A stretch of 64,000 nucleotides of DNA. It comes from a virus. Below, piece after piece: positions 1 to 64,000 of this stretch (the first letter of the stretch is position 1; each line of letters begins with the position of its first letter). A program made the translations under genes and the position numbers. The notes under the pieces were generated by a model. That model made no database searches and had not been told where the DNA came from. It saw only the letters and a list, made by a program, of their open reading frames with translations. The stretch spans positions 159,016 through 223,015 of IMG/VR virus record IMGVR_UViG_3300021511_000003. One strand, given 5' to 3'.

Positions 1-236
1 AATCTACCATTTTCTGTCATGAGTTTTATATTGCTACCATCTAATTTTTCTACTGCAAAAGTATCTTTATCCTCAAATACCCACTCATATCCAGGAGTGA
101 TTTCAGTAGTTACTAAATATGCAGATGGTCTTCGTAATTGTAATTTTCTTCCATATTTTTTCCATTCAGTTATGTTCACGTCAAAGTCCTTTCTAATAAA
201 AGGACATTGTAGTTTTGGAAAGTTTGTTAGTACCAT
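1..236 (-). CDS. RNA ligase (T4 Rnl2-like), N-terminal fragment cut by window edge
   Basis: Only about 78 N-terminal residues are present, reading off the left edge. They contain the sequence EKLDGSN, which matches nucleotidyltransferase motif I (KxDG) of ATP-dependent RNA ligases. The lysine would carry the AMP in the ligase-adenylate intermediate. A basic stretch precedes the motif, as in other phage RNA ligases. The start ATG lies at 234-236. The next gene upstream on this strand is an RlaP-like nucleotidyltransferase, a pairing that suggests RNA end repair. A DNA ligase of the same superfamily is possible because the later motifs lie outside the window. Confidence 0.72.
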   Translation of the reverse strand, partial: MVLTNFPKLQCPFIRKDFDVNITEWKKYGRKLQLRRPSAYLVTTEITPGYEWVFEDKDTFAVEKLDGSNIKLMTENGR

Positions 237-262
237 TTTTACACCTATATGTATTATTGTGT

Positions 263-1165
263 TTATTCAGTTATTGTTCTTAATTTATTAATATACATTT
301 CCATTTCATCAAGAACTGAATTGATTGAGATATTCGTTGTAATTGCATTTTTTAAAGAACCATAATGATGCTCGAGACATTGAAGAAGTAAAGATTTGAT
401 TTTATCTTCATCTGGAGAATGTTGTAATGAACTAAATGTATATAATGACTCAAGTTCTTTTTCTTTTATTTTAAAGTATTCAACTAATTGGTCTTGACTC
501 CATTCACCACTTCTAATTGATTTTAACTGTTCTCTATTTCTTTCAAGATCAAGATTATGTTCAGTTAGTATTTGTTCTATTTCATTTAATAAACGAACTA
601 CATGATATGCAAATTTTAAATCATATCCATATTTCTGAATCATATCATATCGTGAACTTCCAGGTTCAGGATTTTTAATTTTCATTTTATGAAGTTGGCT
701 ATAAGCATACCCTTTAAATCTATACCATGCTCCTTTATGAAGAAACAATTTTCGGTTTTCTCTGACTAATTCACCTACAGCAGTAGAATGTAAAATACAC
801 CGTATAGGAACGAAAAGAGAGTCAATCATATTGGGATTATTTTGCATACACAATTGAAAATATTTAACAATTGAATATATAGTAAAATCATATTCTTTTT
901 TAGCACTTATATCATTTACATGGTGTTGTTGCCATTGTTCAAATCTTTTATGTTGTTTTCCAAACCCTTGAATTATTCCATTTAAATTAGGAAATACAAC
1001 ATGTTTTGGTGGAATACAAAATCCATAAATATCCATATCTGATGTATCAGATGAAACACCATAAGCAACAGACCCCATAATTACTTCATATTGTACATTG
1101 TTTTTTAGAAATCCAGGTGGTCGAATTAATTGCCTGGATGTTAGTCTATCAATAATTGATCCCAT
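263..1165 (-). CDS. RlaP-like nucleotidyltransferase (DNA polymerase beta superfamily)
   Basis: The protein has about 300 residues and starts at the ATG preceded by AAAGG, rather than at the GTG three codons upstream. Near residue 31 it has the nucleotidyltransferase signature GSVAYG, followed about 12 residues later by the DMD pair of metal-binding aspartates. This pattern is typical of COG3541/RlaP proteins, which occur next to RNA ligases in RNA repair operons. Here the RNA ligase fragment lies just downstream and the CCA-adding enzyme just upstream, all on the same strand. The likely role is nucleotidyl transfer on damaged RNA, possibly tRNA. The substrate is unknown. Confidence 0.75.
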   Translation of the reverse strand: MGSIIDRLTSRQLIRPPGFLKNNVQYEVIMGSVAYGVSSDTSDMDIYGFCIPPKHVVFPNLNGIIQGFGKQHKRFEQWQQHHVNDISAKKEYDFTIYSIVKYFQLCMQNNPNMIDSLFVPIRCILHSTAVGELVRENRKLFLHKGAWYRFKGYAYSQLHKMKIKNPEPGSSRYDMIQKYGYDLKFAYHVVRLLNEIEQILTEHNLDLERNREQLKSIRSGEWSQDQLVEYFKIKEKELESLYTFSSLQHSPDEDKIKSLLLQCLEHHYGSLKNAITTNISINSVLDEMEMYINKLRTITE

Positions 1166-1198
1166 ATATATCACCTTTTATATCATGACCTATATAAA

Positions 1199-2545
1199 TT
1201 AAATTTTTATTCTCTTTATAATTTTAATAAGGTCTTTTTTATTATTCACTATTGGATTTTCAATCACTGCATCAAGTAATATCTTGAGAATTTTACCAAC
1301 GTTTGGTCCTGGTGGAATATTTATACATTCCATTACATCTTTACCATTAATTGCTAAATCTGTAACATTAAATTCTCCAGATAAGGTTATGTGCCTAGCT
1401 TCATAAATCATCATAACCATTTTTTTCAATTCTGTTTTTGAATAATCAGAAACTCCCAAATTTCCTTTTTTATCAGCTACTTTTAATTTAAACCAATCTT
1501 TCCAATTGACCTTATGTTCAGAAAAGAGTCGTAGCATTCTTCTTACCCCTTTTCTTTTTATATCTTTTGATAAACTTCTCATATGAAATCTTGTTAGATC
1601 ACTTACTCGTTTAATTTCATCTTTACTAAATACATATTTGTTCATCCACTCTTTAACAAGTCTTTGACCAATATCTTCATGATCAACAAAATTTTCTTCG
1701 TTTGATTCTATCCATGCATCAGGTTTGCCAATATCATGAATATATCCTGTTAATCTTAATATAGGATCTTTTGGTGAAATATTATCACCAACTAATTTAA
1801 AATGTGTACATAAAGTTTCATTGTGATATTTACCACCAGGAAACCCATATAGTCTATCAAGTTCAGGAAATATATTTTTTAATAAGCCTGTTTCATGTAA
1901 TACATCGAAAAATATACTTGGTTTTTTGTATGGCATTGCTTTCATAAATTCAAGTCTTATTCTTTCCGGTGAAACTTTTAATATAAGATCGCAATTTTTT
2001 TTAATTGCTAAAAAGGTAGATTGATCTAAGGTTCCTTCAATCAGGCAAGTAAATCTTGCGGCACGGATCATTCTTAAATAGTCTTCATAAATTCGTTGTT
2101 CAGCATTTCCTACAAACCTTATAATTTTATTTTCAAGATCTTTTCTACCGTTGAATTTATCTATCACTTCACCAGTATAAGGACATACTGCCATGGCGTT
2201 AAATGTAAAATCTCTACGCATTAAATCATCATCTAAAGTTTCGCACGCAGTAGTAATACAATTATGACGCCCAGGTTTCATATTTTTATCAGATCTATAT
2301 GTTGAAACCTCAATACTATCTATTAATGTTACAAGAAAGCTTGCTCCTACAAGATCTACTTTACGATCAGGAAAGATATGTGCAAGATCATCGGGGGTTG
2401 CATCTGTAACAATATCATAATCATGAGGATCAAAATCTGCAAATATATCTCGTACTGCTCCTCCAACTAAATACGCACTCCAACCACATTCACATATTCT
2501 TTGAATTAACTTATCACTTAATTCTTCTTCAGTATTGCTTTTCAT
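1199..2545 (-). CDS. cca: CCA tRNA nucleotidyltransferase
   Basis: This 448-residue protein has the class II CCA-enzyme/poly(A) polymerase layout. The N-terminal head has LVGGAVRD and the DYDIVTDATP segment, whose DxD carboxylates bind metal. RRDFTFNAMA and the ERIRLEF segment follow. A central HD-type region (HDIGKP, then DHEDIG) resembles the phosphohydrolase domain fused to many bacterial CCA enzymes. It would add or repair the 3' CCA of tRNAs. All but one of the tRNA genes here already encode CCA; the amber-reading tRNA does not and would need this activity. The start follows AAAGG. It lies directly downstream of the tRNA-His gene. Confidence 0.93.
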   Translation of the reverse strand: MKSNTEEELSDKLIQRICECGWSAYLVGGAVRDIFADFDPHDYDIVTDATPDDLAHIFPDRKVDLVGASFLVTLIDSIEVSTYRSDKNMKPGRHNCITTACETLDDDLMRRDFTFNAMAVCPYTGEVIDKFNGRKDLENKIIRFVGNAEQRIYEDYLRMIRAARFTCLIEGTLDQSTFLAIKKNCDLILKVSPERIRLEFMKAMPYKKPSIFFDVLHETGLLKNIFPELDRLYGFPGGKYHNETLCTHFKLVGDNISPKDPILRLTGYIHDIGKPDAWIESNEENFVDHEDIGQRLVKEWMNKYVFSKDEIKRVSDLTRFHMRSLSKDIKRKGVRRMLRLFSEHKVNWKDWFKLKVADKKGNLGVSDYSKTELKKMVMMIYEARHITLSGEFNVTDLAINGKDVMECINIPPGPNVGKILKILLDAVIENPIVNNKKDLIKIIKRIKI

Positions 2546-2563
2546 AACATACCTTTTTATTTA

Positions 2564-2640
2564 TGGGGTGACCAACGGGATTTGAACCCGTATAACAAGG
2601 GCCACAACCTTGCCTCTGAAACCATTCGAGTATAGCCACC
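2564..2640 (-). tRNA. tRNA-His (GTG)
   Basis: The anticodon arm CAAGG-TTGTGGC-CCTTG gives anticodon GTG. The gene encodes G-1 opposite C73, the classical histidine identity element, and ends in an encoded CCA. T-arm CGGGTTCAAATCCCG is canonical. It is the 3'-most member of the tRNA array. Confidence 0.95.
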
Positions 2641-2644
2641 ATAA

Positions 2645-3046
2645 TTAGTTTAACTTATTTTCAAATGGAACAAACCAACTTTTCCATGATTTTTCTGTTA
2701 CAATTTCTTTTAATTTTGTTGTTGTTAAATTCATAGGAATGTCTTGTAATTTTTTATACGTCCCCAATTTTTTTGTGGCTTCTAAAATGGGAATGTTTTC
2801 ATTACATAACAAACACCTATATGTATCAGCGGTATTTATAATATTTTTAATTGAATTTGCAATATCTGGATATATGTATTCTAACATAGTTGCTCTAGTG
2901 AAAAGTTCTCCTGTTTGAACATGTATATTAATAAATTCTTTCATTAATAACCATATATTTTTATTTTCTCGTATTTTATATTCTTTTTTTATATATCTAT
3001 CATTAGTTTTGACAGATATATATTTTCTATTCTTTCTTTCCAACAT
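2645..3046 (-). CDS. Hypothetical protein, 133 residues
   Basis: I do not recognise this protein. It is basic and lysine-rich at the N terminus, with a CLLCNE motif (CxxC) near residue 78 that could bind metal but has no visible second cysteine pair. The ATG is preceded by a GAGGTG ribosome binding site. The gene ends four bases before the tRNA-His 5' end, so the tRNA is probably processed from the same transcript. No signal peptide or membrane segment is evident. Confidence 0.6.
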   Translation of the reverse strand: MLERKNRKYISVKTNDRYIKKEYKIRENKNIWLLMKEFINIHVQTGELFTRATMLEYIYPDIANSIKNIINTADTYRCLLCNENIPILEATKKLGTYKKLQDIPMNLTTTKLKEIVTEKSWKSWFVPFENKLN

Positions 3047-3134
3047 CTGTCACCTCAGTGTTTATTTTTCAATACATTGTAGGGCACATATATAACAGTA
3101 ATATTCTCGGTTCGGCATTTTGTAAGTACTTTCG

Positions 3135-3632
3135 TTAAAAATTGAAGGCTTTCCACCTTATCGCCAGGTTTGCTCATTGAGTAGTTAGCACTTTATTAAG
3201 ACGATTGGTCACGTCACCATTTCTGGCTTTGGTTGCCACTGGACTATTGCCAACGAAGATTGACCATATAGGGATATATCTTGAAGGCTCATTATTTTTT
3301 GGTGGAACTCCTCTGTATCGAACAGAGTTCTTTCGGGGATTCAACCGGACGATATGACCTCATTAGCTAGAATCGCCTCCTTTTCCACCTTCATGTAAAT
3401 TATAATAATTATTAGAAGATACACAGTTATATTTTTTATATAAAAAATCTCGAGTTTATTGAGTTCATCTTTACTTTTTGCTTTCTTGATAATTTTTATT
3501 TTAAACTTGGATTTCCATATTTTTTAATACAACACCACTACCAAGATTCAATGGTTTGAATTTTCCTTTGCTTTGCCCTATATATTTTTTACCATTGATA
3601 AGGTTTGTTGTCTCGTATATATAACCGTACAT
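3135..3632 (-). pseudogene. Decayed GIY-YIG homing endonuclease
   Basis: The first 43 codons from the ATG at 3632 read as a GIY-YIG domain start (GYIYETTNLINGKKYIGQS). The reading frame then fails. Further pieces continue the same family in other frames: a KSKDELNKLEIFYIK segment typical of the helix after GIY-YIG, then YYNLHEGGKGG. A long basic tail without homology to the tRNAs follows. At least two frame changes, mostly at A-runs, and internal stops are needed to join the pieces. The start codon overlaps the stop of the membrane-protein gene upstream (TAATG). It is probably a dead mobile nuclease. A TTCGATA T-loop look-alike inside it first suggested a tRNA. Confidence 0.72.
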
Positions 3633-3898
3633 TATTTCCCCTTAACATTAGCCCAAGCGGTTACTCCCATATACGCACCAATTATAGAGGTCATAGCAAA
3701 ATAAAACCATGTAATTGTTTCAGATAATATATTAAGTTTTTCATTTGAAATTGGAGCGAATAAAAGAATTAATGTAAACGTTAACATAGATAACAGTGCA
3801 ATCCAACCCATTTTTCTTCTACCTCTCCATTTATTCCGTTCTAATTCATATTCTTTTTCTTTTAAATCCAAATTATCTAAAGATATAGGGTCTACCAT
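3632..3898 (-). CDS. Small membrane protein, two predicted helices
   Basis: The 88-residue protein has a charged N-terminal half rich in Glu, Lys and Arg, then two hydrophobic segments, roughly residues 31-49 and 62-80, separated by a short loop. This topology is seen in holin-like and other small phage membrane proteins. No endolysin is visible nearby, so a lysis role cannot be claimed. The ATG follows AGAGG. It lies downstream of tRNA-Gly(GCC), and its stop overlaps the start of the broken GIY-YIG gene. Confidence 0.6.
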   Translation of the reverse strand: MVDPISLDNLDLKEKEYELERNKWRGRRKMGWIALLSMLTFTLILLFAPISNEKLNILSETITWFYFAMTSIIGAYMGVTAWANVKGK

Positions 3899-3923
3899 AG
3901 TATTACCTCTTATTATATTTAAC

Positions 3924-3998
3924 TGGAGCGGACAATGAGATTCGAACTCATAATCACCTGCTTGGCAAGCAGGTACTCTACCTTTGAGCTATGCCCGC
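3924..3998 (-). tRNA. tRNA-Gly (GCC)
   Basis: Acceptor GCGGGCA pairs with TGTCCGC, with T73 and encoded CCA. The anticodon arm CCTGC-TTGCCAA-GCAGG gives GCC. It has a canonical type I shape. Confidence 0.95.
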
Positions 3999-4169
3999 TG
4001 TGTTACTCATTGAAATTGTTAAATCATGATATTTTTGTGTTCTTACTTTTTTATGTTCAGCATTTATTGGATGAAGGGAACCAAACACATGACCGAAACC
4101 ATCCTGGTGTTGATGCATAATAATTTCAATCTTTTTCATTTTTGACTTTTTCATTTTTGACTTTTTCAT
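3978..4169 (-). CDS. Small hypothetical protein starting with a MKKSK repeat
   Basis: This 63-codon frame begins with a GAAAGGA ribosome binding site. The first 15 bases occur three times in near-tandem, giving repeated ATG codons in frame (MKKSKMKKSKMKK). The rest contains HQHQDGFGHVFGS and is not recognised. Its last seven codons run into the tRNA-Gly(GCC) gene, which is unusual. The true coding end may have been lost, or the tRNA may simply be excised from this transcript. Confidence is moderate because of that overlap. Confidence 0.42.
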   Translation of the reverse strand: MKKSKMKKSKMKKIEIIMHQHQDGFGHVFGSLHPINAEHKKVRTQKYHDLTISMSNTAGIAQR

Positions 4170-4230
4170 TTTTATTCCTTTCTTGAATGTATAAAAACTT
4201 ATCTACTTTATCAAAATTATTTAAACCTTT

Positions 4231-4596
4231 TTAGATTCCATTTTTAATACAGTTTTTTATGTCACCAATTTTAAATACAAATGTGATCATTGATGGTCCA
4301 CGCCCAAAATCTATTTCAACCCCTCCTATATGCCCGCCAACAAAAGTCATTCCTTTATTTATTTTCATACTATCAAGCTGCTTTACCATGGCTGGTGGTA
4401 TTGGAGGACCAACTGTGATAGTAATATCTTCAGGAACTATAACTGGTTTGAAATGTCGTACTGGTATAAATTGCATTACTTTAGAATCTTTTTTTAAGAT
4501 ACAAGTTTGACCTTCTTCAAATGCATAAACAGAAGGTAATATACATATTGATATAATTAAAATTGATAATATTACTTTAACAATATTTTTTAACAT
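4231..4596 (-). CDS. Secreted or periplasmic hypothetical protein
   Basis: The 121-residue protein starts with MLKNIVK, followed by a hydrophobic stretch (about residues 8-24) ending near VYAFEE. This is a standard Sec signal peptide with a likely cleavage after VYA. The mature part has two cysteines, possibly a disulfide, and a proline-rich VGPPIPPAM segment. I do not recognise a family. The ATG follows TGAGG. It sits downstream of a phage hypothetical gene in the tRNA island. Confidence 0.65.
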   Translation of the reverse strand: MLKNIVKVILSILIISICILPSVYAFEEGQTCILKKDSKVMQFIPVRHFKPVIVPEDITITVGPPIPPAMVKQLDSMKINKGMTFVGGHIGGVEIDFGRGPSMITFVFKIGDIKNCIKNGI

Positions 4597-4605
4597 AATT
4601 TAACC

Positions 4606-5100
4606 TCAATCCCACCAACTTTCTATATGTTTACTCATTAATTTAAATAAGTATTTAAGATCATTACGTTTTGAGTATTGTTCATGTTTATAAGATGCAT
4701 GAAAATCTTTTTTTTCCTGAATTTTGTCTTTTTCGGTTTTAACATTCGGACGAGTTAGGTGAAGCTGATGCAAGTCAGAATTATTTTTACACACTGTGTA
4801 TGACATTTTAAGTTCACCCCATTTTTTGTCTATATCTTTATATGCCATTATATGATATTCATCTTTGATTAATCGGTCCAGAAGATTAATACATACCTTT
4901 ATTTTATTAGCATCATGTTCTGCATTTAAACTTATTCCTTTATATCGAATAAATTGTTCAGTGAGATGAAGTTTGTGTCGAAGAATTATATAAATATAAT
5001 GATTGTCCCAATTTCTATCTTTCCATATAACAGGAAACCATTTTATTAAATTTTTAATACCATTTTTAAAATTGTATAATAATTCTTTAATTTTCTCCAA
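4606..5100 (-). CDS. Conserved phage hypothetical protein, 164 residues
   Basis: The start is TTG with a strong AAAGGAG site 6-7 bases upstream. The sequence has the aromatic stretch KWFPVIWKDRNWDNHYIY followed by charged helices. I have seen this arrangement in unannotated proteins of many large phages, but no function is known to me. The C-terminal part is lysine-rich and may be helical. The gene stands alone between tRNA-Gly(TCC) and the secreted-protein gene. Confidence 0.65.
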   Translation of the reverse strand: MEKIKELLYNFKNGIKNLIKWFPVIWKDRNWDNHYIYIILRHKLHLTEQFIRYKGISLNAEHDANKIKVCINLLDRLIKDEYHIMAYKDIDKKWGELKMSYTVCKNNSDLHQLHLTRPNVKTEKDKIQEKKDFHASYKHEQYSKRNDLKYLFKLMSKHIESWWD

Positions 5101-5122
5101 TTTATCTCCTTTTTAAGAGTTT

Positions 5123-5208
5123 TGGAGCGGGCGGCGGGATTCGAACCCGCGATGCATAAATGCGTCAACGTGGAAGGCTGATGGAGTACCGGACTCTCCA
5201 ACGCCCGC
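5123..5208 (-). tRNA. tRNA-Gly (TCC) with a long variable arm
   Basis: Acceptor GCGGGCG/CGCCCGC, T73 and encoded CCA fit glycine identity (G1-C72, C2-G71, U73, C35, C36). The anticodon arm TCAGC-CTTCCAC-GTTGA gives TCC. The region between the anticodon and T arms is 14 bases long and can form a GCAT/ATGC hairpin, so this is a type II tRNA. Type II arms are normally limited to Leu, Ser and Tyr in bacteria. Confidence 0.85.
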
Positions 5209-5299
5209 TATTTATTATTTGATAAATTATATAATTCTTCCATGATTTTTGGATTATCTATCTATATATTCTTCTGTTGCTTTTAACAGTTCCTTTCAT
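5208..5299 (-). pseudogene. Remnant of a small gene
   Basis: The window between tRNA-Gly(TCC) and the FkbM gene keeps protein-like pieces (ELLKATEEYID, then NPKIMEELYNLSNNK) in two frames. The frames would join if one copy of a duplicated TAGA tetramer were removed. An AAAGGA site lies at the 5' end. It ends in TAG at the tRNA boundary. I read it as a decayed small gene; it is too short to be sure. Confidence 0.3.
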
Positions 5300-5313
5300 T
5301 TGAAATTAAATGA

Positions 5314-5946
5314 CTAAGTTTTTGGAGTTAGATAAAAATATTTTCGTTCGTTATTATATTTACCCATGAAATATTGTCTTTCATATGTATAATATTTTTT
5401 TGTATGTTTTTTCATGTAATTAATTGTATTCATTGAATGAAAAGATATTATTAATATTGGACAATGTTTTGAAAAATCAAATGTACTGAGTATTTTATCT
5501 TCCCAATTCTCTACATCCATTTTTATTAAATCTGGAAGAGGTAGATTATTTTGTTTAATAAAGTCATAAAGAACAACTGTTTGTACTTCACTTTTATATA
5601 TCCTTGAACGATTATCTGTAGGATATTTTATTGAGTCATCATCCCTTCCTAATAAAAAGTTTTTGTCAAATGATGAACCCCCATCTTTTACAGGTACATT
5701 ATATAATGTTAATTTTTCATTTTTATTACTTACGCCAATATTGAAACTATTAATTTTATTTCCAAATTTACTGACTAATAAATTATATGGATTTGAAGCA
5801 GGATCAAATGCATATATATTGACATTGATTTTTATTAATTGATTGAATAAGTTAATTGTATCTCTATTTGGATATGCACCTAAATCATAATAATTTTTAT
5901 AATTATGAAGTTTACATAACTTAACTATCAACTCTTCTTTTGTCAT
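5314..5946 (-). CDS. FkbM-family SAM-dependent methyltransferase
   Basis: The 210-residue protein has a SAM motif I-like YDLGAYPNRDT near residue 20, an acidic turn (YAFDPAS) about 25 residues later, and the FkbM hallmark IKMDVENWE near residue 142. FkbM enzymes methylate sugars and polyketides. In phages they may modify host or phage glycans. It ends in TAG, one of few amber stops in the window; reading through would add SFNFK before TGA. The start overlaps the stop of a tiny upstream frame (ATGA). Confidence 0.78.
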   Translation of the reverse strand: MTKEELIVKLCKLHNYKNYYDLGAYPNRDTINLFNQLIKINVNIYAFDPASNPYNLLVSKFGNKINSFNIGVSNKNEKLTLYNVPVKDGGSSFDKNFLLGRDDDSIKYPTDNRSRIYKSEVQTVVLYDFIKQNNLPLPDLIKMDVENWEDKILSTFDFSKHCPILIISFHSMNTINYMKKHTKKYYTYERQYFMGKYNNERKYFYLTPKT

Positions 5947-6029
5947 ATTTTATATGTCCAGATTTTCAATGTTATTTTGTATAATGGTTCTCCATTAACT
6001 GAAATTGGGATTATTTCTGATATATTCAA
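5943..6029 (-). CDS. Possible short leader peptide upstream of the FkbM gene
   Basis: A 28-codon TTG-started frame begins just after the tRNA-Ile(GAT) CCA end and stops in TGA, overlapping the methyltransferase ATG by ATGA. The peptide reads NISEIIPISVNGEPLYKITLK and onward, and looks coding. An AAGGA lies unusually close to the TTG. It may be a translational-coupling leader or the tail of a truncated gene. Confidence 0.3.
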   Translation of the reverse strand: MNISEIIPISVNGEPLYKITLKIWTYKI

Positions 6030-6045
6030 ATCCTTTATTTTAAAA

Positions 6046-6122
6046 TGGTAGCGACAACTGGAATTGAACCAGTGACCTATGCCTTATCAAGACATTGCTC
6101 TACCCGACTGAGCTATGCCGCT
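6046..6122 (-). tRNA. tRNA-Ile (GAT)
   Basis: Acceptor AGCGGCA/TGTCGCT, A73 and encoded CCA. The anticodon arm ATGTC-TTGATAA-GGCAT gives GAT. D arm GCTC/GAGC and T arm are canonical. Confidence 0.93.
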
Positions 6123-6156
6123 ATTTAATATTTGTTCTAATTATTCTATAATAATG

Positions 6157-6236
6157 TGGCTGACGGGGTGGGAGTCGAACCCACATCTTCTTGGTTAACA
6201 GCCAAGCGCTTCACTGCCATTCTGAGCTACCCGTCA
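6157..6236 (-). tRNA. tRNA-Asn (GTT)
   Basis: Acceptor TGACGGG/CCCGTCA, G73 as expected for Asn, and encoded CCA. The anticodon arm CTTGG-CTGTTAA-CCAAG gives GTT. Its 5' end touches the stop codon of the upstream small gene. Confidence 0.95.
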
Positions 6237-6425
6237 AAAAACATTAATACCATTATCAATATGTTTTGCTTCAATGACCATTTTGATATAATCTTCTTCA
6301 GATTTGACTTTCCAATATTTTACAACATATGGAGAATTAAAATATTCAGGATCCGATTCGACTACAATAAAAGGCTTCCAAATTATTTGACCATTTGTAT
6401 GTAAATAATAATAACCTGGTTTCAT
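6234..6425 (-). CDS. Small hypothetical protein, 63 residues
   Basis: The chosen ATG is preceded by AAGGATATTT. An in-frame extension upstream would run into tRNA-Ile(TAT) and is not used. The protein is aromatic and acidic (KPGYYYLHTNG, then DPEYFNSPYVVKYWKVKSEED). It ends in TGA within the first base pairs of tRNA-Asn. No family is recognised. It fits the pattern here of tiny genes placed between tRNAs. Confidence 0.6.
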   Translation of the reverse strand: MKPGYYYLHTNGQIIWKPFIVVESDPEYFNSPYVVKYWKVKSEEDYIKMVIEAKHIDNGINVF

Positions 6426-6443
6426 AAATATCCTTAAAAATTG

Positions 6444-6520
6444 TGGTAGTCCCGGGAGGACTTGAACCTCTCTTCTTACCGTTATAAGCGATGCGCTCTG
6501 ACCAGTTGAGCTACGGGACC
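6444..6520 (-). tRNA. tRNA-Ile (TAT), AUA-reading
   Basis: The anticodon loop CTTATAA gives TAT. Bacteria usually read AUA with a CAT tRNA carrying lysidine, so a UAU anticodon is uncommon and avoids the need for lysidine synthetase. The acceptor has G1-U72. The outer anticodon pair (C27/A43) and one T-stem pair are mismatched. CCA is encoded. Confidence 0.85.
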
Positions 6521-6582
6521 ATATACATGATTTAATCATCTATATATATTAACTAATGATTTATATTAAATCATTTTTAAAT

Positions 6583-6658
6583 TGGTGGACCGGAAGGGAC
6601 TCGAACCCTCAACCTTTGCCTTGCAGGGGCATTGCTCACCCAATTGAGCTACCAGCCC
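6583..6658 (-). tRNA. tRNA-Ala (TGC), with C33
   Basis: Acceptor GGGCTGG/CCGGTCC carries the G3-U70 pair that defines alanine identity. A73 and CCA are present. The loop reads CCTGCAA, giving anticodon TGC but C at position 33 in place of the near-universal U33. Confidence 0.88.
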
Positions 6659-6666
6659 ATTATGAA

Positions 6667-6746
6667 TGGCGCCCATGACGGGAATTGAACCCGTAAATTA
6701 AGGTTGACAACCTTACGTAGTTCGCCTAACCTACTACCACATGGGC
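6667..6746 (-). tRNA. tRNA-Asp (GTC)
   Basis: Acceptor GCCCATG/CATGGGC, G73 and encoded CCA. The anticodon arm TAAGG-TTGTCAA-CCTTA gives GTC. Shape is canonical. Confidence 0.94.
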
Positions 6747-6861
6747 ATTAAAATTTTATCTTTCTACTTTTGATCCAGCCTTTTGCTAACCATGATAAAA
6801 GGTCTATTGATAGAATAATTTTATTTTTTTCCTTTAAATAATATTTATATATCTAAAAAGT

Positions 6862-7103
6862 TTACATTAAAATGAAATATTTTTTTTCATTGAATAAATT
6901 TTTAATTACCTTCATTACAGGCATATTAATTTCCTCTGATTTCTTTTGTTTATAACATTCGACTATTAATCCTTGACTCAATGCAAATTTTTTTACCTCT
7001 TCAACAGTGAATATTTGCTCATAAGCAAAAATATCATTAATATCAAGTAATTTAAAAAAGTCAATATGATTTGTTAGAAATCTAAAATATCGTATTTTTT
7101 CAT
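6862..7103 (-). pseudogene. Small gene broken near its start by a one-base shift
   Basis: From an ATG with a good AAGGA site, the frame stops after nine codons. One base off, a 70-codon frame continues without a stop to 6862 and reads like protein (TNHIDFFKLLDINDIFAYEQ and onward). Adding one A to the A6 run in codons 2-3 restores a single 80-residue protein. This is either a frameshift mutation, a -1 ribosomal slip on AAA AAA, or a sequence error. The family is not recognised. Confidence 0.6.
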
Positions 7104-7124
7104 AATAAATCCTTTTTCAAAAAA

Positions 7125-7198
7125 TGGCAGGTCAGTGGGATTTGAATCCAACTTCTGGGTTTGGAGTCCAGTATTCTTACCGTTAGAACTACTGACCT
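7125..7198 (-). tRNA. tRNA-Trp (CCA)
   Basis: Acceptor AGGTCAG/CTGACCT, G73 and encoded CCA. The loop CTCCAAA gives anticodon CCA. The closing base pair of the anticodon stem (A31/C39) is a mismatch. Confidence 0.93.
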
Positions 7199-7210
7199 GT
7201 AAATATTTTT

Positions 7211-7289
7211 TGGTGACCCCGACGGGACTCGAACCCGTGTATTGAGGGTGAAGGCCTCATATCCTTATGCCTATTAGGACTACGGGGTC
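7211..7289 (-). tRNA. tRNA-Glu (TTC), with C33
   Basis: Acceptor GACCCCG/CGGGGTC, A73 and CCA. The anticodon arm TGAGG-CCTTCAC-CCTCA gives TTC, again with C33 instead of U33. Confidence 0.9.
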
Positions 7290-7791
7290 ATTGTTTAACT
7301 TTTCTACACTTATCACATAATGTTGTAAGCCAACCATCACTATTTAATGTACCAGCTTTACCACATACTTCACATACATATTGAGACAATTCTTCAGCAT
7401 CATTAACAAAATCTTGAATTTTTTCCTCTGTAGATTTCCATATATATTTTCGTTTGAAATGTATGATACTATTATATTGTACACCTAATTTATGATTATA
7501 CATGAAGTTTCGAAATTTGTTTGCCAAAGAATCAATATAAGTTGGTTTATATTCAAGATGATAGTAAAAATTTAATACACCAAATTTTTCTTTGATTTGG
7601 TCAGCAATTATTTTTACTCCTGTTTTGTCAGATATAGTTTGAAGTTCTTGTAATAAATTTTCAAGAATAGCATACCAACCATCACCATGACTCATACCCC
7701 ATGCCATACAAGTATATCGCATATCACCACCATAGTCTTTGAGTATAACTGGGTATTTATTTTTTAGTTTCAATTCAAGTTCTACGTTCAT
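7288..7791 (-). CDS. Conserved phage hypothetical protein with C-terminal zinc ribbon
   Basis: The 167-residue protein has the pattern MAWG..HGDGWYAIL near residue 29, then a KEKFGVLNFYY segment. It ends with a CEVCG...LCDKC zinc ribbon. I know this architecture from many phage genomes, where it has no assigned function. Its start overlaps the stop of the upstream gene (ATGA), showing coupled translation. Its stop overlaps the tRNA-Glu 5' end. The zinc ribbon suggests nucleic-acid or protein binding. Confidence 0.7.
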   Translation of the reverse strand: MNVELELKLKNKYPVILKDYGGDMRYTCMAWGMSHGDGWYAILENLLQELQTISDKTGVKIIADQIKEKFGVLNFYYHLEYKPTYIDSLANKFRNFMYNHKLGVQYNSIIHFKRKYIWKSTEEKIQDFVNDAEELSQYVCEVCGKAGTLNSDGWLTTLCDKCRKVKQ

Positions 7792-8051
7792 GTGTATAAT
7801 TCCTTTATATCAAAATAAACTATTTTCGAAGGTCTTTTTTTAAAGACCACTGGACGAAGATCATCCGGATGCCATAAATAAGTTTTTATTATTGCAGCAC
7901 GGACATAATTTTCGGTTGTAATCTTGTCTATTTGATAAGGATGACCAGCCATTTTGCGCATAACAGAATTAACACCAAATAATTCTTTAGTAGTTTCTAT
8001 ATCCTCGTTTATAACAACTGTCATACCAACTTTCATTATATCTGGATGCAT
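7788..8051 (-). CDS. Hypothetical protein, 87 residues, SH3-like look
   Basis: The start was chosen at the ATG behind AAGGATTTTAAAA; the longer frame would extend into tmRNA. The protein reads like a small beta barrel (VGMTVVINEDIE ... WHPDDLRPV), similar to the short SH3-like modules found in phage hypothetical proteins. No catalytic motif is visible. It is transcribed after tmRNA and overlaps the next gene by four bases. Confidence 0.6.
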   Translation of the reverse strand: MHPDIMKVGMTVVINEDIETTKELFGVNSVMRKMAGHPYQIDKITTENYVRAAIIKTYLWHPDDLRPVVFKKRPSKIVYFDIKELYT

Positions 8052-8069
8052 TTTTAAAATCCTTTTTAT

Positions 8070-8455
8070 TGGTGGACCAGCTGGGAGTCGAACCCAGTTC
8101 CGCAAAAATTCAAATTAAGTATCTACACTCATAGTCAACTTTTAGATTTAGTTACCCCCACGTTCAAACACGGAGTTGACATAACAACGGAGCCAACGGT
8201 GTACATTTGCTGGTAAGTTTGAAAATAAGAATGCCAGTTTGCAGTACCATTGCCCATTCTTATTTCGATCTCTTTACGTCGATGCCCCATCCCAATTCAA
8301 GAGAATAATTGGGTGGAACAGATTAAGCAGCTTTTGCGAAATCGGTGTAATAATCGTCTGCAATTATTGTTAGTGATAATGTTTTTACGGAGTAACATAT
8401 CATTCTCCGGAGTGCAACTTTTTTTTCTTTTCCACGTCGAAACCTTTTCTGGCCC
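8070..8455 (-). ncRNA. ssrA: tmRNA (transfer-messenger RNA), phage-encoded
   Basis: The 386-base RNA begins GGGCCAGAAAAGGTTTCGACG and ends with a TGGGTTCGACTCCCA T arm, CTGGTCC, A and an encoded CCA. GGGCCAG pairs with CTGGTCC over 7 bp, forming the tRNA-like domain. The tag frame lies at 8323-8361 and reads ADDYYTDFAKAA followed by TAA. The resume codon is GCA. Hairpins between tag and T arm fit the tmRNA pseudoknot region. It would rescue stalled ribosomes and mark nascent chains for host proteases. It is embedded in the tRNA array on the same strand. Confidence 0.95.
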
Positions 8456-8463
8456 ATATAAAT

Positions 8464-9021
8464 TTATAAGTTCAATAATATATTTTTAATAAAGTTTCCA
8501 TCAGATCCTTTAAATCGTTTCATGATTGGACCCATTGCTTGCATTTTATTCTTGAATCTACTCATATCAAGCCCTTTTATATATCTAATAATTTCTTCTT
8601 TATTTACTTGAGCAGGAAGATATTTTTTAGCGATTTTAATATTATGTGATATTAATTTATCGTCCAACTTTTGAATTTTATCTTTGACTATTTTTTTAAC
8701 TTCTGCTGGAGTCTTACCAGATACATCAGCTTCTTTTAAAAATTTTAGCTCATACAATCTTCTTTCTTTTTCTTGATTTATATATTTTTTCAATAACTTG
8801 ATGATATCATCATCGGTAATATCTTTTGATTTTTTTCCAGTTTCAGGGAACATACTTATAATTGCTCTTGAAACTGTTTTTTGTGCAATCATAATGTTAT
8901 ATGCTGTTTTAGTTTCTTTACTGTTAGCCAAAAATACAATAACTCCTTTCTTTCTATATTTTATTTCAATTTCCATTGCGTATTTCAGATCAGCTCTTAT
9001 TCTTTTTAATATTTTACTCAT
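8464..9021 (-). CDS. YqeY/GatB C-terminal-like protein
   Basis: The 185-residue protein begins MSKILKRIRADLKYAM, contains long charged helices with TAYNIMIAQKTVSRAI, and has the YqeY signature with a KYLPAQVNKEEIIRYI segment near residue 135. It ends with a second helical bundle. YqeY proteins resemble the tail domain of the GatB amidotransferase subunit, which binds tRNA. Position beside tmRNA and the tRNA array supports a role in tRNA metabolism, but no biochemical function is established. Confidence 0.75.
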   Translation of the reverse strand: MSKILKRIRADLKYAMEIEIKYRKKGVIVFLANSKETKTAYNIMIAQKTVSRAIISMFPETGKKSKDITDDDIIKLLKKYINQEKERRLYELKFLKEADVSGKTPAEVKKIVKDKIQKLDDKLISHNIKIAKKYLPAQVNKEEIIRYIKGLDMSRFKNKMQAMGPIMKRFKGSDGNFIKNILLNL

Positions 9022-9045
9022 TATTTTATCCCATTTATTTTCTGT

Positions 9046-9119
9046 ATGGCCCAGGTGGGGATCGAACCCACGAATGAGGGTTTTAGAGACCCCTGCTCTA
9101 CCACTAAGCTACTGGGCCT
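9046..9119 (-). tRNA. Amber-reading tRNA (anticodon CTA)
   Basis: Acceptor GGCCCAG/CTGGGCC with A73. The anticodon arm GGGGT-CTCTAAA-ACCCT gives CTA, which reads UAG. The D arm, five-base variable loop and T arm GTGGGTTCGATCCCCAC are all canonical, so this is not a mis-registered arginine tRNA. Among the tRNAs seen here it alone lacks an encoded CCA; the next bases are TAC. The amino acid cannot be deduced safely. Confidence 0.88.
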
Positions 9120-9123
9120 CTAA

Positions 9124-9447
9124 TTATAGTAGAAGACTCTTAAGATTATAACTATACATACAGTATGTATATACTAATATAACTAATGAAAAACATTTAA
9201 CTAAAAGAGTTGATTCCCTTTTAGTTAATTGTTTTTTTATTCCTTTGATTGTCAAATATAAAATTAATAATAGAAATGGTATTTTTGTTAATAACATTGT
9301 TGTTTGAATGCCAATAATTCCCATAAGGTAATTAATAATGGGGTTCATTTCTATAGCATCTTTGTCTAAAATAATTATAGTTGATATATAATCAAAAATA
9401 TTTATGAGCCAGATAAATACACAACTGATAATTAAAAATTTATTCAT
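9124..9447 (-). CDS. Small integral membrane protein (DUF5658-like)
   Basis: The 107-residue protein has about four hydrophobic segments. The first is followed by FDYISTIIIL, and an EMNPIINYLMG motif precedes the second. This D..T ... E.NP pattern is typical of DUF5658-like proteins of unknown function. The ATG overlaps the stop of the Pth2-like gene by four bases, so the two are co-translated. It ends four bases upstream of the amber-reading tRNA gene. Confidence 0.62.
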   Translation of the reverse strand: MNKFLIISCVFIWLINIFDYISTIIILDKDAIEMNPIINYLMGIIGIQTTMLLTKIPFLLLILYLTIKGIKKQLTKRESTLLVKCFSLVILVYTYCMYSYNLKSLLL

Positions 9448-9734
9448 AATAAATTTAACCTTTCTGTAAACTTGCTATTCATATCAGTTGCTATTGCAGT
9501 TGTTTCATTATTCATATCTGGTTCTTTGAACTCAGTGTATGGAATTCCTTCTCTTTTAAATTTTATTTTTAAACTCTCTAACTGGTTCAAACCCTTAACA
9601 CCCAAGTATATTAAGGTACCATTGTTCCAGCGAGAGAGAGGGCTGTGAAGCATATAGTCAGCAACCGCATGACCTGCTTGCACAGCCCTTTGAGATATTG
9701 AAATATCTTTACGCACAATTACGTAGAGCTTCAT
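9444..9734 (-). CDS. Pth2-like peptidyl-tRNA hydrolase family protein
   Basis: The protein starts MKLYVIVRKDISISQRAV and continues QAGHAVADYM, which resembles the opening strand and catalytic helix of Pth2 (VVRxDL ... AQxxHA). A later WNNGTLIYLGV strand and a FKEPDMNNETTAIA segment fit the rest of this small fold. Pth2 enzymes free tRNA from stalled peptidyl-tRNA. The ATG was chosen because GGAAGG lies just upstream; the longer frame only overlaps the previous gene. It overlaps that gene by 26 bases. Substrate specificity is inferred. Confidence 0.62.
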   Translation of the reverse strand: MKLYVIVRKDISISQRAVQAGHAVADYMLHSPLSRWNNGTLIYLGVKGLNQLESLKIKFKREGIPYTEFKEPDMNNETTAIATDMNSKFTERLNLL

Positions 9735-10002
9735 CAATCTTACCTTCCCATGATAACATGTAATTTTCAATGACATGTTTACTTGGCTTGTCATTACATG
9801 AAATTTCAATCATATTATATGGAGTTCGATTAAATAATTGACAATAAGCTATATGTTTATGTCTATAGGTCCAACGATTTTCATCCAACCCATGAACAAA
9901 ACCAAAAACTTTATCTTTTCTTGTCTTTTTCTGCTCTTTGATCTTTTGTGCTAAAGATTTTTGCTCTTCTTTTATCTTATTTTTTAATTCCTTGAATGTC
10001 AT
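9709..10002 (-). CDS. Hypothetical protein, 97 residues
   Basis: The N-terminal third is a lysine/glutamate-rich helix (MTFKELKNKIKEEQKSL), followed by a compact part with HGLDENRWTYRHKHIAYC. That His/Arg/Tyr-rich section is not one I can place. The ATG is preceded by an AAGGAG site. Its 3' end overlaps the Pth2-like gene, and both belong to one short operon with the membrane protein. Confidence 0.55.
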   Translation of the reverse strand: MTFKELKNKIKEEQKSLAQKIKEQKKTRKDKVFGFVHGLDENRWTYRHKHIAYCQLFNRTPYNMIEISCNDKPSKHVIENYMLSWEGKIDEALRNCA

Positions 10003-10109
10003 GGTAATCTCCTTTTTATTTCAGTTTAATTAATACAAAATACAATGTTTTACATTATAACTGAAATAGGAGGTCCACGACATATCTATGGAAATTGTGA
10101 CTGTGCTAA

Positions 10110-10250
10110 CTAGTCATCAGTCCACTCAAAGTGGCATTCTGACTCGCAACACTTATTTGCACCGTGAGATTTATTAATCTCTTCGGCGTCTTTGGCTTCA
10201 TCTATTCGATGATCGCCAGAAATACCTTTATCCTCTGATTTTCTTTCCAT
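10110..10250 (-). CDS. Small acidic protein ending in an amber codon
   Basis: A 46-residue frame follows a strong AAAGGAG site. The sequence is charged (MERKSEDKGISGDHRIDEA) and ends with CCESECHFEWTDD, where three cysteines and a histidine could bind metal. The stop is TAG. If the amber-reading tRNA acts here, translation would pass a second in-frame TAG before reaching TAA. The product is not recognised. Confidence 0.5.
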   Translation of the reverse strand: MERKSEDKGISGDHRIDEAKDAEEINKSHGANKCCESECHFEWTDD

Positions 10251-10346
10251 TATATTTTACTCCTTTGTTAACGTAATACTTCAACATTTATATTATGTTC
10301 TGATAAATGTTGTATAATAGTTTGAGAAATTGATATGGAGTGAAAA

Positions 10347-10433
10347 TGGTGGGGGGTGGAGGAGTTGAACCACTTGCCACCGCCTAACATATTTTGGCAA
10401 CGATTTTACAGACCGCAGTTAGGAACACCCCCC
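10347..10433 (-). tRNA. tRNA-Tyr (GTA), aberrant D and variable regions
   Basis: Acceptor GGGGGGT/ACCCCCC, A73 and CCA are clear. The anticodon arm GCGGT-CTGTAAA-ATCGT gives GTA, with the loop typical of Tyr. Only ten bases separate the acceptor from the anticodon arm, so no D arm can form. About 25 bases follow the anticodon arm. CCTAAC near the start could pair with GTTAGG in that region. Two T-stem positions mismatch. It may be a degenerate or unusually folded tRNA. Confidence 0.62.
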
Positions 10434-10434
10434 A

Positions 10435-10628
10435 TTATTTTAAGTCTTTACGTTTCCTCTCGATTACATATTCAATAACTTCTCCAAACTTATCAAATTC
10501 GATACATTTGAATTTTGTTCTTATATAAAAATAAAATAACCCAAATCTTTTTTTAACTCTATATTTACCCTTACCGTAATTAATTATACGATAAGTTCTA
10601 TTTGTATTTTTAACATGTGCTTTCCCAT
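10435..10628 (-). pseudogene. Small basic protein gene with one-base shift near start
   Basis: An ATG with a GGAGG site opens a 13-codon frame. One base off, a 55-codon frame runs to TAA at 10435 and encodes a basic protein (RTYRIINYGKGKYRVKKRFG and onward). Adding one A to the A5 run at codons 6-8 would restore a single 64-residue protein. The same result would follow from a -1 slip on AAA. The family is unknown. Confidence 0.55.
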
Positions 10629-10642
10629 GATTTTATTCCTCC

Positions 10643-10861
10643 TTAACCTAGTTTTCTTCTAAAATCTTTATGATATATATAGTTACATCCCATACGAATG
10701 CACCATTTTGTAGCTTGATTATTAAGATATAAAAGACCACAATATTGACAATATAACCATGGGGTATTCTTTAATTTAATCGGTTTATGCCGTTCATATG
10801 AATAAGTAAGAGAGGTGTCTTTAATATTGTCTACTGTAATCCACATTCCTTTTTTAGACAT
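10643..10861 (-). CDS. Small zinc-ribbon-like protein
   Basis: The ATG chosen has GAAAGG ten bases upstream; an earlier in-frame ATG lacks a site. The 72-residue product has CQYCG near residue 38 and a second set (WCIRMGCNYIYH) about 15 residues later, so it may bind zinc. It ends HKDFRRKLG. Small proteins of this kind are common in large phages and have no known role. Confidence 0.6.
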   Translation of the reverse strand: MSKKGMWITVDNIKDTSLTYSYERHKPIKLKNTPWLYCQYCGLLYLNNQATKWCIRMGCNYIYHKDFRRKLG

Positions 10862-10884
10862 ATTATGCCTTTCAAAAATGATAA

Positions 10885-10951
10885 TGTACAAGTGCTGAGC
10901 TTAATCTCAGTTTCGTTACCATCAGGAGTTACCCATCACATGGCACTTGTA
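10885..10951 (-). other. Inverted repeat enclosing a small structured segment
   Basis: GTACAAGTGC and its complement GCACTTGTAC enclose about 47 bases just downstream of tRNA-Val. Inside, CTGAG/CTCAG can form a second hairpin, and a GATGGTAAC-like unit occurs twice. No ORF lies here. It may be an RNA stem between the tRNA and the next gene, perhaps a processing signal. Function is unknown. Confidence 0.4.
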
Positions 10952-10956
10952 CGTAT

Positions 10957-11034
10957 TGGTAGACGTGGTAGGACTCGAACCTACATATACCATCTTGTAA
11001 GAATGGCGGCTAACCAATTCGCCTTCACACGTCC
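10957..11034 (-). tRNA. tRNA-Val (TAC)
   Basis: The anticodon arm CCATT-CTTACAA-GATGG gives TAC. The acceptor GGACGTG/CACGTCT has a G1-U72 wobble; A73 and CCA are encoded. The D stem is short (GGC/GCC). Confidence 0.92.
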
Positions 11035-11331
11035 TTATAATTCATCTGTTAAAATTACAAAAGTTATAGAGCCACCTAAAAAAATTGTTACACCTTGTAA
11101 CCATCCAACTGATATAAGAAATATACAAAATAAAGCTAATTCCTGCCAAAATCCAAATGGGTCGATCATTAATCTTACTAATAAATATAACCATAAAGGA
11201 ATTAAAGCAATGATCCAGATGATTGTAATTATAACAAATTTTGCGATAATATTTAAATTTATAATTTTTTTTAATTTCTCTTTAATTGAATCATTTATTG
11301 TCAATATTGTTTTATTTTTTTTTATATTCAT
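11035..11331 (-). CDS. Membrane protein, 98 residues
   Basis: A charged N terminus (MNIKKNKTILTINDSIKEKL) is followed by at least two hydrophobic segments, about residues 30-55 and 65-92. The ATG was chosen because AAAGGGAAAG lies upstream. Its stop is adjacent to the tRNA-Val 5' end. No family is recognised. Confidence 0.58.
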   Translation of the reverse strand: MNIKKNKTILTINDSIKEKLKKIINLNIIAKFVIITIIWIIALIPLWLYLLVRLMIDPFGFWQELALFCIFLISVGWLQGVTIFLGGSITFVILTDEL

Positions 11332-11434
11332 TATCTTTCCCTTTGGTTTCATTATTACCAAAAACTTTTGTATAATTATCTCGATAGTTTTTATTTGTTG
11401 CCTTATGGGAAGAGTTCATCATGTTTTTACTCAT
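11312..11434 (-). CDS. Small polar protein, 40 residues
   Basis: The ATG follows AAAGGATTAAT. The product is Asn/Lys-rich (MSKNMMNSSHKATNKNYRDN) with no hydrophobic segment, and the gene overlaps the start of the next membrane-protein gene by 20 bases. The overlap and the ribosome binding site support a real gene. Function is unknown. Confidence 0.5.
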   Translation of the reverse strand: MSKNMMNSSHKATNKNYRDNYTKVFGNNETKGKDNEYKKK

Positions 11435-11435
11435 A

Positions 11436-11636
11436 TTAATCCTTTATATATCCATATTCTAAATCTTTTGGTGGTTCTTCTCCAAGACTAATCTTTAATT
11501 TTTCAAGGGCGATTTTAGCTTCTTCGGGCATTTGAAATCCACCAATTTTTGATCCTTGTCCTTCTGCGTGCCATCTCGGATCATTTTCTGAATATAACCA
11601 CCAACTTCCTGTTGTACTTTTGCTATAGAAGCCCAT
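11436..11636 (-). CDS. Small hypothetical protein, 66 residues
   Basis: A strong GGAAGGAG site precedes the ATG. The sequence MGFYSKSTTGSWWLYSENDP, then HAEGQGSKIGGF and a helical tail ending DLEYGYIKD, has the balanced composition of a genuine protein. It resembles short phage proteins I cannot name. The upstream gene's frame runs 142 bases into it, which is excessive, so one of the two frames may be extended by mutation. Confidence 0.6.
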   Translation of the reverse strand: MGFYSKSTTGSWWLYSENDPRWHAEGQGSKIGGFQMPEEAKIALEKLKISLGEEPPKDLEYGYIKD

Positions 11637-11938
11637 GAATCATCTCCTTCCATTGGTAACCATTGATAATCGTCTTTTTGTAAAGTCATTCCACTCCAAT
11701 ATGAATAAAGTTTTGCATCAATAATGGGTTTGATGTAATTGAATAACTTGCTAGGTATTCCTTCATCTTTTGATACACTGGTAAATCCAGTACAACCTGA
11801 TTCCTTCTTAAATTTACAACGAAAAAGTTTAGTTGTTGGAAGACTATGAGTGGTGTCAACATCATCAACGTAAAGCATCCCACTACATACTTTTAAAAAA
11901 GGACTAATATGGTCGAATTTAAATGTAATTCTAATCAT
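11495..11938 (-). CDS. Hypothetical protein whose 3' part overlaps the next gene
   Basis: The first 100 residues look coding (MIRITFKFDHISPFLKV, YVDDVDTTHSLPTTKLF, LYSYWSGMTLQKDDYQWLP). The last 45 or so overlap the 66-residue gene in another frame and become lysine-rich, as expected for non-selected sequence. A -1 shift would instead join it to that gene's frame. The normal stop may have been lost. The function is not recognised. Confidence 0.5.
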   Translation of the reverse strand: MIRITFKFDHISPFLKVCSGMLYVDDVDTTHSLPTTKLFRCKFKKESGCTGFTSVSKDEGIPSKLFNYIKPIIDAKLYSYWSGMTLQKDDYQWLPMEGDDSWASIAKVQQEVGGYIQKMIRDGTQKDKDQKLVDFKCPKKLKSPLKN

Positions 11939-11967
11939 ACTATATAATTCTTTTTTTTATGTATTAA

Positions 11968-12102
11968 CTATTTATTTTTCTTTTTCTTTTGTTCTTTCCA
12001 TTCTTGTTTGGAACAAAATTTATACCCGTCAGAATCAACTAAATTATGTGCTAGATCATTATTTACACGACGAATCTTTCCATTTTTTTTAATACACTTC
12101 AT
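11968..12102 (-). CDS. Small basic protein with amber stop
   Basis: The 44-residue product starts after AAAGGAAATCTTG. It is basic throughout (MKCIKKNGKIRRVNND and a lysine-rich tail EQKKKKNK) with two cysteines and the segment DSDGYKFCSKQEW. It ends in TAG, followed within ten codons by two more in-frame TAGs before a TAA. It may bind nucleic acid; that is inferred from charge only. Confidence 0.5.
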   Translation of the reverse strand: MKCIKKNGKIRRVNNDLAHNLVDSDGYKFCSKQEWKEQKKKKNK

Positions 12103-12241
12103 CAAGATTTCCTTTTTTTAGAATTTTATTTACGATTATTTTTAATTCAGGTCTTTTATTTTTGATTTAATTTAAGTAATTATCAGATTTTTCTTTAAGA
12201 AGAAATTCTATTCTTCTTTCTTGTGCTTTAGAACTAAACAT
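12089..12241 (-). pseudogene. Small gene with in-frame TAA at codon 25
   Basis: The frame from the ATG at 12241 reads MFSSKAQERRIEFLLKEKS and continues to DNYLN, then TAA. Without a frame change it then runs 25 more codons (IKNKRPELKIIVNKILKKGN and onward) to TAA at 12089, overlapping the next gene's start. Gene-to-gene overlap is the norm here, so the longer frame was probably once a gene. TAA at 12167-12169 may be a nonsense mutation. Confidence 0.38.
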
Positions 12242-12257
12242 AATAACCTTTTTTATA

Positions 12258-12345
12258 TGGCGGAGGGAGTAGGATTCGAACCCACGGAGCTTTGACACCC
12301 AACGATTTTCAAGACCGCCGCCTTAAACCACTCAGCCATCCCTCC
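12258..12345 (-). tRNA. tRNA-Ser (TGA)
   Basis: Acceptor GGAGGGA/TCCCTCC, G73 and CCA. The loop CTTGAAA gives TGA, and a long variable arm is present as expected for Ser. Its anticodon stem GCGGT/ATCGT is identical to that of the odd tRNA-Tyr. Confidence 0.94.
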
Positions 12346-12355
12346 ATAATTATTA

Positions 12356-12658
12356 TTATCCTATACCAAAACAACACACATTATTAAATCGTGATGGTTT
12401 CTCAATGAGTAAATCATACAATTCAGTTTGTGGATTCCATTTATACCATTTCTCCATTCTTGGGAAAAAATATATTCCAGGTTTAACTTCCTCAATTACA
12501 CAGTATGAATAATAACCCTCTTCAGATATATCTAAACTGTTATTTATTACTTCATCTTCTGCAATTTTGAGATTGAAAAAGAATCCAACACATCTAGAAA
12601 ATTTATGTGGTATGCGTGGAATAGTTGTTATAGTATAAATAACTTCATTTTTCAACAT
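12356..12658 (-). CDS. Hypothetical protein, 100 residues
   Basis: The protein begins MLKNEVIYTITTIPRIPHKF and contains CVGFFFNLKIAEDEVIN, an EGYYSYCVIEEVKPG strand pair and WYKWNPQTELYD. This looks like a small alpha/beta domain similar to hypothetical proteins of T4-type phages, with no catalytic motif. It follows tRNA-Ser(GCT) and precedes tRNA-Ser(TGA). A weak AAGGAG site lies upstream. Confidence 0.6.
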   Translation of the reverse strand: MLKNEVIYTITTIPRIPHKFSRCVGFFFNLKIAEDEVINNSLDISEEGYYSYCVIEEVKPGIYFFPRMEKWYKWNPQTELYDLLIEKPSRFNNVCCFGIG

Positions 12659-12677
12659 ACAGTACTCCTTTTAAAAA

Positions 12678-12763
12678 TGGCGGTGAGGACAGGAGTTGAA
12701 CCTGCATGACTGTTACATCGACTGATTAGCAATCAGCTGCTTTACCATTCAGCACACCTCACC
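12678..12763 (-). tRNA. tRNA-Ser (GCT)
   Basis: Acceptor GGTGAGG/CCTCACC, G73 and CCA. The loop TTGCTAA gives GCT, with a long variable arm. Its 5' end overlaps the stop region of the upstream gene by five bases. Confidence 0.93.
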
Positions 12764-13109
12764 GTTTGTTTTTAATATATTCTTTTCCTTCTATGAGAGC
12801 TTCTATAAAACCATCAATGTTACTTTCTTTTTGTAAAATGAAAGTTTCTTCAAGTTCAACATAACCTGTGAATAACATTATAAATGAGCATTTTATTCGT
12901 TTCCACATACCTTGAAGCCAATTAAGTTCACCCCAATGAGAAGCCCATGCAATTGTTTTATGAAAGTTTAAGAAAATTATTCCTGGAATTTCTTTATCAA
13001 TTTCAAACTCAATAACAACATCATGCTCATTGGAACCACAATCACATTCGACACGATAATATATAGAATCCTCAAAACTATGTGTTTTCATTACATTTTT
13101 ACTAATCAT
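12759..13109 (-). CDS. Hypothetical protein, 116 residues
   Basis: The ATG follows AAAAGG. The sequence has RVECDCGSNEHDVVIEFEID, with a CxC near residue 23, then a hydrophobic aromatic stretch with WASHWGELNWLQGMWKRIK and a moderately hydrophobic segment (CSFIMLFTGYVEL). It may be a membrane-associated or monotopic protein. No family is recognised. The stop runs into tRNA-Ser(GCT). Confidence 0.58.
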   Translation of the reverse strand: MISKNVMKTHSFEDSIYYRVECDCGSNEHDVVIEFEIDKEIPGIIFLNFHKTIAWASHWGELNWLQGMWKRIKCSFIMLFTGYVELEETFILQKESNIDGFIEALIEGKEYIKNKR

Positions 13110-13230
13110 TATTTTTCCTTTTAAAGTATGCCCAACCTACCCTAATTGTATCAGTGGATATTCTTATAGAAAATTTTCCACTAAAACCAACTCCCAAGGA
13201 TTTCAATATCGGAAGTCTTTCATTACTCAA
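13102..13230 (-). CDS. Possible small protein lacking an ATG
   Basis: Immediately downstream of the CAT tRNA, a frame from TTG at 13230 reads LSNERLPILKSLGVGFSGKF and ends in TAG, with TAA directly next. It overlaps the start of the next gene by eight bases, as true genes here do. No ribosome binding site precedes the TTG. It may be the tail of a gene that lost its start. Confidence 0.35.
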   Translation of the reverse strand: MSNERLPILKSLGVGFSGKFSIRISTDTIRVGWAYFKRKNND

Positions 13231-13247
13231 CGATAGTAAAATATTAT

Positions 13248-13335
13248 TGGTAGCGGAGAGGGGATTCGAACCCCTGTTCTTATTACAAGATCTGGCTTAT
13301 GAGACCAGTGAGCTAGACCACTACTCGACTCCGCA
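13248..13335 (-). tRNA. Initiator-like tRNA-Met (CAT) with a long variable arm
   Basis: The anticodon arm CTGGT-CTCATAA-GCCAG gives CAT. Position 1 (T) faces T72, so the first acceptor pair cannot form. G2-C71 and C3-G70 follow, and the D stem has A11-U24. These are hallmarks of bacterial initiator tRNA. The three G-C pairs in the anticodon stem are incomplete. A 16-base variable region can form a TCTT/AAGA hairpin, which makes it type II. A73 and CCA are present. Confidence 0.85.
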
Positions 13336-13342
13336 TTAAGTT

Positions 13343-13948
13343 TTATTCTATATTTATAACGACAGCACGTCTGTTTGTTTCCAATGTACTACCAAATATA
13401 TCAGTTTCACCGAATGCTCGGTAGGTGATACGTTTCATATCAATACCTTTGTCAACCAATTCTTTTCTAACTGATTCAGAACGTTTATATGCAAGACCCA
13501 TATTATATTTTTCAGATCCTTCTATGCTGGCATATGCCATAACCATTACTAAGGTATCTGGATACTCCTTCAACATATCAACGATTTTATTAACCTTTAC
13601 CATTTCAACATTGGTGATGATGGAACTATCATATGGAAAAAGGATTACTTCCTCTAATTCTGTAACCGTAATTGGTGCCGGTTTTAATTTCTTTAATGTC
13701 TCTACTTTCTTCAACCACTTGGAATCGGTAATCTCTTCAACTACTTCAGGAACTTCAACTTCTTTTGGACCATGATATAAAACATTATTGTTGGTTTTCG
13801 CTATAATAACATTTCCTTCATCAGTAACAGTTGCTTGATCTGAAAGAGGTGCAGAAAGATCTGTATGTGAAAGAACACTTACACTACTACAACCCATAAA
13901 CATAAATGCTAAAGCAATTGTCAATGTGATATTAATAATACTTTTCAC
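13343..13948 (-). CDS. OmpA-family lipoprotein
   Basis: A signal peptide ends in the lipobox FMGC (cysteine at residue 20), so the protein is probably lipidated. After a low-complexity linker with EVEVPEVVEEIT, the C-terminal 90 residues match an OmpA/MotB peptidoglycan-binding domain: LFPYDSSIIT, AYASIEGSEKYN, KRSESVRKELVDKGI and NRRAVV. It would tether an outer membrane to peptidoglycan. In a phage it may protect or modify the envelope of a Gram-negative host. The gene follows tRNA-Leu(TAA) and has an AAGGAG site. Confidence 0.82.
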   Translation of the reverse strand: MKSIINITLTIALAFMFMGCSSVSVLSHTDLSAPLSDQATVTDEGNVIIAKTNNNVLYHGPKEVEVPEVVEEITDSKWLKKVETLKKLKPAPITVTELEEVILFPYDSSIITNVEMVKVNKIVDMLKEYPDTLVMVMAYASIEGSEKYNMGLAYKRSESVRKELVDKGIDMKRITYRAFGETDIFGSTLETNRRAVVINIE

Positions 13949-13979
13949 GTTATTTCTCCTTTTTAATTATTCGTTTGTT

Positions 13980-14067
13980 TGGTGGCCCAGGTGGGACTCG
14001 AACCCACACGGGAATATTTCCCACAAGATTTTAAGTCTTGAGCGTCTACCAGTTCCGCCACTGAGCC
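13980..14067 (-). tRNA. tRNA-Leu (TAA)
   Basis: Acceptor GGCTCAG/CTGGGCC, A73 and CCA. The anticodon arm CAAGA-CTTAAAA-TCTTG gives TAA, with the long variable arm expected for Leu. Confidence 0.95.
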
Positions 14068-14071
14068 AAAA

Positions 14072-14296
14072 TTAGTTACTAAGTTTATTTTTTACGGTTT
14101 CATCAGTAATTGGAAATCTTCCTTGTATTCTACCACAATCAAGGCAGATTTCAAAGTTAACATAATCACCCTCTCCTATATTTAGATCGGTTGGTACATG
14201 ACCATCTCTTCCCATTTCATTATACATTACACAACACATATCATTACATTTTGCATCGACTTCCATTAAACGGGTACTACCACATTTACATGACAT
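14072..14296 (-). CDS. Small zinc-ribbon protein, 74 residues
   Basis: The ATG behind GAAAGGAATATATTA was chosen over an upstream one that has no site. The product starts MSCKCGSTRLMEVDAKCNDM, a CxCG knuckle, and has a second pair (CLDCGRIQG) near residue 54. Together they suggest a treble-clef or ribbon zinc site. The middle is acidic. The function is unknown. Confidence 0.6.
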   Translation of the reverse strand: MSCKCGSTRLMEVDAKCNDMCCVMYNEMGRDGHVPTDLNIGEGDYVNFEICLDCGRIQGRFPITDETVKNKLSN

Positions 14297-14627
14297 TAAT
14301 ATATTCCTTTCAAAAATATGAAATTGGATCCAAAAAGCAGCCAGAAGTGAATTGATGCTGATAAGAAGCTTCACTTAACCTGGATTTATATTGGTGTTAT
14401 TTTTAACACTCCCAAAACTTAATTCTTTATAACTTTAATCTTGACTGGCGCAATATTTATTCTCGTTGCGGTACGAGTTAAACTTAAGGCTTAATTCTTG
14501 AAACTTGATAATAAGTACCAATTTACATAGTAATATAGCTTTGTAGGCTATTATCAGTAAGATTCATATTTAACCCGATATGAGAGGGCTTATCTATTTC
14601 ATTGTTTACACTAGTGAATCCAAAGTT
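14297..14627. other. Gap without an intact gene
   Basis: About 330 bases hold no convincing frame with a start. On the minus strand, a 35-codon stretch after 14627 reads NFGFTSVNNEIDKPSHIGLN and onward, so gene remnants may be present. An AACGAG/CTCGTT hairpin lies near 14475. I see no tRNA and no clear promoter. Confidence 0.4.
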
Positions 14628-15173
14628 TTAAGTTAATGACCGCGTTTTAGGTATGTCTTGAAGGTAGGTTGTTGCATTAATAACTTCAAGGCGTCCCTCA
14701 ATAGTCTTTCCTGATGTTAAATCTTCCCATTTTCTTTGTCCTGACCGTTTAACATTTTCATTATATAATCTTATGATCGTTGGTGCTGCCGAATCTTTCT
14801 CTCTATAACGAACTTGATTTCGATTTGCTTCATTTGTTGATAAAGACCTGAAAGTCTGAATTAATCGCTGACCTGTCTTTCTCAAAACAGTTAACCAATT
14901 ATGAATACTTCTTGTTTCATCATCAATTGTAACCATAGTAATTAGATTGGTGTAGTCGATCATTGCTTTGATATGACAATACTCTTTTTCTAAATCATTA
15001 TTGGATTGAATCAGTTTTACAACCTCTTCACTTTGTGCCTGTTCAGTACCAAAAATTGGTTTTTCATTTGAAAGAAGTGAAGAATATTTTTCAATTTCAT
15101 CACAGTTCTTTGCCATTCGTTTGTCAATGAGTTTTAATTTCTTAAGTCCTTCAATAATTGTCATATTATTCAT
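14628..15173 (-). CDS. Coiled-coil hypothetical protein (distantly DIP1984-like)
   Basis: The 181-residue protein is mostly helical: an N-terminal coil (EGLKKLKLIDKRMAKNCDEI), a central MIDYTNLITMVTI strand and a RSIHNWLTVLRKTGQRLI helix. The order resembles DIP1984/DUF6847-type proteins, but I am not certain. The last 50 residues are basic with no motif. An AAAGGAAATTG site precedes the start. It follows the cysteine-rich membrane gene. Confidence 0.5.
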   Translation of the reverse strand: MNNMTIIEGLKKLKLIDKRMAKNCDEIEKYSSLLSNEKPIFGTEQAQSEEVVKLIQSNNDLEKEYCHIKAMIDYTNLITMVTIDDETRSIHNWLTVLRKTGQRLIQTFRSLSTNEANRNQVRYREKDSAAPTIIRLYNENVKRSGQRKWEDLTSGKTIEGRLEVINATTYLQDIPKTRSLT

Positions 15174-15206
15174 TTTTACAATTTCCTTTTGAATAAAAGT
15201 TTAGTT

Positions 15207-15470
15207 TTAGATGTTATCAATAATAACAAATTTGATAACTGCTACTATAATATTAATTATTGACATTATTATACATAATGAATTAAATTTCATAAAATTA
15301 ATATTACCATCTATATCACAATAACTCAAATAGTTTATTTTATTTTCACATAATACAGAACAACATGGTGAGACCAAACATTTTTTACATGGATCTTTAA
15401 CAAAGAAAATATAAAAAATCCTATGACGAAAACTTTTTGGTTTATTAATGTTTATGCTGTTGTATATCAT
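15207..15470 (-). CDS. Cysteine-rich small membrane protein
   Basis: The 87-residue protein has the cluster DPCKKCLVSPCCSVLCENK around residues 26-44, a pattern of short phage metal-binding proteins. One hydrophobic segment (about residues 66-86) closes it. The ATG overlaps the stop of the upstream gene (ATGA), so they form a pair. Function is unknown. Confidence 0.6.
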   Translation of the reverse strand: MIYNSININKPKSFRHRIFYIFFVKDPCKKCLVSPCCSVLCENKINYLSYCDIDGNINFMKFNSLCIIMSIINIIVAVIKFVIIDNI

Positions 15471-15655
15471 TGAGTAATAGATTCCCCAAATTCAAATTTA
15501 GCAAAATCAACAAAATCTCTACATCGACATAATAAAGTTACTATATCAGATACGTTTATATTTTCTGCAATTATCGAATCCGGTGATACACATTCTAATT
15601 TATCAGACATGTTTATTATTGATGATTCGAGTTCTTCTATTTTTTTTTCTTTCAT
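15467..15655 (-). CDS. Small acidic hypothetical protein, 62 residues
   Basis: The ATG at 15655 is better placed behind GAAAGGAATGTTT than the ATG two codons upstream. The product MKEKKIEELESSIINMSDKL and onward looks like a short helical hairpin with CRCRDF in the middle. It is coupled by a four-base overlap to the cysteine-rich membrane gene. Confidence 0.55.
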   Translation of the reverse strand: MKEKKIEELESSIINMSDKLECVSPDSIIAENINVSDIVTLLCRCRDFVDFAKFEFGESITQ

Positions 15656-15679
15656 AAACATTCCTTTCAGAATCTAAAT

Positions 15680-15758
15680 TGGAAGCCCCTCCAGGATTCG
15701 AACCTGGGAAAATGACGGGTCCAAGGCCCGCCGTGTTAGGCCGCTTCACCAAGGGGCT
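15680..15758 (-). tRNA. tRNA-Gln (TTG), with C33
   Basis: Acceptor AGCCCCT/AGGGGCT and CCA; position 73 is T. The anticodon arm GCGGG-CCTTGGA-CCCGT gives TTG, with C at position 33. The D and variable regions resemble bacterial Gln/Glu tRNAs. Confidence 0.87.
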
Positions 15759-15829
15759 ATAATATTACCTTTGTCTTTAGAATATTTAAATACAGAATTA
15801 TGTTCTAATTCACCTATATGGATTAAAGA

Positions 15830-15904
15830 TGGAACCCCCAGCAGGATTCGAACCAGCGACTATGAGATTAGAAATCTCATGCTCTTCCTCTGAGCTACGG
15901 GGGC
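15830..15904 (-). tRNA. tRNA-Arg (TCT)
   Basis: The anticodon arm TGAGA-TTTCTAA-TCTCA gives TCT, which suits an AT-rich genome that uses AGA. Acceptor GCCCCCG/TGGGGGT has G-U pairs at both ends. T73 and CCA are encoded. Confidence 0.92.
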
Positions 15905-15909
15905 ATTTT

Positions 15910-16014
15910 TTAAAACCAAACTACTGGAAATTCTATTATTCTATTATTTTCTAATTCATCATTTGCTTTTTGTATAATATTATGTAACTCTTATTTTCGA
16001 AATGTAATACCCAT
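15910..16014 (-). pseudogene. Short frame with in-frame TAA at codon 8
   Basis: An ATG at 16014 reads MGITFRK, then TAA, then 26 more codons in the same frame (ELHNIIQKANDELENNRIIE and onward) to TAA at 15910. The continuation looks like a helical protein end. There is no clear ribosome binding site. It is probably a remnant gene next to tRNA-Arg. Confidence 0.3.
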
Positions 16015-16149
16015 AATACATATACCAAGCAAATATATAAAATATGATTATATTCTTTTTCCCAACTATGCTCCAATAAATAAAAAAATAAAGGAATGAG
16101 TAGATCAAATCACGAAATATGAATTATTATATATATTTCGTTATAATTA

Positions 16150-16226
16150 TGGAGCCGCTGAGAGGATTCGAACCCCCGACCTTCTCATTACAAGTGAGAC
16201 ACTCTACCCAACTGAGTTACAGCGGC
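16150..16226 (-). tRNA. tRNA-Thr (TGT)
   Basis: Acceptor GCCGCTG/CAGCGGC, T73 and CCA. The anticodon arm TCTCA-CTTGTAA-TGAGA gives TGT. Canonical shape. Confidence 0.95.
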
Positions 16227-16281
16227 TTATATATATCTTAATAATTGTTTAATTTTTATTTCAAGATCACATTTATCAAAT

Positions 16282-16428
16282 TTATATTTTTTCTCCTTCT
16301 CTCCAACCAATATCAGATGATTTACCACATACAGTTTCATATAATTGTAATGGATCAACTTTGTTGTTAATGATACCATGAACAACACCGGTTAAATTAT
16401 TTTCTGATTTTTATATGATTGATTTCAT
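16282..16428 (-). pseudogene. Small gene with in-frame TAA at codon 6
   Basis: A good AAAGGA site precedes the ATG. The frame reads MKSII, TAA, then 42 codons without a stop: KSENNLTGVVHGIINNKVDP, then a tail containing VCGKSSDIGWREGEKI. The composition is clearly protein-like. No other start is available downstream. TAA is the usual stop of this genome, so I call it a broken gene; readthrough is an alternative. Confidence 0.5.
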
Positions 16429-16453
16429 AATTGCGGTCCTTTATTTAAAAAAT

Positions 16454-16540
16454 TGGTACCTGCGGAGGGAATCGAACCCACAAGTCATTTAAACACTAGA
16501 TCCTAAATCTAGCGCGTTTACCTAGTTTCGCCACGCAGGC
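16454..16540 (-). tRNA. tRNA-Leu (TAG)
   Basis: The anticodon arm CTAGA-TTTAGGA-TCTAG gives TAG, with a long variable arm. Acceptor GCCTGCG/CGCAGGT has G1-U72; A73 and CCA are encoded. Confidence 0.94.
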
Positions 16541-16548
16541 TTATATTT

Positions 16549-16895
16549 TTATTCTTTCGGGTTATCTTCTGATGGGTTTTCGTCAGGATCTGATTGAATC
16601 TCGTCAGTTTTCGGGAGGACTTCATCAACATCGTTTATACCATCATCATCAAGATCACAACTCAGAAGCTGTTCAATTTTTATCATAGTTGATTCTGACT
16701 TGTGAATTTCCATATTACTATCTTTTATGTCTGATCTTTTATCTTTTATTTCACTTTCAAGCTGTTTGATTTCAGTTTCAATGGTTTCAATAGTGTTTCC
16801 CTGATCTACAATGTATATTGACAGTTCAGATTCTATCTGTGTTAATGGAGAACAATACTTGCATAACTCTTCGGTGCTGCTTTAAAAATTCCCAT
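16549..16895 (-). pseudogene. Acidic coiled-coil protein gene needing a -1 shift
   Basis: An AAAGGGA site and ATG open a frame of 17 codons (MGIFKAAPKSYAS...). One base back, a 110-codon frame runs to TAA: STEELCKYCSPLTQIESELS, then a long coiled coil and an acidic tail with DLDDDGINDVDEVLP. The sequence at the junction is T TTT AAA G, a canonical -1 slippery heptamer in the correct frame. Slippage, a one-base deletion or a sequence error would all explain it. Confidence 0.6.
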
Positions 16896-16936
16896 TTTCG
16901 CAATTCCCTTTCGATGGTCAGATTAATTCTTAATGT

Positions 16937-17013
16937 TGGTCTGGATGAGAGGATTCGAACCTCCGACTCCCTGATCCCAGGTCAGGTGCGCTACCAGACT
17001 GCGCTACATCCAG
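16937..17013 (-). tRNA. tRNA-Pro (TGG), with C33
   Basis: Acceptor CTGGATG/CATCCAG, A73 and CCA. The anticodon arm CCTGA-CCTGGGA-TCAGG gives TGG. Position 33 is C. This is the 5'-most tRNA of the array. Confidence 0.92.
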
Positions 17014-17027
17014 ATGATTTTGATATT

Positions 17028-18194
17028 TTAATTATGTTCTAAGTTAAATACGGTTTTTAAGTAAGAAACGAACTGCTTATTTTCACACATACCTTTACCA
17101 GGGGAATTTGAAATTTTTGCTACAGGTTGACCATTACATTTGGTCATTTTGATTACCATATTGAGAGCAGGATTGGAAAAATTATTTGTTAGTTTTGTTC
17201 CGATACCAAAAGAAACTCCAATATGCATGTTAAGTGCATTGTAAATTTCTTTTGCTTTTTCAAAATCTAATCCATTGCTAAAAACAATGGTTTTTGTCAA
17301 CGGTTCAATTCCTCTATTTTTATAGAATTTAACCATACGAAAACCAAACTGAATAGGGTCAGGTTCGGAATCCTCACGAACACCATCAAATAGTTTATAC
17401 AATAATGGATCGTCAAAATCATGTAAGAAAGCATCTGTATTAATAACATCGGACAATGCTATTCCTAGATCGCCACGATATACTTTTATCCAATTTTCAA
17501 AAGCCATTTTTTGACTGAGATCTAATCTATATTCAAGTTGTTGATGTGCTTGCAACCATTCATGAGCCATAGTACCGATTGGTTTTACATTGTACTTCAT
17601 AGCCAATAATAAATTACTAGTGCCAATAAAATTATTGGTTGCATAGTTTTTACAATATTTTACAACTTTAGAATGCCATCTATAACTTCTTCTTCTTCTG
17701 GTACCAAAGTCTGCAAACTTCAATCCTTCTGGTAAATAATAAAGATTTTCACTCAGTCTCATCTCGGCATCTTTGTAATTGGATATACTAAGATTACAAA
17801 ATATTTCACTAATAATAGACATTAAAGGAACTTCAAAAAGAATAGTTTGAAACCAAGGTCCTTTGATATCAATATTCAGTTCACCAGTATTTGTATTAAT
17901 TGATGTTTTAACTAAATCTGTATTAAATTTATATTGTTTTAAAAACTCAATATATTCTTCACTAAAAAAACGGAGACTTCTTAAATAATCAAGTTCATCT
18001 CTATGAAAATATAGACTGCGTAAGGCATCAATATTAAGTTCAATATCTTGTATTGACTTTTTAAAATTTACACCTTCATAATTTCTACATTTGAATTTAT
18101 ATTCAACTGGAGTTGCTGCATAACCTAATTTTAATACTGCCTGTTGCATAGTAAATTTATACTGGTCATTATCAAGTAAACTATTCTGAATCAT
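17028..18194 (-). CDS. pncB: Nicotinate phosphoribosyltransferase
   Basis: The 388-residue protein starts MIQNSLLDNDQYKFTMQQAV, the typical N terminus of NAPRTases, and has FADFGTRRRRSY, GTSNLLLA, MAHEWLQAHQ, LGIALSDVINTDAF and GIGTKLTNNF. These match the substrate and phosphate loops of the family, including the histidine that is phosphorylated in bacterial enzymes (in the MAHE segment). It makes nicotinate mononucleotide from nicotinate and PRPP. The ATG follows AAAGGAG; the longer frame has no site. A nicotinamidase at 51530-52354 could supply its substrate. Confidence 0.93.
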   Translation of the reverse strand: MIQNSLLDNDQYKFTMQQAVLKLGYAATPVEYKFKCRNYEGVNFKKSIQDIELNIDALRSLYFHRDELDYLRSLRFFSEEYIEFLKQYKFNTDLVKTSINTNTGELNIDIKGPWFQTILFEVPLMSIISEIFCNLSISNYKDAEMRLSENLYYLPEGLKFADFGTRRRRSYRWHSKVVKYCKNYATNNFIGTSNLLLAMKYNVKPIGTMAHEWLQAHQQLEYRLDLSQKMAFENWIKVYRGDLGIALSDVINTDAFLHDFDDPLLYKLFDGVREDSEPDPIQFGFRMVKFYKNRGIEPLTKTIVFSNGLDFEKAKEIYNALNMHIGVSFGIGTKLTNNFSNPALNMVIKMTKCNGQPVAKISNSPGKGMCENKQFVSYLKTVFNLEHN

Positions 18195-18383
18195 TGTTTC
18201 TCCTTTGTTATAGTTAAATAAGAAAATATAGAGAATGGATTCTATTCCGGTTCGCCAATTAGCCACCGGGGAAAATCCAGCTGGAAGCCTCAATCGTTTT
18301 GGGAGGCAACGGGTAAATATGTAGCTATTTTGTTAGTGTCACATAACGTTAGTTCATCTTGATATTCTGGTGGAACACCCCAT
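18191..18383 (-). pseudogene. Decayed small gene overlapping the pncB start
   Basis: A frame reading GVPPEYQDELTLCDTNKIAT and on to PRWLIGEPE leads to a TGA overlapping the pncB ATG by four bases. It contains an internal TGA and an internal TAG. It would begin at ATG only if one G were removed from the GGGG run at 18377-18380. The content and overlap suggest a lost upstream gene of the pncB operon. Confidence 0.4.
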
Positions 18384-18421
18384 ATTAATTACTTAAAAAA
18401 TATAATAACTCTGCTTCATTA

Positions 18422-18462
18422 ATTAATATATATAGATATAATTTTTAAAAATAAGAACATAA
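18422..18462 (+). promoter_or_regulatory. Composite promoter-like motif upstream of the PIG-L operon
   Basis: ATTAATATATATAGAT, a 15-base spacer and AAGAACATAA occur here and, with the same spacing, at 21579-21619 ahead of the polymerase gene. Both sit in divergent intergenic regions just upstream of plus-strand operons. AGAACA-type elements recur before several other plus-strand genes. A phage promoter is the simplest reading; the sigma factor is unknown. Confidence 0.6.
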
Positions 18463-18575
18463 AAATGTAGGGTAGGTACAGACTATTTAAGTTTGTTTCC
18501 TTCCATTTATCTTAAACAATCAATTGGTTAAAAAAAATGTTTTGAGTAACAAAATAATAAAAGGAGATGTTATTT

Positions 18576-19046
18576 ATGGATAATGTTGTAATTGCTGCAC
18601 CTCATCCTGATGATGAAATAATTGGTTGTTATGAAGTATTAACAAATAGTATAAATCCAGTTATTATTTATTCAGATGAAACAGATGCAGATAGACGTGA
18701 AAAAGTATTGAAGTTGAAAGAACATGTTGATTGTAAATTACAATTATTTCAAATGTCAATTCCACAAACATTTATGAATAAAATAAATGTTTTTTATTTT
18801 CCAGATCCAATTTATGAAACTCATCCTTTACATAGACAATGGGGTATTATGGGTGAGACTATGGCAAGGAATGGATTTAATGTTATATTTTATTCAACAA
18901 ATATGGCATGTCCATATATTCATGAAGTAAAGTTTCCAGACAAAAAGGAAGAATTGTTAAATAAAGTGTATCCAGATCAAAAAACGTTGTGGCAGTATGA
19001 AAAGAAATATATTTTATTTGAAGGGTATAATAAGTGGTTGTTTTAA
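18576..19046 (+). CDS. PIG-L/LmbE-family deacetylase
   Basis: The protein has about 156 residues and carries the zinc motif APHPDDE at residues 6-12, the defining feature of GlcNAc-PI or GlcNAc deacetylases such as PIG-L, MshB and BshB. A later HPLHRQWG may supply another metal-binding histidine. It would remove an acetyl group from an amino sugar. The second ATG was chosen, nine bases after AAGGAG. The next genes include a GT-B glycosyltransferase, so a glycan or a sugar-based DNA or metabolite modification is likely. Confidence 0.8.
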   Translation: MDNVVIAAPHPDDEIIGCYEVLTNSINPVIIYSDETDADRREKVLKLKEHVDCKLQLFQMSIPQTFMNKINVFYFPDPIYETHPLHRQWGIMGETMARNGFNVIFYSTNMACPYIHEVKFPDKKEELLNKVYPDQKTLWQYEKKYILFEGYNKWLF

Positions 19047-19080
19047 TTATGATTTATTAAAAATAATGGAGATATTTAAA

Positions 19081-19356
19081 ATGAGCGCAGGCCCAATATT
19101 GATGAAGGAATTAAAGTTTAAAAAATATTATCATTTACGGTTAACAAAAAAAGATTGGTGTACATATTCAGGTAATTGCCCAACAGAAGAAAACCTTGTT
19201 GACGATTCTTATTGTTGGTTATGTAAGTATGCTAAAAAACTTGATTTACCGAAACTGTTATTAGAAAGGGGAATTTGTGAAAAGAATAATTTTGATACCA
19301 CAATATCCGACAGCGATGAGATACCAAGAGTGGTGGTTTTGGAAGCTAGAGGATGA
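19081..19356 (+). CDS. Hypothetical cysteine-containing protein
   Basis: The ATG at 19081 was taken because it opens MSAGPILMKELKFKKYYHLR and lies past the previous stop. The product has four cysteines in CTYSGNC and CWLCKY, which could bind a metal. Its last 26 codons overlap the glycosyltransferase gene. The part after ICEKNNF may therefore not be selected as protein. Function is unknown. Confidence 0.5.
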   Translation: MSAGPILMKELKFKKYYHLRLTKKDWCTYSGNCPTEENLVDDSYCWLCKYAKKLDLPKLLLERGICEKNNFDTTISDSDEIPRVVVLEARG

Positions 19357-20233
19357 ATTTATAAAGGCTGGTTATGAAGTATTTGTTGTAGGAAAAGATA
19401 AAGCAAATAAAATGACAAAAATTGCAAGCAAAGCAGAAATGTTTTCTCCTATAAATGCAGCAATTGAATTTGAATGCGTTCAGATAGAAGAATATATGTC
19501 TCTTGAATTAAGAGATGATGATATTCTATTTTTATGTGATATAAGTTTTCCGGGCGTGTTTTGTAATACACTATTTCATAAAAGACCAAAAAAGATGTTC
19601 GCATTTTGTCATGCAACAAGCCTAAATATATTTGATTATTTTTCTAAAGATAGTCCTATCAAATTTTCAATTGAAACTGCACATGCTAAATTATTTGATA
19701 CTGTTTTTGTTGGAAGTAACTATCATAAAGAAAAACTTGGGTGGGATAATACATTTGTTACATATCTTCCATTTCATCCATTTGATTCATTTAGTGGTAT
19801 AAGAACTAATTTTATAGTTTCAGCCTCTCGTCCTACACCTCAAAAAGTTGATTCTGAATTAGAAAAAAGAGTTGAAAAAAGATTCTCGAAAATTATACGA
19901 AAAACAACAAATTCTTGGGAAGAATATTTTAGATTTTTAGGAAATTCGAAAGTTCTTCTTATTACCTCATACGAGGACACATTTGGTTATCAAATTGTAG
20001 ATGCAATCATGAATGGCTGTATTCCGATTGCTCCTAATAGGTGTGCATATCCGGAGTTATTACAGAATGAATATCTATATAATTCAGATGAAGAATTATT
20101 TAATATTCTTGATGCTGCTTTGTGGGGATTACTTGATGTACCTAAGTTGAAATGTAAAAATGAAATGAATAATTTTTATAATACTATTGTGGATGAAATG
20201 AAGAAGGAGACTTATATTGGAAAGTCCATATAA
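19277..20233 (+). CDS. GT-B fold glycosyltransferase
   Basis: The start is GTG behind GAAAGGGG. The 318-residue protein begins KRIILIPQYP and has a C-terminal nucleotide-sugar part with LITSYEDTFGYQIVDAIMNG and CIPIAPNRCAYPELL, which matches the EX7E-like region of GT-B (GT4-type) transferases. The N-terminal domain keeps AFCHATS and VFVGSNYHKE loops. It would transfer a sugar, perhaps the deacetylated one made by the PIG-L-like enzyme. The acceptor could be DNA or host envelope; neither is shown. Confidence 0.75.
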   Translation: MKRIILIPQYPTAMRYQEWWFWKLEDEFIKAGYEVFVVGKDKANKMTKIASKAEMFSPINAAIEFECVQIEEYMSLELRDDDILFLCDISFPGVFCNTLFHKRPKKMFAFCHATSLNIFDYFSKDSPIKFSIETAHAKLFDTVFVGSNYHKEKLGWDNTFVTYLPFHPFDSFSGIRTNFIVSASRPTPQKVDSELEKRVEKRFSKIIRKTTNSWEEYFRFLGNSKVLLITSYEDTFGYQIVDAIMNGCIPIAPNRCAYPELLQNEYLYNSDEELFNILDAALWGLLDVPKLKCKNEMNNFYNTIVDEMKKETYIGKSI

Positions 20234-20744
20234 AATTTTTAATACTTGGCTCTTTGATGGGAGTAAAACGTCACCAATACCACCAGCAAGAGGAAAGGTT
20301 GATATATTAAAATATAATTCTCCAATAACACATACTTATATTCTTAGTTTATTTATGAGAAATAATAGTCTAAATAAATATTTAGATGAATATTTTAATA
20401 ATATTAACTTAAGATATATTCCAAAAGAAGAACTTTTTAAGTTTATAAAAAAATGTGTTCAAGATTTTAGAGTTAGACGTAATCAAACTGTATTTTATAA
20501 ATTCCAACGGCAGAATAAGCTGTATGGTATTTTAAGAGATAGATTCCCTCAATTAAAAAATAATGATGTTAGCCTTTTGTGTGAATTGATTGAAAAGTCA
20601 GAAGAAAAAGAAGCTATATATAATTCGCTTGGAATGGAGGTACCAAAGAAGAAAAAAATAAAGACGGGTGTAAAGAAGCCAAAAAAAGGAAAAATACCAT
20701 TGAAGTCCTTTTTGGCGGAGCACTTTTCCACTATTGCTATGTGA
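20217..20744 (+). CDS. Hypothetical basic-tailed protein
   Basis: TTG at 20217 follows AAGAAGGAG and overlaps the transferase gene by 17 bases. The 175-residue protein has a helical middle (YIPKEELFKFIKKCVQDFRV) and a strongly basic tail with PKKKKIKTGVKKPKKGK, suggesting nucleic-acid binding. Its last codons form part of a bidirectional terminator hairpin. No family is recognised. Confidence 0.6.
   Translation: MESPYKIFNTWLFDGSKTSPIPPARGKVDILKYNSPITHTYILSLFMRNNSLNKYLDEYFNNINLRYIPKEELFKFIKKCVQDFRVRRNQTVFYKFQRQNKLYGILRDRFPQLKNNDVSLLCELIEKSEEKEAIYNSLGMEVPKKKKIKTGVKKPKKGKIPLKSFLAEHFSTIAM
20708..20728 (+). repeat. 21-base exact direct repeat, copy 1
   Basis: The 21 bases here recur exactly at 21000-21020. 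Copy 1 encodes part of the LAEHF tail of one gene. Copy 2 lies in an oppositely oriented zinc-knuckle gene. The two reading frames are unrelated, so recent copying is more likely than selection on protein. Confidence 0.75.
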
Positions 20745-20754
20745 AAAAGTGCTC
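20718..20754. terminator. Bidirectional hairpin terminator
   Basis: GAGCACTTTTCCAC pairs with GTGAAAAAGTGCTC around a nine-base loop, with A/T tracts on both sides. It ends the PIG-L/glycosyltransferase operon and the convergent zinc-knuckle gene. Confidence 0.75.
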
Positions 20755-20762
20755 TATCAAAT

Positions 20763-21458
20763 CTACTTTATATCAAATGACTGTTGAATTTTTGCTGCAA
20801 GATCTGAGGATAAAACCGGATTACAAAGCTGTTTTTTTATTGTTGGTTTCTTCATTTTTTGTTTGACGACGATATTATTACTGATGAAGCCAAGTTGGTC
20901 ACAATGTTTGCATGGGGTAGTTGACTTTATCATATGACTGGTAACGAGCTTTTTCTTTTCCCCTTTACCACGGCATTTCTCACATTTTATATAAATTGTC
21001 TTTTTGGCGGAGCACTTTTCGCATGGTTTATTAATTATACCATCATGCTTCCAACTTTCAAGGTCTCTCCCGCTTCCGTTGCATGTTGGACATTTAATTT
21101 TGATATGGCCTTTTCCGCCACATATATGACATTTAACTACAACAGTCTTTCGCTCAAATTTGTAAATTTCTCCAGTACCATGACAGGCAATGCATGAATT
21201 TTTGTACGGGGACTCGATTTCAAAATATCGCCTGGCTTTCATTTGCTCAGAGATCAAATGCTGAATCAACTTATTTTTTGCATCAATTTCTGGTCCGATT
21301 TCATCAAGCTCCCCATTTTCTTTTCTGACCCAATGGGTAATCTCAAACGATTTGAGAATACCTTCGGGAGTAAAGTTGTTTTTACTAAGTTTAAGAATTT
21401 TCTTATAATCCTCAATTGATTTTTTTGGTTCGCTTGTTTCTGTCTGCATAGTTGTCAT
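20763..21458 (-). CDS. DnaJ-type zinc-knuckle protein
   Basis: The 231-residue protein has a row of CxxCxGxG-like repeats: CIACHGTG, CHICGGKG, CPTCNGSG, CEKCSAKK, CEKCRGKG and CKHCDQLG. This is the cysteine-rich domain of DnaJ without a J domain (no HPD motif). The N-terminal 80 residues are helical. It may act as a redox or protein-folding partner. An AAGGAG site precedes the ATG. It is transcribed divergently from the polymerase gene. Confidence 0.78.
   Translation of the reverse strand: MTTMQTETSEPKKSIEDYKKILKLSKNNFTPEGILKSFEITHWVRKENGELDEIGPEIDAKNKLIQHLISEQMKARRYFEIESPYKNSCIACHGTGEIYKFERKTVVVKCHICGGKGHIKIKCPTCNGSGRDLESWKHDGIINKPCEKCSAKKTIYIKCEKCRGKGEKKKLVTSHMIKSTTPCKHCDQLGFISNNIVVKQKMKKPTIKKQLCNPVLSSDLAAKIQQSFDIK
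21000..21020 (+). repeat. 21-base exact direct repeat, copy 2
   Basis: Identical to 20708-20728. On the minus strand it encodes the EKCSAKK part of the zinc-knuckle protein. Confidence 0.75.
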
Positions 21459-21578
21459 AAGACTCTCCTTCTAATAATGTAATTGATGATAAAAATTAAG
21501 TGATTTGATTTTTGGTTCAATAAAATGTAAAACTTTTTATCCCTCCTATATTTATTAAATAAAATTATTGATTCAGAA

Positions 21579-21619
21579 ATTAATATATATAGATATTAAT
21601 CATTAAAATAAGAACATAA
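21579..21619 (+). promoter_or_regulatory. Composite promoter-like motif upstream of the polymerase gene
   Basis: ATTAATATATATAGAT, a 15-base spacer and AAGAACATAA, as at 18422-18462. The start codon of the polymerase gene follows 18 bases later, behind AAAAAGGAGG. Confidence 0.62.
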
Positions 21620-21637
21620 TAAAAAGGAGGTAAGTAT

Positions 21638-24600
21638 TTGTTTTCAATAAAAAATTCGTTTTCGAATTGTTCAATATGCGATTTACTTGAAGAAGGTTCT
21701 TGTATACTTGAAACAAATTGCAAAGGAGATTTGAAAAAGGTCGATGTTATTTTTGTTGCAGAAAATCCTGGTAAAGAAGAAGTAAAAATTGGAAGACCTC
21801 TTATAGGAAAAGCAGGTAAAAAATTCCGACAGTATTTTAATAAATTCGGAATCAATAAAATGAACTATTTATTAACAAATGTTGTTATGTGTCAAACAAT
21901 TAATGAGGATGGAACAACTGGGAATCCAACTCAAGAAACAATTGAATTATGTAAAAATAATTGCATGGAAATAATAAGAAATTGTAATCCAAAGCTTATT
22001 GTTTTAATGGGTACAAGTCCAATGTCTGCCTTTGGTATTGCAAAAGTGGGTATTACAAATATTCATGAAAGATATGAATTGTTTGAGTGGGAAGGGTTTA
22101 AAACGATGGTTATTGTTCATCCTTCTTTTGTAAATAGAAATCAATCATGGGATGGTAAATTTTCAGAAGCAATGTCTCGAATTGCTGAAATACTTGGTGG
22201 AAAATATGTTAAAATGCCAAAGAAAAGCCAAACCAAAACATTAGGTAAAGGTATATTCAGATATAGTATTCCAAAGAAATTTTATACAAATGATTATAGA
22301 CTTATTGATGTTCAATTTTTAAATAGAACAAGTCAGGTTTTATATATTTTTAGGGATAAAGATAATAATAAAATTTTTCATAAAGAAAATGATGATCATG
22401 TATGTTATCAAGCTCCAAAGGATGTTGAAGCAAGAAAAATTGTTCCATATAGCAAGTTAGATAAAGTTATGATTAAGTATAGAGATAGATATAATTTGGA
22501 TCCGAATATTACATATGAGGGTGATGTTAGATTAGCATCTAAACATGCTATGGATTATTACTATAACAATAAAGGTGAATGTCCTAAGACTACATCAAAT
22601 ATTATGTTTTTTGATATTGAGATTGACACTGGAAATGAAAGAGTTTTTCCAAAACCGGAAGATGCAGCATTCCCAATCAATCTGATAACAACAATTTATA
22701 ATGGTACCACAATTTGTTATGGAGTTGATAATAAAACAGAAGAAATAAAACGACGTCCTGATATAACTTATAAAATATTTAATAATGAAAAGCAGTTGAT
22801 GTGTTCATTTATTAAGGATTATAAGAAAACTGATCCAGATTTTTTAGCAGGGTGGAATAGTATTAGCTTTGATTTGGCATATATTTATAATAGATTGCCA
22901 CAGATCGGAATCCCTCAAACAAGTATGAATAAATTTGGGGAATTTTATGTTGAAGGTGCAAAATTTGTTTGTCATATCCCTGGTACAGTTCCAATAGATC
23001 AATATTTTTTGTATCGTACATTTACATTTACAAACATGGAAAATTATAAATTAGGGTTTATTGCTCAACATGAATTGGGTATAACAAAAATTGAATTACC
23101 ATTACCAATAAATGAAATGTACTGGAAAATGCAAAGTTTGACATATGAATATAATATTCGAGATAGTGAATTGTTGGAAAAGCTTGATGATAAACTGGGT
23201 CATATTAATCTATTAAATGAACTAAGAATTATTTGTAATACTAATTTTGAAGCAACTTCATCATTCGGTCAAATTGATTCATTAATGGTATCATATCTTA
23301 GGAACAAAGGTATAGCATCAAAAAATAGTGACCCACATATTATAAAAGAACGTTATCCAGGAGCATATGTACATCAACCAATTCCTGGTGTATATGATTG
23401 GATTACAGATTTCGATTTTACATCTCTGTATCCAAGTCTAATAATTACTTATAATATCGGTGTTAATAGTTTTGTTATGAAAACGAAAGATCCGCATATT
23501 GGTTACGATCTTGTATATGATAAAAAGAATGTTCCTGATGAAATTGAAATGATTATTGATCCATTATATAAAGCGAAGTCAGTTAAAATGTCATACAAGA
23601 AATTGTATGAAAACGTACAAAAAGATGATTTGATTCATACAATCAATGGTTGCTTTTTTCAACCACATAAAAAGGTATTATCTGTTTTCGGAGAAGTTGT
23701 TGACATGTTAATGGTCTCACGAAAAGAATATAAAGAAAAAATGTTTGATGCAATTGAAGCTAAAGATAAAGATTTAGAAAAGTTTTATTATACACGGCAG
23801 TTAGTATATAAAGTTCTAGCAAATACATTATATGGAGTTGTTGCAAATAAAGCATTTAGATTCTTTAATATTTCTTTAGCATCAGCTATTACACTTGCTG
23901 GTCAAGAAGTAATAAAAACATCAATTATTGAAGGCGATGCTTTTATGAGGCACCTTAATACAGGTAAACCTTATATATCACCAGCAAAACTTACAAAAAG
24001 AGAAATGTTTAGTGATGCAATGCCAGATAGAGGCAATGAATATATTCTTACAGGTGATACAGATTCAATATTTTGTTGTTTTGAGAAATTCAATGATGTA
24101 TCAGTTGATAACATTCGTAGTTGGTGTAAAGAGATTGAATTATTTTTAAATGAAGATAAAATTCTTGATGTTGTAAAAAGACATAATTGTGATCTTGATT
24201 TTAATAGAATGAAACTTAAAAATGAGTTGATTATTTCTCGTGGTTTATTTCTTGCAAAAAAGAGATATGCTATTCGTGTAATTAATAATGAAGGAAAAGA
24301 TGTTGATAAAATAAATTATATGGGCGTTGAAATTAAGAGATCAGATTATCCAAGTAAATCAAAAGAATTTTTATCCACATTATCAGAGTTAATTTTGAAA
24401 TCTGAAAAAGTTTCAATAGGTCAATTAATGAAATTTATTAATCGTCAAGAGAATGAATTTCTTGAATCTATTTATAAGGGAGAAAAAGTTATTGCTCGAC
24501 CTGTGTCATATGGTAAATTATTAAAGGATTATAAAAATATCCCTCAAGGAGTAAGGGCTATGGAAGCGTGGAATAAAATAATGTATAATGTTCATAAAAC

Positions 24601-24862
24601 AGGTAATAGAGCATATATGTATTGGGTTCAGGGTATTGATCTTGAAATAGCTCCTAAAGATGTAAGAGAAAAATATCATCAATATGTAAAAGATGGAAAT
24701 AAATTGGAAGTAATTGCAATACCAGATGAAGAAAAGAGGTTACCAAAATTCTTTATTCCAAATAAACAAGCAGCATTAAAATTTACATTTAAAGATAGAT
24801 ATGAACTAATGTTGAAACCATTAGAGTTGAAAGTAAAAAAGCAGGAAGTTCTTACTTTCTAA
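21638..24862 (+). CDS. Fusion of family 4-like uracil-DNA glycosylase and family B DNA polymerase
   Basis: TTG start behind AAGGAGG. Residues 1-190 look like a 4Fe-4S uracil-DNA glycosylase: CSIC at 11-14, VAENPGKEE as the GEAPG-like loop, TNVVMC and ELCKNNC as the other cluster cysteines, and VHPSF as the HPS motif. Residues about 320-1074 form a B-family polymerase: Exo I FFDIEID, Exo II GWNSISFDL, Exo III YNIRDSELL, motif A DFDFTSLYPSL, motif B KVLANTLYGV, motif C TGDTDSIF. No stop separates the parts. The fusion would couple uracil removal to replication. All catalytic residues I can check are present. Confidence 0.9.
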   Translation: MFSIKNSFSNCSICDLLEEGSCILETNCKGDLKKVDVIFVAENPGKEEVKIGRPLIGKAGKKFRQYFNKFGINKMNYLLTNVVMCQTINEDGTTGNPTQETIELCKNNCMEIIRNCNPKLIVLMGTSPMSAFGIAKVGITNIHERYELFEWEGFKTMVIVHPSFVNRNQSWDGKFSEAMSRIAEILGGKYVKMPKKSQTKTLGKGIFRYSIPKKFYTNDYRLIDVQFLNRTSQVLYIFRDKDNNKIFHKENDDHVCYQAPKDVEARKIVPYSKLDKVMIKYRDRYNLDPNITYEGDVRLASKHAMDYYYNNKGECPKTTSNIMFFDIEIDTGNERVFPKPEDAAFPINLITTIYNGTTICYGVDNKTEEIKRRPDITYKIFNNEKQLMCSFIKDYKKTDPDFLAGWNSISFDLAYIYNRLPQIGIPQTSMNKFGEFYVEGAKFVCHIPGTVPIDQYFLYRTFTFTNMENYKLGFIAQHELGITKIELPLPINEMYWKMQSLTYEYNIRDSELLEKLDDKLGHINLLNELRIICNTNFEATSSFGQIDSLMVSYLRNKGIASKNSDPHIIKERYPGAYVHQPIPGVYDWITDFDFTSLYPSLIITYNIGVNSFVMKTKDPHIGYDLVYDKKNVPDEIEMIIDPLYKAKSVKMSYKKLYENVQKDDLIHTINGCFFQPHKKVLSVFGEVVDMLMVSRKEYKEKMFDAIEAKDKDLEKFYYTRQLVYKVLANTLYGVVANKAFRFFNISLASAITLAGQEVIKTSIIEGDAFMRHLNTGKPYISPAKLTKREMFSDAMPDRGNEYILTGDTDSIFCCFEKFNDVSVDNIRSWCKEIELFLNEDKILDVVKRHNCDLDFNRMKLKNELIISRGLFLAKKRYAIRVINNEGKDVDKINYMGVEIKRSDYPSKSKEFLSTLSELILKSEKVSIGQLMKFINRQENEFLESIYKGEKVIARPVSYGKLLKDYKNIPQGVRAMEAWNKIMYNVHKTGNRAYMYWVQGIDLEIAPKDVREKYHQYVKDGNKLEVIAIPDEEKRLPKFFIPNKQAALKFTFKDRYELMLKPLELKVKKQEVLTF

Positions 24863-24969
24863 TTAGAACATAACATTAAATATGTGGGACATGTGATTGC
24901 AAACACTTTTCTTGCCCTATCAAGAATTACCACATATTTATATCTAATATCTATAGGGAGATATCAAAA

Positions 24970-25136
24970 TGTCAAATCAATTATATAAGTATGGATGCAG
25001 AAAGGAAGTAAATTTAAACTTAAGAATGGTGTTGTTCTGAAAAACATACTCACTGTCCAGCTTTTCAATCAAATGTAACATATGCTAAAAAAGTAATTAC
25101 ACAACATAAATGTTCATATGGGAAAAGATTTGTATA
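24970..25136 (+). pseudogene. Remnant of a zinc module related to the HNH proteins
   Basis: Pieces in several frames read KYGCRKE, KFKLKNG and EWCCSEKHTHCPAFQS. These match the N-terminal YGC..KYQFKNGKWCCS...CP module of the HNH proteins at 37308, 38949 and 55357. Joining them needs at least two frame changes. The rest of the nuclease is absent. It is probably a dead fragment of a homing nuclease. Confidence 0.55.
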
Positions 25137-25172
25137 AAAAGAATACAAAATTTTGTAGAAAGGAAAAAAAGA

Positions 25173-25832
25173 ATGAAAGAAAAGACTGTTAAATTAATTG
25201 AATGTTTTAACACATATCAAGGTGAAGGACCAGATAGTGGTCAGGCAATGGTTATATTAAGATTTAAAACATGTAATTTAAAATGTCCTTGGTGTGATAC
25301 TTCTGTTAAAATGAGAATAAGTATGGAGGCTGAATATGAATTGAGTAAAATTCAAAAAGAAATTTATAATAATCGCCTGGGTATTCTTATTACAGGTGGT
25401 GAACCAACAGTATCAAGACACATTAATGAAACATTATGGTTATTGAATGAATTGGATTATCCAATTGCCAATGTTGAATCAAATGGATTCAATCTTGAAG
25501 AAGTGATAGAACGAACCGATCCTTTGAAAAATGTTCGTTATATGTTCTCGCCTAAAATCTTTTCAGAAAAAGATCTTGGTTCTGCAAAAGCTAAAACAAG
25601 ATCCCTCATAGAATATTCAAATTTATATATCAAAGTTGTTTACGAAAATAATGATCTTATATCTAACTATCTTGAGTGGCTTTCACCTCAAGCTGCAAAT
25701 AAAGTTTGGTTGATGCCAGAAGGTGTTAATAGAAGCGATTTAATCAGGAATTCTGAAAGTGTATTTGATGCGTGTGAAAAATATAAGTTTAATTTTTCAT
25801 CGCGTAATCATTTAATATTTGGTTTTGTATAA
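25173..25832 (+). CDS. queE: 7-carboxy-7-deazaguanine synthase (radical SAM)
   Basis: About 219 residues from an ATG behind GAAAGGA. It has CFNTYQGEGPDSGQ near the start and CNLKCPWCDTS, the CxxxCxxC [4Fe-4S] motif of radical SAM enzymes in the QueE arrangement. ITGGEPTVS and a SPKIF segment follow. QueE converts carboxy-tetrahydropterin to 7-carboxy-7-deazaguanine, an intermediate to preQ0. The DpdA-like gene downstream suggests that the product goes into DNA. Other pathway genes were not seen here and may be elsewhere or in the host. Confidence 0.9.
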   Translation: MKEKTVKLIECFNTYQGEGPDSGQAMVILRFKTCNLKCPWCDTSVKMRISMEAEYELSKIQKEIYNNRLGILITGGEPTVSRHINETLWLLNELDYPIANVESNGFNLEEVIERTDPLKNVRYMFSPKIFSEKDLGSAKAKTRSLIEYSNLYIKVVYENNDLISNYLEWLSPQAANKVWLMPEGVNRSDLIRNSESVFDACEKYKFNFSSRNHLIFGFV

Positions 25833-25840
25833 GGAAGGAG

Positions 25841-26230
25841 GTGAATACCATCAACGTAACTAGTTATTATAAACATTTTAAACCAGAAGAACAAAGCGGA
25901 ATGTGTGTAGTTCGTCGAAGAGGTGAAAAAGACGAAGACTTTATTAAAAGATTTCGTAAAAAAATTTCTAAAAGTGGGGTCGCAAAAGAGTTTCGTGACC
26001 GAATGTATTTTGAGAAACCAAGTGATAAAAAAAGACGTAAGAAAGCTCAATCAATTAGATTGATAAAGCGTGATGCAGAAAAGGCTGAAAAAATGAATGA
26101 GCGTTATATACGCATGAAAGCTAAACAAAAACGTAAGAGAGAAAAAGAAAACTTATTAAAAGGAGAACGACATGATAGAAGCAGTAGCAGACAAAATCGT
26201 AGTCGAATATCTAAGACAGACAGTGAGTGA
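25841..26230 (+). CDS. rpsU: Ribosomal protein bS21 homologue
   Basis: GTG start behind AAGGAAGGAG, eight bases after queE. Residues 20-85 match bS21: CVVRRRGEKDEDFIKRFRKK, then SGVAKEFRDRMYFEKPSDKK and RRKKAQ. The tail is extended and basic, and its last codons overlap the groES-like gene. bS21 sits near the anti-Shine-Dalgarno region of 16S rRNA and affects initiation. Phage copies are known in very large phages and are thought to bias host ribosomes. The length (129) is greater than the usual 70 or so. Confidence 0.88.
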   Translation: MNTINVTSYYKHFKPEEQSGMCVVRRRGEKDEDFIKRFRKKISKSGVAKEFRDRMYFEKPSDKKRRKKAQSIRLIKRDAEKAEKMNERYIRMKAKQKRKREKENLLKGERHDRSSSRQNRSRISKTDSE

Positions 26231-26531
26231 AGCAGGAATTCTAATTCCTGAAATGGCCCAGGATCCACAGGGTTATGGTAAGGTTTTATCAGTTGGAGAT
26301 TTGGTAAAAGATACTCCAATTGAAAAAGACGATATACTTATTTTTCACACAAGGGCAGGTATGGATTTTATTCAAGATAGAAAAGTAATGAAGTGTCTGA
26401 AATATGAAGAAGTTTATGGTATTGTTAGAGATGAAAAATTATCAAAGAGACTTCAACCTTTAGAATTTAAATCCAAAGAACAATCTAAAATCATTCAGCC
26501 TTCGAAAGGGGGTGGTATAGTTGTCGCTTAA
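26172..26531 (+). CDS. GroES-like co-chaperonin
   Basis: The 119-residue protein starts MIEAVADKIVVEYLRQTVSE and has GILIPEMAQDPQGYGKVLSV, DDILIFHTRAGMDF and LKYEEVYGIVRDE, which follow the Cpn10 fold with its mobile loop between residues 15 and 30. Phage GroES homologues such as T4 gp31 adapt host GroEL for capsid folding. An AAAAGGAG site precedes it within the bS21 gene. A C-terminal extension of about 20 residues is not part of the core domain. Confidence 0.85.
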   Translation: MIEAVADKIVVEYLRQTVSEAGILIPEMAQDPQGYGKVLSVGDLVKDTPIEKDDILIFHTRAGMDFIQDRKVMKCLKYEEVYGIVRDEKLSKRLQPLEFKSKEQSKIIQPSKGGGIVVA

Positions 26532-27324
26532 TTTACAATATATTAAAGCAACTAATCTTGATGATGCATGGCACCAAACATTATTTAAAATGCTTGAAGA
26601 AGGTAGTGTATTTAAAATTGATCGTGGTTCATATGCAGGACAAAAACGATTGGAATTTGACTGGATTACATGTCATATTAAAAATCCAGGTGTTCGTCCA
26701 TTACTGCCACAAATTCCAGACTCATATGGAGTTCCTAATCCTGTAGCAGAGGATTATTTGGATGATTATCTTCCTTATTTAATGACTGCAGAATTGAAAG
26801 ACGATGAGTCATATACTTATGGTCAACGTCTTAGTGGGTACCCAATTAAATATCCTTTATATTTATCAAAGGAAGGGCATTGGCCAAACATTCTTATTAA
26901 AGAAACTGATGAATTAATTGAAAAAGGTATTATTTATTCTACTGGCCAGTGGCATTTGAATCAAATTGAGCTTCTTATTTGGACGTACAAAAATAAGGGA
27001 TTCAGAAATAATCAGATGGTATTACAAGTAGCACATCCAACCGATATGTTGCTTCAAGATCCTCCATGTTTGAGAAGTATTGATACAAGGATTCAAGATG
27101 GAAAACTTCATTTCTATCCTTATTTTAGATCTTGGGATCTATGGGGTGGATTCCCTGCTAATTTAGGGGGTATTCAATTACTTAAGGAATATGTTTCAAG
27201 TGAGATTGGTGTTGATGATGGAGAAATTATTGCTACAAGTAAGGGAATGCATATTTATGATTATTCTTTTGACCTTGCAAAGTGCTTGAGAATGCGGGAT
27301 GATATAAAATTAAAAGGGGAATAA
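26521..27324 (+). CDS. Thymidylate synthase-like enzyme
   Basis: TTG start behind GAAAGGGGG. The 267-residue protein carries DPPCLRSIDTRI with the candidate catalytic cysteine, a PYFRSWDLWGGFPANLGGIQ segment with the arginine-serine and the conserved asparagine of thymidylate synthases, and HIYDYSFDLA near the end. These features and the order match the ThyA-like superfamily in a divergent form. The asparagine suggests a dUMP-type substrate rather than dCMP. It would supply dTMP or a modified pyrimidine for the AT-rich genome. Confidence 0.72.
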   Translation: MSLNLQYIKATNLDDAWHQTLFKMLEEGSVFKIDRGSYAGQKRLEFDWITCHIKNPGVRPLLPQIPDSYGVPNPVAEDYLDDYLPYLMTAELKDDESYTYGQRLSGYPIKYPLYLSKEGHWPNILIKETDELIEKGIIYSTGQWHLNQIELLIWTYKNKGFRNNQMVLQVAHPTDMLLQDPPCLRSIDTRIQDGKLHFYPYFRSWDLWGGFPANLGGIQLLKEYVSSEIGVDDGEIIATSKGMHIYDYSFDLAKCLRMRDDIKLKGE

Positions 27325-27327
27325 TAT

Positions 27328-27858
27328 ATGTCAACTGTTGTTGGTATTGTTAATAATGGTAAGGTCTGGATGGGTGCAGATAGTTTTGCAACAACAATTG
27401 ATGGTGAACGTAGGCGAACTGTTTGTAACAAATTATTTATAAATGGACCATATCTTTTCGGTCATACTGGTAGTGTAAGACCTGGTCAAGTTTTAAGACG
27501 ACAATTTTTTACACCACCGAAAAATGTGTTAGAATTACCAGACTGTATTCGTGACCATTTAAAAAAAAAGGAGTGTCTTATAATTAATCCTGATACTCAA
27601 ACTCAGTTGTTAGAGGGCAATTTTTTGATTGCAACTAATCATGGGAAATTGTATGAATTTCTTTCTGATTTTCAAATGAATGAAGTTATAGATCATACTG
27701 CAATTGGATCTGGTGCACCCTTTTCTTTGGGTTCATTATATACAACCAGGAAAGTTTATAACAATACTCATAGACTTAAAGTAGCGCTTCATGCTGCTGC
27801 GGTATATGATCTTCATACAGGACCACCATTTATTATCAAAGAATTTCTTGAAGATTAA
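27328..27858 (+). CDS. Proteasome/HslV-like Ntn hydrolase
   Basis: The 176-residue protein begins MSTVVGIVNNGKVWMGADSF, which matches the first strands of proteasome beta and HslV subunits: a small nucleophile after Met, then the GADS loop. FGHTGSVRPGQVLRR and IGSGAPFSLGSLY continue the pattern. It lacks any ATPase partner nearby. Phages of this type often carry one, and a self-activating hydrolase or a host HslU partner are both possible. Start ATG follows GGGGAATA. Confidence 0.7.
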   Translation: MSTVVGIVNNGKVWMGADSFATTIDGERRRTVCNKLFINGPYLFGHTGSVRPGQVLRRQFFTPPKNVLELPDCIRDHLKKKECLIINPDTQTQLLEGNFLIATNHGKLYEFLSDFQMNEVIDHTAIGSGAPFSLGSLYTTRKVYNNTHRLKVALHAAAVYDLHTGPPFIIKEFLED

Positions 27859-27876
27859 AAATATATTTGGCTATAC

Positions 27877-27917
27877 ATCATTGAGTAGAAAATATTTAAC
27901 TGGTTCTACTCAATGAT
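27877..27917 (+). terminator. Hairpin after the Ntn hydrolase gene
   Basis: ATCATTGAGTAGA and TCTACTCAATGAT form a 13-bp perfect stem around a 15-base loop. There is no long T-tract, so termination may be partial. Confidence 0.6.
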
Positions 27918-28016
27918 TACTTCCAACTGTATGTGTTATAGGAAACTGTGAAAATATAGGATATTATGTATAACATTAAGAACAAAGAATAAATACAAAC
28001 CAATACATTGGGGGGA

Positions 28017-29426
28017 ATGATGGCTAGAAGTGGTTACGTTTTAGCGGGTTTCGAAACATTAGCAACAATATTGAAATTATTTACCGACGGTAAACGCGGG
28101 AGATGGAATGATAACTTTACAAAAGAAAGCGTCTCTAATTTTTTATCTGAGACATGTTCTGGGTTTTTACATTCATATGGTCAAAATTTTCCAAACAAAA
28201 AGAAATATGATACATATAATTTAACTGAAGCAAATATGTTTAAAAAGTGTAGAGATTGGGGATTTTTTGATAAATGTAATTTTATTGTTGATAGTGGTGG
28301 TTTTCAAATTTCAACAGGTAGATTAACAAGACGAGAATCTGATTTACTTTTTCATATGTATTATGAATTTTTAGAAGAGTATCATGAAGTATATAATAGA
28401 GCTTTTATTTTAGATATCCCGCCAGGACCTGGTTGTGAAATATTTCATAATTTTGATGATGTATATAAACAAAATCTTGATTCATATGAAATAGCAAGAA
28501 ACATGCCTGAGCATGTAAAGAAAAAAATAATTTATATTCACCATTTTAGAACTCCCAAATTATGGGAAATATATACAAAAATTTTAAAAGATGGTGAGAT
28601 GTTTCCAGAATTTGAATATCACGGTACAGGTGGTATTGTAGCAAATATGTCAAGTGATATGTCAATACCGTGTATCATTTATGTCCTTCCTTTAATACCT
28701 CTTATTAATCAAGCAATTAAATATGGTAGAAATTATCTTAATTTTCATGTATTGGGTGGTGCAAATTTTAGAGATGTTTTATTTTATGAACTATTTAGAA
28801 TTACAATGAAAAAGAAACATAATTTTGATTTGAATATGACTTATGATTCATCTGGACCTTATAAACAGGTAATGCACGCTCGCTTTTTACATGCTAAAGA
28901 TGATAACGGTTATATAAGAAAAATGAGTATTAAACCAAATGATATGGACAAGAGATTTTGGGATGGACGAACAGTTGAACAACATTATCAGCATTTGTTG
29001 AACGATTTAGCAGACAGATGGGGATTTAAAAGGATTTTTACTGATACCGTATATGGTATGTATTTGAATAGATCAAAAGTATATACTGAAACTTTCCATG
29101 CTGATGTTAAGGCATATTCAATTTTATATGCATTAGATATTTATTGTGAAATCCACAATCAGATGAAAAAATTTGCAAATAAAGTATATCCAGTTTATGA
29201 ATCTGGTGATTTAGAAGAATTTTATGAAGAATGTTTTGAAATAACCCGAATTATTAATCAAGGAAAATTAACGAAAAAACAAAAAATTAAATCATTCAGT
29301 ATCCCAAAATCTTTGGATATGCTTGGTGATTTGGATGAAGAATACTGTAAATACTTGATAACAAAATATTTAGCAAAGGATGAATTTATTGAACTAAATG
29401 ATAAAACTAGGGTACTCACTATATGA
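28017..29426 (+). CDS. DpdA/TGT-like 7-deazaguanine transglycosylase
   Basis: About 470 residues. It has FIVDSGGFQIST near residue 94, the tRNA-guanine transglycosylase signature with its catalytic aspartate, then FILDIPPGPG and a FHVLGGANFRD segment that would line the base pocket. The long C-terminal part is unlike QueC or canonical Tgt, and fits the DpdA group that puts preQ0-type bases into DNA. QueE lies just upstream. GGGGG before the ATG pair serves as the ribosome binding site. The final modified base cannot be named. Confidence 0.77.
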   Translation: MMARSGYVLAGFETLATILKLFTDGKRGRWNDNFTKESVSNFLSETCSGFLHSYGQNFPNKKKYDTYNLTEANMFKKCRDWGFFDKCNFIVDSGGFQISTGRLTRRESDLLFHMYYEFLEEYHEVYNRAFILDIPPGPGCEIFHNFDDVYKQNLDSYEIARNMPEHVKKKIIYIHHFRTPKLWEIYTKILKDGEMFPEFEYHGTGGIVANMSSDMSIPCIIYVLPLIPLINQAIKYGRNYLNFHVLGGANFRDVLFYELFRITMKKKHNFDLNMTYDSSGPYKQVMHARFLHAKDDNGYIRKMSIKPNDMDKRFWDGRTVEQHYQHLLNDLADRWGFKRIFTDTVYGMYLNRSKVYTETFHADVKAYSILYALDIYCEIHNQMKKFANKVYPVYESGDLEEFYEECFEITRIINQGKLTKKQKIKSFSIPKSLDMLGDLDEEYCKYLITKYLAKDEFIELNDKTRVLTI

Positions 29427-29729
29427 TAGAAGAAAGATATAATAAGGTTAAAAAATGTTTGATAAGATTAAATAAAGGTGAAGAATGGTGTAAGAAATGT
29501 GAAGGTAGTGGGAGTATTATATATAAAAGAGGGACAGGAATGTTTATAGACGGGTGTTCTCTTATATGTAACAGATGTAAGGGTGATGGAAAGGTGGATT
29601 GGCTTGAAAAAGCAATAGGAAAAAAATAGAGAAATACATCTTGAAGAAAGTGACATGATATGTATTCAATGCCATGGTACTGGGTTATATGTAACGTTTT
29701 ATAATAGCGGTGAAGATATTTGGCTATAG
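29423..29729 (+). pseudogene. Zinc-knuckle protein, frame broken at an A7 run
   Basis: From the ATG overlapping the DpdA stop, 68 codons encode CKKCEGSG and CNRCKGDG knuckles and end in TAG just after A7. In the +1 frame, 33 more codons follow with CIQCHGTG, a third knuckle of the same type, ending at TAG 29727. Removing one A joins all three. It may be a mutation, a programmed +1 shift or an error. The first ORF alone could still be functional. Confidence 0.55.
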
Positions 29730-29740
29730 TATAGTAAAAA

Positions 29741-29836
29741 ATGGCAGACAAAGAAGATAAAGAAATCCTGGTATCCTTACAAAACCATTCAGAACAAACA
29801 TATAAAATAGAAATCGTAAACATGCTAAACAGTTAA
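29741..29836 (+). CDS. Doubtful 31-residue frame
   Basis: ATG opens MADKEDKEILVSLQNHSEQT and on to TAA. There is no convincing ribosome binding site. The composition is acceptable but the length is short. It fills the gap before the helicase gene. Confidence 0.22.
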   Translation: MADKEDKEILVSLQNHSEQTYKIEIVNMLNS

Positions 29837-29865
29837 AGTTTTGAGTGAAATAGAGGGGGTAATTT

Positions 29866-31374
29866 TTGATAACAGAATCATTTCTTAATTCATGTTTTTC
29901 CTTAATATTGAATAAAAATTCGAATGTTAAAAGAACTGGAGCTTTGTATCGTGATGTTCTTGATGTTTTAAATTTTACTGATTCAAGAGAAACATATGAA
30001 ATACCATTACCAGTTAAAAGTAAATTGGAGTTTTTGAAAAAAATAACAGAAATGTTAATTGGTGGTAAAACTCCTGAAAGTGTTAGAGATAGTATATCAT
30101 TAAGTGAAAAATTTAAACAGCATCAAGATTTTTTAGATTTAAAAGTTACAGAAGACTTAAATGAAAATATGTTTCAAGATTTTTTACGTCAACTTAGAAT
30201 CCGAAAAAAAATCGGAGCATTATTTCAAAATTATGATGAACTAAACCATGTATTAGAGTCAATAAAAGATGGGTCATTTGATTCAATTGATGATTTAGTT
30301 GATGATTATGAAGTTACAATCAAAACTCTTTATACCAATATGATGGAAAGTAATAGAGCAGTAACAATTGAGTCTGCTGCTTCTCTTGATTTAGCAAAAG
30401 ATGATTATTCATCTGTAGTTGAAATGATTACTAAAAAATATGAGAAAACAAATAAAACATCAAGCGGGTTTATACTACTTGATGAACCAGAATATTTAAA
30501 TGGTGGTTATGAACCATCAAGATTATATATATGGGGTGGTGGCTCAGGAGCAGGTAAATCAACTATGTTGAATAATTCAATATACAGAGCTGCTTTAAGC
30601 CATCAAAACCTTACAGTTGATGGAACATCAAAACCACCAGTAGCAGGTGAAATTCATAATGTATATCTTTATGTAACTTTAGAAAATACAATTGAAGAAG
30701 CCTTAATGAGAACATATCAACCAATGTTTAATGTATCTATACCTCAAATGCTTACACAGATTAAAGAAGGTATTAATATTGGTTCTACAATTCAAAGTGA
30801 ATTAGCAAAAAATAGTTCTACAATTATTATGAAATATTTCCCAGCAATGAGTATTAGTACACTCGATTTGATGGGTGTTGTTGATGAAGCTATTGAAATG
30901 TATGGTGTTGATTCTATTAGAGGTTTGTATATTGATTATCTTGATTTATTAAAAACTGATATGAGATATGATGTTTATAGAATGGAGTTGGGTCATATTA
31001 CATTATCCCTTAAAACATTAGCTGTTCAGTATAACATTCCTGTAATTACAGCAACTCAGCTTGCAAGGCGTGTATATAACATTCAAGAGTCAAGAGAATT
31101 AAATCTTGATCAAATGTCTGAATCTATTAAAAAAGTTGAACATGCTGACTTTGTTGGTTTATTGGGTAAAGATAGTAATGATAATTCAATAGTTCATGGA
31201 AAAATTGGAAAAAATAGAGCTGGTAAAAGTAATGTATCATTAGAATTTCAAGTCGATTTTTCTAAATTCAAATTTACGGATGCTTCAGTTGTTGCAAATA
31301 AATCTAAAGCAGATGCAACCGATAGTCTTCATATTTTAACAACATCATTTAATGGACTTGATTCACAATTTTAA
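29866..31374 (+). CDS. DnaB-type replicative helicase
   Basis: TTG start behind GAGGGGG. The 502-residue protein has a long helical N-terminal part, then a RecA-type core: Walker A GGGSGAGKSTML near residue 225, YLYVTLENTIEE, the Walker B segment GLYIDYLDLL, and a VITATQLAR motif typical of DnaB-family motif 3. A final SNVSLEFQVDFSKF strand is usual for the family. It should unwind DNA at the fork with the fused polymerase. A primase was not seen in the window. Confidence 0.85.
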   Translation: MITESFLNSCFSLILNKNSNVKRTGALYRDVLDVLNFTDSRETYEIPLPVKSKLEFLKKITEMLIGGKTPESVRDSISLSEKFKQHQDFLDLKVTEDLNENMFQDFLRQLRIRKKIGALFQNYDELNHVLESIKDGSFDSIDDLVDDYEVTIKTLYTNMMESNRAVTIESAASLDLAKDDYSSVVEMITKKYEKTNKTSSGFILLDEPEYLNGGYEPSRLYIWGGGSGAGKSTMLNNSIYRAALSHQNLTVDGTSKPPVAGEIHNVYLYVTLENTIEEALMRTYQPMFNVSIPQMLTQIKEGINIGSTIQSELAKNSSTIIMKYFPAMSISTLDLMGVVDEAIEMYGVDSIRGLYIDYLDLLKTDMRYDVYRMELGHITLSLKTLAVQYNIPVITATQLARRVYNIQESRELNLDQMSESIKKVEHADFVGLLGKDSNDNSIVHGKIGKNRAGKSNVSLEFQVDFSKFKFTDASVVANKSKADATDSLHILTTSFNGLDSQF

Positions 31375-31405
31375 GTTGGAATCTTAAAATATTATACACC
31401 CCAGA

Positions 31406-31426
31406 TTAGAACATAATATTAAACAT
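31406..31426 (+). promoter_or_regulatory. AGAACA-type promoter-like motif
   Basis: TTAGAACATAATATTAAAC lies 45-65 bases before the acidic virion-type gene. Related copies stand at 24863, 27978, 40014, 41663, 57642, 58338 and 58558. Confidence 0.5.
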
Positions 31427-31472
31427 GAAAATGTTATTAAAATATATATTTTTATCCTTAGGAGGAAAAACA

Positions 31473-32468
31473 ATGAGTACGAAAAAAACTTATATGAGTT
31501 TGCTAAAAGAAGCTATTGCTGAATTTGATACCAGTGATAGTGTTGATGTTAAAGGACCGATGTTAGACCCGATCTTATCGTGGGATGGTGATGGTGAGCT
31601 CCCAACAAATAAAGATGCCGCTAGTATTCTCGAAAGGTATTATTTCAACGAAAATAAAGATAATGGTATTGAAACTGTTGAAGAGGTTCATGAATCTAAA
31701 TATCAGAATGACAAAGGATCTTCAGCAGGTGATTCAATGAAACATACTGATGGTGCAGGTACTGAACAAGCTGGCACAAGTGATGCAAAAACAATTCCAG
31801 CTTCAAAAACTGAAAAAGCAAAAGATATTGCAAAAGAAGATATTCAACTTGAAGATGATGATAAAGATGATGATAAAGATACTGATGAAAAAGAAGTCGA
31901 AGAGTCAGAAGAATTAGAAATGGAAAATGCAATTATAGAAAAACTCATTGCAGAGATGGAAGAAGAAGACGAAGAAGAAGAGGAAGAAGATGACAAAAAA
32001 TCTGAAGTTGAAGAAGCTGAAATTATGACTCAAACAGGTTCTGGTCCAAAAACAAATGCTCCAAAAGAAAAGAAAGCAACAGGATCAGAAGACGATACAA
32101 AAGGTGCTGGTACTGAACAAGCTGGTACTGGAACAGCTGCTGGTGAAATCCCACCTCGTAAAGACCAAGCTGACAAAATGGTTAAACCAAAAAACTACAC
32201 AGATGAAAATGCTATGATTGAAGCAGCTCTTGCGGAATTGGAACAAGAAATTGCTGAGCAAGCTGATGTTGATGTTGATGTTGATGTTGATGATGATGAT
32301 GAAAAAGAACTTGATGTAGATAAAGAACTGACAAAAGAACAATCCCCACCTCCAAGCGCAGTTCCAGGTGGTCCTGGTCCAAAAGACAAAGGCGACGATA
32401 AAGATGATGATGAGGCTGCTTATTCGGAGGCCTTCAAACTTTTCAAAGATGCAATTGATGCTGAATAA
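31473..32468 (+). CDS. Acidic low-complexity protein, candidate head scaffold
   Basis: The ATG behind AGGAGG gives 331 residues. Most of the sequence is Glu/Asp/Lys-rich, with runs such as EEDEEEEEEDD and a DVDVDVDVDDDDE repeat, plus two copies of a TDGAGTEQAGT-like segment. The N-terminal MSTKKTYMSLLKEAIAEFD and the C-terminal EAFKLFKDAIDAE are helical. T4-like phages carry acidic scaffold or core proteins before the portal gene, and the position fits. The role is inferred from position and composition only. Confidence 0.55.
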   Translation: MSTKKTYMSLLKEAIAEFDTSDSVDVKGPMLDPILSWDGDGELPTNKDAASILERYYFNENKDNGIETVEEVHESKYQNDKGSSAGDSMKHTDGAGTEQAGTSDAKTIPASKTEKAKDIAKEDIQLEDDDKDDDKDTDEKEVEESEELEMENAIIEKLIAEMEEEDEEEEEEDDKKSEVEEAEIMTQTGSGPKTNAPKEKKATGSEDDTKGAGTEQAGTGTAAGEIPPRKDQADKMVKPKNYTDENAMIEAALAELEQEIAEQADVDVDVDVDDDDEKELDVDKELTKEQSPPPSAVPGGPGPKDKGDDKDDDEAAYSEAFKLFKDAIDAE

Positions 32469-32475
32469 ATAAAAT

Positions 32476-32514
32476 AAAGAAGAAAGTAGAAGAATATCTC
32501 TACTTTCTTCTTTT
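32476..32514 (+). terminator. Rho-independent terminator
   Basis: AAGAAGAAAGTAGA and TCTACTTTCTTCTT form a 14-bp stem with a T tract following. It ends the acidic-protein transcript. Confidence 0.8.
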
Positions 32515-32532
32515 CCAATGAAAGGTGAAAAT

Positions 32533-32850
32533 ATGGAAAATGTTTTGACATATCGAGTGAAAGTATTTACAAAAAATGCTTTTATTATTTTTCGAGGAAA
32601 AAGGATACGAACACCAGTTGATTGTTATGGTGTATTTGATCATGAACTTCCATTATTAAAATTACAGATGTCAAAAGATGCCTTAAAATTTAGTATCACT
32701 AAAGAGTCAGTTATAAAAGAAACAATAATTGAACCGTTAGTTATTGAAAAATGTGATGAAGATGTAAAAATTGAAGAATTATATGATCCAGATATTGAAA
32801 ATAATTCAATTATGGATAGATTATTATCAGATGAAAAGGCAAGAAAATAA
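32533..32850 (+). CDS. Hypothetical protein, 105 residues
   Basis: The start at 32533 follows GAAAGGTG; the earlier ATG is the site itself. The protein reads MENVLTYRVKVFTKNAFIIF, then FRGKRIRTPVDCYGVF, and ends with an acidic tail. It looks like a small beta domain. It is tightly packed with the next genes before the portal gene, as head-module genes often are, so a virion or assembly role is possible. Confidence 0.6.
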   Translation: MENVLTYRVKVFTKNAFIIFRGKRIRTPVDCYGVFDHELPLLKLQMSKDALKFSITKESVIKETIIEPLVIEKCDEDVKIEELYDPDIENNSIMDRLLSDEKARK

Positions 32851-33128
32851 TGATGAAAATAACTATACATCAAAGTGAGTCAGGAGATATTGAAGTTTAT
32901 GATGATAGTGATGACTCTATTGACCAATGTTGTGATCGCTTGACAGAATTGATGAAAATGGGAAATATTGCTATCCTTAAAACATCTACATCTCATGTAG
33001 TTCTTAGACCAAGTAAGATTGTTAGCATTAGAGTTGAAGATAGTCCAAATTCTCAAGATGTAATTCAACCTGAAGAATCACTTGATAAAGAACCAGTAGA
33101 GGATATTATAACTGATGTTGACGCATAA
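32850..33128 (+). CDS. Hypothetical acidic protein, 92 residues
   Basis: The ATG overlaps the upstream stop (TAATG). The first 65 residues form an alternating strand-helix pattern (MMKITIHQSESGDIEVYDDS, ILKTSTSHVVLRPSKIVSIR), and the tail is very acidic (EESLDKEPVEDIITDVDA). It resembles small phage assembly proteins only in general character. The gene overlaps the next start. Confidence 0.55.
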   Translation: MMKITIHQSESGDIEVYDDSDDSIDQCCDRLTELMKMGNIAILKTSTSHVVLRPSKIVSIRVEDSPNSQDVIQPEESLDKEPVEDIITDVDA

Positions 33129-33549
33129 TATATTAGTGTTAATTGAAATAATTATATTTGCTGGATGTTTTATATTTGGACTTAAATCTATCCTTAATTT
33201 TTTAAAACATAAACAAATTATAATAAATTTTGCTGATTATACTGCTGTATTACAGTATTATATGGACAAGGGATATGATATGATCCATAAAGATCGTATA
33301 CTTGTTTATTCTCTTGAGGCAACAAAAGTACCAGAGGAAAAAATTAATGTAGTTTCAAGAGATTTTATTACATTGGTTGAAAAACTTTTAGGACCAAGAC
33401 TTCGTAGCGAAATTATATTTCTTTGTGGAAATTATGAAACATTTGTATTTGTTTTGGTAGAATATTTTAGTACTAGATATGAAAACGATGCAATAAGAAG
33501 AGATTCAGTTAGTGAGATGATGGAGTCTGGTTCCCATTTGGAGACATAA
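33115..33549 (+). CDS. Membrane-anchored hypothetical protein, 144 residues
   Basis: One hydrophobic segment near the N terminus (about residues 5-24) is followed by a soluble part with a YTAVLQYYMDKGYDMIHKDR helix and a GPRLRSEIIFLCGNYETFVF segment. It starts inside the previous gene in another frame. Its location before the portal gene suggests an assembly role, but this is not established. Confidence 0.58.
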   Translation: MLTHNILVLIEIIIFAGCFIFGLKSILNFLKHKQIIINFADYTAVLQYYMDKGYDMIHKDRILVYSLEATKVPEEKINVVSRDFITLVEKLLGPRLRSEIIFLCGNYETFVFVLVEYFSTRYENDAIRRDSVSEMMESGSHLET

Positions 33550-33550
33550 A

Positions 33551-33793
33551 ATGGATTTATTAGATGAATATCTCAATATTTTAAATGAAAAACCGAAGAG
33601 GACTACTAGATCGACTATTTCTCGTAATACAAAAATTAAACGTGCAACTGGTCAGATGGGTACAGCAATGGCGAGAAAAAAGAATGATCCTATATATAAG
33701 AGAATGATTTATTTTCGTGATAATTATTTCAAATATAGAGAAATGATAAGAAAAAAATATTCGCCAAGAGTTAGATCTAGAGCAAGGAGATAG
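33551..33793 (+). CDS. Small basic protein ending in TAG
   Basis: The 80-residue protein is Arg/Lys-rich (EKPKRTTRSTISRNTKIKRA, KKYSPRVRSRARR). The stop is TAG, and the TAG directly overlaps the next gene's GGAGG site, so it acts as a real stop in this operon. If suppressed, eleven more codons would follow. It could bind DNA or the capsid interior. It begins two bases after the preceding stop. Confidence 0.6.
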   Translation: MDLLDEYLNILNEKPKRTTRSTISRNTKIKRATGQMGTAMARKKNDPIYKRMIYFRDNYFKYREMIRKKYSPRVRSRARR

Positions 33794-33804
33794 GAGGATG
33801 TGTT

Positions 33805-33972
33805 ATGGCATTGGAATATAAAGTTATAACAATTGAAGATTTTTCAGATGATACAGAAACAAAAGCCCTTCTTGATGTACAAGGAGCGGATGACTGGGAA
33901 TTGGTACAGGCAACATTTTCTCCTGATGCAAATACCGGAAAGGCAACTGCATTATGCATCTTTAAGAAATAA
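33805..33972 (+). CDS. Small hypothetical protein, 55 residues
   Basis: ATG behind TAGGAGG. The sequence MALEYKVITIEDFSDDTETK, GADDWELVQATFSPDANTG and ends in a LCIFKK strand. The DWELVQ ... IFKK pattern is like DUF4177-type small beta proteins. It stands just upstream of the portal gene. Confidence 0.6.
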   Translation: MALEYKVITIEDFSDDTETKALLDVQGADDWELVQATFSPDANTGKATALCIFKK

Positions 33973-33998
33973 AAGAGAATTAATATAGGAGATAAAAT

Positions 33999-35933
33999 AT
34001 GGCGGGTATTAATAATATACTCAATAAACTAAAAACTACAATAGTCCAGACACAAACAAAAAAAATTGATGCAAAACTGGATCAAGCTGTTAAGGATATT
34101 GTTTCATACCGGAGTCATTCGGGTAGAAATGGTTATATTGAGTTAGTCCGTAGTTTAATTTCAAAAACTGCTGATGTTAAGATCTCCGGTTCTGGTGGTG
34201 GTCTTTTTTCTCAAGGCACAACACCTACAGCATTTGGTCAAGGTGCAAGAATATCAAGATATAAATCATATCAAGCAACAATTTCTATGATTAACTATGC
34301 TATACGTGCATTAAATGTACTTGTTGATAATATTCTTTCACCTGATGATATTACAAAACAAGCTCTTGAAATAAAACCAAAACTATTTTTAAGTGATGAT
34401 ACATCGGTCGCTTCAAAAGTTAGATATGTAAAAGAAGTAATTAAAGAGGTAGATCTTGAAAGACGTCTTGATTTGATTGTTAGAAACACACTTTTATTTG
34501 GAGATCTATTTTGTGAAGTTGGTGGACCCAAGGCAGCTTTAACAAGTCAAACTCTTTTATCAGAAGGACGTCAATATCAACAAACAATTAAAGAACAATA
34601 TGAATTAGGATTAAGAGAAAAAATAGTTCATAAAGTTGGTAAAGAAGGTACCCTTGAGTTTAATATGGATTATACCTCTTTACAGGAGGCATTAGTTGAT
34701 CCAAAACCTGATACCAAAAAACAAAAGAAAAAATCAAAACGATTGTCAAATCTTCATTTAATATTTCACGATGCACAATTTGTAGTTAAACTTCAAAGTT
34801 CAATGTTTCCTATGTGTTTTGGATATTTAATCTTTCCTGTTAGAACAGTCATGGCTGGTTCAACTCTTGCGGATGATGCAATAAATAATATATGTATTTC
34901 CATTATAAAAAGTTTACAACAAAAAATACCCCAAATGGCAGATTTTAAAGATGATAAAGAATTAAAAGATATTATTAGTGCTCTTGTTAGTAATGCAGAT
35001 TTAAATAAAGCTATGGATATTAGATATTTGCCGCCGGATAAAATGGTTCATTTTTATGTACCAACAACTAAATATCATCCGTATGGCGAATCAATATTCG
35101 ATAGTACACAATTCACTTCAAAAGTTTTAGCATCTTTGGAAACGGCATTAGCAGTTCAAAGAATATCACGTTCAACAGAAAAACGTAAAATTGCGATTGA
35201 AATTGGATTACCACGTGATGCTCGTAAAGCAATTGAGGCTATGAAAGAGGAATTTCGTAAAAGGAAAGTTAGTCTTGATAGTTTCGGAAGTGTTGATACT
35301 ATTCCAAGTATGATTACAACATTTGAAGATGTTTATATTCCACAAAAAGATGGTAAACCGTTTGTTGATATTTCTACATTCAATGAAGGTAATGTAGATG
35401 TTAGAAGTAAAGTTGATGAATTAAAATTTTTAAGGGACCAAATGGTCTCTAGTTTGGGTGTTCCTCCATCCTTTATTGGGATTGAAGAAAACCTTTCAAA
35501 TAAAGGAGCTCTTAGTGAAGAAAATATTCTATTTGCAAGAACTGTTATTGGTCATCAAAAATATTTAACACATCAAATATGTGAGTTAGTACAAAAAATA
35601 TTTGATGTAATTGATCCAGAAGAAGCTCTTACAATCTTAGAGCATGTTGATGTTTCATTGCCTGTACCCAGATCATTACAATTTGAAAGAGAAGCCAGAT
35701 ATATGAATGAACTTTCTACTCTGGTAGAAAATCTTGAACGAATTGGTATTCCTAAAGGGTACTCTACTCGTAAATATTTGTCACAAATTGATTGGGAAGA
35801 AGTCAAAAAATATGAAATTGATGATAAGATTGATAAAATCATCGATCCTTCCAAAAAAGATGATGACGGTATGGGAGGCATGGGCGGAATGGGCGGAATG
35901 GGAGGTGAGGGTGGATTTGGAGGCGGGATATAA
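33999..35933 (+). CDS. Portal protein (T4 gp20-like)
   Basis: The 644-residue protein has a long N-terminal region with RISRYKSYQATISMINYAIR and a NILSPDDIT segment typical of gp20-like portals. The core has PDKMVHFYVPTTKYHPYGES, then STEKRKIAIEIGLPRDARKAI and VDELKFLRDQMVSSLGVPPS. The C terminus ends in an unusual Gly-Met repeat (GGMGGMGGMGG). Portals form the dodecameric vertex ring through which DNA is packaged. It is followed by a protease and capsid protein in the usual T4 order. Confidence 0.88.
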   Translation: MAGINNILNKLKTTIVQTQTKKIDAKLDQAVKDIVSYRSHSGRNGYIELVRSLISKTADVKISGSGGGLFSQGTTPTAFGQGARISRYKSYQATISMINYAIRALNVLVDNILSPDDITKQALEIKPKLFLSDDTSVASKVRYVKEVIKEVDLERRLDLIVRNTLLFGDLFCEVGGPKAALTSQTLLSEGRQYQQTIKEQYELGLREKIVHKVGKEGTLEFNMDYTSLQEALVDPKPDTKKQKKKSKRLSNLHLIFHDAQFVVKLQSSMFPMCFGYLIFPVRTVMAGSTLADDAINNICISIIKSLQQKIPQMADFKDDKELKDIISALVSNADLNKAMDIRYLPPDKMVHFYVPTTKYHPYGESIFDSTQFTSKVLASLETALAVQRISRSTEKRKIAIEIGLPRDARKAIEAMKEEFRKRKVSLDSFGSVDTIPSMITTFEDVYIPQKDGKPFVDISTFNEGNVDVRSKVDELKFLRDQMVSSLGVPPSFIGIEENLSNKGALSEENILFARTVIGHQKYLTHQICELVQKIFDVIDPEEALTILEHVDVSLPVPRSLQFEREARYMNELSTLVENLERIGIPKGYSTRKYLSQIDWEEVKKYEIDDKIDKIIDPSKKDDDGMGGMGGMGGMGGEGGFGGGI

Positions 35934-36634
35934 TGCAATATAATACTTTTTTAAAACATTTAAAAAATTTAGTTGAGCAAACTATAACATATACTCCACC
36001 AAATAGACAACGTGATTATCATGATAATTATGATAGATATGTTGATTTTCCTCATGTTGATGATGATCAAACCTATATAACACATCGTTCAATGGAAAAA
36101 ACCGATATTGATGAACAAGACTGGGGTAGTGATTCAAGTCATGCGGCAGGTACACCGCCTCATATAAAAAAATCTATAGCAACAGAACAAGAAACTGAAC
36201 CCGCAATAAAACCGGAAGAAAAGGGTGCAGCAGCTGGTGGTGAAGAAATGCCTGGTATGGATGATAGTACGTTGGGAGCTGATGTTTCTGCTGGTGGAGT
36301 TCCGGGTATGGATGTAGGAATGGGCGCTGGAATGGGCACTGGAATGGGCGAACCACTAGTAAAGTTAACTTCAACAGAAGTCGGTAGAGTATATGAACTC
36401 AAAAAGATTTATTCCAGACTTTCATCAGTTGAATCATATTTATCAAGAGCAACAGATCAATCAATATTAGAATTGAGAAAATATGTTGCTCAGTCAATTG
36501 ATTTATTTGAAATTGTAATGGCAAATTATGATCAATTTAAAGAGAACGTTGATGAGATTATAATTCAATATTATGAGTTTTTGGATGTTATATATAGTTC
36601 TCTAAGAAAATTCTATAAAGATATTAGGAGTTAA
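35933..36634 (+). CDS. Head-module structural protein, possibly core
   Basis: Its ATG overlaps the portal stop. The 233-residue protein has an acidic, Asp/Tyr-rich N-terminal region, a Gly/Met repeat (GMGAGMGTGMGEP), and a helical C-terminal part (RVYELKKIYSRLSSVESYLS and onward). Position between portal and protease matches T4 gp67/gp68-like core proteins, but no sequence match is clear. The Gly-Met stretch echoes the end of the portal protein. Confidence 0.5.
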   Translation: MQYNTFLKHLKNLVEQTITYTPPNRQRDYHDNYDRYVDFPHVDDDQTYITHRSMEKTDIDEQDWGSDSSHAAGTPPHIKKSIATEQETEPAIKPEEKGAAAGGEEMPGMDDSTLGADVSAGGVPGMDVGMGAGMGTGMGEPLVKLTSTEVGRVYELKKIYSRLSSVESYLSRATDQSILELRKYVAQSIDLFEIVMANYDQFKENVDEIIIQYYEFLDVIYSSLRKFYKDIRS

Positions 36635-36638
36635 AAAA

Positions 36639-37307
36639 ATGACAGGACCAAATTTAATAATGGAACAAGCTCTTTTTTCTGAGGCAAAAGTTTTAAAGAG
36701 TACACCAACAAAAGCTATATTCTCGTGTCCTATACAATCTGTTGATGAAGTTAACCAAAACCATAGACTATACCCAAGTTCTGTTTTACAGGAAGGTATG
36801 GGTAATTGTGATTCGAGAATGAAGAGAAGAGCTTTTTATTCTGAACTTGATCATCCTTTTCCTTCTGGTGTAGACGCTGTAGATGGTATTAGACAGACCA
36901 CTGTTTCTCTTGAAAAGGTATCACATATTTTAAGAAGCTATGACTTTAAAGGAAAACAATTAGTCGGAGAAATGGAAACAACCAGTACACCCAATGGTAA
37001 TATTCTTTGTGGTCTTTTAAGGGATAAAACAGGTGTTGGTTTTAGTATGAGAGGTCTTGCTGAACTTGAAAGAGGTCAAGATCATAATGTTGTTAAATCT
37101 CCTCTTACTATTATTGCATTTGATGCAGTTTCTATGCCATCACATAAATCAGCAGTTGTTGATTTCAATGAAATGAAGTTTGAAAGTAATATGTTATTTG
37201 AAAGTAAAAGTGGTGTCGTATGTGTCAATGGTAAATGTTTTATGCCTAACTACTTTGACAAACTAGTCGAAACTAAGATGGTTACTTTTTTTGATAGGTG
37301 GGTATAA
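36639..37307 (+). CDS. Prohead maturation protease (T4 gp21-like)
   Basis: The 222-residue protein contains FYSELDHPFP, giving the catalytic histidine, and VGFSMRGLAEL with the serine nucleophile, in the order typical of gp21-like proteases. SPLTIIAFDAVSMPSHKSAV continues the fold. It would cleave the scaffold and capsid protein during maturation. Its stop directly abuts the HNH gene ATG, so the HNH gene sits in the head operon. Confidence 0.85.
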   Translation: MTGPNLIMEQALFSEAKVLKSTPTKAIFSCPIQSVDEVNQNHRLYPSSVLQEGMGNCDSRMKRRAFYSELDHPFPSGVDAVDGIRQTTVSLEKVSHILRSYDFKGKQLVGEMETTSTPNGNILCGLLRDKTGVGFSMRGLAELERGQDHNVVKSPLTIIAFDAVSMPSHKSAVVDFNEMKFESNMLFESKSGVVCVNGKCFMPNYFDKLVETKMVTFFDRWV

Positions 37308-38237
37308 ATGCAATTTTGCGAATATGGTTGTGGTCAAGAAGCAAAATATCAATTTAAAAATGGTAAATGGTGTTGTGAAAAAAGTAAAAATTCATGCCCT
37401 AAACAGAAAAAAATACTTGCTCAAAAAAACAAAGGTAAAAAACGAAGTGCTGAAACAATACAAAAATTAAAAGAAGCAAGGAGAAATATATCAAATGAAA
37501 CTCGGGATAAAATGAGTAAAAGTCACTTAGGTAAAAAACAACCATATTCTGTAAAAAGAAAAATAGGTATATCTCTTAAACAAGCATATAATGAAGGTAG
37601 AAAAAAATATGTCCCTATTTCAAAAAAACGAAAATATACAAATGAATTTAAGGAGAAATTGATATATAGATGTAAAAATGAGTTAATAATTATAAATAAA
37701 TTAACAATTGAAAAAATAAAAAAGAAGTACCCATTTTTTTCAAAAATAGAAGAAATGAGATATAATCCAGACAAACCTGAAGAAAAAGAAATACAAGTTC
37801 ATTGTAAAAATCATAATTGTCCAAATTCGAAAGAACAAGGTGGCTGGTTTACACCAACTTATCAACAAATAAAAACAAGAAGAGATTGGCTTGAACATGA
37901 AGGAAAAGATTTATGTTATTTTTATTGTTCTGATGAATGTAAAAATGAATGTCCTCTATTTCGTTTAAAGGGTAATCCTTTGAAAGAGTCCCAAAAATTA
38001 TATACTATTCAAGAATATCAAATATTCCGTGAATATGTTCTTGAAAGAGATAATTACATATGTCAATACTGTGGTGAAAAGGCTGAACATATACATCATG
38101 AAAGACCACAAAAAATAGAACCATTTTTTGCACTTGATCCAGATTTATCATGGAGTGTTTGTAAAAAATGTCATTATAAATATGGACATAAAGATGAATG
38201 CTCAACTGGTAACTTAGCAAACCAAATATGTATATAA
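37308..38237 (+). CDS. HNH homing endonuclease with NUMOD3 and N-terminal zinc module
   Basis: The 309-residue protein begins with a YGCGQEAKYQFKNGKWCCE zinc module. NUMOD3-type helices follow (RSAETIQKLKEARRN). The C-terminal nuclease has CQYCGEKAEHIHHERPQKIE and WSVCKKCHYKYGH, the HNH fold with zinc cysteines. The region KKYPFFSKIEEMRY to GGWFTP is shared with the gene at 58597. It is inserted between the protease and next head-module genes as a freestanding homing gene. Confidence 0.85.
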   Translation: MQFCEYGCGQEAKYQFKNGKWCCEKSKNSCPKQKKILAQKNKGKKRSAETIQKLKEARRNISNETRDKMSKSHLGKKQPYSVKRKIGISLKQAYNEGRKKYVPISKKRKYTNEFKEKLIYRCKNELIIINKLTIEKIKKKYPFFSKIEEMRYNPDKPEEKEIQVHCKNHNCPNSKEQGGWFTPTYQQIKTRRDWLEHEGKDLCYFYCSDECKNECPLFRLKGNPLKESQKLYTIQEYQIFREYVLERDNYICQYCGEKAEHIHHERPQKIEPFFALDPDLSWSVCKKCHYKYGHKDECSTGNLANQICI

Positions 38238-38248
38238 AGGAAAATAAA

Positions 38249-38539
38249 ATGGAAATCATTAGTGAATCACACAATCTTGAATCAAAAGAATTATTACCAC
38301 AAATATTACTTCGTATTTTTTCAATATGTAAAAATGATTCAACCTTTCCACTTAAAAGTCAATTGAATGAAATTGAGAAGAAAGTTTATACGTTACAAGA
38401 GAAACTTCAACGTCAAACAGCGTTATATAAAAAATCTTCTGAATTACGGAATGACTTACAAAAAAGAGTTGATATTTTAGAGCAGAAAAATTATGATGTG
38501 AAAAATAGACTGATAGAAGAATTGGGGAGTGAAATATGA
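38249..38539 (+). CDS. Coiled-coil hypothetical protein, 96 residues
   Basis: The ATG behind AAAGGAAAATAAA is used. Residues 35-95 look like one continuous coiled coil (EIEKKVYTLQEKLQRQ, RVDILEQKNYDVKNR). The gene overlaps the next start by four bases. It lies in the head module between homing genes, so an assembly role is possible, as for other small coiled-coil proteins near T4 gp22 and gp23. Confidence 0.58.
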   Translation: MEIISESHNLESKELLPQILLRIFSICKNDSTFPLKSQLNEIEKKVYTLQEKLQRQTALYKKSSELRNDLQKRVDILEQKNYDVKNRLIEELGSEI

Positions 38540-38952
38540 ATATTACAGAAACTAGAATCCCAGACGTAACAAATGAAAATATTCCAAAATCTAAAAAAAT
38601 ACTTGTTGATAATATTATAAAAAATGTGTATCCACTTTTTGATGAAGTTTACACAGAAAAAACAGAGATAATTCAAAATTTAAAGACCAATATTAAAATT
38701 AAAACTCGTGAGCTTCAATCTGAAAAGAAAACCATGGAAAAATTAATGGAACAATATACCCGTTCAAAAAAGGTTGCAAAACTTCTTGATAGATTGGATA
38801 AATTGGTTGGTTCTGGTCTTATTTATGATGGAACATTGAAACATGAAACAGTTATTTTATTAAAAATAATTCATAAACTTCCAATTGAAAAAATTGATAA
38901 ACAATTAGCAAAAACAATTCATCTCATAAATAAAAGATTTATAAAAATTTAA
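38536..38952 (+). CDS. Coiled-coil hypothetical protein, 138 residues
   Basis: It begins MNITETRIPDVTNENIPKSK and has a long charged coil (EIIQNLKTNIKIKTRELQSE and onward), then a helical end with LPIEKIDKQLAKTIHLINKR. It is coupled to the previous coiled-coil gene by ATGA. Together they could form the scaffold core that the protease digests. This is inferred from position. It ends convergent with the minus-strand HNH gene. Confidence 0.55.
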   Translation: MNITETRIPDVTNENIPKSKKILVDNIIKNVYPLFDEVYTEKTEIIQNLKTNIKIKTRELQSEKKTMEKLMEQYTRSKKVAKLLDRLDKLVGSGLIYDGTLKHETVILLKIIHKLPIEKIDKQLAKTIHLINKRFIKI

Positions 38953-39821
38953 TTACCACATTTCATATCATTATAATTACAACCCTCTATTTTATGAACT
39001 TCTTTATGACAATCTTTACATAAAGTAATTACTTTATCAAGATCAGCACTTTCAAGAGGTTCCCATCTAATTCCTTCTATATGATGACAGTGTAATCCTG
39101 TTTCAAGTTCATCTTGATGTTTATTACATCTTTGACAAGTATAATTATCAAGTTCAAATCTCATTTGACGAAGTTCAGGTTGAACTTCTCTGGATGTAGC
39201 TGGTTTATAATTTTTAGAATAGGATATTTGGTGAAAAATTGGGCATTCTCTTTTACATTGTTCTGAACAGTATAATCTTTGTTCCCCATGATTTCTACCT
39301 TCTAAAGATCTAATTCTTTCATATATATTTATGACTCCAGGAGTAAACCATTTACCACAATATGCACATGTTACTTGTAAGATATTTTTATCATTGGGGT
39401 CTCTTCTGCATTTTTCAGCATATGAAATTTTTACAGCATATGTATCATACATTGGAATATTATTATTATAATAACCACCTGACCATTTTGGATGTTTTTC
39501 TTTTTTGAAATTTGGTCTTGTTAATCTTATTTTCTTAAGAATCTCAGGTTTATTCATAGCTTCTTTAGTGGTTTTACTTATTTTTTCCTTTTCTTCATCA
39601 GTTCTTGGTATACCTTTATTCCATGCTTTTTTACCTTTATTTTGTTTTCCACATTTTTGTTTATTTTCATCACTATGTTTTTTTCCATAGAATGGATTGT
39701 TAACTCCTTTATATTTTTTATTTTGTGATGGACATTTTAAATAATGAGAGGAACAACACCATTTACCATTTTTAAATTGATATTTTGCTTCTTGTTCACA
39801 ACCATATTCACAAATAACCAT
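38949..39821 (-). CDS. HNH homing endonuclease (minus strand, inside head module)
   Basis: The 290-residue protein has the YGCEQEAKYQFKNGKWCCS zinc module, a NUMOD-like middle and a C-terminal HNH: CQRCNKHQDELETGLHCHHI with VITLCKDCHKEVH. It runs against the head operon between the coiled-coil and capsid genes. Its 3' 249 bases nearly match 55366-55614, so the two nuclease genes share recent ancestry or gene conversion. AGGAGTAATTG lies upstream as a ribosome binding site. Confidence 0.85.
   Translation of the reverse strand: MVICEYGCEQEAKYQFKNGKWCCSSHYLKCPSQNKKYKGVNNPFYGKKHSDENKQKCGKQNKGKKAWNKGIPRTDEEKEKISKTTKEAMNKPEILKKIRLTRPNFKKEKHPKWSGGYYNNNIPMYDTYAVKISYAEKCRRDPNDKNILQVTCAYCGKWFTPGVINIYERIRSLEGRNHGEQRLYCSEQCKRECPIFHQISYSKNYKPATSREVQPELRQMRFELDNYTCQRCNKHQDELETGLHCHHIEGIRWEPLESADLDKVITLCKDCHKEVHKIEGCNYNDMKCGN
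38961..39209 (+). repeat. 249-base near-identical segment, copy 1
   Basis: The segment aligns without gaps to 55366-55614, with differences clustered in two short blocks. Both copies encode the C-terminal HNH domain on the minus strand. Confidence 0.8.
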
Positions 39822-40094
39822 ATTGCAATTACTCCTTTTTTTAATTTTGTTCTTACGCTTATTGGAGTCGACCCATCTATATAATTAAAGAATAAAACTT
39901 ATAAAAAAATTAACTCTCAGATTAAAACTCATAACAAAAAACTACATTGAGAATTAAACTAATTATAATTTTTGGTACTATTTATAAAAGTTAATAACTT
40001 ATATAACATAATTTTAAGAACATAATATAAATCGTAGGACATTTTATCTAAGTCGTTTATTACTAATAAACCTTAAAAGGGGGATTATAAAATA
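39822..40094 (+). promoter_or_regulatory. Intergenic region upstream of the capsid gene, with AGAACA motif
   Basis: About 270 bases of AT-rich sequence without a gene. TTAAGAACATAATATAAATC lies at 40014-40033, about 60 bases before the capsid start. It is one of the best copies of the recurrent motif. A strong GGGGG site precedes the ATG. This would be the promoter for the most abundant virion protein. Confidence 0.55.
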
Positions 40095-41546
40095 ATGAAA
40101 GAGTTACTGACAGAAGTATATAAAACTACAAAAAAAATTTCAGGAGTTGACCCATCAAAACCTGGCAATATGAAAGCAGTTCTTGTTGATGATGCCGCCT
40201 GGGAATCATATGTGACAGGTCTGGCAGAGTCAATTGAGAATAAAAAAGATCGTACTGCATTTGTACAACTGGCAGAAAATACAAGAATTAATTTACTTGA
40301 AAATTCAATGTTTCAAATCAATCCATATGAAACTTTGACCCTTCCAATTCTTCGTGTATTTTACCCTAAACTAGTGGCTAAAGAACTAGTAACAGTTTCA
40401 CCGATGGATAAACCTGAAACTGTAAAAGCATTTGTTAAAGCACAATTTTCACCATCAAACAGTTCTACACAGTATGATGCACCTGTTACCAATACAGATA
40501 TTTCACGCGGTGTTGCTTTTGGTACTCCTATTGCTGCTTCATTATCTGTTCCAAGTAGTGGTTATGATGTTTTGAATACAGCTGGTTTAAATTCAACTGA
40601 AGCTCATTTAGAGAGAGATTTTGAAATTACTGGTGTTTCTGCTGATGGAACTACTTGGGTTGATGTTTCAATTGTACCTGCTGTTGAAGGACATTTTTCA
40701 GCAAGTGTTAGTATCGGTGGTGCTGCTGATGTTATTTCTGGTAAAGTTGATTACTTAAATGGTTTAGTTGATATTTCTAGTACTACAAGTACTGTTCTGT
40801 TCGCTCGCTATCAAGTAACTACTTCTCTGGAAGAAAACAGAATTAACCCAAGAGTTACTTTAAATGTTGATAAAATCAGATTGTATGCAAGAGATAGACA
40901 AATCAGTGCAAATTGGACCATTAATATGGAACAAGATATGAGAGCTCTGTTTGATATTTCAATGCAAGCTGAAATTGTTAATATTCTTGGCCAACAAGTT
41001 GCATTAGACATTGATAGAGAAATTATCAATGCTCTTATTACTGCTAATACAAGATTGAATGCTGCAGATCACCAAGGTACATTCAATAAAACTCCACCTG
41101 TTACATACACTTGGGGAACTAAGTATTGGCACGAAAACATTATTCCTGAATTGAATGCTCTATCAGGTCAGATCTACACTGATACAAACATTGAAGCTGG
41201 TAACGTAATTGCTGCCAATCCACTTGATGTTGCTATTCTTGAAGATCTACAAACATTTAATTACACTGGTACTTCTTCAGTTGATGGTGACCTTGGTTAT
41301 CGTTCAGCTACAGTTGCTGGTGGAAAATGGAAGATCCTGACAAGTTCAGTTGTAACACAAGGAACAATGTTGATGGTTTATAAACCAGTTGAAGAACTGA
41401 AGGCTATTTATTTTTACAGTCCTTATGTGCCAGCAGTTTTACATCCTTATCCATTGGGTTACACACCAAGCTTGACAATTCTTAGTCGATATGCCACAGC
41501 GCTTGTAAGATCATCGGGCGTAGCTACTTTAAGTATTGGTGCATAA
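40095..41546 (+). CDS. Major capsid protein (T4 gp23-like)
   Basis: The 483-residue protein starts MKELLTEVYKTTKKISGVDP and has features of gp23-type HK97-fold capsid proteins: an early FQINPYETLTLPILRVFYPK strand set, an insertion domain around residues 120-240, then ISANWTINMEQDMRALFDIS and MQAEIVNILGQQVALDIDRE, which is the most conserved block of the family. The end has YPLGYTPSLTILSRYA. An N-terminal region may be removed by the prohead protease. A strong terminator follows. Confidence 0.9.
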   Translation: MKELLTEVYKTTKKISGVDPSKPGNMKAVLVDDAAWESYVTGLAESIENKKDRTAFVQLAENTRINLLENSMFQINPYETLTLPILRVFYPKLVAKELVTVSPMDKPETVKAFVKAQFSPSNSSTQYDAPVTNTDISRGVAFGTPIAASLSVPSSGYDVLNTAGLNSTEAHLERDFEITGVSADGTTWVDVSIVPAVEGHFSASVSIGGAADVISGKVDYLNGLVDISSTTSTVLFARYQVTTSLEENRINPRVTLNVDKIRLYARDRQISANWTINMEQDMRALFDISMQAEIVNILGQQVALDIDREIINALITANTRLNAADHQGTFNKTPPVTYTWGTKYWHENIIPELNALSGQIYTDTNIEAGNVIAANPLDVAILEDLQTFNYTGTSSVDGDLGYRSATVAGGKWKILTSSVVTQGTMLMVYKPVEELKAIYFYSPYVPAVLHPYPLGYTPSLTILSRYATALVRSSGVATLSIGA

Positions 41547-41602
41547 CGATGTTTTAAAGGTTTACCTTGAGACAGTGCAATAGTCTCAATTTACCCGACA
41601 GG

Positions 41603-41643
41603 AATGACTCCTGCTTATCTACGAATGAGTAGGAGTCATTTTT
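41603..41643 (+). terminator. Rho-independent terminator after the capsid gene
   Basis: AATGACTCCT and AGGAGTCATT form a 10-bp stem, followed by TTTTT. It directly precedes the CCGTCGG repeat that borders the homing gene. Confidence 0.85.
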
Positions 41644-41650
41644 CCGTCGG
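41638..41650 (+). repeat. Direct repeat bordering the endonuclease gene, left copy
   Basis: ATTTTTCCGTCGG. The core TTTTTCCGTCGG recurs at 42479-42490 on the other side of the endonuclease gene. It may mark the ends of the inserted segment. Confidence 0.55.
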
Positions 41651-41677
41651 TATTTTTATAATATAGAACAAAATTAT

Positions 41678-42469
41678 ATGAGACGAATAACAAGAAAAGA
41701 AAGAAATAGAATACATCTTGTAAAAGATGTTCCTTATGTAACTTGCCCATATTGTGGAAAACAAATGCAATTTTTACACTGGCAACATTTAAAGTTACAC
41801 AATAAAAATATTAAAGATGTTAGAAAAGAGTTTCCTGATATTCCAACAATGACAAAAAAAGATACAGAAAAAAGAAGTAAAAGAAGAGTAAAATGTGAAA
41901 AACAAATTATTGATACATGTAATCAACTTTATGGAGGAATGGGATATTCTAGTGATAAACTATTAAAAAAATCTGAAACTACAACAAGGAATAAATATGG
42001 CAATAAAAATGTTATGAAAACCGATCATGGAAAAAGTTATTTTAAAGGAGATAAGAACCCTTTGAAAGATCCAGAATCTGCAAAAAAAGTTTCGGAATCA
42101 ATGAAAGGAAGAAAATCACCACTTAAAGGAAAAACATATGTTGAAATACTTGGGGAAAGAAAAGCATTAGAAAGAAAATTAGAACTAAAGAAATCTGGTG
42201 CTTATGGTTGTTCTATAACACCTCGTATTTCAGCTCCTCAACTACAACTCTTTGAACTGGTTAAAAAGAAATACCCTACTGCTGTATTGGAGTATCCAGT
42301 TCTTGATTATTGCCTTGATATAGCTGTTCCTGAATTGAAATTGTGTTTTGAATATGATGGTTCATATTGGCATGATATTGAAAAAGATGCAATTAGAGAT
42401 CATATATTAGAAAGTTATGGATGGACTATTAAACGATTTATTGATAAATTACCAGAATATATTAATTAA
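41678..42469 (+). CDS. Vsr/EDxHD-like homing endonuclease with zinc finger and NUMOD3
   Basis: The 263-residue protein has an N-terminal CPYCGKQMQFLHWQHLKLH zinc finger like MucR. A NUMOD3 stretch (NPLKDPESAKKVSESMKG) follows. The C-terminal part LCFEYDGSYWHDIEKDAIRD with ESYGWTIKRF resembles the Vsr/DUF559 PD-(D/E)XK fold. It sits just after the capsid gene between two copies of TTTTTCCGTCGG. An AGAACA motif is 15 bases before the ATG, so it may have its own promoter. Confidence 0.75.
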   Translation: MRRITRKERNRIHLVKDVPYVTCPYCGKQMQFLHWQHLKLHNKNIKDVRKEFPDIPTMTKKDTEKRSKRRVKCEKQIIDTCNQLYGGMGYSSDKLLKKSETTTRNKYGNKNVMKTDHGKSYFKGDKNPLKDPESAKKVSESMKGRKSPLKGKTYVEILGERKALERKLELKKSGAYGCSITPRISAPQLQLFELVKKKYPTAVLEYPVLDYCLDIAVPELKLCFEYDGSYWHDIEKDAIRDHILESYGWTIKRFIDKLPEYIN

Positions 42470-42478
42470 AACTATATT

Positions 42479-42490
42479 TTTTTCCGTCGG
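42479..42490 (+). repeat. Direct repeat bordering the endonuclease gene, right copy
   Basis: TTTTTCCGTCGG, matching the left copy. TTTAAGAACATT follows, resembling the promoter motif after the left copy. Confidence 0.5.
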
Positions 42491-42540
42491 AACATTTAAG
42501 AACATTTTGTATTTGCAAGATTTGATGTCGAACATAACCC

Positions 42541-42604
42541 ATAATGTAATGTAAATAACGAGTCTATATTCATACTAACATATAGACCCATTATTTACAT
42601 TATA
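42541..42604. terminator. Large bidirectional hairpin
   Basis: ATAATGTAATGTAAATAA and its complement near 42590-42604, with AGTCTATAT/ATATAGACC inside, form a long imperfect stem. It lies between converging genes and should stop transcription both ways. Confidence 0.75.
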
Positions 42605-42619
42605 ACCCCTTAAATGCAT

Positions 42620-43081
42620 TTATTTAAAATCTAACGAGGTTACTTCTACATTGGCGATCATACGACCGCCCACCATTTGCGTATTAATGAGTTTACCGAG
42701 AACACATACTTCTTTCTTTTTGGTATCATGTGGTGGTTTGGTCTCATGTGGTGGTTTGGTCTCATGTGGTGGTTTGGTCTCATGTGGTGGTTTGGTAATT
42801 TCTATCTTGTCATATACCATGGCAAGTTTGTTTGATTTCTCCGGTTTCTTGACGTAAGAAGTCAACTGGGTGTCCTTGGTATAATAATCCTTGTAAACTT
42901 TCTGAATTTCATTTCTTCTGGCCATACCATACAGACTTATACGAATTACTTTATCAGGTGCCATCTTTTTAGCCTCGGGTAAAAGACTACGTACTTGGTT
43001 ATATGAAATACGACCTTTGATAACACCATCATTGATCCCTCTACGAACTACATTGGTAATACCGCGAAATCTTGTTTTCAT
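42620..43081 (-). CDS. Hypothetical protein with KPPHET repeats
   Basis: The 153-residue protein has a basic N-terminal region (MKTRFRGITNVVRRGINDGV), a linker of three KPPHET units and one KPPHDT, encoded by an 18-base tandem repeat, and a final strand-rich part (EVCVLGKLINTQMVGGRMIA). The repeat looks like a flexible hinge. Repeat number may vary between isolates. An AAAGGAAACAG site lies upstream. Function is unknown. Confidence 0.62.
   Translation of the reverse strand: MKTRFRGITNVVRRGINDGVIKGRISYNQVRSLLPEAKKMAPDKVIRISLYGMARRNEIQKVYKDYYTKDTQLTSYVKKPEKSNKLAMVYDKIEITKPPHETKPPHETKPPHETKPPHDTKKKEVCVLGKLINTQMVGGRMIANVEVTSLDFK
42726..42796 (-). repeat. 18-base tandem repeat, about four units
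   Basis: The unit is TCATGTGGTGGTTTGGTC on the plus strand and encodes KPPHET. The copies are nearly identical at the DNA level, which suggests recent expansion. Confidence 0.85.
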
Positions 43082-43199
43082 ACTGTTTCCTTTTTTTTAT
43101 TTCTGTGTATTCTATGCCTTATTAAATCATTGATATAATCAATTATTCCTTCTTAAAAAAAGACTGACATATGCCAATCTTTTTCTTATTTGGCTACAC

Positions 43200-43430
43200 T
43201 TATGCACTTTCGATGATATGTTCACACAAACCTCGTATAATTTCAAAATTTGTATAAAGATTAGGGTTGTCCCGATGCCCAAGATGTTTACCACAATGAT
43301 TACATTCATAACCCAGCCAACCTGTATCATCATAACCTGCATCTAAACATGACAAATTATCTATAGGATTTTTACAATACCAGCAATGAGTTATATACAA
43401 TGGCTGAACATCCTCAAGTAAATGATTCAT
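43200..43430 (-). CDS. Small zinc-ribbon protein, 76 residues
   Basis: MNHLLEDVQPLYITHCWYCK and a second pair CNHCGKHLGH define a four-cysteine zinc site around residues 16-50. A GWLGYE segment lies between. It may bind nucleic acid or protein. An AAAGGAG site precedes the ATG. It is transcribed after the broken gene downstream of RtcB. Confidence 0.6.
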   Translation of the reverse strand: MNHLLEDVQPLYITHCWYCKNPIDNLSCLDAGYDDTGWLGYECNHCGKHLGHRDNPNLYTNFEIIRGLCEHIIESA

Positions 43431-43496
43431 AGTAATAATCTCCTTTAAAATAAATTATTATTTATATTCACATATTAATATATATAGTTAAATCAT

Positions 43497-43670
43497 TTAT
43501 CCTTCGTTTTCTAATTTATAAACAGATTCTTCAATAACATTAACGATGGTTTCATTTGTATGACCGAATTTTTTAGTTCTAAAATAATTCTGGATTAAAG
43601 CAACAAATTCCCCACATTCACCAGATATTTAAAGTAGTTATAGAAGAAGTTCAGGGTCGAGTTACATCAT
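43497..43670 (-). pseudogene. Gene after RtcB with three in-frame TAA codons
   Basis: An AAAGGG site overlapping the RtcB stop precedes ATGATG. The same frame then has TAA at codons 3, 11 and 14, and runs 43 more codons: LDPELLL, LL, then ISGECGEFVALIQNYFRTKK and a helical end to TAA. The long tail is clearly protein-like. No alternative start codon lies after the third TAA. It is a decayed gene or, less likely, a gene with TAA recoding. Confidence 0.5.
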
Positions 43671-43674
43671 AATA

Positions 43675-44832
43675 TTATCCCTTTATATTTATTAGTGGTT
43701 TGGCATGATCAATTATATTTATAACTATTCCATTTTGTTTTTTGATTACTTCATAGACATTCTTATAAGCGTCAGGTGCTTCATCTATTGTTGACTGATC
43801 GACCTTAGCAACAATACCTTTCATTTGATTTTTGAAAAGTTTCATGTCAATTGTAGATTTGGCTTTCTTTCTACTCATCGTTCGTCCAGCACCATGTGAA
43901 GCTGAATTTAAGTATTTTTCATTACCTAAACCTTCTGTAACATATACACCAGTTTTCATATTACCAGGAATAATTCCAATTTGCCCTTTTTCAGCAGGTG
44001 TTGCACCTTTTCTGTGTAGAACATGCGTCCCTTTTACCTCTGCATGATTATGATTTTCATTAATCATATGATCATGGACTAAAATACTTATTTCGTGCTC
44101 ATTATAACCAAGCAGTAAAAGAATTTCACTTATCATTAATTTTCTATTATCAATAGCGTACTCAAGGGCAAAATTCATATCTTTGAGATATTGCTGCCCT
44201 GATTCACTATTGAGATGAAAGAAACCTTTTGGCAAATCAATATCAATTTTCTTTGAAAGTTTCATATAATAGCTGGCAATCGAATGACCAATATTTCTTG
44301 AACCAGAATGAACAGTTATAGTTAGGTAACCTTTATTATTTTCACCTATTTCAATGAAATGATTGCCGCCACCTAAAGTACCAAGTTGAACATTTAGTTT
44401 ATTATCAACTTTTTTCTGTAGTTCTTTATCTCTAGATGCGCTTTGAAAATCATAATAAACGTATCCATTTTTTCTAGAATTAAACCCAACAGGTATCGTT
44501 TTATAAATATGTTCAAAAAGTTTTATTTTTTCTGATTCTTGTTTAAAGAACTCTTTTGCTTTAATTTTTGTTGCAATATAACACATACCACAACCAATAT
44601 CATATCCTACATATTCAGGAGATATTACATTATCAAGTAATGCTACACCACCAATCGGTAATGTGTAACCTGTATGACAATCAGGCATTACCGCTAATTT
44701 GATTAAAAAGTCAAGTGCAAGGGCTTCATATATTTGTTGTTGTGCAGTCTGTTCTAATTCATGAATAGGAATTAAACTAAAGAGTTTTTCTAATTTTTTA
44801 ACAGGATTTAAATTTTCTGTGTTTTTAGACAT
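43675..44832 (-). CDS. rtcB: RtcB RNA-splicing ligase
   Basis: The 385-residue protein has the RtcB motifs in order: MPDCHTGYTLPIGG, YDIGCGMCY, LGTLGGGNHFIE, VHSGSRNIGH, a HVLHRKGATPAEKG segment and SASHGAGRTMSRKKA. These hold the cysteine and histidines for Mn2+ and the histidine that carries GMP. RtcB joins 2',3'-cyclic phosphate ends to 5'-OH ends, the products of anticodon nucleases, so it could repair tRNAs cut by host defence. It is in the minus-strand operon with the kinase and phosphatase. Confidence 0.94.
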   Translation of the reverse strand: MSKNTENLNPVKKLEKLFSLIPIHELEQTAQQQIYEALALDFLIKLAVMPDCHTGYTLPIGGVALLDNVISPEYVGYDIGCGMCYIATKIKAKEFFKQESEKIKLFEHIYKTIPVGFNSRKNGYVYYDFQSASRDKELQKKVDNKLNVQLGTLGGGNHFIEIGENNKGYLTITVHSGSRNIGHSIASYYMKLSKKIDIDLPKGFFHLNSESGQQYLKDMNFALEYAIDNRKLMISEILLLLGYNEHEISILVHDHMINENHNHAEVKGTHVLHRKGATPAEKGQIGIIPGNMKTGVYVTEGLGNEKYLNSASHGAGRTMSRKKAKSTIDMKLFKNQMKGIVAKVDQSTIDEAPDAYKNVYEVIKKQNGIVINIIDHAKPLINIKG

Positions 44833-44835
44833 AAT

Positions 44836-45102
44836 TTACCTTTTTAATACAGTTGTTATACATTGTCTTTTTTCACTCCATACTACTCGTATGGGGTCGC
44901 AATATACAAATTCTAAATCATAAATTATCTGAATATTGTTTTTGCCGCCTTCTTTTTTAACCATTATAGTATTCTGAGAATTTAATATTTTTTTACACAT
45001 ATTATCATATTGTTTTATTGTAAGATCATCAATATTGTATCTTTGTTTTAAACGTAATTTTGTATGGTTAAAACTATAAGTTCTATCTTTTTTTGTTTTC
45101 AT
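44836..45102 (-). CDS. Hypothetical protein, 88 residues
   Basis: MKTKKDRTYSFNHTKLRLKQ and a RYNIDDLTIKQYDNMCKKIL helix precede strands with NTIMVKKEGGKNNIQIIYDL. The pattern resembles small toxin or RelE-type folds, but I cannot confirm it. It lies between a zinc protein and RtcB, with a four-base overlap at its start. Confidence 0.55.
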   Translation of the reverse strand: MKTKKDRTYSFNHTKLRLKQRYNIDDLTIKQYDNMCKKILNSQNTIMVKKEGGKNNIQIIYDLEFVYCDPIRVVWSEKRQCITTVLKR

Positions 45103-45407
45103 AATTTTTTTGGCATCATTCTTTCAAAATGGTTCAAATGAAGTTGTTCAACTTTTTTATTAAGATTTGCTTCCAGCTCTTTATTGATATTCAAATTTTG
45201 TGTTTTCAATTCACCAATATGAAGTGCTCTATTAGCAAGGATGTGACCAAATCTTTCTGGATCTACTTCTATCATTTCAAGACATTCTGGATGGTAAAAA
45301 ATTCTTTTACCAAGTTCACCATAAATACCATATTGATGTACAGCATGAAAGAAACCCGTTTTTTTACCGCAAAAGTAACATTTTAGTTTACCTATTATTA
45401 ATGCCAT
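45099..45407 (-). CDS. Zinc-finger-like hypothetical protein, 102 residues
   Basis: The N-terminal half has LKCYFCGKKTGFFHAVHQYG and FYHPECLEMI, giving two cysteine pairs and histidines for one zinc. The C-terminal half is a charged helix (ELKTQNLNINKELEANLNKK). A GAAAGGAAAAT site precedes it. It may be an adaptor or RNA-binding protein for its operon with RtcB. Confidence 0.58.
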   Translation of the reverse strand: MALIIGKLKCYFCGKKTGFFHAVHQYGIYGELGKRIFYHPECLEMIEVDPERFGHILANRALHIGELKTQNLNINKELEANLNKKVEQLHLNHFERMMPKKL

Positions 45408-45417
45408 ATTTTCCTTT

Positions 45418-45470
45418 CATAAATAACAAAGTCATCTTACTTAATAAGTCAAATTGACTCTGTTATTTAT
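45418..45470 (-). terminator. Hairpin between operons
   Basis: ATAAATAACA and TGTTATTTAT with an inner GAGTC/GACTT match form an imperfect stem with a large loop. It separates the kinase operon from the RtcB group. It may be a partial terminator. Confidence 0.5.
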
Positions 45471-45481
45471 AATTTACATTT

Positions 45482-45766
45482 TTATATATTATCAGTAAAT
45501 TTTTTCCAGGCGCCTTCCATTTCTTCTTTTAAGTTTTCATGAAGGGTGTTTAATAATTCTGTAGAATCAGGATTGTCTCCATATTTTGGATTGGTCCAAC
45601 TTTCATATGCACTTTCTAGTTTTTCCAAAAGATATTGGCCAACAGATTCTTTCTTCATATGACCTCTTGGTCGAAAAACATCTGAAAAATCGTACATATG
45701 TACCTGAACTGCTCCTTTTGGTATATCTTTTGAATTAACAAATTTAACTTTTGACCAGTCTACCAT
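45482..45766 (-). CDS. Hypothetical protein, 94 residues
   Basis: MVDWSKVKFVNSKDIPKGAV, then a HMKKESVGQYLLEKLESAYE helix and an acidic end. The kinase stop is three bases away, so it belongs to the kinase operon. It could be a regulator or substrate of the kinase/phosphatase set. No family is recognised. Confidence 0.55.
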   Translation of the reverse strand: MVDWSKVKFVNSKDIPKGAVQVHMYDFSDVFRPRGHMKKESVGQYLLEKLESAYESWTNPKYGDNPDSTELLNTLHENLKEEMEGAWKKFTDNI

Positions 45767-45769
45767 TAT

Positions 45770-47449
45770 TCACCTCATTTTAATTTCATAAAGTTTGTTA
45801 CTTCTAAAGAATCTAACTTGATTTCCTTCTTTACAAAGTCTCATTGTTGAGTTGATAATAGGATCCTCAATTCGTTTGATATTATTTTTATCAAATTTAT
45901 TGAGAAATATTTCCACTGCATCAGTATCTGTAATTAATACACATACCCCATTATCAAGACATGTAAAATTAATTGGTGTATAATCTACATTCTCTTCTAT
46001 ACGACATTTATATTTATTATGTTTATTATCAAATATAATAATGAATCTGTTATATACACCACCTTTATGACCAGTTATAACACAAATCTTATTTTCATAT
46101 TTAGCATCCATGATTTGAAAGTCATTAAGTTCAGGAATAGATTTGATAATAAAATAACTTTTATCAAATGAGGGTAATGGTATTACCACATATTTTTTTC
46201 CAATAATACTCTGAATTATAACATTACTAAACATTTGACTTGAGTTAGGTTCTATATTCCATACAGTTTTAACAATGGGATGAATTTTTTCACCCATATG
46301 TTTGAATGTTAATTCTATCAGTTTCTCTTTATTTTTTAAAAATAGGACATTGTTGGTTATCATCAGGTCAGTACATTCAAGATCAATTTCTGGATTAATT
46401 CCGCCCATAGATTTAAATTTTACTCTTTTATTTTTAATTTTAACAAGAATAGGATGATTCCTTAAAGGAGTAAAAAGTATCTCAACACCAATAGGGAGTT
46501 CATAATCTGTTTTACCTAAATATAATCTCTCTTTTGTTTTAGTAATACCAAGAGATGCATTATGATAAAGAACATCCCCTAAAAATTCCTGTAACTCTAT
46601 GATTTCAAAATTATCAGTATTTTGAACAAGTTGAACAACAATCTGTGCAACTCCTGCTACACCAGGCATAGCAGGCGGTGGCTTTCGTAAACCATTTTCA
46701 AAAATATTATAGAACCAATCTTTATAAGATGCTGGAATTAAAGAAAAATCTCTGGTTGTTGGAGGTAAGGATACAGAACCATTGAAAACTGATACACAAT
46801 CAATAATTCTTTTTTTAAAATCATTCTTTTTATATCCTCTATGTTTTCCCTTAAATGGATGTATTCCGATAAATAATTGAAAAGCAATAATTCCAAATGA
46901 AAACCAATCTGATAATACTGTAAACTCTTTGGTTGTCCAATCTCTAATTGAAGGCATAATTGCTGTTGGTGGATATGATGGAGTTTTCCATGCATTTACA
47001 TCGATAAAATATGGGGTCACAAAGTCTTTTGAAACCATGTAATTCAGCTCATTATTATCAACTATCAAACATTTTTTATCATGAATAAATTGAGTAGTAT
47101 GTTTAATATTTTCAACCAATTCAATAATTTGATCGTTTTCAATTGCATTGTTATTTCGAAAAGTGTTTGTAAATAATTTGCATAAAGTAACAATATCTTC
47201 TCCTAACCAATTCATTGTAAAACCAATTTCGTGCTTTTTTTCATCGAATACTACATCCTGAGGTCTTACAATACTATCATGATTAAGTCTAGATAGTTCC
47301 CCAATTTTTGCAATAGGGATCATTTTTGTTAAATCATTATATATTTTGAAGGCTATGTTACCTTTTTTGTATATACTACCTTCGCCACCTTTGGTAACAT
47401 AATCATTTTGGACTAAATTCACCTTATGCCCATTTACATAGACAATCAT
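45770..47449 (-). CDS. Protein kinase-like protein with C-terminal extension
   Basis: The 559-residue protein has a kinase N lobe with GGEGSIYKK as glycine loop and IAFKIYND with the VAIK lysine. The C lobe has IVDNNELNYMV in place of HRDxxxxN, keeping the Asp and Asn, and FIDVNAW in place of DFG, keeping the Asp. SDWFSFGIIAFQLFIG is the usual helix. Residues about 280-559 form a strand-rich region. Such kinases occur with PP2C and vWA proteins in the TerY-P triad, all present here. AAGGAG precedes the start. Confidence 0.78.
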   Translation of the reverse strand: MIVYVNGHKVNLVQNDYVTKGGEGSIYKKGNIAFKIYNDLTKMIPIAKIGELSRLNHDSIVRPQDVVFDEKKHEIGFTMNWLGEDIVTLCKLFTNTFRNNNAIENDQIIELVENIKHTTQFIHDKKCLIVDNNELNYMVSKDFVTPYFIDVNAWKTPSYPPTAIMPSIRDWTTKEFTVLSDWFSFGIIAFQLFIGIHPFKGKHRGYKKNDFKKRIIDCVSVFNGSVSLPPTTRDFSLIPASYKDWFYNIFENGLRKPPPAMPGVAGVAQIVVQLVQNTDNFEIIELQEFLGDVLYHNASLGITKTKERLYLGKTDYELPIGVEILFTPLRNHPILVKIKNKRVKFKSMGGINPEIDLECTDLMITNNVLFLKNKEKLIELTFKHMGEKIHPIVKTVWNIEPNSSQMFSNVIIQSIIGKKYVVIPLPSFDKSYFIIKSIPELNDFQIMDAKYENKICVITGHKGGVYNRFIIIFDNKHNKYKCRIEENVDYTPINFTCLDNGVCVLITDTDAVEIFLNKFDKNNIKRIEDPIINSTMRLCKEGNQVRFFRSNKLYEIKMR

Positions 47450-47459
47450 AGGATTCTCC

Positions 47460-47774
47460 TTATATATTAATTCCAGGAATTAAATTAAATACTTGTGGAT
47501 CAAAAACATCAAAGATATAACATTTTCTAAACGTGAGAGTATCTTCAATTGCATATGAATTAATTCCTAATTGATAATAAATTTTTCCGGTTATATTATC
47601 ACCATTAATCTCTTTTACTTCTACCCAGAAGTATTCACATTCATTTCTTATTTTAACATAATGTCCAACCTTAATATTATTGAAATAAACTGGGTTGATA
47701 GCTCGAGTGTTAGTCGGGCATAATTCTTTCATTATTTTTGGTTCTGTAAGATCAGTTGGATTATAGTGTGCCAT
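47460..47774 (-). CDS. Hypothetical protein between kinase and phosphatase
   Basis: The 104-residue protein has a small barrel-like pattern: VGHYVKIRNECEYFWVEVKE and GDNITGKIYYQLGINSYAIE. This is typical of SH3-like or Tudor-like folds. It starts at the base where the PP2C gene stops, so it is co-translated. It may link the kinase and phosphatase, but the function is unknown. Confidence 0.55.
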   Translation of the reverse strand: MAHYNPTDLTEPKIMKELCPTNTRAINPVYFNNIKVGHYVKIRNECEYFWVEVKEINGDNITGKIYYQLGINSYAIEDTLTFRKCYIFDVFDPQVFNLIPGINI

Positions 47775-48580
47775 TAATCTATCCTCATATATGCTCCTAC
47801 TGAAAGATCATCGTAGTGAACGATATCATCTTTGGTAAATTGATTCAGAGCTTTTTTTAATCTTCGTTTAAGAAATTCCCCTTTGATGGTTTTAAATGCC
47901 ATTATACTGGATAAAACTTCAAAAATAGATATCATATCTTTTTCAGTTGGGGTCTTCTTTATAAAAGATTGAATACCATCTGAGCAAATTAAAAGAGACT
48001 GGTATTCTGACATTTGATAACGTCTAGTAATTTGTGCATCATATGCATATTCTTTTGAGATTGAAACTGTTTCACTCATTTGTGTTTTAAATATTTTTGA
48101 ATTTTTATTTATGTGATATATCTTATCTCGATCTTCATCAATGTAATATGTTAAATAATAAGGAGCATTTTTATCAAATTCAACAGAATTAAATTCTATA
48201 ATACCAGAATTATTTTTGCATATAATAGCACCATCTCCATACATAAATACATTGATAATCCCATCTAATTCAAATGAAATAATTAGGGTTGCATCAAGGC
48301 AGCTAATGGGCAAACCCAATTGTCTAGCTGTCAATTCAGCATTATGAATTATCCAACTTCCCATTTTATAATAATCAAGATTATGAAGATTACTCTGTCG
48401 ATATTTTAAATATTGTTTAGCCAGATGACAAAGTATTCCTGCACCCATTTCAGTATTATTAGATGAAGAACATCCATCAGATAAAATTAAGAAAGGAGTA
48501 GGGGTATTACCTTGAATTATATAGTCTTGACAAATTTTATGACTATCTCCTATCTTCAAAAATGTATCAGTATTTATCAT
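47774..48580 (-). CDS. PP2C-family serine/threonine phosphatase
   Basis: The 268-residue protein has the PP2C motifs: ICQDYI near residue 18, FLILSDGCSSSNNTEMGA with the metal-binding Asp-Gly, LDATLIISFE, MYGDGAI, LLICSDGIQSF and HYDDLSVGAYM. Each aspartate needed for the binuclear Mn2+ centre is present. It would oppose the kinase encoded downstream. Its ATG follows AAAGGAAC. Confidence 0.85.
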   Translation of the reverse strand: MINTDTFLKIGDSHKICQDYIIQGNTPTPFLILSDGCSSSNNTEMGAGILCHLAKQYLKYRQSNLHNLDYYKMGSWIIHNAELTARQLGLPISCLDATLIISFELDGIINVFMYGDGAIICKNNSGIIEFNSVEFDKNAPYYLTYYIDEDRDKIYHINKNSKIFKTQMSETVSISKEYAYDAQITRRYQMSEYQSLLICSDGIQSFIKKTPTEKDMISIFEVLSSIMAFKTIKGEFLKRRLKKALNQFTKDDIVHYDDLSVGAYMRID

Positions 48581-48612
48581 TGTTAGTTCCTTTATAATTG
48601 TTTATTACCTTT

Positions 48613-48735
48613 TTACTCGTCCATATCTAGCATTTTTCGTAAGGTTTGTGAATTGTGTGCATGACCAGCTTCGCGTACATAAAATTGATATGGGAGGAGC
48701 GCTGTAGATGGTGTTATCTCGACTCCTCCTCCCAT
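48613..48735 (-). CDS. Possible small protein, 40 residues
   Basis: MGGGVEITPSTALLPYQFYV and then a helix to TAA. The frame begins six bases after the upstream stop and has no clear site of its own. It lies in the operon between the 369-residue protein and PP2C. The composition looks coding. Confidence 0.45.
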   Translation of the reverse strand: MGGGVEITPSTALLPYQFYVREAGHAHNSQTLRKMLDMDE

Positions 48736-48740
48736 TAAAA

Positions 48741-49850
48741 TTAGGCAGCCACTCGGGCTGATTTTATATATGTTCGTTTTAGAATTGAAACTGAATGTTC
48801 ACCAACTGCTGGTTGAAATAATTTCAGTCGTTGCCATTTGATTCGTTTTCCTGGCATGACAAAATCCTCTTCCCATTTTACATTTTTGAACCAGGATGGC
48901 ATTCTTTCAGGATTTATATAGTGGGCGTATTCTGATGCTCTGGTCATAAAGCGCAGTTTGGAGTTAACTTTCATTAGTTCTTTTCTGTCTGTATATGCAG
49001 CTACAAGCCCTTTTTGTGTTTCGGGATATATATGATATGTACCGGATCTAAATGTGTCTGGTGTATAAACCATAGATTCAAATGCAACAAATTTCTTTTG
49101 AATTGAATCCCCATATGTATAGTTATGGGTTTCTGGTTTTTCACTTGTTGTTGGAAAGTCTATACCGGCAGCCTTAATACGTTTTATTTCCTTGTTCAAA
49201 AAGGCAGCCTGGTCTGTCAATCGGTCTTCCAACATTTTGGTAATAATATAATGATGACCGAAAAATGATGTCCATCGATTCGGGTGAATGAAATTTTTAA
49301 ATATGATTTTATTTCCAGACCATAGTTTGTTTTCTGTAATGAAACGATTTTCTCTTATGGTAGGATCGAATTGAATTGTTTCCCATCCTGAGTAAAATTT
49401 ACCATCCTTTCCGGTAATTGAAAATGTGCGAACATCACCAACTTTGTCTTCACCAATAATATTCTGATCTATTATATTGACATTGAAAGAAAAGAAAAAT
49501 TTATTGGCTCCAACACTGATAAGCTCCCCGTTACGATTAAATCTAGATTTTAATACCTGATCTTCACGTATTTTCGTTTGAGTGTGGGGTTTGTAAGTTG
49601 GAATGTTAATTATAGCACCACGACCGGCAAGCGAATATAGAAAACATGCTAAATCCAAATCTGTACCTTTAAATATTCCATAATCATCATATGCAGGACT
49701 GGGTTTCCTGGTAAAAAGGTCATAGTTCCACCATTCAATGACTTGATCACAAATTGGTTGAATTTCAGCGTTTCGGTTAAGGATTGATACAACAAGTGGA
49801 TTCGACAAAATAGTTTTAATACTTTGGGCAACATGCTTTGGTGCTGTCAT
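48741..49850 (-). CDS. Hypothetical protein of the TerY-P-like cluster, 369 residues
   Basis: The protein is helical at the start (MTAPKHVAQSIKTILSNPLV), then has LDLACFLYSLAGRGAIINIP and a strand-rich middle with GWETIQFDP. HPNRWTSFFGHHYIITKMLE follows. It is not a family I can name. Its position between the vWA and PP2C genes suggests a cluster-specific partner. The ATG follows AAAGGAAC. Confidence 0.6.
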   Translation of the reverse strand: MTAPKHVAQSIKTILSNPLVVSILNRNAEIQPICDQVIEWWNYDLFTRKPSPAYDDYGIFKGTDLDLACFLYSLAGRGAIINIPTYKPHTQTKIREDQVLKSRFNRNGELISVGANKFFFSFNVNIIDQNIIGEDKVGDVRTFSITGKDGKFYSGWETIQFDPTIRENRFITENKLWSGNKIIFKNFIHPNRWTSFFGHHYIITKMLEDRLTDQAAFLNKEIKRIKAAGIDFPTTSEKPETHNYTYGDSIQKKFVAFESMVYTPDTFRSGTYHIYPETQKGLVAAYTDRKELMKVNSKLRFMTRASEYAHYINPERMPSWFKNVKWEEDFVMPGKRIKWQRLKLFQPAVGEHSVSILKRTYIKSARVAA

Positions 49851-49865
49851 ATATTTGTTCCTTTT

Positions 49866-50411
49866 TTATGGTTGCATATTAGCAACACGGTTAAGTTCAC
49901 GAACAACATTAGTTGCTTCTTCTGCACAAAATTCATCTGGTACTATCAATGATTTATATAAAACTTCTTTTTCATGAAAATAAAATTCCTGGGTAATAAT
50001 TAAACAATCTGGTAAACTTCCTCCTAACTCATAAATAATAGTTGCAGCTCTTTTATGGACTGTATTGTATGCTACTATATTTCCTTGAGAATAGATTGTA
50101 TTCTTACGATTAATCCACTTTATATCCTTTTTAAATGTTCCATCTTTAGGACGAAGTGTTGTAATCAATATATATTTATCTGTATTATTGTGTTTCCATA
50201 CATGATATTCTCGAATTGCTATAGACTTCTCTATATTAACACTTTTACTACCCAGGTATTTATATGTTGGAAATATTGCGATTTCATTATGATATAGTGG
50301 GCGAAAATAATTAATATCTTCAATAACATCAGTTTCTATTTTTTCTACTCCAACACAACCTATTGTTATTAATAAAGATATTAACAGAATAAATTTTAAA
50401 ATATTTTTCAT
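49866..50411 (-). CDS. Lipoprotein, 181 residues
   Basis: MKNILKFILLISLLITIGC is a lipoprotein signal, with lipobox TIGC and the cysteine at residue 19. The mature part reads VGVEKIETDVIEDINYFRPL and is a mixed alpha/beta domain without a recognised motif. It sits in the vWA/kinase operon, so the cluster may act at the envelope. GAAAGGATC precedes the start. Confidence 0.65.
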   Translation of the reverse strand: MKNILKFILLISLLITIGCVGVEKIETDVIEDINYFRPLYHNEIAIFPTYKYLGSKSVNIEKSIAIREYHVWKHNNTDKYILITTLRPKDGTFKKDIKWINRKNTIYSQGNIVAYNTVHKRAATIIYELGGSLPDCLIITQEFYFHEKEVLYKSLIVPDEFCAEEATNVVRELNRVANMQP

Positions 50412-50480
50412 ATATGATCCTTTCTGAAAACTTTTGACATAAAAACACCTATATTTTTATGTCAAAAGTTTCAGATAAAA

Positions 50481-51239
50481 TTAGAAGGTCAAGGTTTGGC
50501 TTGGTGCGCCAGTTCCAAGAGCTTGACTTTGGCTACTGATACTTTCACTTACAAAGTTGGCCAGCTTTGCCAGTTTGCCAGCTGTTGCATCTCCGATATC
50601 AATAAACTGCGTTAACCCGGCATCCTTGCAAAACCTTTCCAGTGAATCTATAACCTGTTGTTGTTTATTAACTTGTGGATCTTTCAAAGCAACCACAATG
50701 ATAACATTTGATTCGATTTCTTCATTCAACATGGCATCCGTATTTTTATCTTTGATTGATTTGGGTGTCATGGTAGATCGGTTATCCATTCCATCGGTAA
50801 TGATATAAATTGCACCATTACAATCAAAATCCTGATCAATCAACCGCTTAGAATATTCCAAGGTGGCACATACTGCATCATACGTAGCATCAAAGAGACT
50901 GGTCATACCATCGGGATACAAAGGAGAATAAGAATTTATGTCGATATCTCCAAGATTAATGAAACCATGAACTTCAATGATATTTTCGTTAAACAGTAAA
51001 ATACGAAGCAGTAGATTTTCTGACCGGGGGCTTTTCTGACATGCTTCAATTATGGATTTGATAGCATCCAGTAGATCATCGGCGAATCTGATTACGCTAC
51101 CGGAAATATCGCACACAATGGTCACCAGTGTATATTCGGTTGCACCCAATTCTTCAATTCTTATAGCAGAGAACTTGAATGAACCAGGTCCTTTAATATC
51201 AATTACTTGTGTATCATCTTTCCCCATCATTTTTGGCAT
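50481..51239 (-). CDS. vWA-domain protein (TerY-like)
   Basis: The 252-residue protein has a complete MIDAS: VCDISGSVIRF (DxSxS), PDGMTSLFDA for the threonine and IITDGMDNRST for the aspartate. The order and length fit TerY-type von Willebrand A proteins. TerY, a kinase and a PP2C phosphatase form the TerY-P triad known from bacterial stress and defence islands, and all three occur in this operon. AAAAGGAG precedes the ATG. Confidence 0.82.
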   Translation of the reverse strand: MPKMMGKDDTQVIDIKGPGSFKFSAIRIEELGATEYTLVTIVCDISGSVIRFADDLLDAIKSIIEACQKSPRSENLLLRILLFNENIIEVHGFINLGDIDINSYSPLYPDGMTSLFDATYDAVCATLEYSKRLIDQDFDCNGAIYIITDGMDNRSTMTPKSIKDKNTDAMLNEEIESNVIIVVALKDPQVNKQQQVIDSLERFCKDAGLTQFIDIGDATAGKLAKLANFVSESISSQSQALGTGAPSQTLTF

Positions 51240-51254
51240 TGTATATTACTCCTT

Positions 51255-51533
51255 TTAAAATGTTATATTATTGTCAATGATGTATCTCCCAATACGGCAC
51301 TCATAATCTGGACTGCTTTCAATTTGTGTGTGACTGTAACATGGGGTTTCTTTATACCACCATTTTGAATGAATACTACATGAATATTCTCCAGGTTTTG
51401 AACCTCTTAAATGTTTACAAGGACCATTCCCTTCATGTATGTCTATATTGTTTTCACTTATGGGTTTTTCTGGATCATCAACAATTACAACTATATATTT
51501 ATGACAGCAATACCCACAACGAAGACATATCAT
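51255..51533 (-). CDS. YkgJ-like cysteine cluster protein
   Basis: The 92-residue protein starts MICLRCGYCCHKYIVVIVDD with a CxxCxxCC cluster. GPCKHLRGSKPGEYSCSIHS and TPCYSHTQI give five or more additional cysteines. YkgJ-type proteins bind zinc or an iron-sulfur cluster, and their role is not settled. It overlaps the nicotinamidase stop by four bases. Confidence 0.7.
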   Translation of the reverse strand: MICLRCGYCCHKYIVVIVDDPEKPISENNIDIHEGNGPCKHLRGSKPGEYSCSIHSKWWYKETPCYSHTQIESSPDYECRIGRYIIDNNITF

Positions 51534-52354
51534 AATAAATATTCTTTAGTTGTACTGACTTGCATTCCTCTTGCTTGCATATCCGCAACAAACTTATTAC
51601 CAATGTCCGAAAATAGTGTGGTGCCGGGAGGATCAGCTACATCAGATGTGGCATCTGTAAGGAGTACCATCTTTTTGATACTTTCCTTGCCAAATTCATC
51701 GGCAATGTCGATAACTGTATTTGCCAAACAATGTGATCTGGCTTCACCGGCAAGTAGGATAACATCTGCTTTTTCAAGGGTGTCAATCAACTTCATATTG
51801 ATATTTGTATCAGGATCTGATGTGTCAACCACGTCAGCCTTAACGGCAGAGTAATGTTCAGTTCGATAATTGGACCCCTTAGTTACATAATCAATGATAC
51901 CAAATTGTTCCTCCCATTCAAGAAATGCATCAAATAGAGGAGCATCAGGCTTTTCATTTATAACAGAACCACCCCAGCTACCGATAAGACAATGTGGAGG
52001 CCAAATACAAAGCGGATAACGTTGGTTATCTTCTAGAGCCTGAACATAATCCTGAACACGCTTCTGAAACTGTGGGTTTGTAGAACGATATAATCCTTGT
52101 TTTACATCTGATACACTGATGACTGTAAATGGGTCGGGATGTTTGCCGGCGGAATTGATCCAGAAAATCGGGTGGGCGATGTCAACAAAATGATGACTGT
52201 CGAGGGTAACATGAATATCATCAATCTTTTTTTTAAGTCGTATTATCATTGCTGCTAATCGTGCCATATCTTCGGTTGCTCCGGGAACATACAAAGAACC
52301 ATTTGGATGACAAAAATCATTCTGTGGGTCAACAACTAATAATTCAATTTGCAT
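51530..52354 (-). CDS. Nicotinamidase/isochorismatase-family hydrolase
   Basis: The 274-residue protein has the triad Asp in LLVVDPQNDF, Lys in DYVTKGSNYR and Cys in LAGEARSHCLANT. HVTLDSHHFVDIAHP supplies the metal-binding aspartate and histidines of nicotinamidases. It would turn nicotinamide into nicotinate, the substrate of the phosphoribosyltransferase at 17028-18194. The length slightly exceeds that of PncA. AAAAGGAG precedes it. Confidence 0.82.
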   Translation of the reverse strand: MQIELLVVDPQNDFCHPNGSLYVPGATEDMARLAAMIIRLKKKIDDIHVTLDSHHFVDIAHPIFWINSAGKHPDPFTVISVSDVKQGLYRSTNPQFQKRVQDYVQALEDNQRYPLCIWPPHCLIGSWGGSVINEKPDAPLFDAFLEWEEQFGIIDYVTKGSNYRTEHYSAVKADVVDTSDPDTNINMKLIDTLEKADVILLAGEARSHCLANTVIDIADEFGKESIKKMVLLTDATSDVADPPGTTLFSDIGNKFVADMQARGMQVSTTKEYLL

Positions 52355-52413
52355 TTTTTCTCCTTTTGAAGTTTTTTGTTTAACTATACAAGAAACCTAT
52401 AAGTATTGCAAAG

Positions 52414-52797
52414 TTATCTGGTTAGTAAATCTGCTTCTTTATTGAAACCACGTTTTACATGTTCAAGTTTCCACTCAGTAAAATAATGTTTTAATTTATA
52501 TCTTACTTGATTGCAAAGTATTAATAGTTTTGAATCTTTAACTTTCCATTTACCGTTTACTTGATTTACCACAAGAGCTGAATCTCCAAATATTTCAATA
52601 CTTTTGATATCAGCTTTTATAGCTTCATCCAATAATCTTTTCAATGACAAATATTCAGACTGATTATTTGTACCATAATCTAACTCTTCTGAATACTTAA
52701 TAATAACGGTATTGGATTTGTCTTTTATAACTCCTCCTATTGTCATAATACCAGGATTGGGTTTAGAAGAACCATCAAAAAATCCTTTAAATTTCAT
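52414..52797 (-). CDS. Ribonuclease HI-like protein
   Basis: The 127-residue protein keeps the RNase H acidic residues: GFFDGSSKPNPG, NNQSEYLSLKRLL, EIFGDSALVVNQVNG and KEADLL. It has the short basic-loop-free form found in many phages and archaea. It would remove RNA primers or R-loops. It overlaps the upstream YkgJ-like gene by four bases. The last acidic residue lies close to the end, as in truncated forms. Confidence 0.85.
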   Translation of the reverse strand: MKFKGFFDGSSKPNPGIMTIGGVIKDKSNTVIIKYSEELDYGTNNQSEYLSLKRLLDEAIKADIKSIEIFGDSALVVNQVNGKWKVKDSKLLILCNQVRYKLKHYFTEWKLEHVKRGFNKEADLLTR

Positions 52798-53279
52798 CCC
52801 ATAAATCCTTTAAATTTAGATGTTTTATTCTCTTGAATATAATATACTACATTTTTGATAATATACTTTACGTCTTCATTTGAATAATTCAAATTTTCTA
52901 ATTCATTTCTGAAACCTCTTATAAGTAAAGCTGTACTATCACTTGATCTAAATGGTTCTGCTCCATAAGCTTTTAAAAAAGCTTGAAACATAGTAGGGAT
53001 TTGAGGATATGAATAATTGGTTGCAGCCCTACTACGTTTTTTAACATCATTTCTCCATGAGTTTAAATTACTACAACAACCAGCCCCGGCGTATAATTCT
53101 TTTCGGTAACCTTCTCCAATTAATCCTGGAAGACGCATAAGACCACAAAAATATCGTCCCTCAGATTCATCCCATTCAAGTTGGGGGCATTCAGTTACTC
53201 CTGGATATAATCTTCTTGCTGCCTCACATGGAGTTTTTAAACAACAATAACCACAACCAACACAAGATTTAATTTTCAT
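52794..53279 (-). CDS. YkgJ-like cysteine cluster protein, 161 residues
   Basis: MKIKSCVGCGYCCLKTPCEA has the same CxxCxxCC cluster as the protein at 51255, followed by more cysteines (TECPQLEWDESEGRYFCG, AGCCSNL). A helical C-terminal half is not recognised. It is linked to RNase H by overlap. Two such proteins in one operon are unusual; they may be iron-sulfur or zinc carriers. Confidence 0.65.
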   Translation of the reverse strand: MKIKSCVGCGYCCLKTPCEAARRLYPGVTECPQLEWDESEGRYFCGLMRLPGLIGEGYRKELYAGAGCCSNLNSWRNDVKKRSRAATNYSYPQIPTMFQAFLKAYGAEPFRSSDSTALLIRGFRNELENLNYSNEDVKYIIKNVVYYIQENKTSKFKGFMG

Positions 53280-53414
53280 AATTTTATTTTTTTAAAATCC
53301 AAATATATGTGGAGTTTTACAAGGGCATGTCAACAATCGATCTCCACGCTTTAGATCAGCCTCCTAATATATTTTTTTTAAATTAGTGTTTGTTTTCTAC
53401 TATATATATAATCT

Positions 53415-53445
53415 AGGAGGAGGTGTGTAAACACCCCCTCCTTTA
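53415..53445 (-). terminator. GC-rich hairpin after the SPFH gene
   Basis: GGAGGGGGTGT and ACACCTCCTCC can pair around a short loop just after the SPFH gene's TAG stop. The following sequence is AT-rich but not a clean T-tract. Confidence 0.6.
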
Positions 53446-53461
53446 ACAATTCCTTAAAAAC

Positions 53462-55267
53462 CTACTCCTTTTTATTATTACGTGATAGACCTAAACTCAA
53501 ATTACTGGCACCAAGAATGGCTGCTGCACCCTCAAGACCACCTGCCTGACCCATAACAAATGTAGTCGGGAATTTGATCATATTGGGATGTGACGATGCT
53601 GCCGCAAGAACTTCTTTTACATATGCAAGTTCAAATGCCTTATCTTGGCCAAGCACGAGAGCCTGAGCTTTCTGTCCAGAGGCAACTGCTTTCAAATAAT
53701 TTTCTTCACCTATACCCTCTTTCTTACGGGCGGCTGCATTATTATCTGCAATAGTAATACCGATTTGGGATTTCATCAAACGACCTTGTTCATCGGCACG
53801 TGCTCGCTCTTTTTCAGTTTCAACACGTTCGCTCTGTGCGATCTTTTCCTGTTTATACGTAGCCATTAAAGATTCGGCAAGTTGTTTTCTTTTACCAGGA
53901 ATCAGAAGTGACGGCGGAACAGCAGGATCTCCAAAACGTACCCATTGAACAGTAAGACCAGCTTGGGCGCCGGCAGGTATTAACTTACGTGCAACTTCTT
54001 TTTCCAGTTCTTCTCTATGATAAAGAAGGTCAAGAACTTCACGGGGGCGAGTAATTTTCTGCATCTTGGGTTCACCCTTTGAATCGGGAATTTCATTACC
54101 ATCTTTGTCAATTGCAAGATTATACACTGGCTCACCTTCTTTATCAAGGACAGGTTCTTCAACAGTGACAACCTGTGATACAACATTCCGCAGGATTGAA
54201 CGATAATTGGGAGTAATGATTTTGTTTTCAACAGCTTCTAGACTCCCAACAGATGCAACAACAAACGGTGCATTCTCAGGTGTAACCTGAACTTGGACTC
54301 TGGAATCCTGAAATACATCCCATCCTTGAACACGAAGAACAATTGCCATATCGGCGGCATTTTCTGGAGTTATAATTTTTTCTTCATGAGGAGATTGAAC
54401 AATCTTTCCATCATCCCCAATTGTCAAATCAATCCATTTTCGAGTATACCCACCAATATATTTCCAGGTTTGAACTCTGGTATCAACGATTGTAACATCA
54501 TAGGCTTTCTCATTGAGATAATATTCACCTGCATTATATACATCATTCCAAACACCACGATAACCTTTAGGTACTATGGGAACAGACAGGTCAGTTTGTG
54601 TAATACCAGTTGGTAGAATTGGTGGTCCTTTATAATCTTCACCAACATTCGATTTAATAACAGCAACATGACCAGCTGGAACAGGAGTTGATGATCCCTC
54701 ATATGCTTCAAATAGATAACGATTTATTCTGTATTCACCAGGAGGTAATATGGTCAACTGCGGACCTTTGATACCTTTGGGGACACCATCTTTATTATCA
54801 TATCCCATAAATATCATTGCGTTAATCATACTACTTAAATCATCCCATTCCGAAGCAATGAATTGACCTTTTGGCATGGGATTTCCATCTTTGGCAACAA
54901 GTAGACCATATTTGCCTTGTTCAACTCTAAGTATTGGTAATTCTTCAATATCATGTGTAACCCGTATGAAAGGAATTAAATGAAAACCAGGAGCTAGAAT
55001 TTTTGCCTGGGGTCCTTTTTCATTTATATTAGCAATAATTCGCCCAGACGGCATCTGATTTCCGAAATAAATACGTTTGAGATGACCAACACTGTTCGAA
55101 TCAATAATAAGGCAACTGGTTGCCAAAAACGCTGTAAATGCAATACCAATTGCTGAACCACGAATCGTCAAACGAATCCACTTATTATTACTATCCCTAT
55201 CTGGAAACAAGTGAGGCACAGTAAAAGCTACAATAATACATATAACGATTAGAAACAAAAGTACCAT
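53462..55267 (-). CDS. SPFH/band 7 domain membrane protein
   Basis: The 601-residue protein has two N-terminal hydrophobic segments (about residues 1-20 and 37-54), then repeated strand-rich regions (PAGHVAVIKSNVGEDYKGPP) and a band 7 domain with DMAIVLRVQGWDVFQDSRVQ and AGLTVQWVRFGDP. A long coiled coil (SERVETEKERARADEQGRL) and Ala/Gly-rich end follow, as in flotillins. It should oligomerise at the membrane. It stops at TAG with a hairpin next, so the amber codon acts as a true stop. Reading through would add about 26 residues. Confidence 0.85.
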   Translation of the reverse strand: MVLLFLIVICIIVAFTVPHLFPDRDSNNKWIRLTIRGSAIGIAFTAFLATSCLIIDSNSVGHLKRIYFGNQMPSGRIIANINEKGPQAKILAPGFHLIPFIRVTHDIEELPILRVEQGKYGLLVAKDGNPMPKGQFIASEWDDLSSMINAMIFMGYDNKDGVPKGIKGPQLTILPPGEYRINRYLFEAYEGSSTPVPAGHVAVIKSNVGEDYKGPPILPTGITQTDLSVPIVPKGYRGVWNDVYNAGEYYLNEKAYDVTIVDTRVQTWKYIGGYTRKWIDLTIGDDGKIVQSPHEEKIITPENAADMAIVLRVQGWDVFQDSRVQVQVTPENAPFVVASVGSLEAVENKIITPNYRSILRNVVSQVVTVEEPVLDKEGEPVYNLAIDKDGNEIPDSKGEPKMQKITRPREVLDLLYHREELEKEVARKLIPAGAQAGLTVQWVRFGDPAVPPSLLIPGKRKQLAESLMATYKQEKIAQSERVETEKERARADEQGRLMKSQIGITIADNNAAARKKEGIGEENYLKAVASGQKAQALVLGQDKAFELAYVKEVLAAASSHPNMIKFPTTFVMGQAGGLEGAAAILGASNLSLGLSRNNKKE

Positions 55268-55356
55268 TTTTTTAAATCTCCTTTTTTAAAATATAAATAG
55301 ATCGACATTAATAACACAAACGTTTATAAAGACACCTCCTTTCATATAGTAATTTA

Positions 55357-56109
55357 TTATTTGCATTTCATATCATTATAACCGCATCCTTCTATTCTAT
55401 GAACTTCTTTATGACAATCTTTACATAAAGTAATTACTTTATCAAGATCAGCACTTTCAAGAGGTTCCCATCTAATTCCTTCTATATGATGACAATGTAA
55501 CCCAACCTCCAACTTATCTTGATGTTTATTACATCTTTGACAAGTATAATTATCAAGTTCAAATCTCATTTGACGAAGTTCAGGTTGAACTTCTCTGGAT
55601 GTAGCTGGTTTATACTCTTTAGGATAATATTGTTGATTATATATTGAGCATTCTGTTTTACATTTCTCCGAGCAGTAAAATCTATGTTCTCCAAAGCCAA
55701 TGGAATTTATAGATCTTATTCTGTCAATAACGGTATGCAACTTTGGTATAAACCATTTACCACAATAAACACATCTAACCTCTAGTATATTTTGATCGTT
55801 TATACATCTTCGACATTTTTCAATAAACGATAATTGTGGGTTGTATGTATCATATTTTGGGATATTAATTTTATTATACCCTCCTTTCCAGTTATTATTA
55901 CCAGAACTCATCTGTGTTTTTTTCATTTTATTACTCATTATTTCTTTAGTTTTCAAAGAACGTTTTTTTCCAAGGTTTTTACCTTTTGTATTTTTACTGT
56001 TTATTTTTTTCATAGCTGGGCAAGAGTTATGACTTTTACTACAACACCATTTACCATTTTTTAACTGATAAATTGCTTTTTGATTGCAACCGTAATTACA
56101 TAATGGCAT
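55357..56109 (-). CDS. HNH endonuclease (paralogue of 38949-39821)
   Basis: The 250-residue protein starts with YGCNQKAIYQLKNGKWCCS, then a NUMOD-like middle, and ends with CQRCNKHQDKLEVGLHCHHI and VITLCKDCHKEVHR. It is shorter in the middle than its paralogue. The gene stands between the SPFH gene and the metallophosphoesterase on the same strand. The last 249 bases are almost the same as in the capsid-region copy. Confidence 0.85.
   Translation of the reverse strand: MPLCNYGCNQKAIYQLKNGKWCCSKSHNSCPAMKKINSKNTKGKNLGKKRSLKTKEIMSNKMKKTQMSSGNNNWKGGYNKINIPKYDTYNPQLSFIEKCRRCINDQNILEVRCVYCGKWFIPKLHTVIDRIRSINSIGFGEHRFYCSEKCKTECSIYNQQYYPKEYKPATSREVQPELRQMRFELDNYTCQRCNKHQDKLEVGLHCHHIEGIRWEPLESADLDKVITLCKDCHKEVHRIEGCGYNDMKCK
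55366..55614 (+). repeat. 249-base near-identical segment, copy 2
   Basis: See 38961-39209. Differences are grouped, as expected from gene conversion tracts. Confidence 0.8.
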
Positions 56110-56120
56110 ATTGCAATCCT

Positions 56121-56786
56121 TTATCTTTTATCTGGTAACCACATCCACCATCTATCTCCGAAACCTGGTGCACTGAGAGCATACCACTTTGTAGTATCCA
56201 GTAATGTCCCTTTATTATAAGTGTGCCAATGACCGAAAAACCATAAATCAGGTTTGTACATATCCCATAATGAAGATAGAGCTTGATTTGATGGTTCGTG
56301 TGTTTTTTCTGGATAAAATTTAATCAATTGTGGTACTAACTCACTTGGGCACGTATGAGTTATAAATATATCGATCTTGACATCTGGGAGATCTACTAAA
56401 TCTGCTTGTGTAATAATTTCTTCGGGAAACCAAGTAATACCAATAGTTCTCATATGTTGATCAATTGACCAAGCACCCCCCATAAACATTATGGTTCGAC
56501 CATCAGGTAATGTATAAATTGAACCTCTTGGCATATAAATAATTCCGGGTTCCAGTTCATCACTTTCTCTATTCTTTAACGACCAATGATCTTCATGATT
56601 TCCATCACACCATAATAATTTTTCTGCCCCTTGAAGTTTTATAGATGAAAGCGGAACACTCCAGCTTACCTTTGGCCAATATCCAAAGTCACCACAACAT
56701 ATAATAAGTTCTGGTTTCCTTCGGTTTATAAGTTCATTTAATTGACTAAAATTATTATGAACATCACCTGTTATTAGAACTTTCAT
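56121..56786 (-). CDS. Calcineurin-like metallophosphoesterase
   Basis: The 221-residue protein has the five metal motifs: ITGDVHNN, IICCGDFGYW, CDGNHEDHW, FITHTCPSEL and FFGHWHTYN. It belongs to the large phosphoesterase superfamily; the substrate could be a nucleotide, DNA end or phosphoprotein. Its start overlaps the NADAR gene stop by four bases, so the two are co-translated. This pairing suggests a nucleotide or ADP-ribose pathway, but that is inferred. Confidence 0.85.
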   Translation of the reverse strand: MKVLITGDVHNNFSQLNELINRRKPELIICCGDFGYWPKVSWSVPLSSIKLQGAEKLLWCDGNHEDHWSLKNRESDELEPGIIYMPRGSIYTLPDGRTIMFMGGAWSIDQHMRTIGITWFPEEIITQADLVDLPDVKIDIFITHTCPSELVPQLIKFYPEKTHEPSNQALSSLWDMYKPDLWFFGHWHTYNKGTLLDTTKWYALSAPGFGDRWWMWLPDKR

Positions 56787-57232
56787 AATAGACTCCTTAT
56801 TGTCATTAAAAGTTTACCCAACTGATTTTGACCAATTATTTTTTTACATTTTTTACATTTACAATCACCCCAATAATTATCATGCCAATAGTTTCCTTCT
56901 ATAAGTTTAGCATCCCCAGTTGATAAAATAAATTCTTTAAATTGATTTTGACTGAACTTTTGAAGTAAAAAATTTTTCATTCTTGCTATTTTAATAAGAT
57001 CCCAATCCTTTCTTAAATAAATTTTTCTTCCCATTAGTTTTGCTTTTCCAGCTTGGCCAGATTTAAGTTTGGAAATTTTATACCAGAATTCAGGCTTAAT
57101 ACTTTTACTGGCAACGAAGGCATGTTCAACAGTTGGGAAGTTGATATTATTGAATTTTATAATAACGGGATAAAAATTACTAAGTTGTTCATATTCATTC
57201 GCAAATCTATCAATTACTTTTAATTCTTGCAT
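56783..57232 (-). CDS. NADAR-family (YbiA-like) protein
   Basis: About 149 residues from the ATG behind AAGGAAGG. It has YEQLSNFYPVIIKFN, FPTVEHAFVASKS, GRKIYLRKDW, ILSTGDAKLIEGNYWHDNYW and LGKLLMTIR, the conserved blocks of NADAR. NADAR proteins cleave N-glycosidic bonds of ADP-ribosylated or riboflavin-pathway substrates. Some reverse guanine ADP-ribosylation of nucleic acids. A cysteine set (CKCKKCKK) is inserted near residue 123. In a phage it may undo a DarT-like host attack. Confidence 0.83.
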   Translation of the reverse strand: MQELKVIDRFANEYEQLSNFYPVIIKFNNINFPTVEHAFVASKSIKPEFWYKISKLKSGQAGKAKLMGRKIYLRKDWDLIKIARMKNFLLQKFSQNQFKEFILSTGDAKLIEGNYWHDNYWGDCKCKKCKKIIGQNQLGKLLMTIRSLL

Positions 57233-57626
57233 TATCAAGTTCCTTCCTTACAGACACGACATTATTTGATAAATCAACATATGTTTGAAACCAATCATCT
57301 TCAATTAAATGTGTTGATGAAAAATGATGTAATGTTGCCTGATTAGTTGCTGCTGCTAATCTAAGACCATACATTTCGACTATAATTGAACGACAATTAT
57401 ACATCATAGATGCTTCTTTTAATGTTGTTTTAAATACTTTATCAACACTCATGAGTGTAGCATTTTGTATATTTTTAATATCTTTATGATGAAAATATAT
57501 AGGTCCATATTTTAAGAAAACTTTACCTCTTTTATTTAAACTGGCAGTCATTGGGTAAACTGCAACTCCTATAATATAATGATGAGGAATTTTTGGATCT
57601 GCTTTTAGTTCTGTTAAATTATACAT
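57210..57626 (-). CDS. Hypothetical protein, 138 residues
   Basis: MYNLTELKADPKIPHHYIIG begins an alpha/beta protein with LKYGPIYFHHKDIKNIQN, SIIVEMYGLRLAAATNQATL and a helical end. I cannot place it. It is coupled to the NADAR gene by a 23-base overlap, so it may act in the same pathway. The ATG follows AGAGG. Confidence 0.6.
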   Translation of the reverse strand: MYNLTELKADPKIPHHYIIGVAVYPMTASLNKRGKVFLKYGPIYFHHKDIKNIQNATLMSVDKVFKTTLKEASMMYNCRSIIVEMYGLRLAAATNQATLHHFSSTHLIEDDWFQTYVDLSNNVVSVRKELDNARIKSN

Positions 57627-57641
57627 TAAACACCTCTATTT

Positions 57642-57664
57642 TTTAGAACAAAATTTAAATAAAC
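57642..57664 (+). promoter_or_regulatory. AGAACA-type promoter-like motif
   Basis: TTTAGAACAAAATTTAAATA lies about 30 bases before the homing-type gene at 57693, which faces away from the minus-strand operon. The same element stands at 58338 and 58558 before the next plus-strand gene. Confidence 0.5.
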
Positions 57665-57692
57665 AATGAATATTTTAAATAAGGAGAATACT

Positions 57693-58325
57693 ATGAATGA
57701 ATATCCATATCCATTATTTGATGAAAAGGGTAAAGTCAATTGCCAAATATGTGGTAAACCATTTCTTGTAATATCGCCAAAACATTTACAAAAACATAAT
57801 GTAAAACATGCTGATTATGTAAACAGATTTCCAAATGCTCCTTTATCAAATAAAGAATTTGCAGCTCGTGGAAAGTATGGTAAAATCAATAACGATATGT
57901 TTATACAATCTGAAAGTGAACCAGTAATTGGTGAGCATATTCTTGTTACTGAACCAGAAATAGAGGAAATGGACGACATTGAAAAGTTCATTAAAACTGA
58001 AATGAAATCCACAAATCCTATGAAAGCAATGAAAAATAAATTGCGAGATCATTTAAGACTTTACTTTTCAAACATCAAAGTTGATTACTTGATTAGACAG
58101 TTTGGAACTGATAAGAAATTAAAGTATGAGTTTATAACTGATTTTTGTGATCCAATATTAAAGGTTGTAATTCAATTTCCAGATACCTTTTGGCACAACC
58201 ATGATATGGCGATTGATCTTAATAAAACAATAAAATTAAATAAATATGGATGGAAAGTTTATGAGATTCATTCTAACAACCCTTCGTTTGAAAAAATTGA
58301 CAAAATACTAGGAAAATGTAACTAA
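57693..58325 (+). CDS. Zinc finger plus Vsr-like nuclease, homing type
   Basis: The ATG behind AAGGAG gives 210 residues. CQICGKPFLVISPKHLQKHN is a MucR-like finger shared with the gene at 41678. After an acidic linker, the end VIQFPDTFWHNHDMAIDLNK and NKYGWKVYEIHSN resembles the Vsr/EDxHD core, though the first acidic residue of the FEYDG motif is not obvious. It may be a weakened homing nuclease. A terminator follows. Confidence 0.65.
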   Translation: MNEYPYPLFDEKGKVNCQICGKPFLVISPKHLQKHNVKHADYVNRFPNAPLSNKEFAARGKYGKINNDMFIQSESEPVIGEHILVTEPEIEEMDDIEKFIKTEMKSTNPMKAMKNKLRDHLRLYFSNIKVDYLIRQFGTDKKLKYEFITDFCDPILKVVIQFPDTFWHNHDMAIDLNKTIKLNKYGWKVYEIHSNNPSFEKIDKILGKCN

Positions 58326-58399
58326 TGTGTTTTAATATTTAGAACAAATAACTAATAAATTACTAATCAATTATATAGTAAAGTTAATAAAAATGTTAC

Positions 58400-58430
58400 G
58401 GGGCACTACGAATGGGTGGTGCCCCATTTT
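58400..58430 (+). terminator. Rho-independent terminator
   Basis: GGGGCAC and GTGCCCC with ATTTTCCC after it. It ends the homing-type gene. Confidence 0.8.
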
Positions 58431-58486
58431 CCCACCTAAAAAACCTACCTAAAAAAATAATACAAAGAATGTGGTTCTCTTTGTTA

Positions 58487-58596
58487 TTAATATATATAGA
58501 TTCTATTAATAAAACCAATTATGCATCTCGCAAAAAATAATCTAATTAGACTATAAGTTTAGAACAAAAAATAAATAAATAGAGGTTAGATTATAT
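58487..58596 (+). promoter_or_regulatory. Promoter-like region before the HNH gene
   Basis: ATTAATATATATAGAT occurs here as in the two composite promoters, and TTTAGAACAAAAAATAAAT lies at 58558-58576. The spacing differs from the other two sites (about 60 bases rather than 15). Confidence 0.45.
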
Positions 58597-59451
58597 ATGG
58601 TTTATAAGCATTCCGAATCAACAAAACAAAAAATAAGTGATTCTTTGAAAGGTAAAAAACTTTCGATAGAAACGAGAAATAAAAAGAGTAAAGCTTTAAA
58701 GGGAAAAACATATGAAGATCTTTGCGGAAGGGAGAAAGCTATTGAACGGAAAAATAAATTAAGCGAATCCTTAAAAGGAGAAAATAATCCGATGTATGGC
58801 AGACATCTTTCTGATGATGCTAAAATAAAAATCAGTAAATATAATACAGGCAAAAAACTTTCCGAAGAAACAAAACAAAAAATAAGTAAAAAACTTTATG
58901 GTATTCAATCACATAATAAATATACAATCCAAAAAATAAAAAATAAATATCCATTTTTTTCAAAAATAGAAGAAATGAGATATAAACCAGACGAAAAAGA
59001 AATACAAGTTCATTGTAAAAATCATAATTGTACAAATTCTAAGGAACAAGGTGGTTGGTTTACACCGAGTAGATATCAACTATCAGAAAGAATACGTCAA
59101 CTTGAAAATGATGATGGTAATGGCGGTAGTTATTTTTATTGTTCTGATGAATGTAAAAACAATTGTCCCTTATATGGATTACAATCGGATCCATTTAAAG
59201 CAAATAATAAATTATATACAGATTCAGAATATCAAACTTTCAGAGAATTTGTTTTAAAAAGAGATAATTATAAATGTCAATATTGTGGTAAAAAAGCAGA
59301 ACATATACATCATGAAAAACCACAAAAAATAGAACCATTTTTTGCGCTTGATCCAGATTTAGCATGGTCTGTATGTAAAAAGTGTCATTATAAGTACGGT
59401 CATAGAGATGAATGTTCAACTGGTAAATTAGCAAATATAATTTGTGGATAA
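58597..59451 (+). CDS. HNH homing endonuclease with NUMOD3 repeats
   Basis: The 284-residue protein starts with three NUMOD3-like units (HSESTKQKISDSLKGKKLS, and similar) without the N-terminal zinc module. The rest parallels the gene at 37308: KYPFFSKIEEMRYKP, GGWFTPSRYQLSERI, CQYCGKKAEHIHHEKPQKIE and WSVCKKCHYKYGH. It precedes a tail gene and probably targets it. An AGAGGTT site lies upstream. Confidence 0.85.
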   Translation: MVYKHSESTKQKISDSLKGKKLSIETRNKKSKALKGKTYEDLCGREKAIERKNKLSESLKGENNPMYGRHLSDDAKIKISKYNTGKKLSEETKQKISKKLYGIQSHNKYTIQKIKNKYPFFSKIEEMRYKPDEKEIQVHCKNHNCTNSKEQGGWFTPSRYQLSERIRQLENDDGNGGSYFYCSDECKNNCPLYGLQSDPFKANNKLYTDSEYQTFREFVLKRDNYKCQYCGKKAEHIHHEKPQKIEPFFALDPDLAWSVCKKCHYKYGHRDECSTGKLANIICG

Positions 59452-59465
59452 AAGGAGATATAATT

Positions 59466-61229
59466 ATGGCAAGCCCTTCGCCAAATCAAGCAAGAGCGGT
59501 AGACCCGTTCGCATCGTATAATAGCGATACTGTTAATAAATTTACACGAATGCTTACTTATGGGGAAAATGGTATTGCGACACCTGCATCATGTGATGTA
59601 ACACTTGATTCAACATCAATCACACAAGTTATTGTTAAAGAGGGTTTCGTTTATATGGACGATGTGTGGTTAAATATTTCCAGTCCGCATATAGTTGATT
59701 TTGAAGATCCTGATCATTATTATGATTTCGGTTTAGGTTTTGATCGAGCAGGAGAGTATTATATTGTACTCGAGTATACATTTCAAAAATCGAGACCTGC
59801 TCCACACGCTGAAATAAAAATTGTAAAACCAAATCAACGAAGTGCATATATACCTGGAAGGTCATGGTTATTTCTTAAATCTGTTACAGTTGAAGGTGTT
59901 GGTCCATTTTATATAACAGGAGTTAGTGACGCTGATCCAGAAAACCTTCAAAATAAACGACAATATATTAGAAGTTATGCTGGTGGCGAAGTTTTCATTC
60001 CAACTCATAGTAGAGAAAGAGATCAAGGAAGAATCACTTACGGTGTAGATGATGATAACTTCTTTTTTGGTTTATCAGATAAATGGGTTGCATTAGGTTC
60101 AGGTGATACATTTGAAATAAATACAACTGGTTTTAATCTTGGTGAACTTGTTTATGTAAATCAGTTTGGGAATTTAATAAAAGCTGTTTCTACCTTACCA
60201 ATGTCAACAGCAGACGGTGTTGTTAAAAAAATCGGAACTACAGATGGTCTTGTACAAATGAATGGAAAAATTAATGACGTTAAGGGAGAAGTAGGAGAAT
60301 CTATTAATATTGGAGACCTTGTTTATTTATCCAAAGTTGATCCTGGTACAGTAACAACACAAAAACCAGCCCCGATTTCACAATTTACAGGTAGATGTGT
60401 TGGTGTTGAAGATAGTACTTCATATACAATCTTATTCCATAGAGGTGAACCAACAGGACTTAGTGGTACAAATCTTGCATATACCATACCACAAATATCA
60501 TTACCATCTGGTGGTGCATGGATTTCAAGTGGTTCATCTTATTATCAAGAAATAGATATCTCAGATTTTGATGAAAAGGGTGTAGTCTTTACAATTTGGG
60601 ATTCTACAAGTGGAATGGTAATATACCCCGAAAATATCGAATTTGTTTCAAACAATATTGTAAGAATCTGGATGCCTTTTAATACAATTGCATTAGAAGT
60701 GTTAATTATAGGTCCTCCTTCCTCAACAATTACATCAAGCAATCTTATAAGCATTACTAATACCTTATCATCTGGTGGTGCATGGTTATCAAGTGGATCT
60801 TTATATTATCAGGATATCGATGTCTCAAATATAGAAGATCTGGGATGTTCTGTAACTGTAACGGATACAACATCTAATGAACAAATCACTCCAAGTGGTA
60901 TTCAATTTGACTCAACTGGTATCCTTAGAATCTGGATGCCAGTAAATACATTAGAATTGGAAGTAACTGCTATCGGTAAAACTTCAACCACACAAAGTAC
61001 ATCTAGTTTAGTAACTATTTTACCAAGTGGTGGTTCATGGGTATTAGATAGTGGTTTATACTATCAAGATATAAATACATCAATATTTAATAATAATGAA
61101 ATAACTTTTCAGTTTTATGATATTGACACAGATGAAATAGTTATACCATCTGTTGTATTTTCAGTTGGTAATATGAGAATTTGGATGCCAGATAATACAC
61201 ACCAACTAAATGCCACATTAATTGGATAA
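59466..61229 (+). CDS. Virion structural protein with three C-terminal repeats
   Basis: The ATG behind AAAGGAG gives 587 residues. The N-terminal half reads like a baseplate or fibre-attachment protein (FASYNSDTVNKFTRMLTYGE). The C-terminal 260 residues contain three copies of an 85-residue unit that begins LPSGGAWISSGSSYYQEIDI and ends RIWMPFNTIALEV. Repeats of this type suggest a rod or adhesion domain. It is the first gene of the plus-strand tail module. Exact position in the virion is unknown. Confidence 0.7.
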   Translation: MASPSPNQARAVDPFASYNSDTVNKFTRMLTYGENGIATPASCDVTLDSTSITQVIVKEGFVYMDDVWLNISSPHIVDFEDPDHYYDFGLGFDRAGEYYIVLEYTFQKSRPAPHAEIKIVKPNQRSAYIPGRSWLFLKSVTVEGVGPFYITGVSDADPENLQNKRQYIRSYAGGEVFIPTHSRERDQGRITYGVDDDNFFFGLSDKWVALGSGDTFEINTTGFNLGELVYVNQFGNLIKAVSTLPMSTADGVVKKIGTTDGLVQMNGKINDVKGEVGESINIGDLVYLSKVDPGTVTTQKPAPISQFTGRCVGVEDSTSYTILFHRGEPTGLSGTNLAYTIPQISLPSGGAWISSGSSYYQEIDISDFDEKGVVFTIWDSTSGMVIYPENIEFVSNNIVRIWMPFNTIALEVLIIGPPSSTITSSNLISITNTLSSGGAWLSSGSLYYQDIDVSNIEDLGCSVTVTDTTSNEQITPSGIQFDSTGILRIWMPVNTLELEVTAIGKTSTTQSTSSLVTILPSGGSWVLDSGLYYQDINTSIFNNNEITFQFYDIDTDEIVIPSVVFSVGNMRIWMPDNTHQLNATLIG

Positions 61230-61244
61230 AGGAGCTTCAATAAT

Positions 61245-61541
61245 ATGTCAAGTACTGACACCCTAATGCAAAGGTTCTTAAGAGAACTAAACTCTGAAGA
61301 AGTACAGGAAGCGTTTCAATCGCTCGATGTCCTTCTGGATCATCTTGAAAAGAAAAATGATCCGGAGCCATTCGAAATGCATATTGTCGATACTGCATAC
61401 CAGACAATAGAAAAATTAAAAACTCTTGAAGGAATAATAAAAAATCGTATTATAGAGTCTAGTATGCTAGATGGCAATAAATTGCAAGGATTATATGATA
61501 AAACTCTTACCAATATTGGTACCGGAGTTTTATTTGATTAA
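61245..61541 (+). CDS. Small helical protein, 98 residues
   Basis: MSSTDTLMQRFLRELNSEEV and VDTAYQTIEKLKTLEGIIKN are amphipathic helices. The gene is 15 bases after the tail protein with GGAG. It may be a chaperone or assembly factor for the fibre genes that follow, as small helical proteins often are. No match is known to me. Confidence 0.6.
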   Translation: MSSTDTLMQRFLRELNSEEVQEAFQSLDVLLDHLEKKNDPEPFEMHIVDTAYQTIEKLKTLEGIIKNRIIESSMLDGNKLQGLYDKTLTNIGTGVLFD

Positions 61542-61574
61542 AAAAGAGATGACAATCAAAGGACAAAAAATGTA

Positions 61575-62153
61575 ATGGCTGATAAAAAAATATCACAACT
61601 TAATCCATTACTTACAAGTGCTGCAGGTGACCTCGTTGCCATTGTAGATATAAGTGGCTCAAACGAAACCAAAAGGATTACTGTAAGTAATTTAATGGGC
61701 GCTCCGGGACCAATAGGTAACAATATACCAAATACCGGAACATTTACATCTTTAGAATTAACAACTGGCCCACAAGTTGATGAAATTTCAACCGACACAA
61801 GTTTAGGACTTAGTAATACTATATTACCAACACAAAAAGCTATTAAGGGATATGTTGATAATAGCATTGCTGGGGTAGTTTCATCAAGTGTGAATCCAAT
61901 TCATGTGTCAACAGATTCGACAGCCAATGCCGGAGATGTAGTACTTGTTGATACAGTTGGTGGTAATGTATCTATAACAATGATAGAAACCCCGAAAGGA
62001 AAAATCATAGTAAAGAAAACAAGTGCAGATTCAAATGAAGTAATTGTAATTCCCAACACAGGAACAATTGATGGAAATTCCTACGCAAGTTTAACAACAG
62101 AAAACGAATCTTTATCTATTATTACAGATACAATTAATTTTTATATAGTTTAA
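61575..62153 (+). CDS. Tail fibre-type protein, 192 residues
   Basis: It begins MADKKISQLNPLLTSAAGDL, the phage fibre N terminus often seen as KISDLP. GAPGPIGNNIPNTGTFTSLE and LPTQKAIKGYVDNSI match fibre-shaft modules (the TQKAIKxYVD motif). The C-terminal part is strand-rich (DVVLVDTVGGNVSITM). It probably forms part of a fibre or its attachment. It shares these modules with the next, larger gene. Confidence 0.75.
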   Translation: MADKKISQLNPLLTSAAGDLVAIVDISGSNETKRITVSNLMGAPGPIGNNIPNTGTFTSLELTTGPQVDEISTDTSLGLSNTILPTQKAIKGYVDNSIAGVVSSSVNPIHVSTDSTANAGDVVLVDTVGGNVSITMIETPKGKIIVKKTSADSNEVIVIPNTGTIDGNSYASLTTENESLSIITDTINFYIV

Positions 62154-62207
62154 AAAAGTATATACTCCTATTTACTAAAAAATAAATAGGTTAGGAGGAA
62201 ATAAGTA

Positions 62208-64000
62208 ATGAGTTATAATCCTAAATGGAGTTTATTTAATCAAATTTTCAAAGACGATTCGAATATTGAAATAATAGATGAAGGAACTGCTGCTAGTGTT
62301 GTTACGCAACTTGATAATAAAGATGTTGCAACATTTAAAGCTGCCGGTCTTAAATTGGCAGATACTGGTACAAGTTCCCGAGTAAGCGAATTTAGTACAG
62401 ATACAAAAATGGGTGGAGATGGAATTTTTGGTCAAGTAGATGTCGAAGGGGCGGATACGATAGTATCTACACAGAAAGCAGTTAGATCATATGTTGAAGA
62501 AATACATGCTGGTATGCAAGAACCAACAGGAGTTCTTGATAGAAGTGAAACTACATATGGTCTTGATACAAGTGGAACAACAACTGTTAAATATTATATT
62601 CAACCTACGGGTTCTACAGCAGATTTTTATGCTGCCGGAAAGAAATATGTATTAGATTCGAAAAAGGAAATAGAACTTTCTGATGTTGAGGGGTTACATT
62701 ATATATATTTTGATGTATCCAATAATATGACTCTTGCCGAAACAACAACGTTTAGTGATAGTATTATTACAAGTCAAGTTTTTGTTTCTGTAATATATTG
62801 GGATGCAACTAATAAAGTAGCTTCATATCATGGTGATGAACGACATGGTACTGTGATGGATGGTCAGACTCATCTTAATATCCATAGTTATCGTGGGACT
62901 CTTTATGTTTCTGGTCATGCTCTTAGTGATATTGTTGCAGATAGTACATCAGCAGTTAATGCAAATGCACAGTTATCTATTGATTCTGGGTATATATATG
63001 ATGAAGATATTCCTTTTAATCATGCAGCAGCTTCAGCACCTGCCAATGTACCTATTTGGTATAAAAGCGGCGGTGCTGGTAACTGGAGAAAAATAACAGC
63101 AACAAATTTTCCAATTACTACAACAGGAACTGGTAGAGCAGCATGGAATGAATATACTGGTGGTACATGGCAATTATCAGAAGCTGGTGATGGAAATTTT
63201 GTTCTTGTTCATATTTTTGTTACAAATGATTCAAGTATGCCTTATATCTCTGTTGTTGGCCAGGATGAATATACTACAATTCAAGAAGCAAGAATTGGAG
63301 CAACGGAAGAATTAACTACACTTGTTAAATCTGGTTTACCATTTTTAGAATTTGTTGCACTTGGTACTGTTATTTATGAAACTGACAATACATTTGCAAA
63401 TACAGTAAAATCTATTATTAGAACAACAGATGAAAATGATACATATGTAGATTGGAGAACGTCAAATATTAGTCCAGCTGCCAGTTCAACTACTGATCAT
63501 GGTGCTCTATCAGGTTTGGGGAATGATGATCATACCCAATATCTAAGAGTTGACGGTTCTAGAGCTGCAACTGGTGCATATACATTTGAAGCAGGCGTTC
63601 AAATTACAGGTGGAAACTTTGGGTTGCCATTTGGAGTGGATGTAAATGAAATTTCAAATGATTCTACATCTTCAGATACAGATCAGTTATTAACTGCAAG
63701 TGCAATTCAAAATGCAATTGTTGATGCAACTCTTGTTGGTACATCTGGAACATCAGGTAGTTCAGGTAGTTCAGGTTCAAGCGGTACTTCTGGTAGTTCA
63801 GGAACCAGTGGTAGTTCAGGTTCAAGTGGTACATCAGGTTCTTCAGGTTCAAGTGGTACATCTGGTAGTTCAGGAAGTAGTGGTACGTCAGGAACATCTG
63901 GATCGTCAGGAACTAGTGGAACTAGTGGTACATCTGGTAGTTCAGGAACTAGTGGTACTTCTGGTACAAGTGGTTCGTCAGGAACATCAGGAACTAGTGG
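62208..64000 (+). CDS. Tail fibre protein with collagen-like repeats, cut by window edge
   Basis: It starts at an ATG behind TTAGGAGG and stays open for 597 codons to the right end. Fibre modules recur (STQKAVRSYVEEIHAG; GTSSRVSEFSTDTK). A middle domain has DVEGLHYIYFDVSNNMTLA and a WYKSGGAGNWRKITATNF segment. From about codon 510 the protein becomes Gly-x-Ser triplets (GTSGSSGSSG), a collagen-like shaft. The receptor-binding end lies beyond the window. Confidence 0.85.
   Translation, partial: MSYNPKWSLFNQIFKDDSNIEIIDEGTAASVVTQLDNKDVATFKAAGLKLADTGTSSRVSEFSTDTKMGGDGIFGQVDVEGADTIVSTQKAVRSYVEEIHAGMQEPTGVLDRSETTYGLDTSGTTTVKYYIQPTGSTADFYAAGKKYVLDSKKEIELSDVEGLHYIYFDVSNNMTLAETTTFSDSIITSQVFVSVIYWDATNKVASYHGDERHGTVMDGQTHLNIHSYRGTLYVSGHALSDIVADSTSAVNANAQLSIDSGYIYDEDIPFNHAAASAPANVPIWYKSGGAGNWRKITATNFPITTTGTGRAAWNEYTGGTWQLSEAGDGNFVLVHIFVTNDSSMPYISVVGQDEYTTIQEARIGATEELTTLVKSGLPFLEFVALGTVIYETDNTFANTVKSIIRTTDENDTYVDWRTSNISPAASSTTDHGALSGLGNDDHTQYLRVDGSRAATGAYTFEAGVQITGGNFGLPFGVDVNEISNDSTSSDTDQLLTASAIQNAIVDATLVGTSGTSGSSGSSGSSGTSGSSGTSGSSGSSGTSGSSGSSGTSGSSGSSGTSGTSGSSGTSGTSGTSGSSGTSGTSGTSGSSGTSGTS
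63736..64000 (+). repeat. Nine-base repeat tract coding Gly-Thr/Ser-Ser
   Basis: Variants of GGTACATCT and GGTAGTTCA repeat about 29 times without a stop and run off the edge. Codons vary at third positions but the Gly-x-Ser triplet holds, so the protein is under selection. Confidence 0.85.

Follow-up and report, generated by a model that had tools for sequence, protein, structure and literature searches.

A nicotinamidase genetically tied to a protein kinase, a PP2C phosphatase and a vWA protein suggests phosphorylation control of NAD recycling in huge phages

The TerY-P triad, which occurs in Ter, CoCoNuT and stand-alone defence contexts, places a vWA protein, a PP2C phosphatase and a Ser/Thr kinase in one operon; its kinases carry a C-terminal zinc ribbon, replaced by an OB fold in the defence variant (PMC11090510). 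Kinase, PP2C and vWA genes are also attached to the GAP1-N2 GTPase systems of actinobacteria (PMC7159879). On the metabolic side, NADase defences release nicotinamide, from which phages rebuild NAD (PMC12774641, PMC9503650), and surveys of viral NAD systems and of jumbo phages (PMC9503650, PMC7824862) list NadV-, NadM- and NadR-type systems, with no nicotinamidase and no PP2C among them. In a literature search covering papers available without subscription, no account of a cassette combining nicotinamidase, vWA, PP2C and kinase genes was found, although such a cassette is not without precedent because other systems are already known to have linked kinase, PP2C and vWA genes attached to them (PMC7159879).

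The DNA analysed here (the window, 64,000 nucleotides) is the end part of a 223-kb virus record, IMGVR_UViG_3300021511_000003, which belongs to a phage, as it encodes a DNA polymerase, a DnaB-like helicase, and portal and major head proteins. An earlier note, made from the letters alone, had described a TerY-P-like triad of kinase, PP2C and vWA genes in one operon with a lipoprotein and two further proteins. All of these genes were found on the minus strand as described, the triad within a single gene run in which every gene starts with ATG and most have a GGAG/AGGA-type ribosome site. A fourth and best-conserved partner, a nicotinamidase gene, lies beyond the coordinates that the earlier note had covered. 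The genes of the run and two further genes of the window are as follows.

51530-52354, minus strand: predicted nicotinamidase, a PncA-like cysteine hydrolase of a long (~270 aa) subfamily; cassette gene 1, with triad D9/K159/C209 and metal site D52/H54/H121
51255-51533, minus strand: small protein of the CxxCxxCC (YkgJ-like) type, encoded between the nicotinamidase and vWA genes with a 4-base overlap at the nicotinamidase stop; outside the conserved core
50481-51239, minus strand: vWA protein with complete MIDAS; Ser231, Ser233 and Ser238 of its C-terminal helix are near-invariant
49866-50411, minus strand: predicted lipoprotein with a lipobox-like N-terminus; lineage-specific operon insert, not a common neighbour cluster
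48741-49850, minus strand: 369-aa protein, no function assigned; seen in 5 viral loci, outside the conserved core
47774-48580, minus strand: PP2C-family protein phosphatase with the full set of metal-binding acidic residues
47460-47774, minus strand: 104-aa protein, no function assigned, between PP2C and kinase and overlapping the PP2C stop; outside the conserved core
45770-47449, minus strand: Hanks-type protein kinase (residues ~1-265) with a modelled C-terminal beta-propeller (~280-559)
17028-18293, minus strand: nicotinate phosphoribosyltransferase (NAPRTase, PncB; Pfam NAPRTase E=7e-66), on the same strand as the run and 33 kb off
56783-57238, minus strand: NADAR-domain protein (ADP-ribose/NAD-related), a recurrent cassette neighbour

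The lipoprotein and the proteins encoded at 47460 and 48741 thus exist in the operon as the earlier note had it, but fall outside the conserved core. A second CxxCxxCC-type (YkgJ-like) gene (52794-53279, minus strand) lies on the other side of the nicotinamidase gene from the first, and a 601-aa SPFH/Band 7-like protein is encoded upstream of the cassette (53462-55267, minus strand). The gap before the PP2C gene showed nothing unusual in DNA secondary structure.

The product of 51530-52354 is predicted to be a nicotinamidase, converting nicotinamide to nicotinate. In profile searches it resembled solved nicotinamidases more than other isochorismatase-like enzymes, and the strongest PDB matches were nicotinamidases, headed by yeast Pnc1 (2h0r, E=6e-16). 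With PncA and Pnc1, members of the isochorismatase-like superfamily, it shares the Asp-Lys-Cys triad and the Asp-x-His...His metal site; D9, K159, C209, D52, H54 and H121 are present in 73-74 of the 74 non-identical cassette members (see below), and the enzyme would be expected to be active. It differs from PncA and Pnc1 in its length (~270-310 aa across the cassette subfamily, with insertions), in the 31-57% identity among phages (57, 54, 36 and 31% between the window protein and those of four other phage records), and in being genetically tied to the kinase/PP2C/vWA set.

The earlier note had called the PP2C active-looking and the MIDAS complete and had seen the Lys, Asp and Asn residues of the kinase retained, and the comparison of 72-74 non-identical cassettes bears this out: the kinase residues Lys35, Asp131, Asn136 and Asp150, the six acidic residues of the PP2C and the MIDAS residues of the vWA protein (D44-x-[ST]46-x-S48...T113...D149) are essentially invariant, which argues that the triad is not a chance arrangement. 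The kinase matched Pfam Pkinase at E=3e-6, slightly under the curated cut-off; the PP2C matched PP2C_2 at E=1.6e-14, and the vWA protein had no vWA match in Pfam. Fold models were computed by AlphaFold from alignments in which rows from the annotated phage collection were left out. The vWA model (mean pLDDT 93.7) resembles vWA and integrin I domains, and the kinase model (mean pLDDT 93.8) has, after the kinase domain, a second domain made wholly of beta strands that matches the propellers of LRRK2, DDB1 and clathrin in structure comparison, so that the C-terminal half of the kinase is, as modelled, a beta-propeller. Its best viral match was a Myoviridae protein, aligned from end to end (E=3.6e-29). 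No conserved cysteine quartet was seen in the cassette kinases. In the C-terminal helix of the vWA protein, Ser231, Ser233 and Ser238 are kept in 73-74 of 74 members and might, at a guess from this conservation, be phosphorylation sites.

The arrangement recurs widely. In an annotated phage collection, the kinase query and the nicotinamidase query returned the identical four records, and blastp among loci indicated that the conserved unit is four genes (nicotinamidase, vWA, PP2C and kinase) and not the triad. Scans with a nicotinamidase alignment yielded 80 loci in viral contigs and 80 in bacterial or archaeal genomes, the flanks of which were then profile-searched (this search also picked up the divergent PP2C of locus L004). 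Complete cassettes numbered 89, 74 of them non-identical, in phages and some bacteria, and every one had all its genes on the same strand; the order nicotinamidase-vWA-PP2C-kinase was found in 69 of the 74 and a permuted order in three more, with a median nicotinamidase-vWA gap of 39 bp. Nearly all viral loci fetched by the nicotinamidase alone had the triad on the same strand. The neighbourhoods of homologues thus keep the triad, the opposite of what the earlier note had named as evidence against itself. A reverse scan from the kinase returned 80 viral loci, with PP2C in 80, vWA in 77 and nicotinamidase in 76 within 10 kb; among the remaining four, the L201/L047 record has a nicotinamidase farther off, L208 and L228 are cut by the contig start, and L254 is devoid of the gene within its 58-kb fragment.

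Among 25 records fetched by the capsid protein of the window, nicotinamidase and kinase were both present in the same 9 and both missing from the other 16, which indicates that the cassette is an accessory element whose genes are transferred or lost together. The pairwise distances of the four proteins are correlated (Mantel 0.74 for nicotinamidase and kinase, 0 of 500 permutations; 0.49 for phages only). A phage-only system was rejected, as cassettes also occur in bacterial contigs, some of them clearly chromosomal; these bacterial cassettes are often distant from other NAD genes, and in a sample of 299 Lachnospiraceae genomes the cassette was found in one, which was the reference genome itself. 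In a Lachnospiraceae chromosome (L147, 14111-17568), the cassette is followed by genes for a MoxR-type AAA ATPase and a DUF5682 protein. An extra vWA paralogue stands beside the four core genes at L038/L052 (15635-16384), L081 (17112-17870) and L007 (3822-4856).

With the TerY-P triad the phage cassette has in common the vWA, PP2C and Ser/Thr kinase genes in one operon, the complete MIDAS, and the active-looking phosphatase and kinase, so that this part of the earlier designation stands. Membership in TerY-P was rejected as unsupported, since the kinase has a modelled beta-propeller where TerY-P kinases have their zinc ribbon or their OB fold, and since TerD is absent (0 of 30 cassette records, controls positive). 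TerY_C had no Pfam match among the window proteins, and a genome-level search for it gave no match in the cassette records and none in the controls either; TerY-P models were absent from the PADLOC matches up to E=0.1, in a search run without a known TerY-P protein as positive control. PADLOC otherwise returned no defence model besides weak kinase matches (mad6, MkoA and PD-T4-6, E ~3e-4 to 1e-3), which were dismissed as generic kinase similarity. In contrast to TerY-P contexts, restriction genes do not occur among the cassette's common neighbours, and the nicotinamidase is a near-constant fourth gene. Taken together, these features and the NAD genes described below point to a switch that resembles TerY-P but goes with NAD salvage, and not to a Ter system. 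The GAP1-N2 attachments resemble the cassette in that an active kinase, a PP2C and a stand-alone vWA adjoin one another and are attached to a core; that core is variable and GTPase-based, whereas the phage cassette has the nicotinamidase instead, and the GAP1-N2-linked kinase, unlike the phage kinase, carries a zinc ribbon plus a beta-rich domain or TM helices.

The nicotinamidase step is the first of the Preiss-Handler route to NAD and is followed by PncB, NadD and NadE. At the viral loci, the commonest further neighbours of the cassette were NAPRTase (37), an NrtR-like Nudix protein (24), NAD synthetase (23), NADAR (10) and a NadD-like protein (9). Pfam confirmed NAPRTase, NAD_synthase, CTP_transf_like, NUDIX and NADAR in the examples tested, and left the wHTH part of NrtR unconfirmed in the NrtR-like examples. 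Across 32 cassette-bearing phage records (mostly >175 kb, incomplete, and including two pairs of duplicates or near-duplicates), NAPRTase and NAD synthetase were each present in 26, and CTP_transf_like, a family not specific to NadD, was above cut-off in 26; among cassette-free capsid relatives of at least 139 kb, a small and incompletely matched control, the corresponding counts were 2 of 7 for NAPRTase and 1 of 7 for NAD synthetase. Three cassette phages (G018, G021 and G026) had neither NAPRTase nor NAD synthetase in the available sequence. The record of the window itself encodes NAPRTase and NADAR as well as one short CTP_transf_like frame to which no role is assigned; profile search found no NAD synthetase in its 223 kb, which may be incomplete, and a weak candidate at 141323-141952 of the record proved to be a QueC relative. 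Triad-free homologues of the phage enzyme directly adjoin pncB in betaproteobacteria (e.g., L106 and L116) and in some phages, namely in record L064 and in L075/L076, where nadE is present too. The nicotinamidase as constant partner and the frequent NAD-salvage neighbours together indicate a link to NAD metabolism.

We therefore favour, with a probability of roughly one half, the reading that the cassette is a reversible phospho-switch on the nicotinamidase step of NAD salvage, the benefit of which would be the rebuilding of NAD against NADase defences. The nicotinamidase would convert nicotinamide to nicotinate as the entry to the Preiss-Handler route, with PncB, NadD and NadE of the phage or host following; the kinase would switch this step on or off, the PP2C would reverse it, and the vWA protein would be a Mg-dependent adaptor on which the switch is assembled. 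The propeller may serve as a surface for sensing or docking a partner. In the comparison with triad-free relatives, neither a residue nor a phosphorylation site was particular to the cassette nicotinamidases: all conserved columns are common to both groups, so that direct phosphorylation of the enzyme is without sequence support, and the target would probably be the C-terminal serines of the vWA protein or the nicotinamidase-vWA complex. Known biology, in which NADase defences set nicotinamide free and phages rebuild NAD from it, makes recovery of NAD once such host defences fire the likely benefit. More tentatively, the propeller kinase and PP2C could gate the nicotinamidase through the vWA protein such that NADase-released nicotinamide is captured only on demand, and bacteria would make sporadic use of the same switch. 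The general phospho-switch that the earlier note had proposed is well supported by the intact and conserved kinase, phosphatase and vWA protein. Its suggestion of envelope control or superinfection exclusion found no support, the constant partner being a nicotinamidase and the frequent neighbours NAD-salvage genes.

Several observations sit less easily with NAD salvage. Huge phages hold many metabolic genes anyway, and a pure supply of NAD accords poorly with bacterial cassettes that have no NAD neighbours and with phages that show no later pathway genes in the available sequence. Such chromosomal cassettes, together with the accessory distribution noted above (9 of 25 near relatives, one of 299 Lachnospiraceae genomes), would suit a TerY-P-type module that works on its own in defence or superinfection exclusion, with the nicotinamidase as a metabolic effector or signal-maker and not as a supplier of NAD; PMC11090510, citing Gao 2020, describes protection against phages by TerY-P-like modules in which the kinase has an OB fold. 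We consider this unlikely, as most phage carriers also have NAD-synthesis genes, triad-free nicotinamidase homologues adjoin pncB, carriers are without TerD and match PADLOC only through generic kinase similarity, and conflict systems usually vary the effector, whereas here the nicotinamidase partner is constant.

The many other metabolic and RNA-repair genes of these phages would fit a takeover of the host, in which kinase and PP2C target host proteins, the nicotinamidase merely supplies NAD, and the operon is shared for timing only. Phage kinases of other families do act on host proteins. However, the kinase-nicotinamidase pairing is near-exclusive and its order constant across divergent phages and bacteria, with pncB and nadE scattered by comparison, and the paired PP2C favours a reversible regulatory loop over a one-way takeover, which leaves this explanation unlikely as well. 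Least probable by far is a role of the vWA protein, kinase and PP2C in virion assembly or at the envelope of the infected cell, the nicotinamidase being a bystander. In its favour, a capsid gene lies ~4 kb from the cassette in the window, the operon has a lipoprotein gene as an insert, and a part in virion assembly has been proposed for the MoxR-vWA pairs of jumbo phages (PMC7824862). Against it, the head genes are on the opposite strand, the cassette is missing from 16 of the 25 relatives that share the capsid family, the lipoprotein is not conserved, and the cassette contains neither MoxR nor a structural gene and occurs in bacterial chromosomes.

If nicotinamide capture is indeed gated in this way, the cassette would act as a counter-defence under phosphorylation control, for which we found no description in the literature. 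Like phage NARP1 (Adps and Namat) and NadV/NadM/NadR salvage, it would rebuild NAD from NADase products, notably nicotinamide, with phage-encoded enzymes; unlike them, the cassette would use the deamidating Preiss-Handler route (nicotinamidase, PncB, a NadD-like protein and NadE), and it carries a protein-phosphorylation module. It would thus add a nicotinamidase-based route, and a candidate layer of control, to phage NAD rebuilding against NADase immunity. Since TerY-P-like triads are without an assigned target and this one is locked to a small, easily assayed enzyme, the target of the triad becomes directly testable.

Several further genes of the window deserve mention. About 20 tRNA genes are present, among them one with anticodon CTA (9047-9118, minus strand; ARAGORN label Pyl), which is amber-suppressor-like; 4 of ~57 long ORFs end in TAG, which makes wholesale recoding of TAG unlikely. 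A phage tmRNA gene with the tag ADDYYTDFAKAA lies among the tRNA genes (8070-8455, minus strand). An RtcB-family RNA ligase is encoded at 43675-44832 and a nucleotidyltransferase of the RlaP family (RNA repair pathway) at 263-1174, both on the minus strand, and RlaP recurs by the cassettes of other phages.
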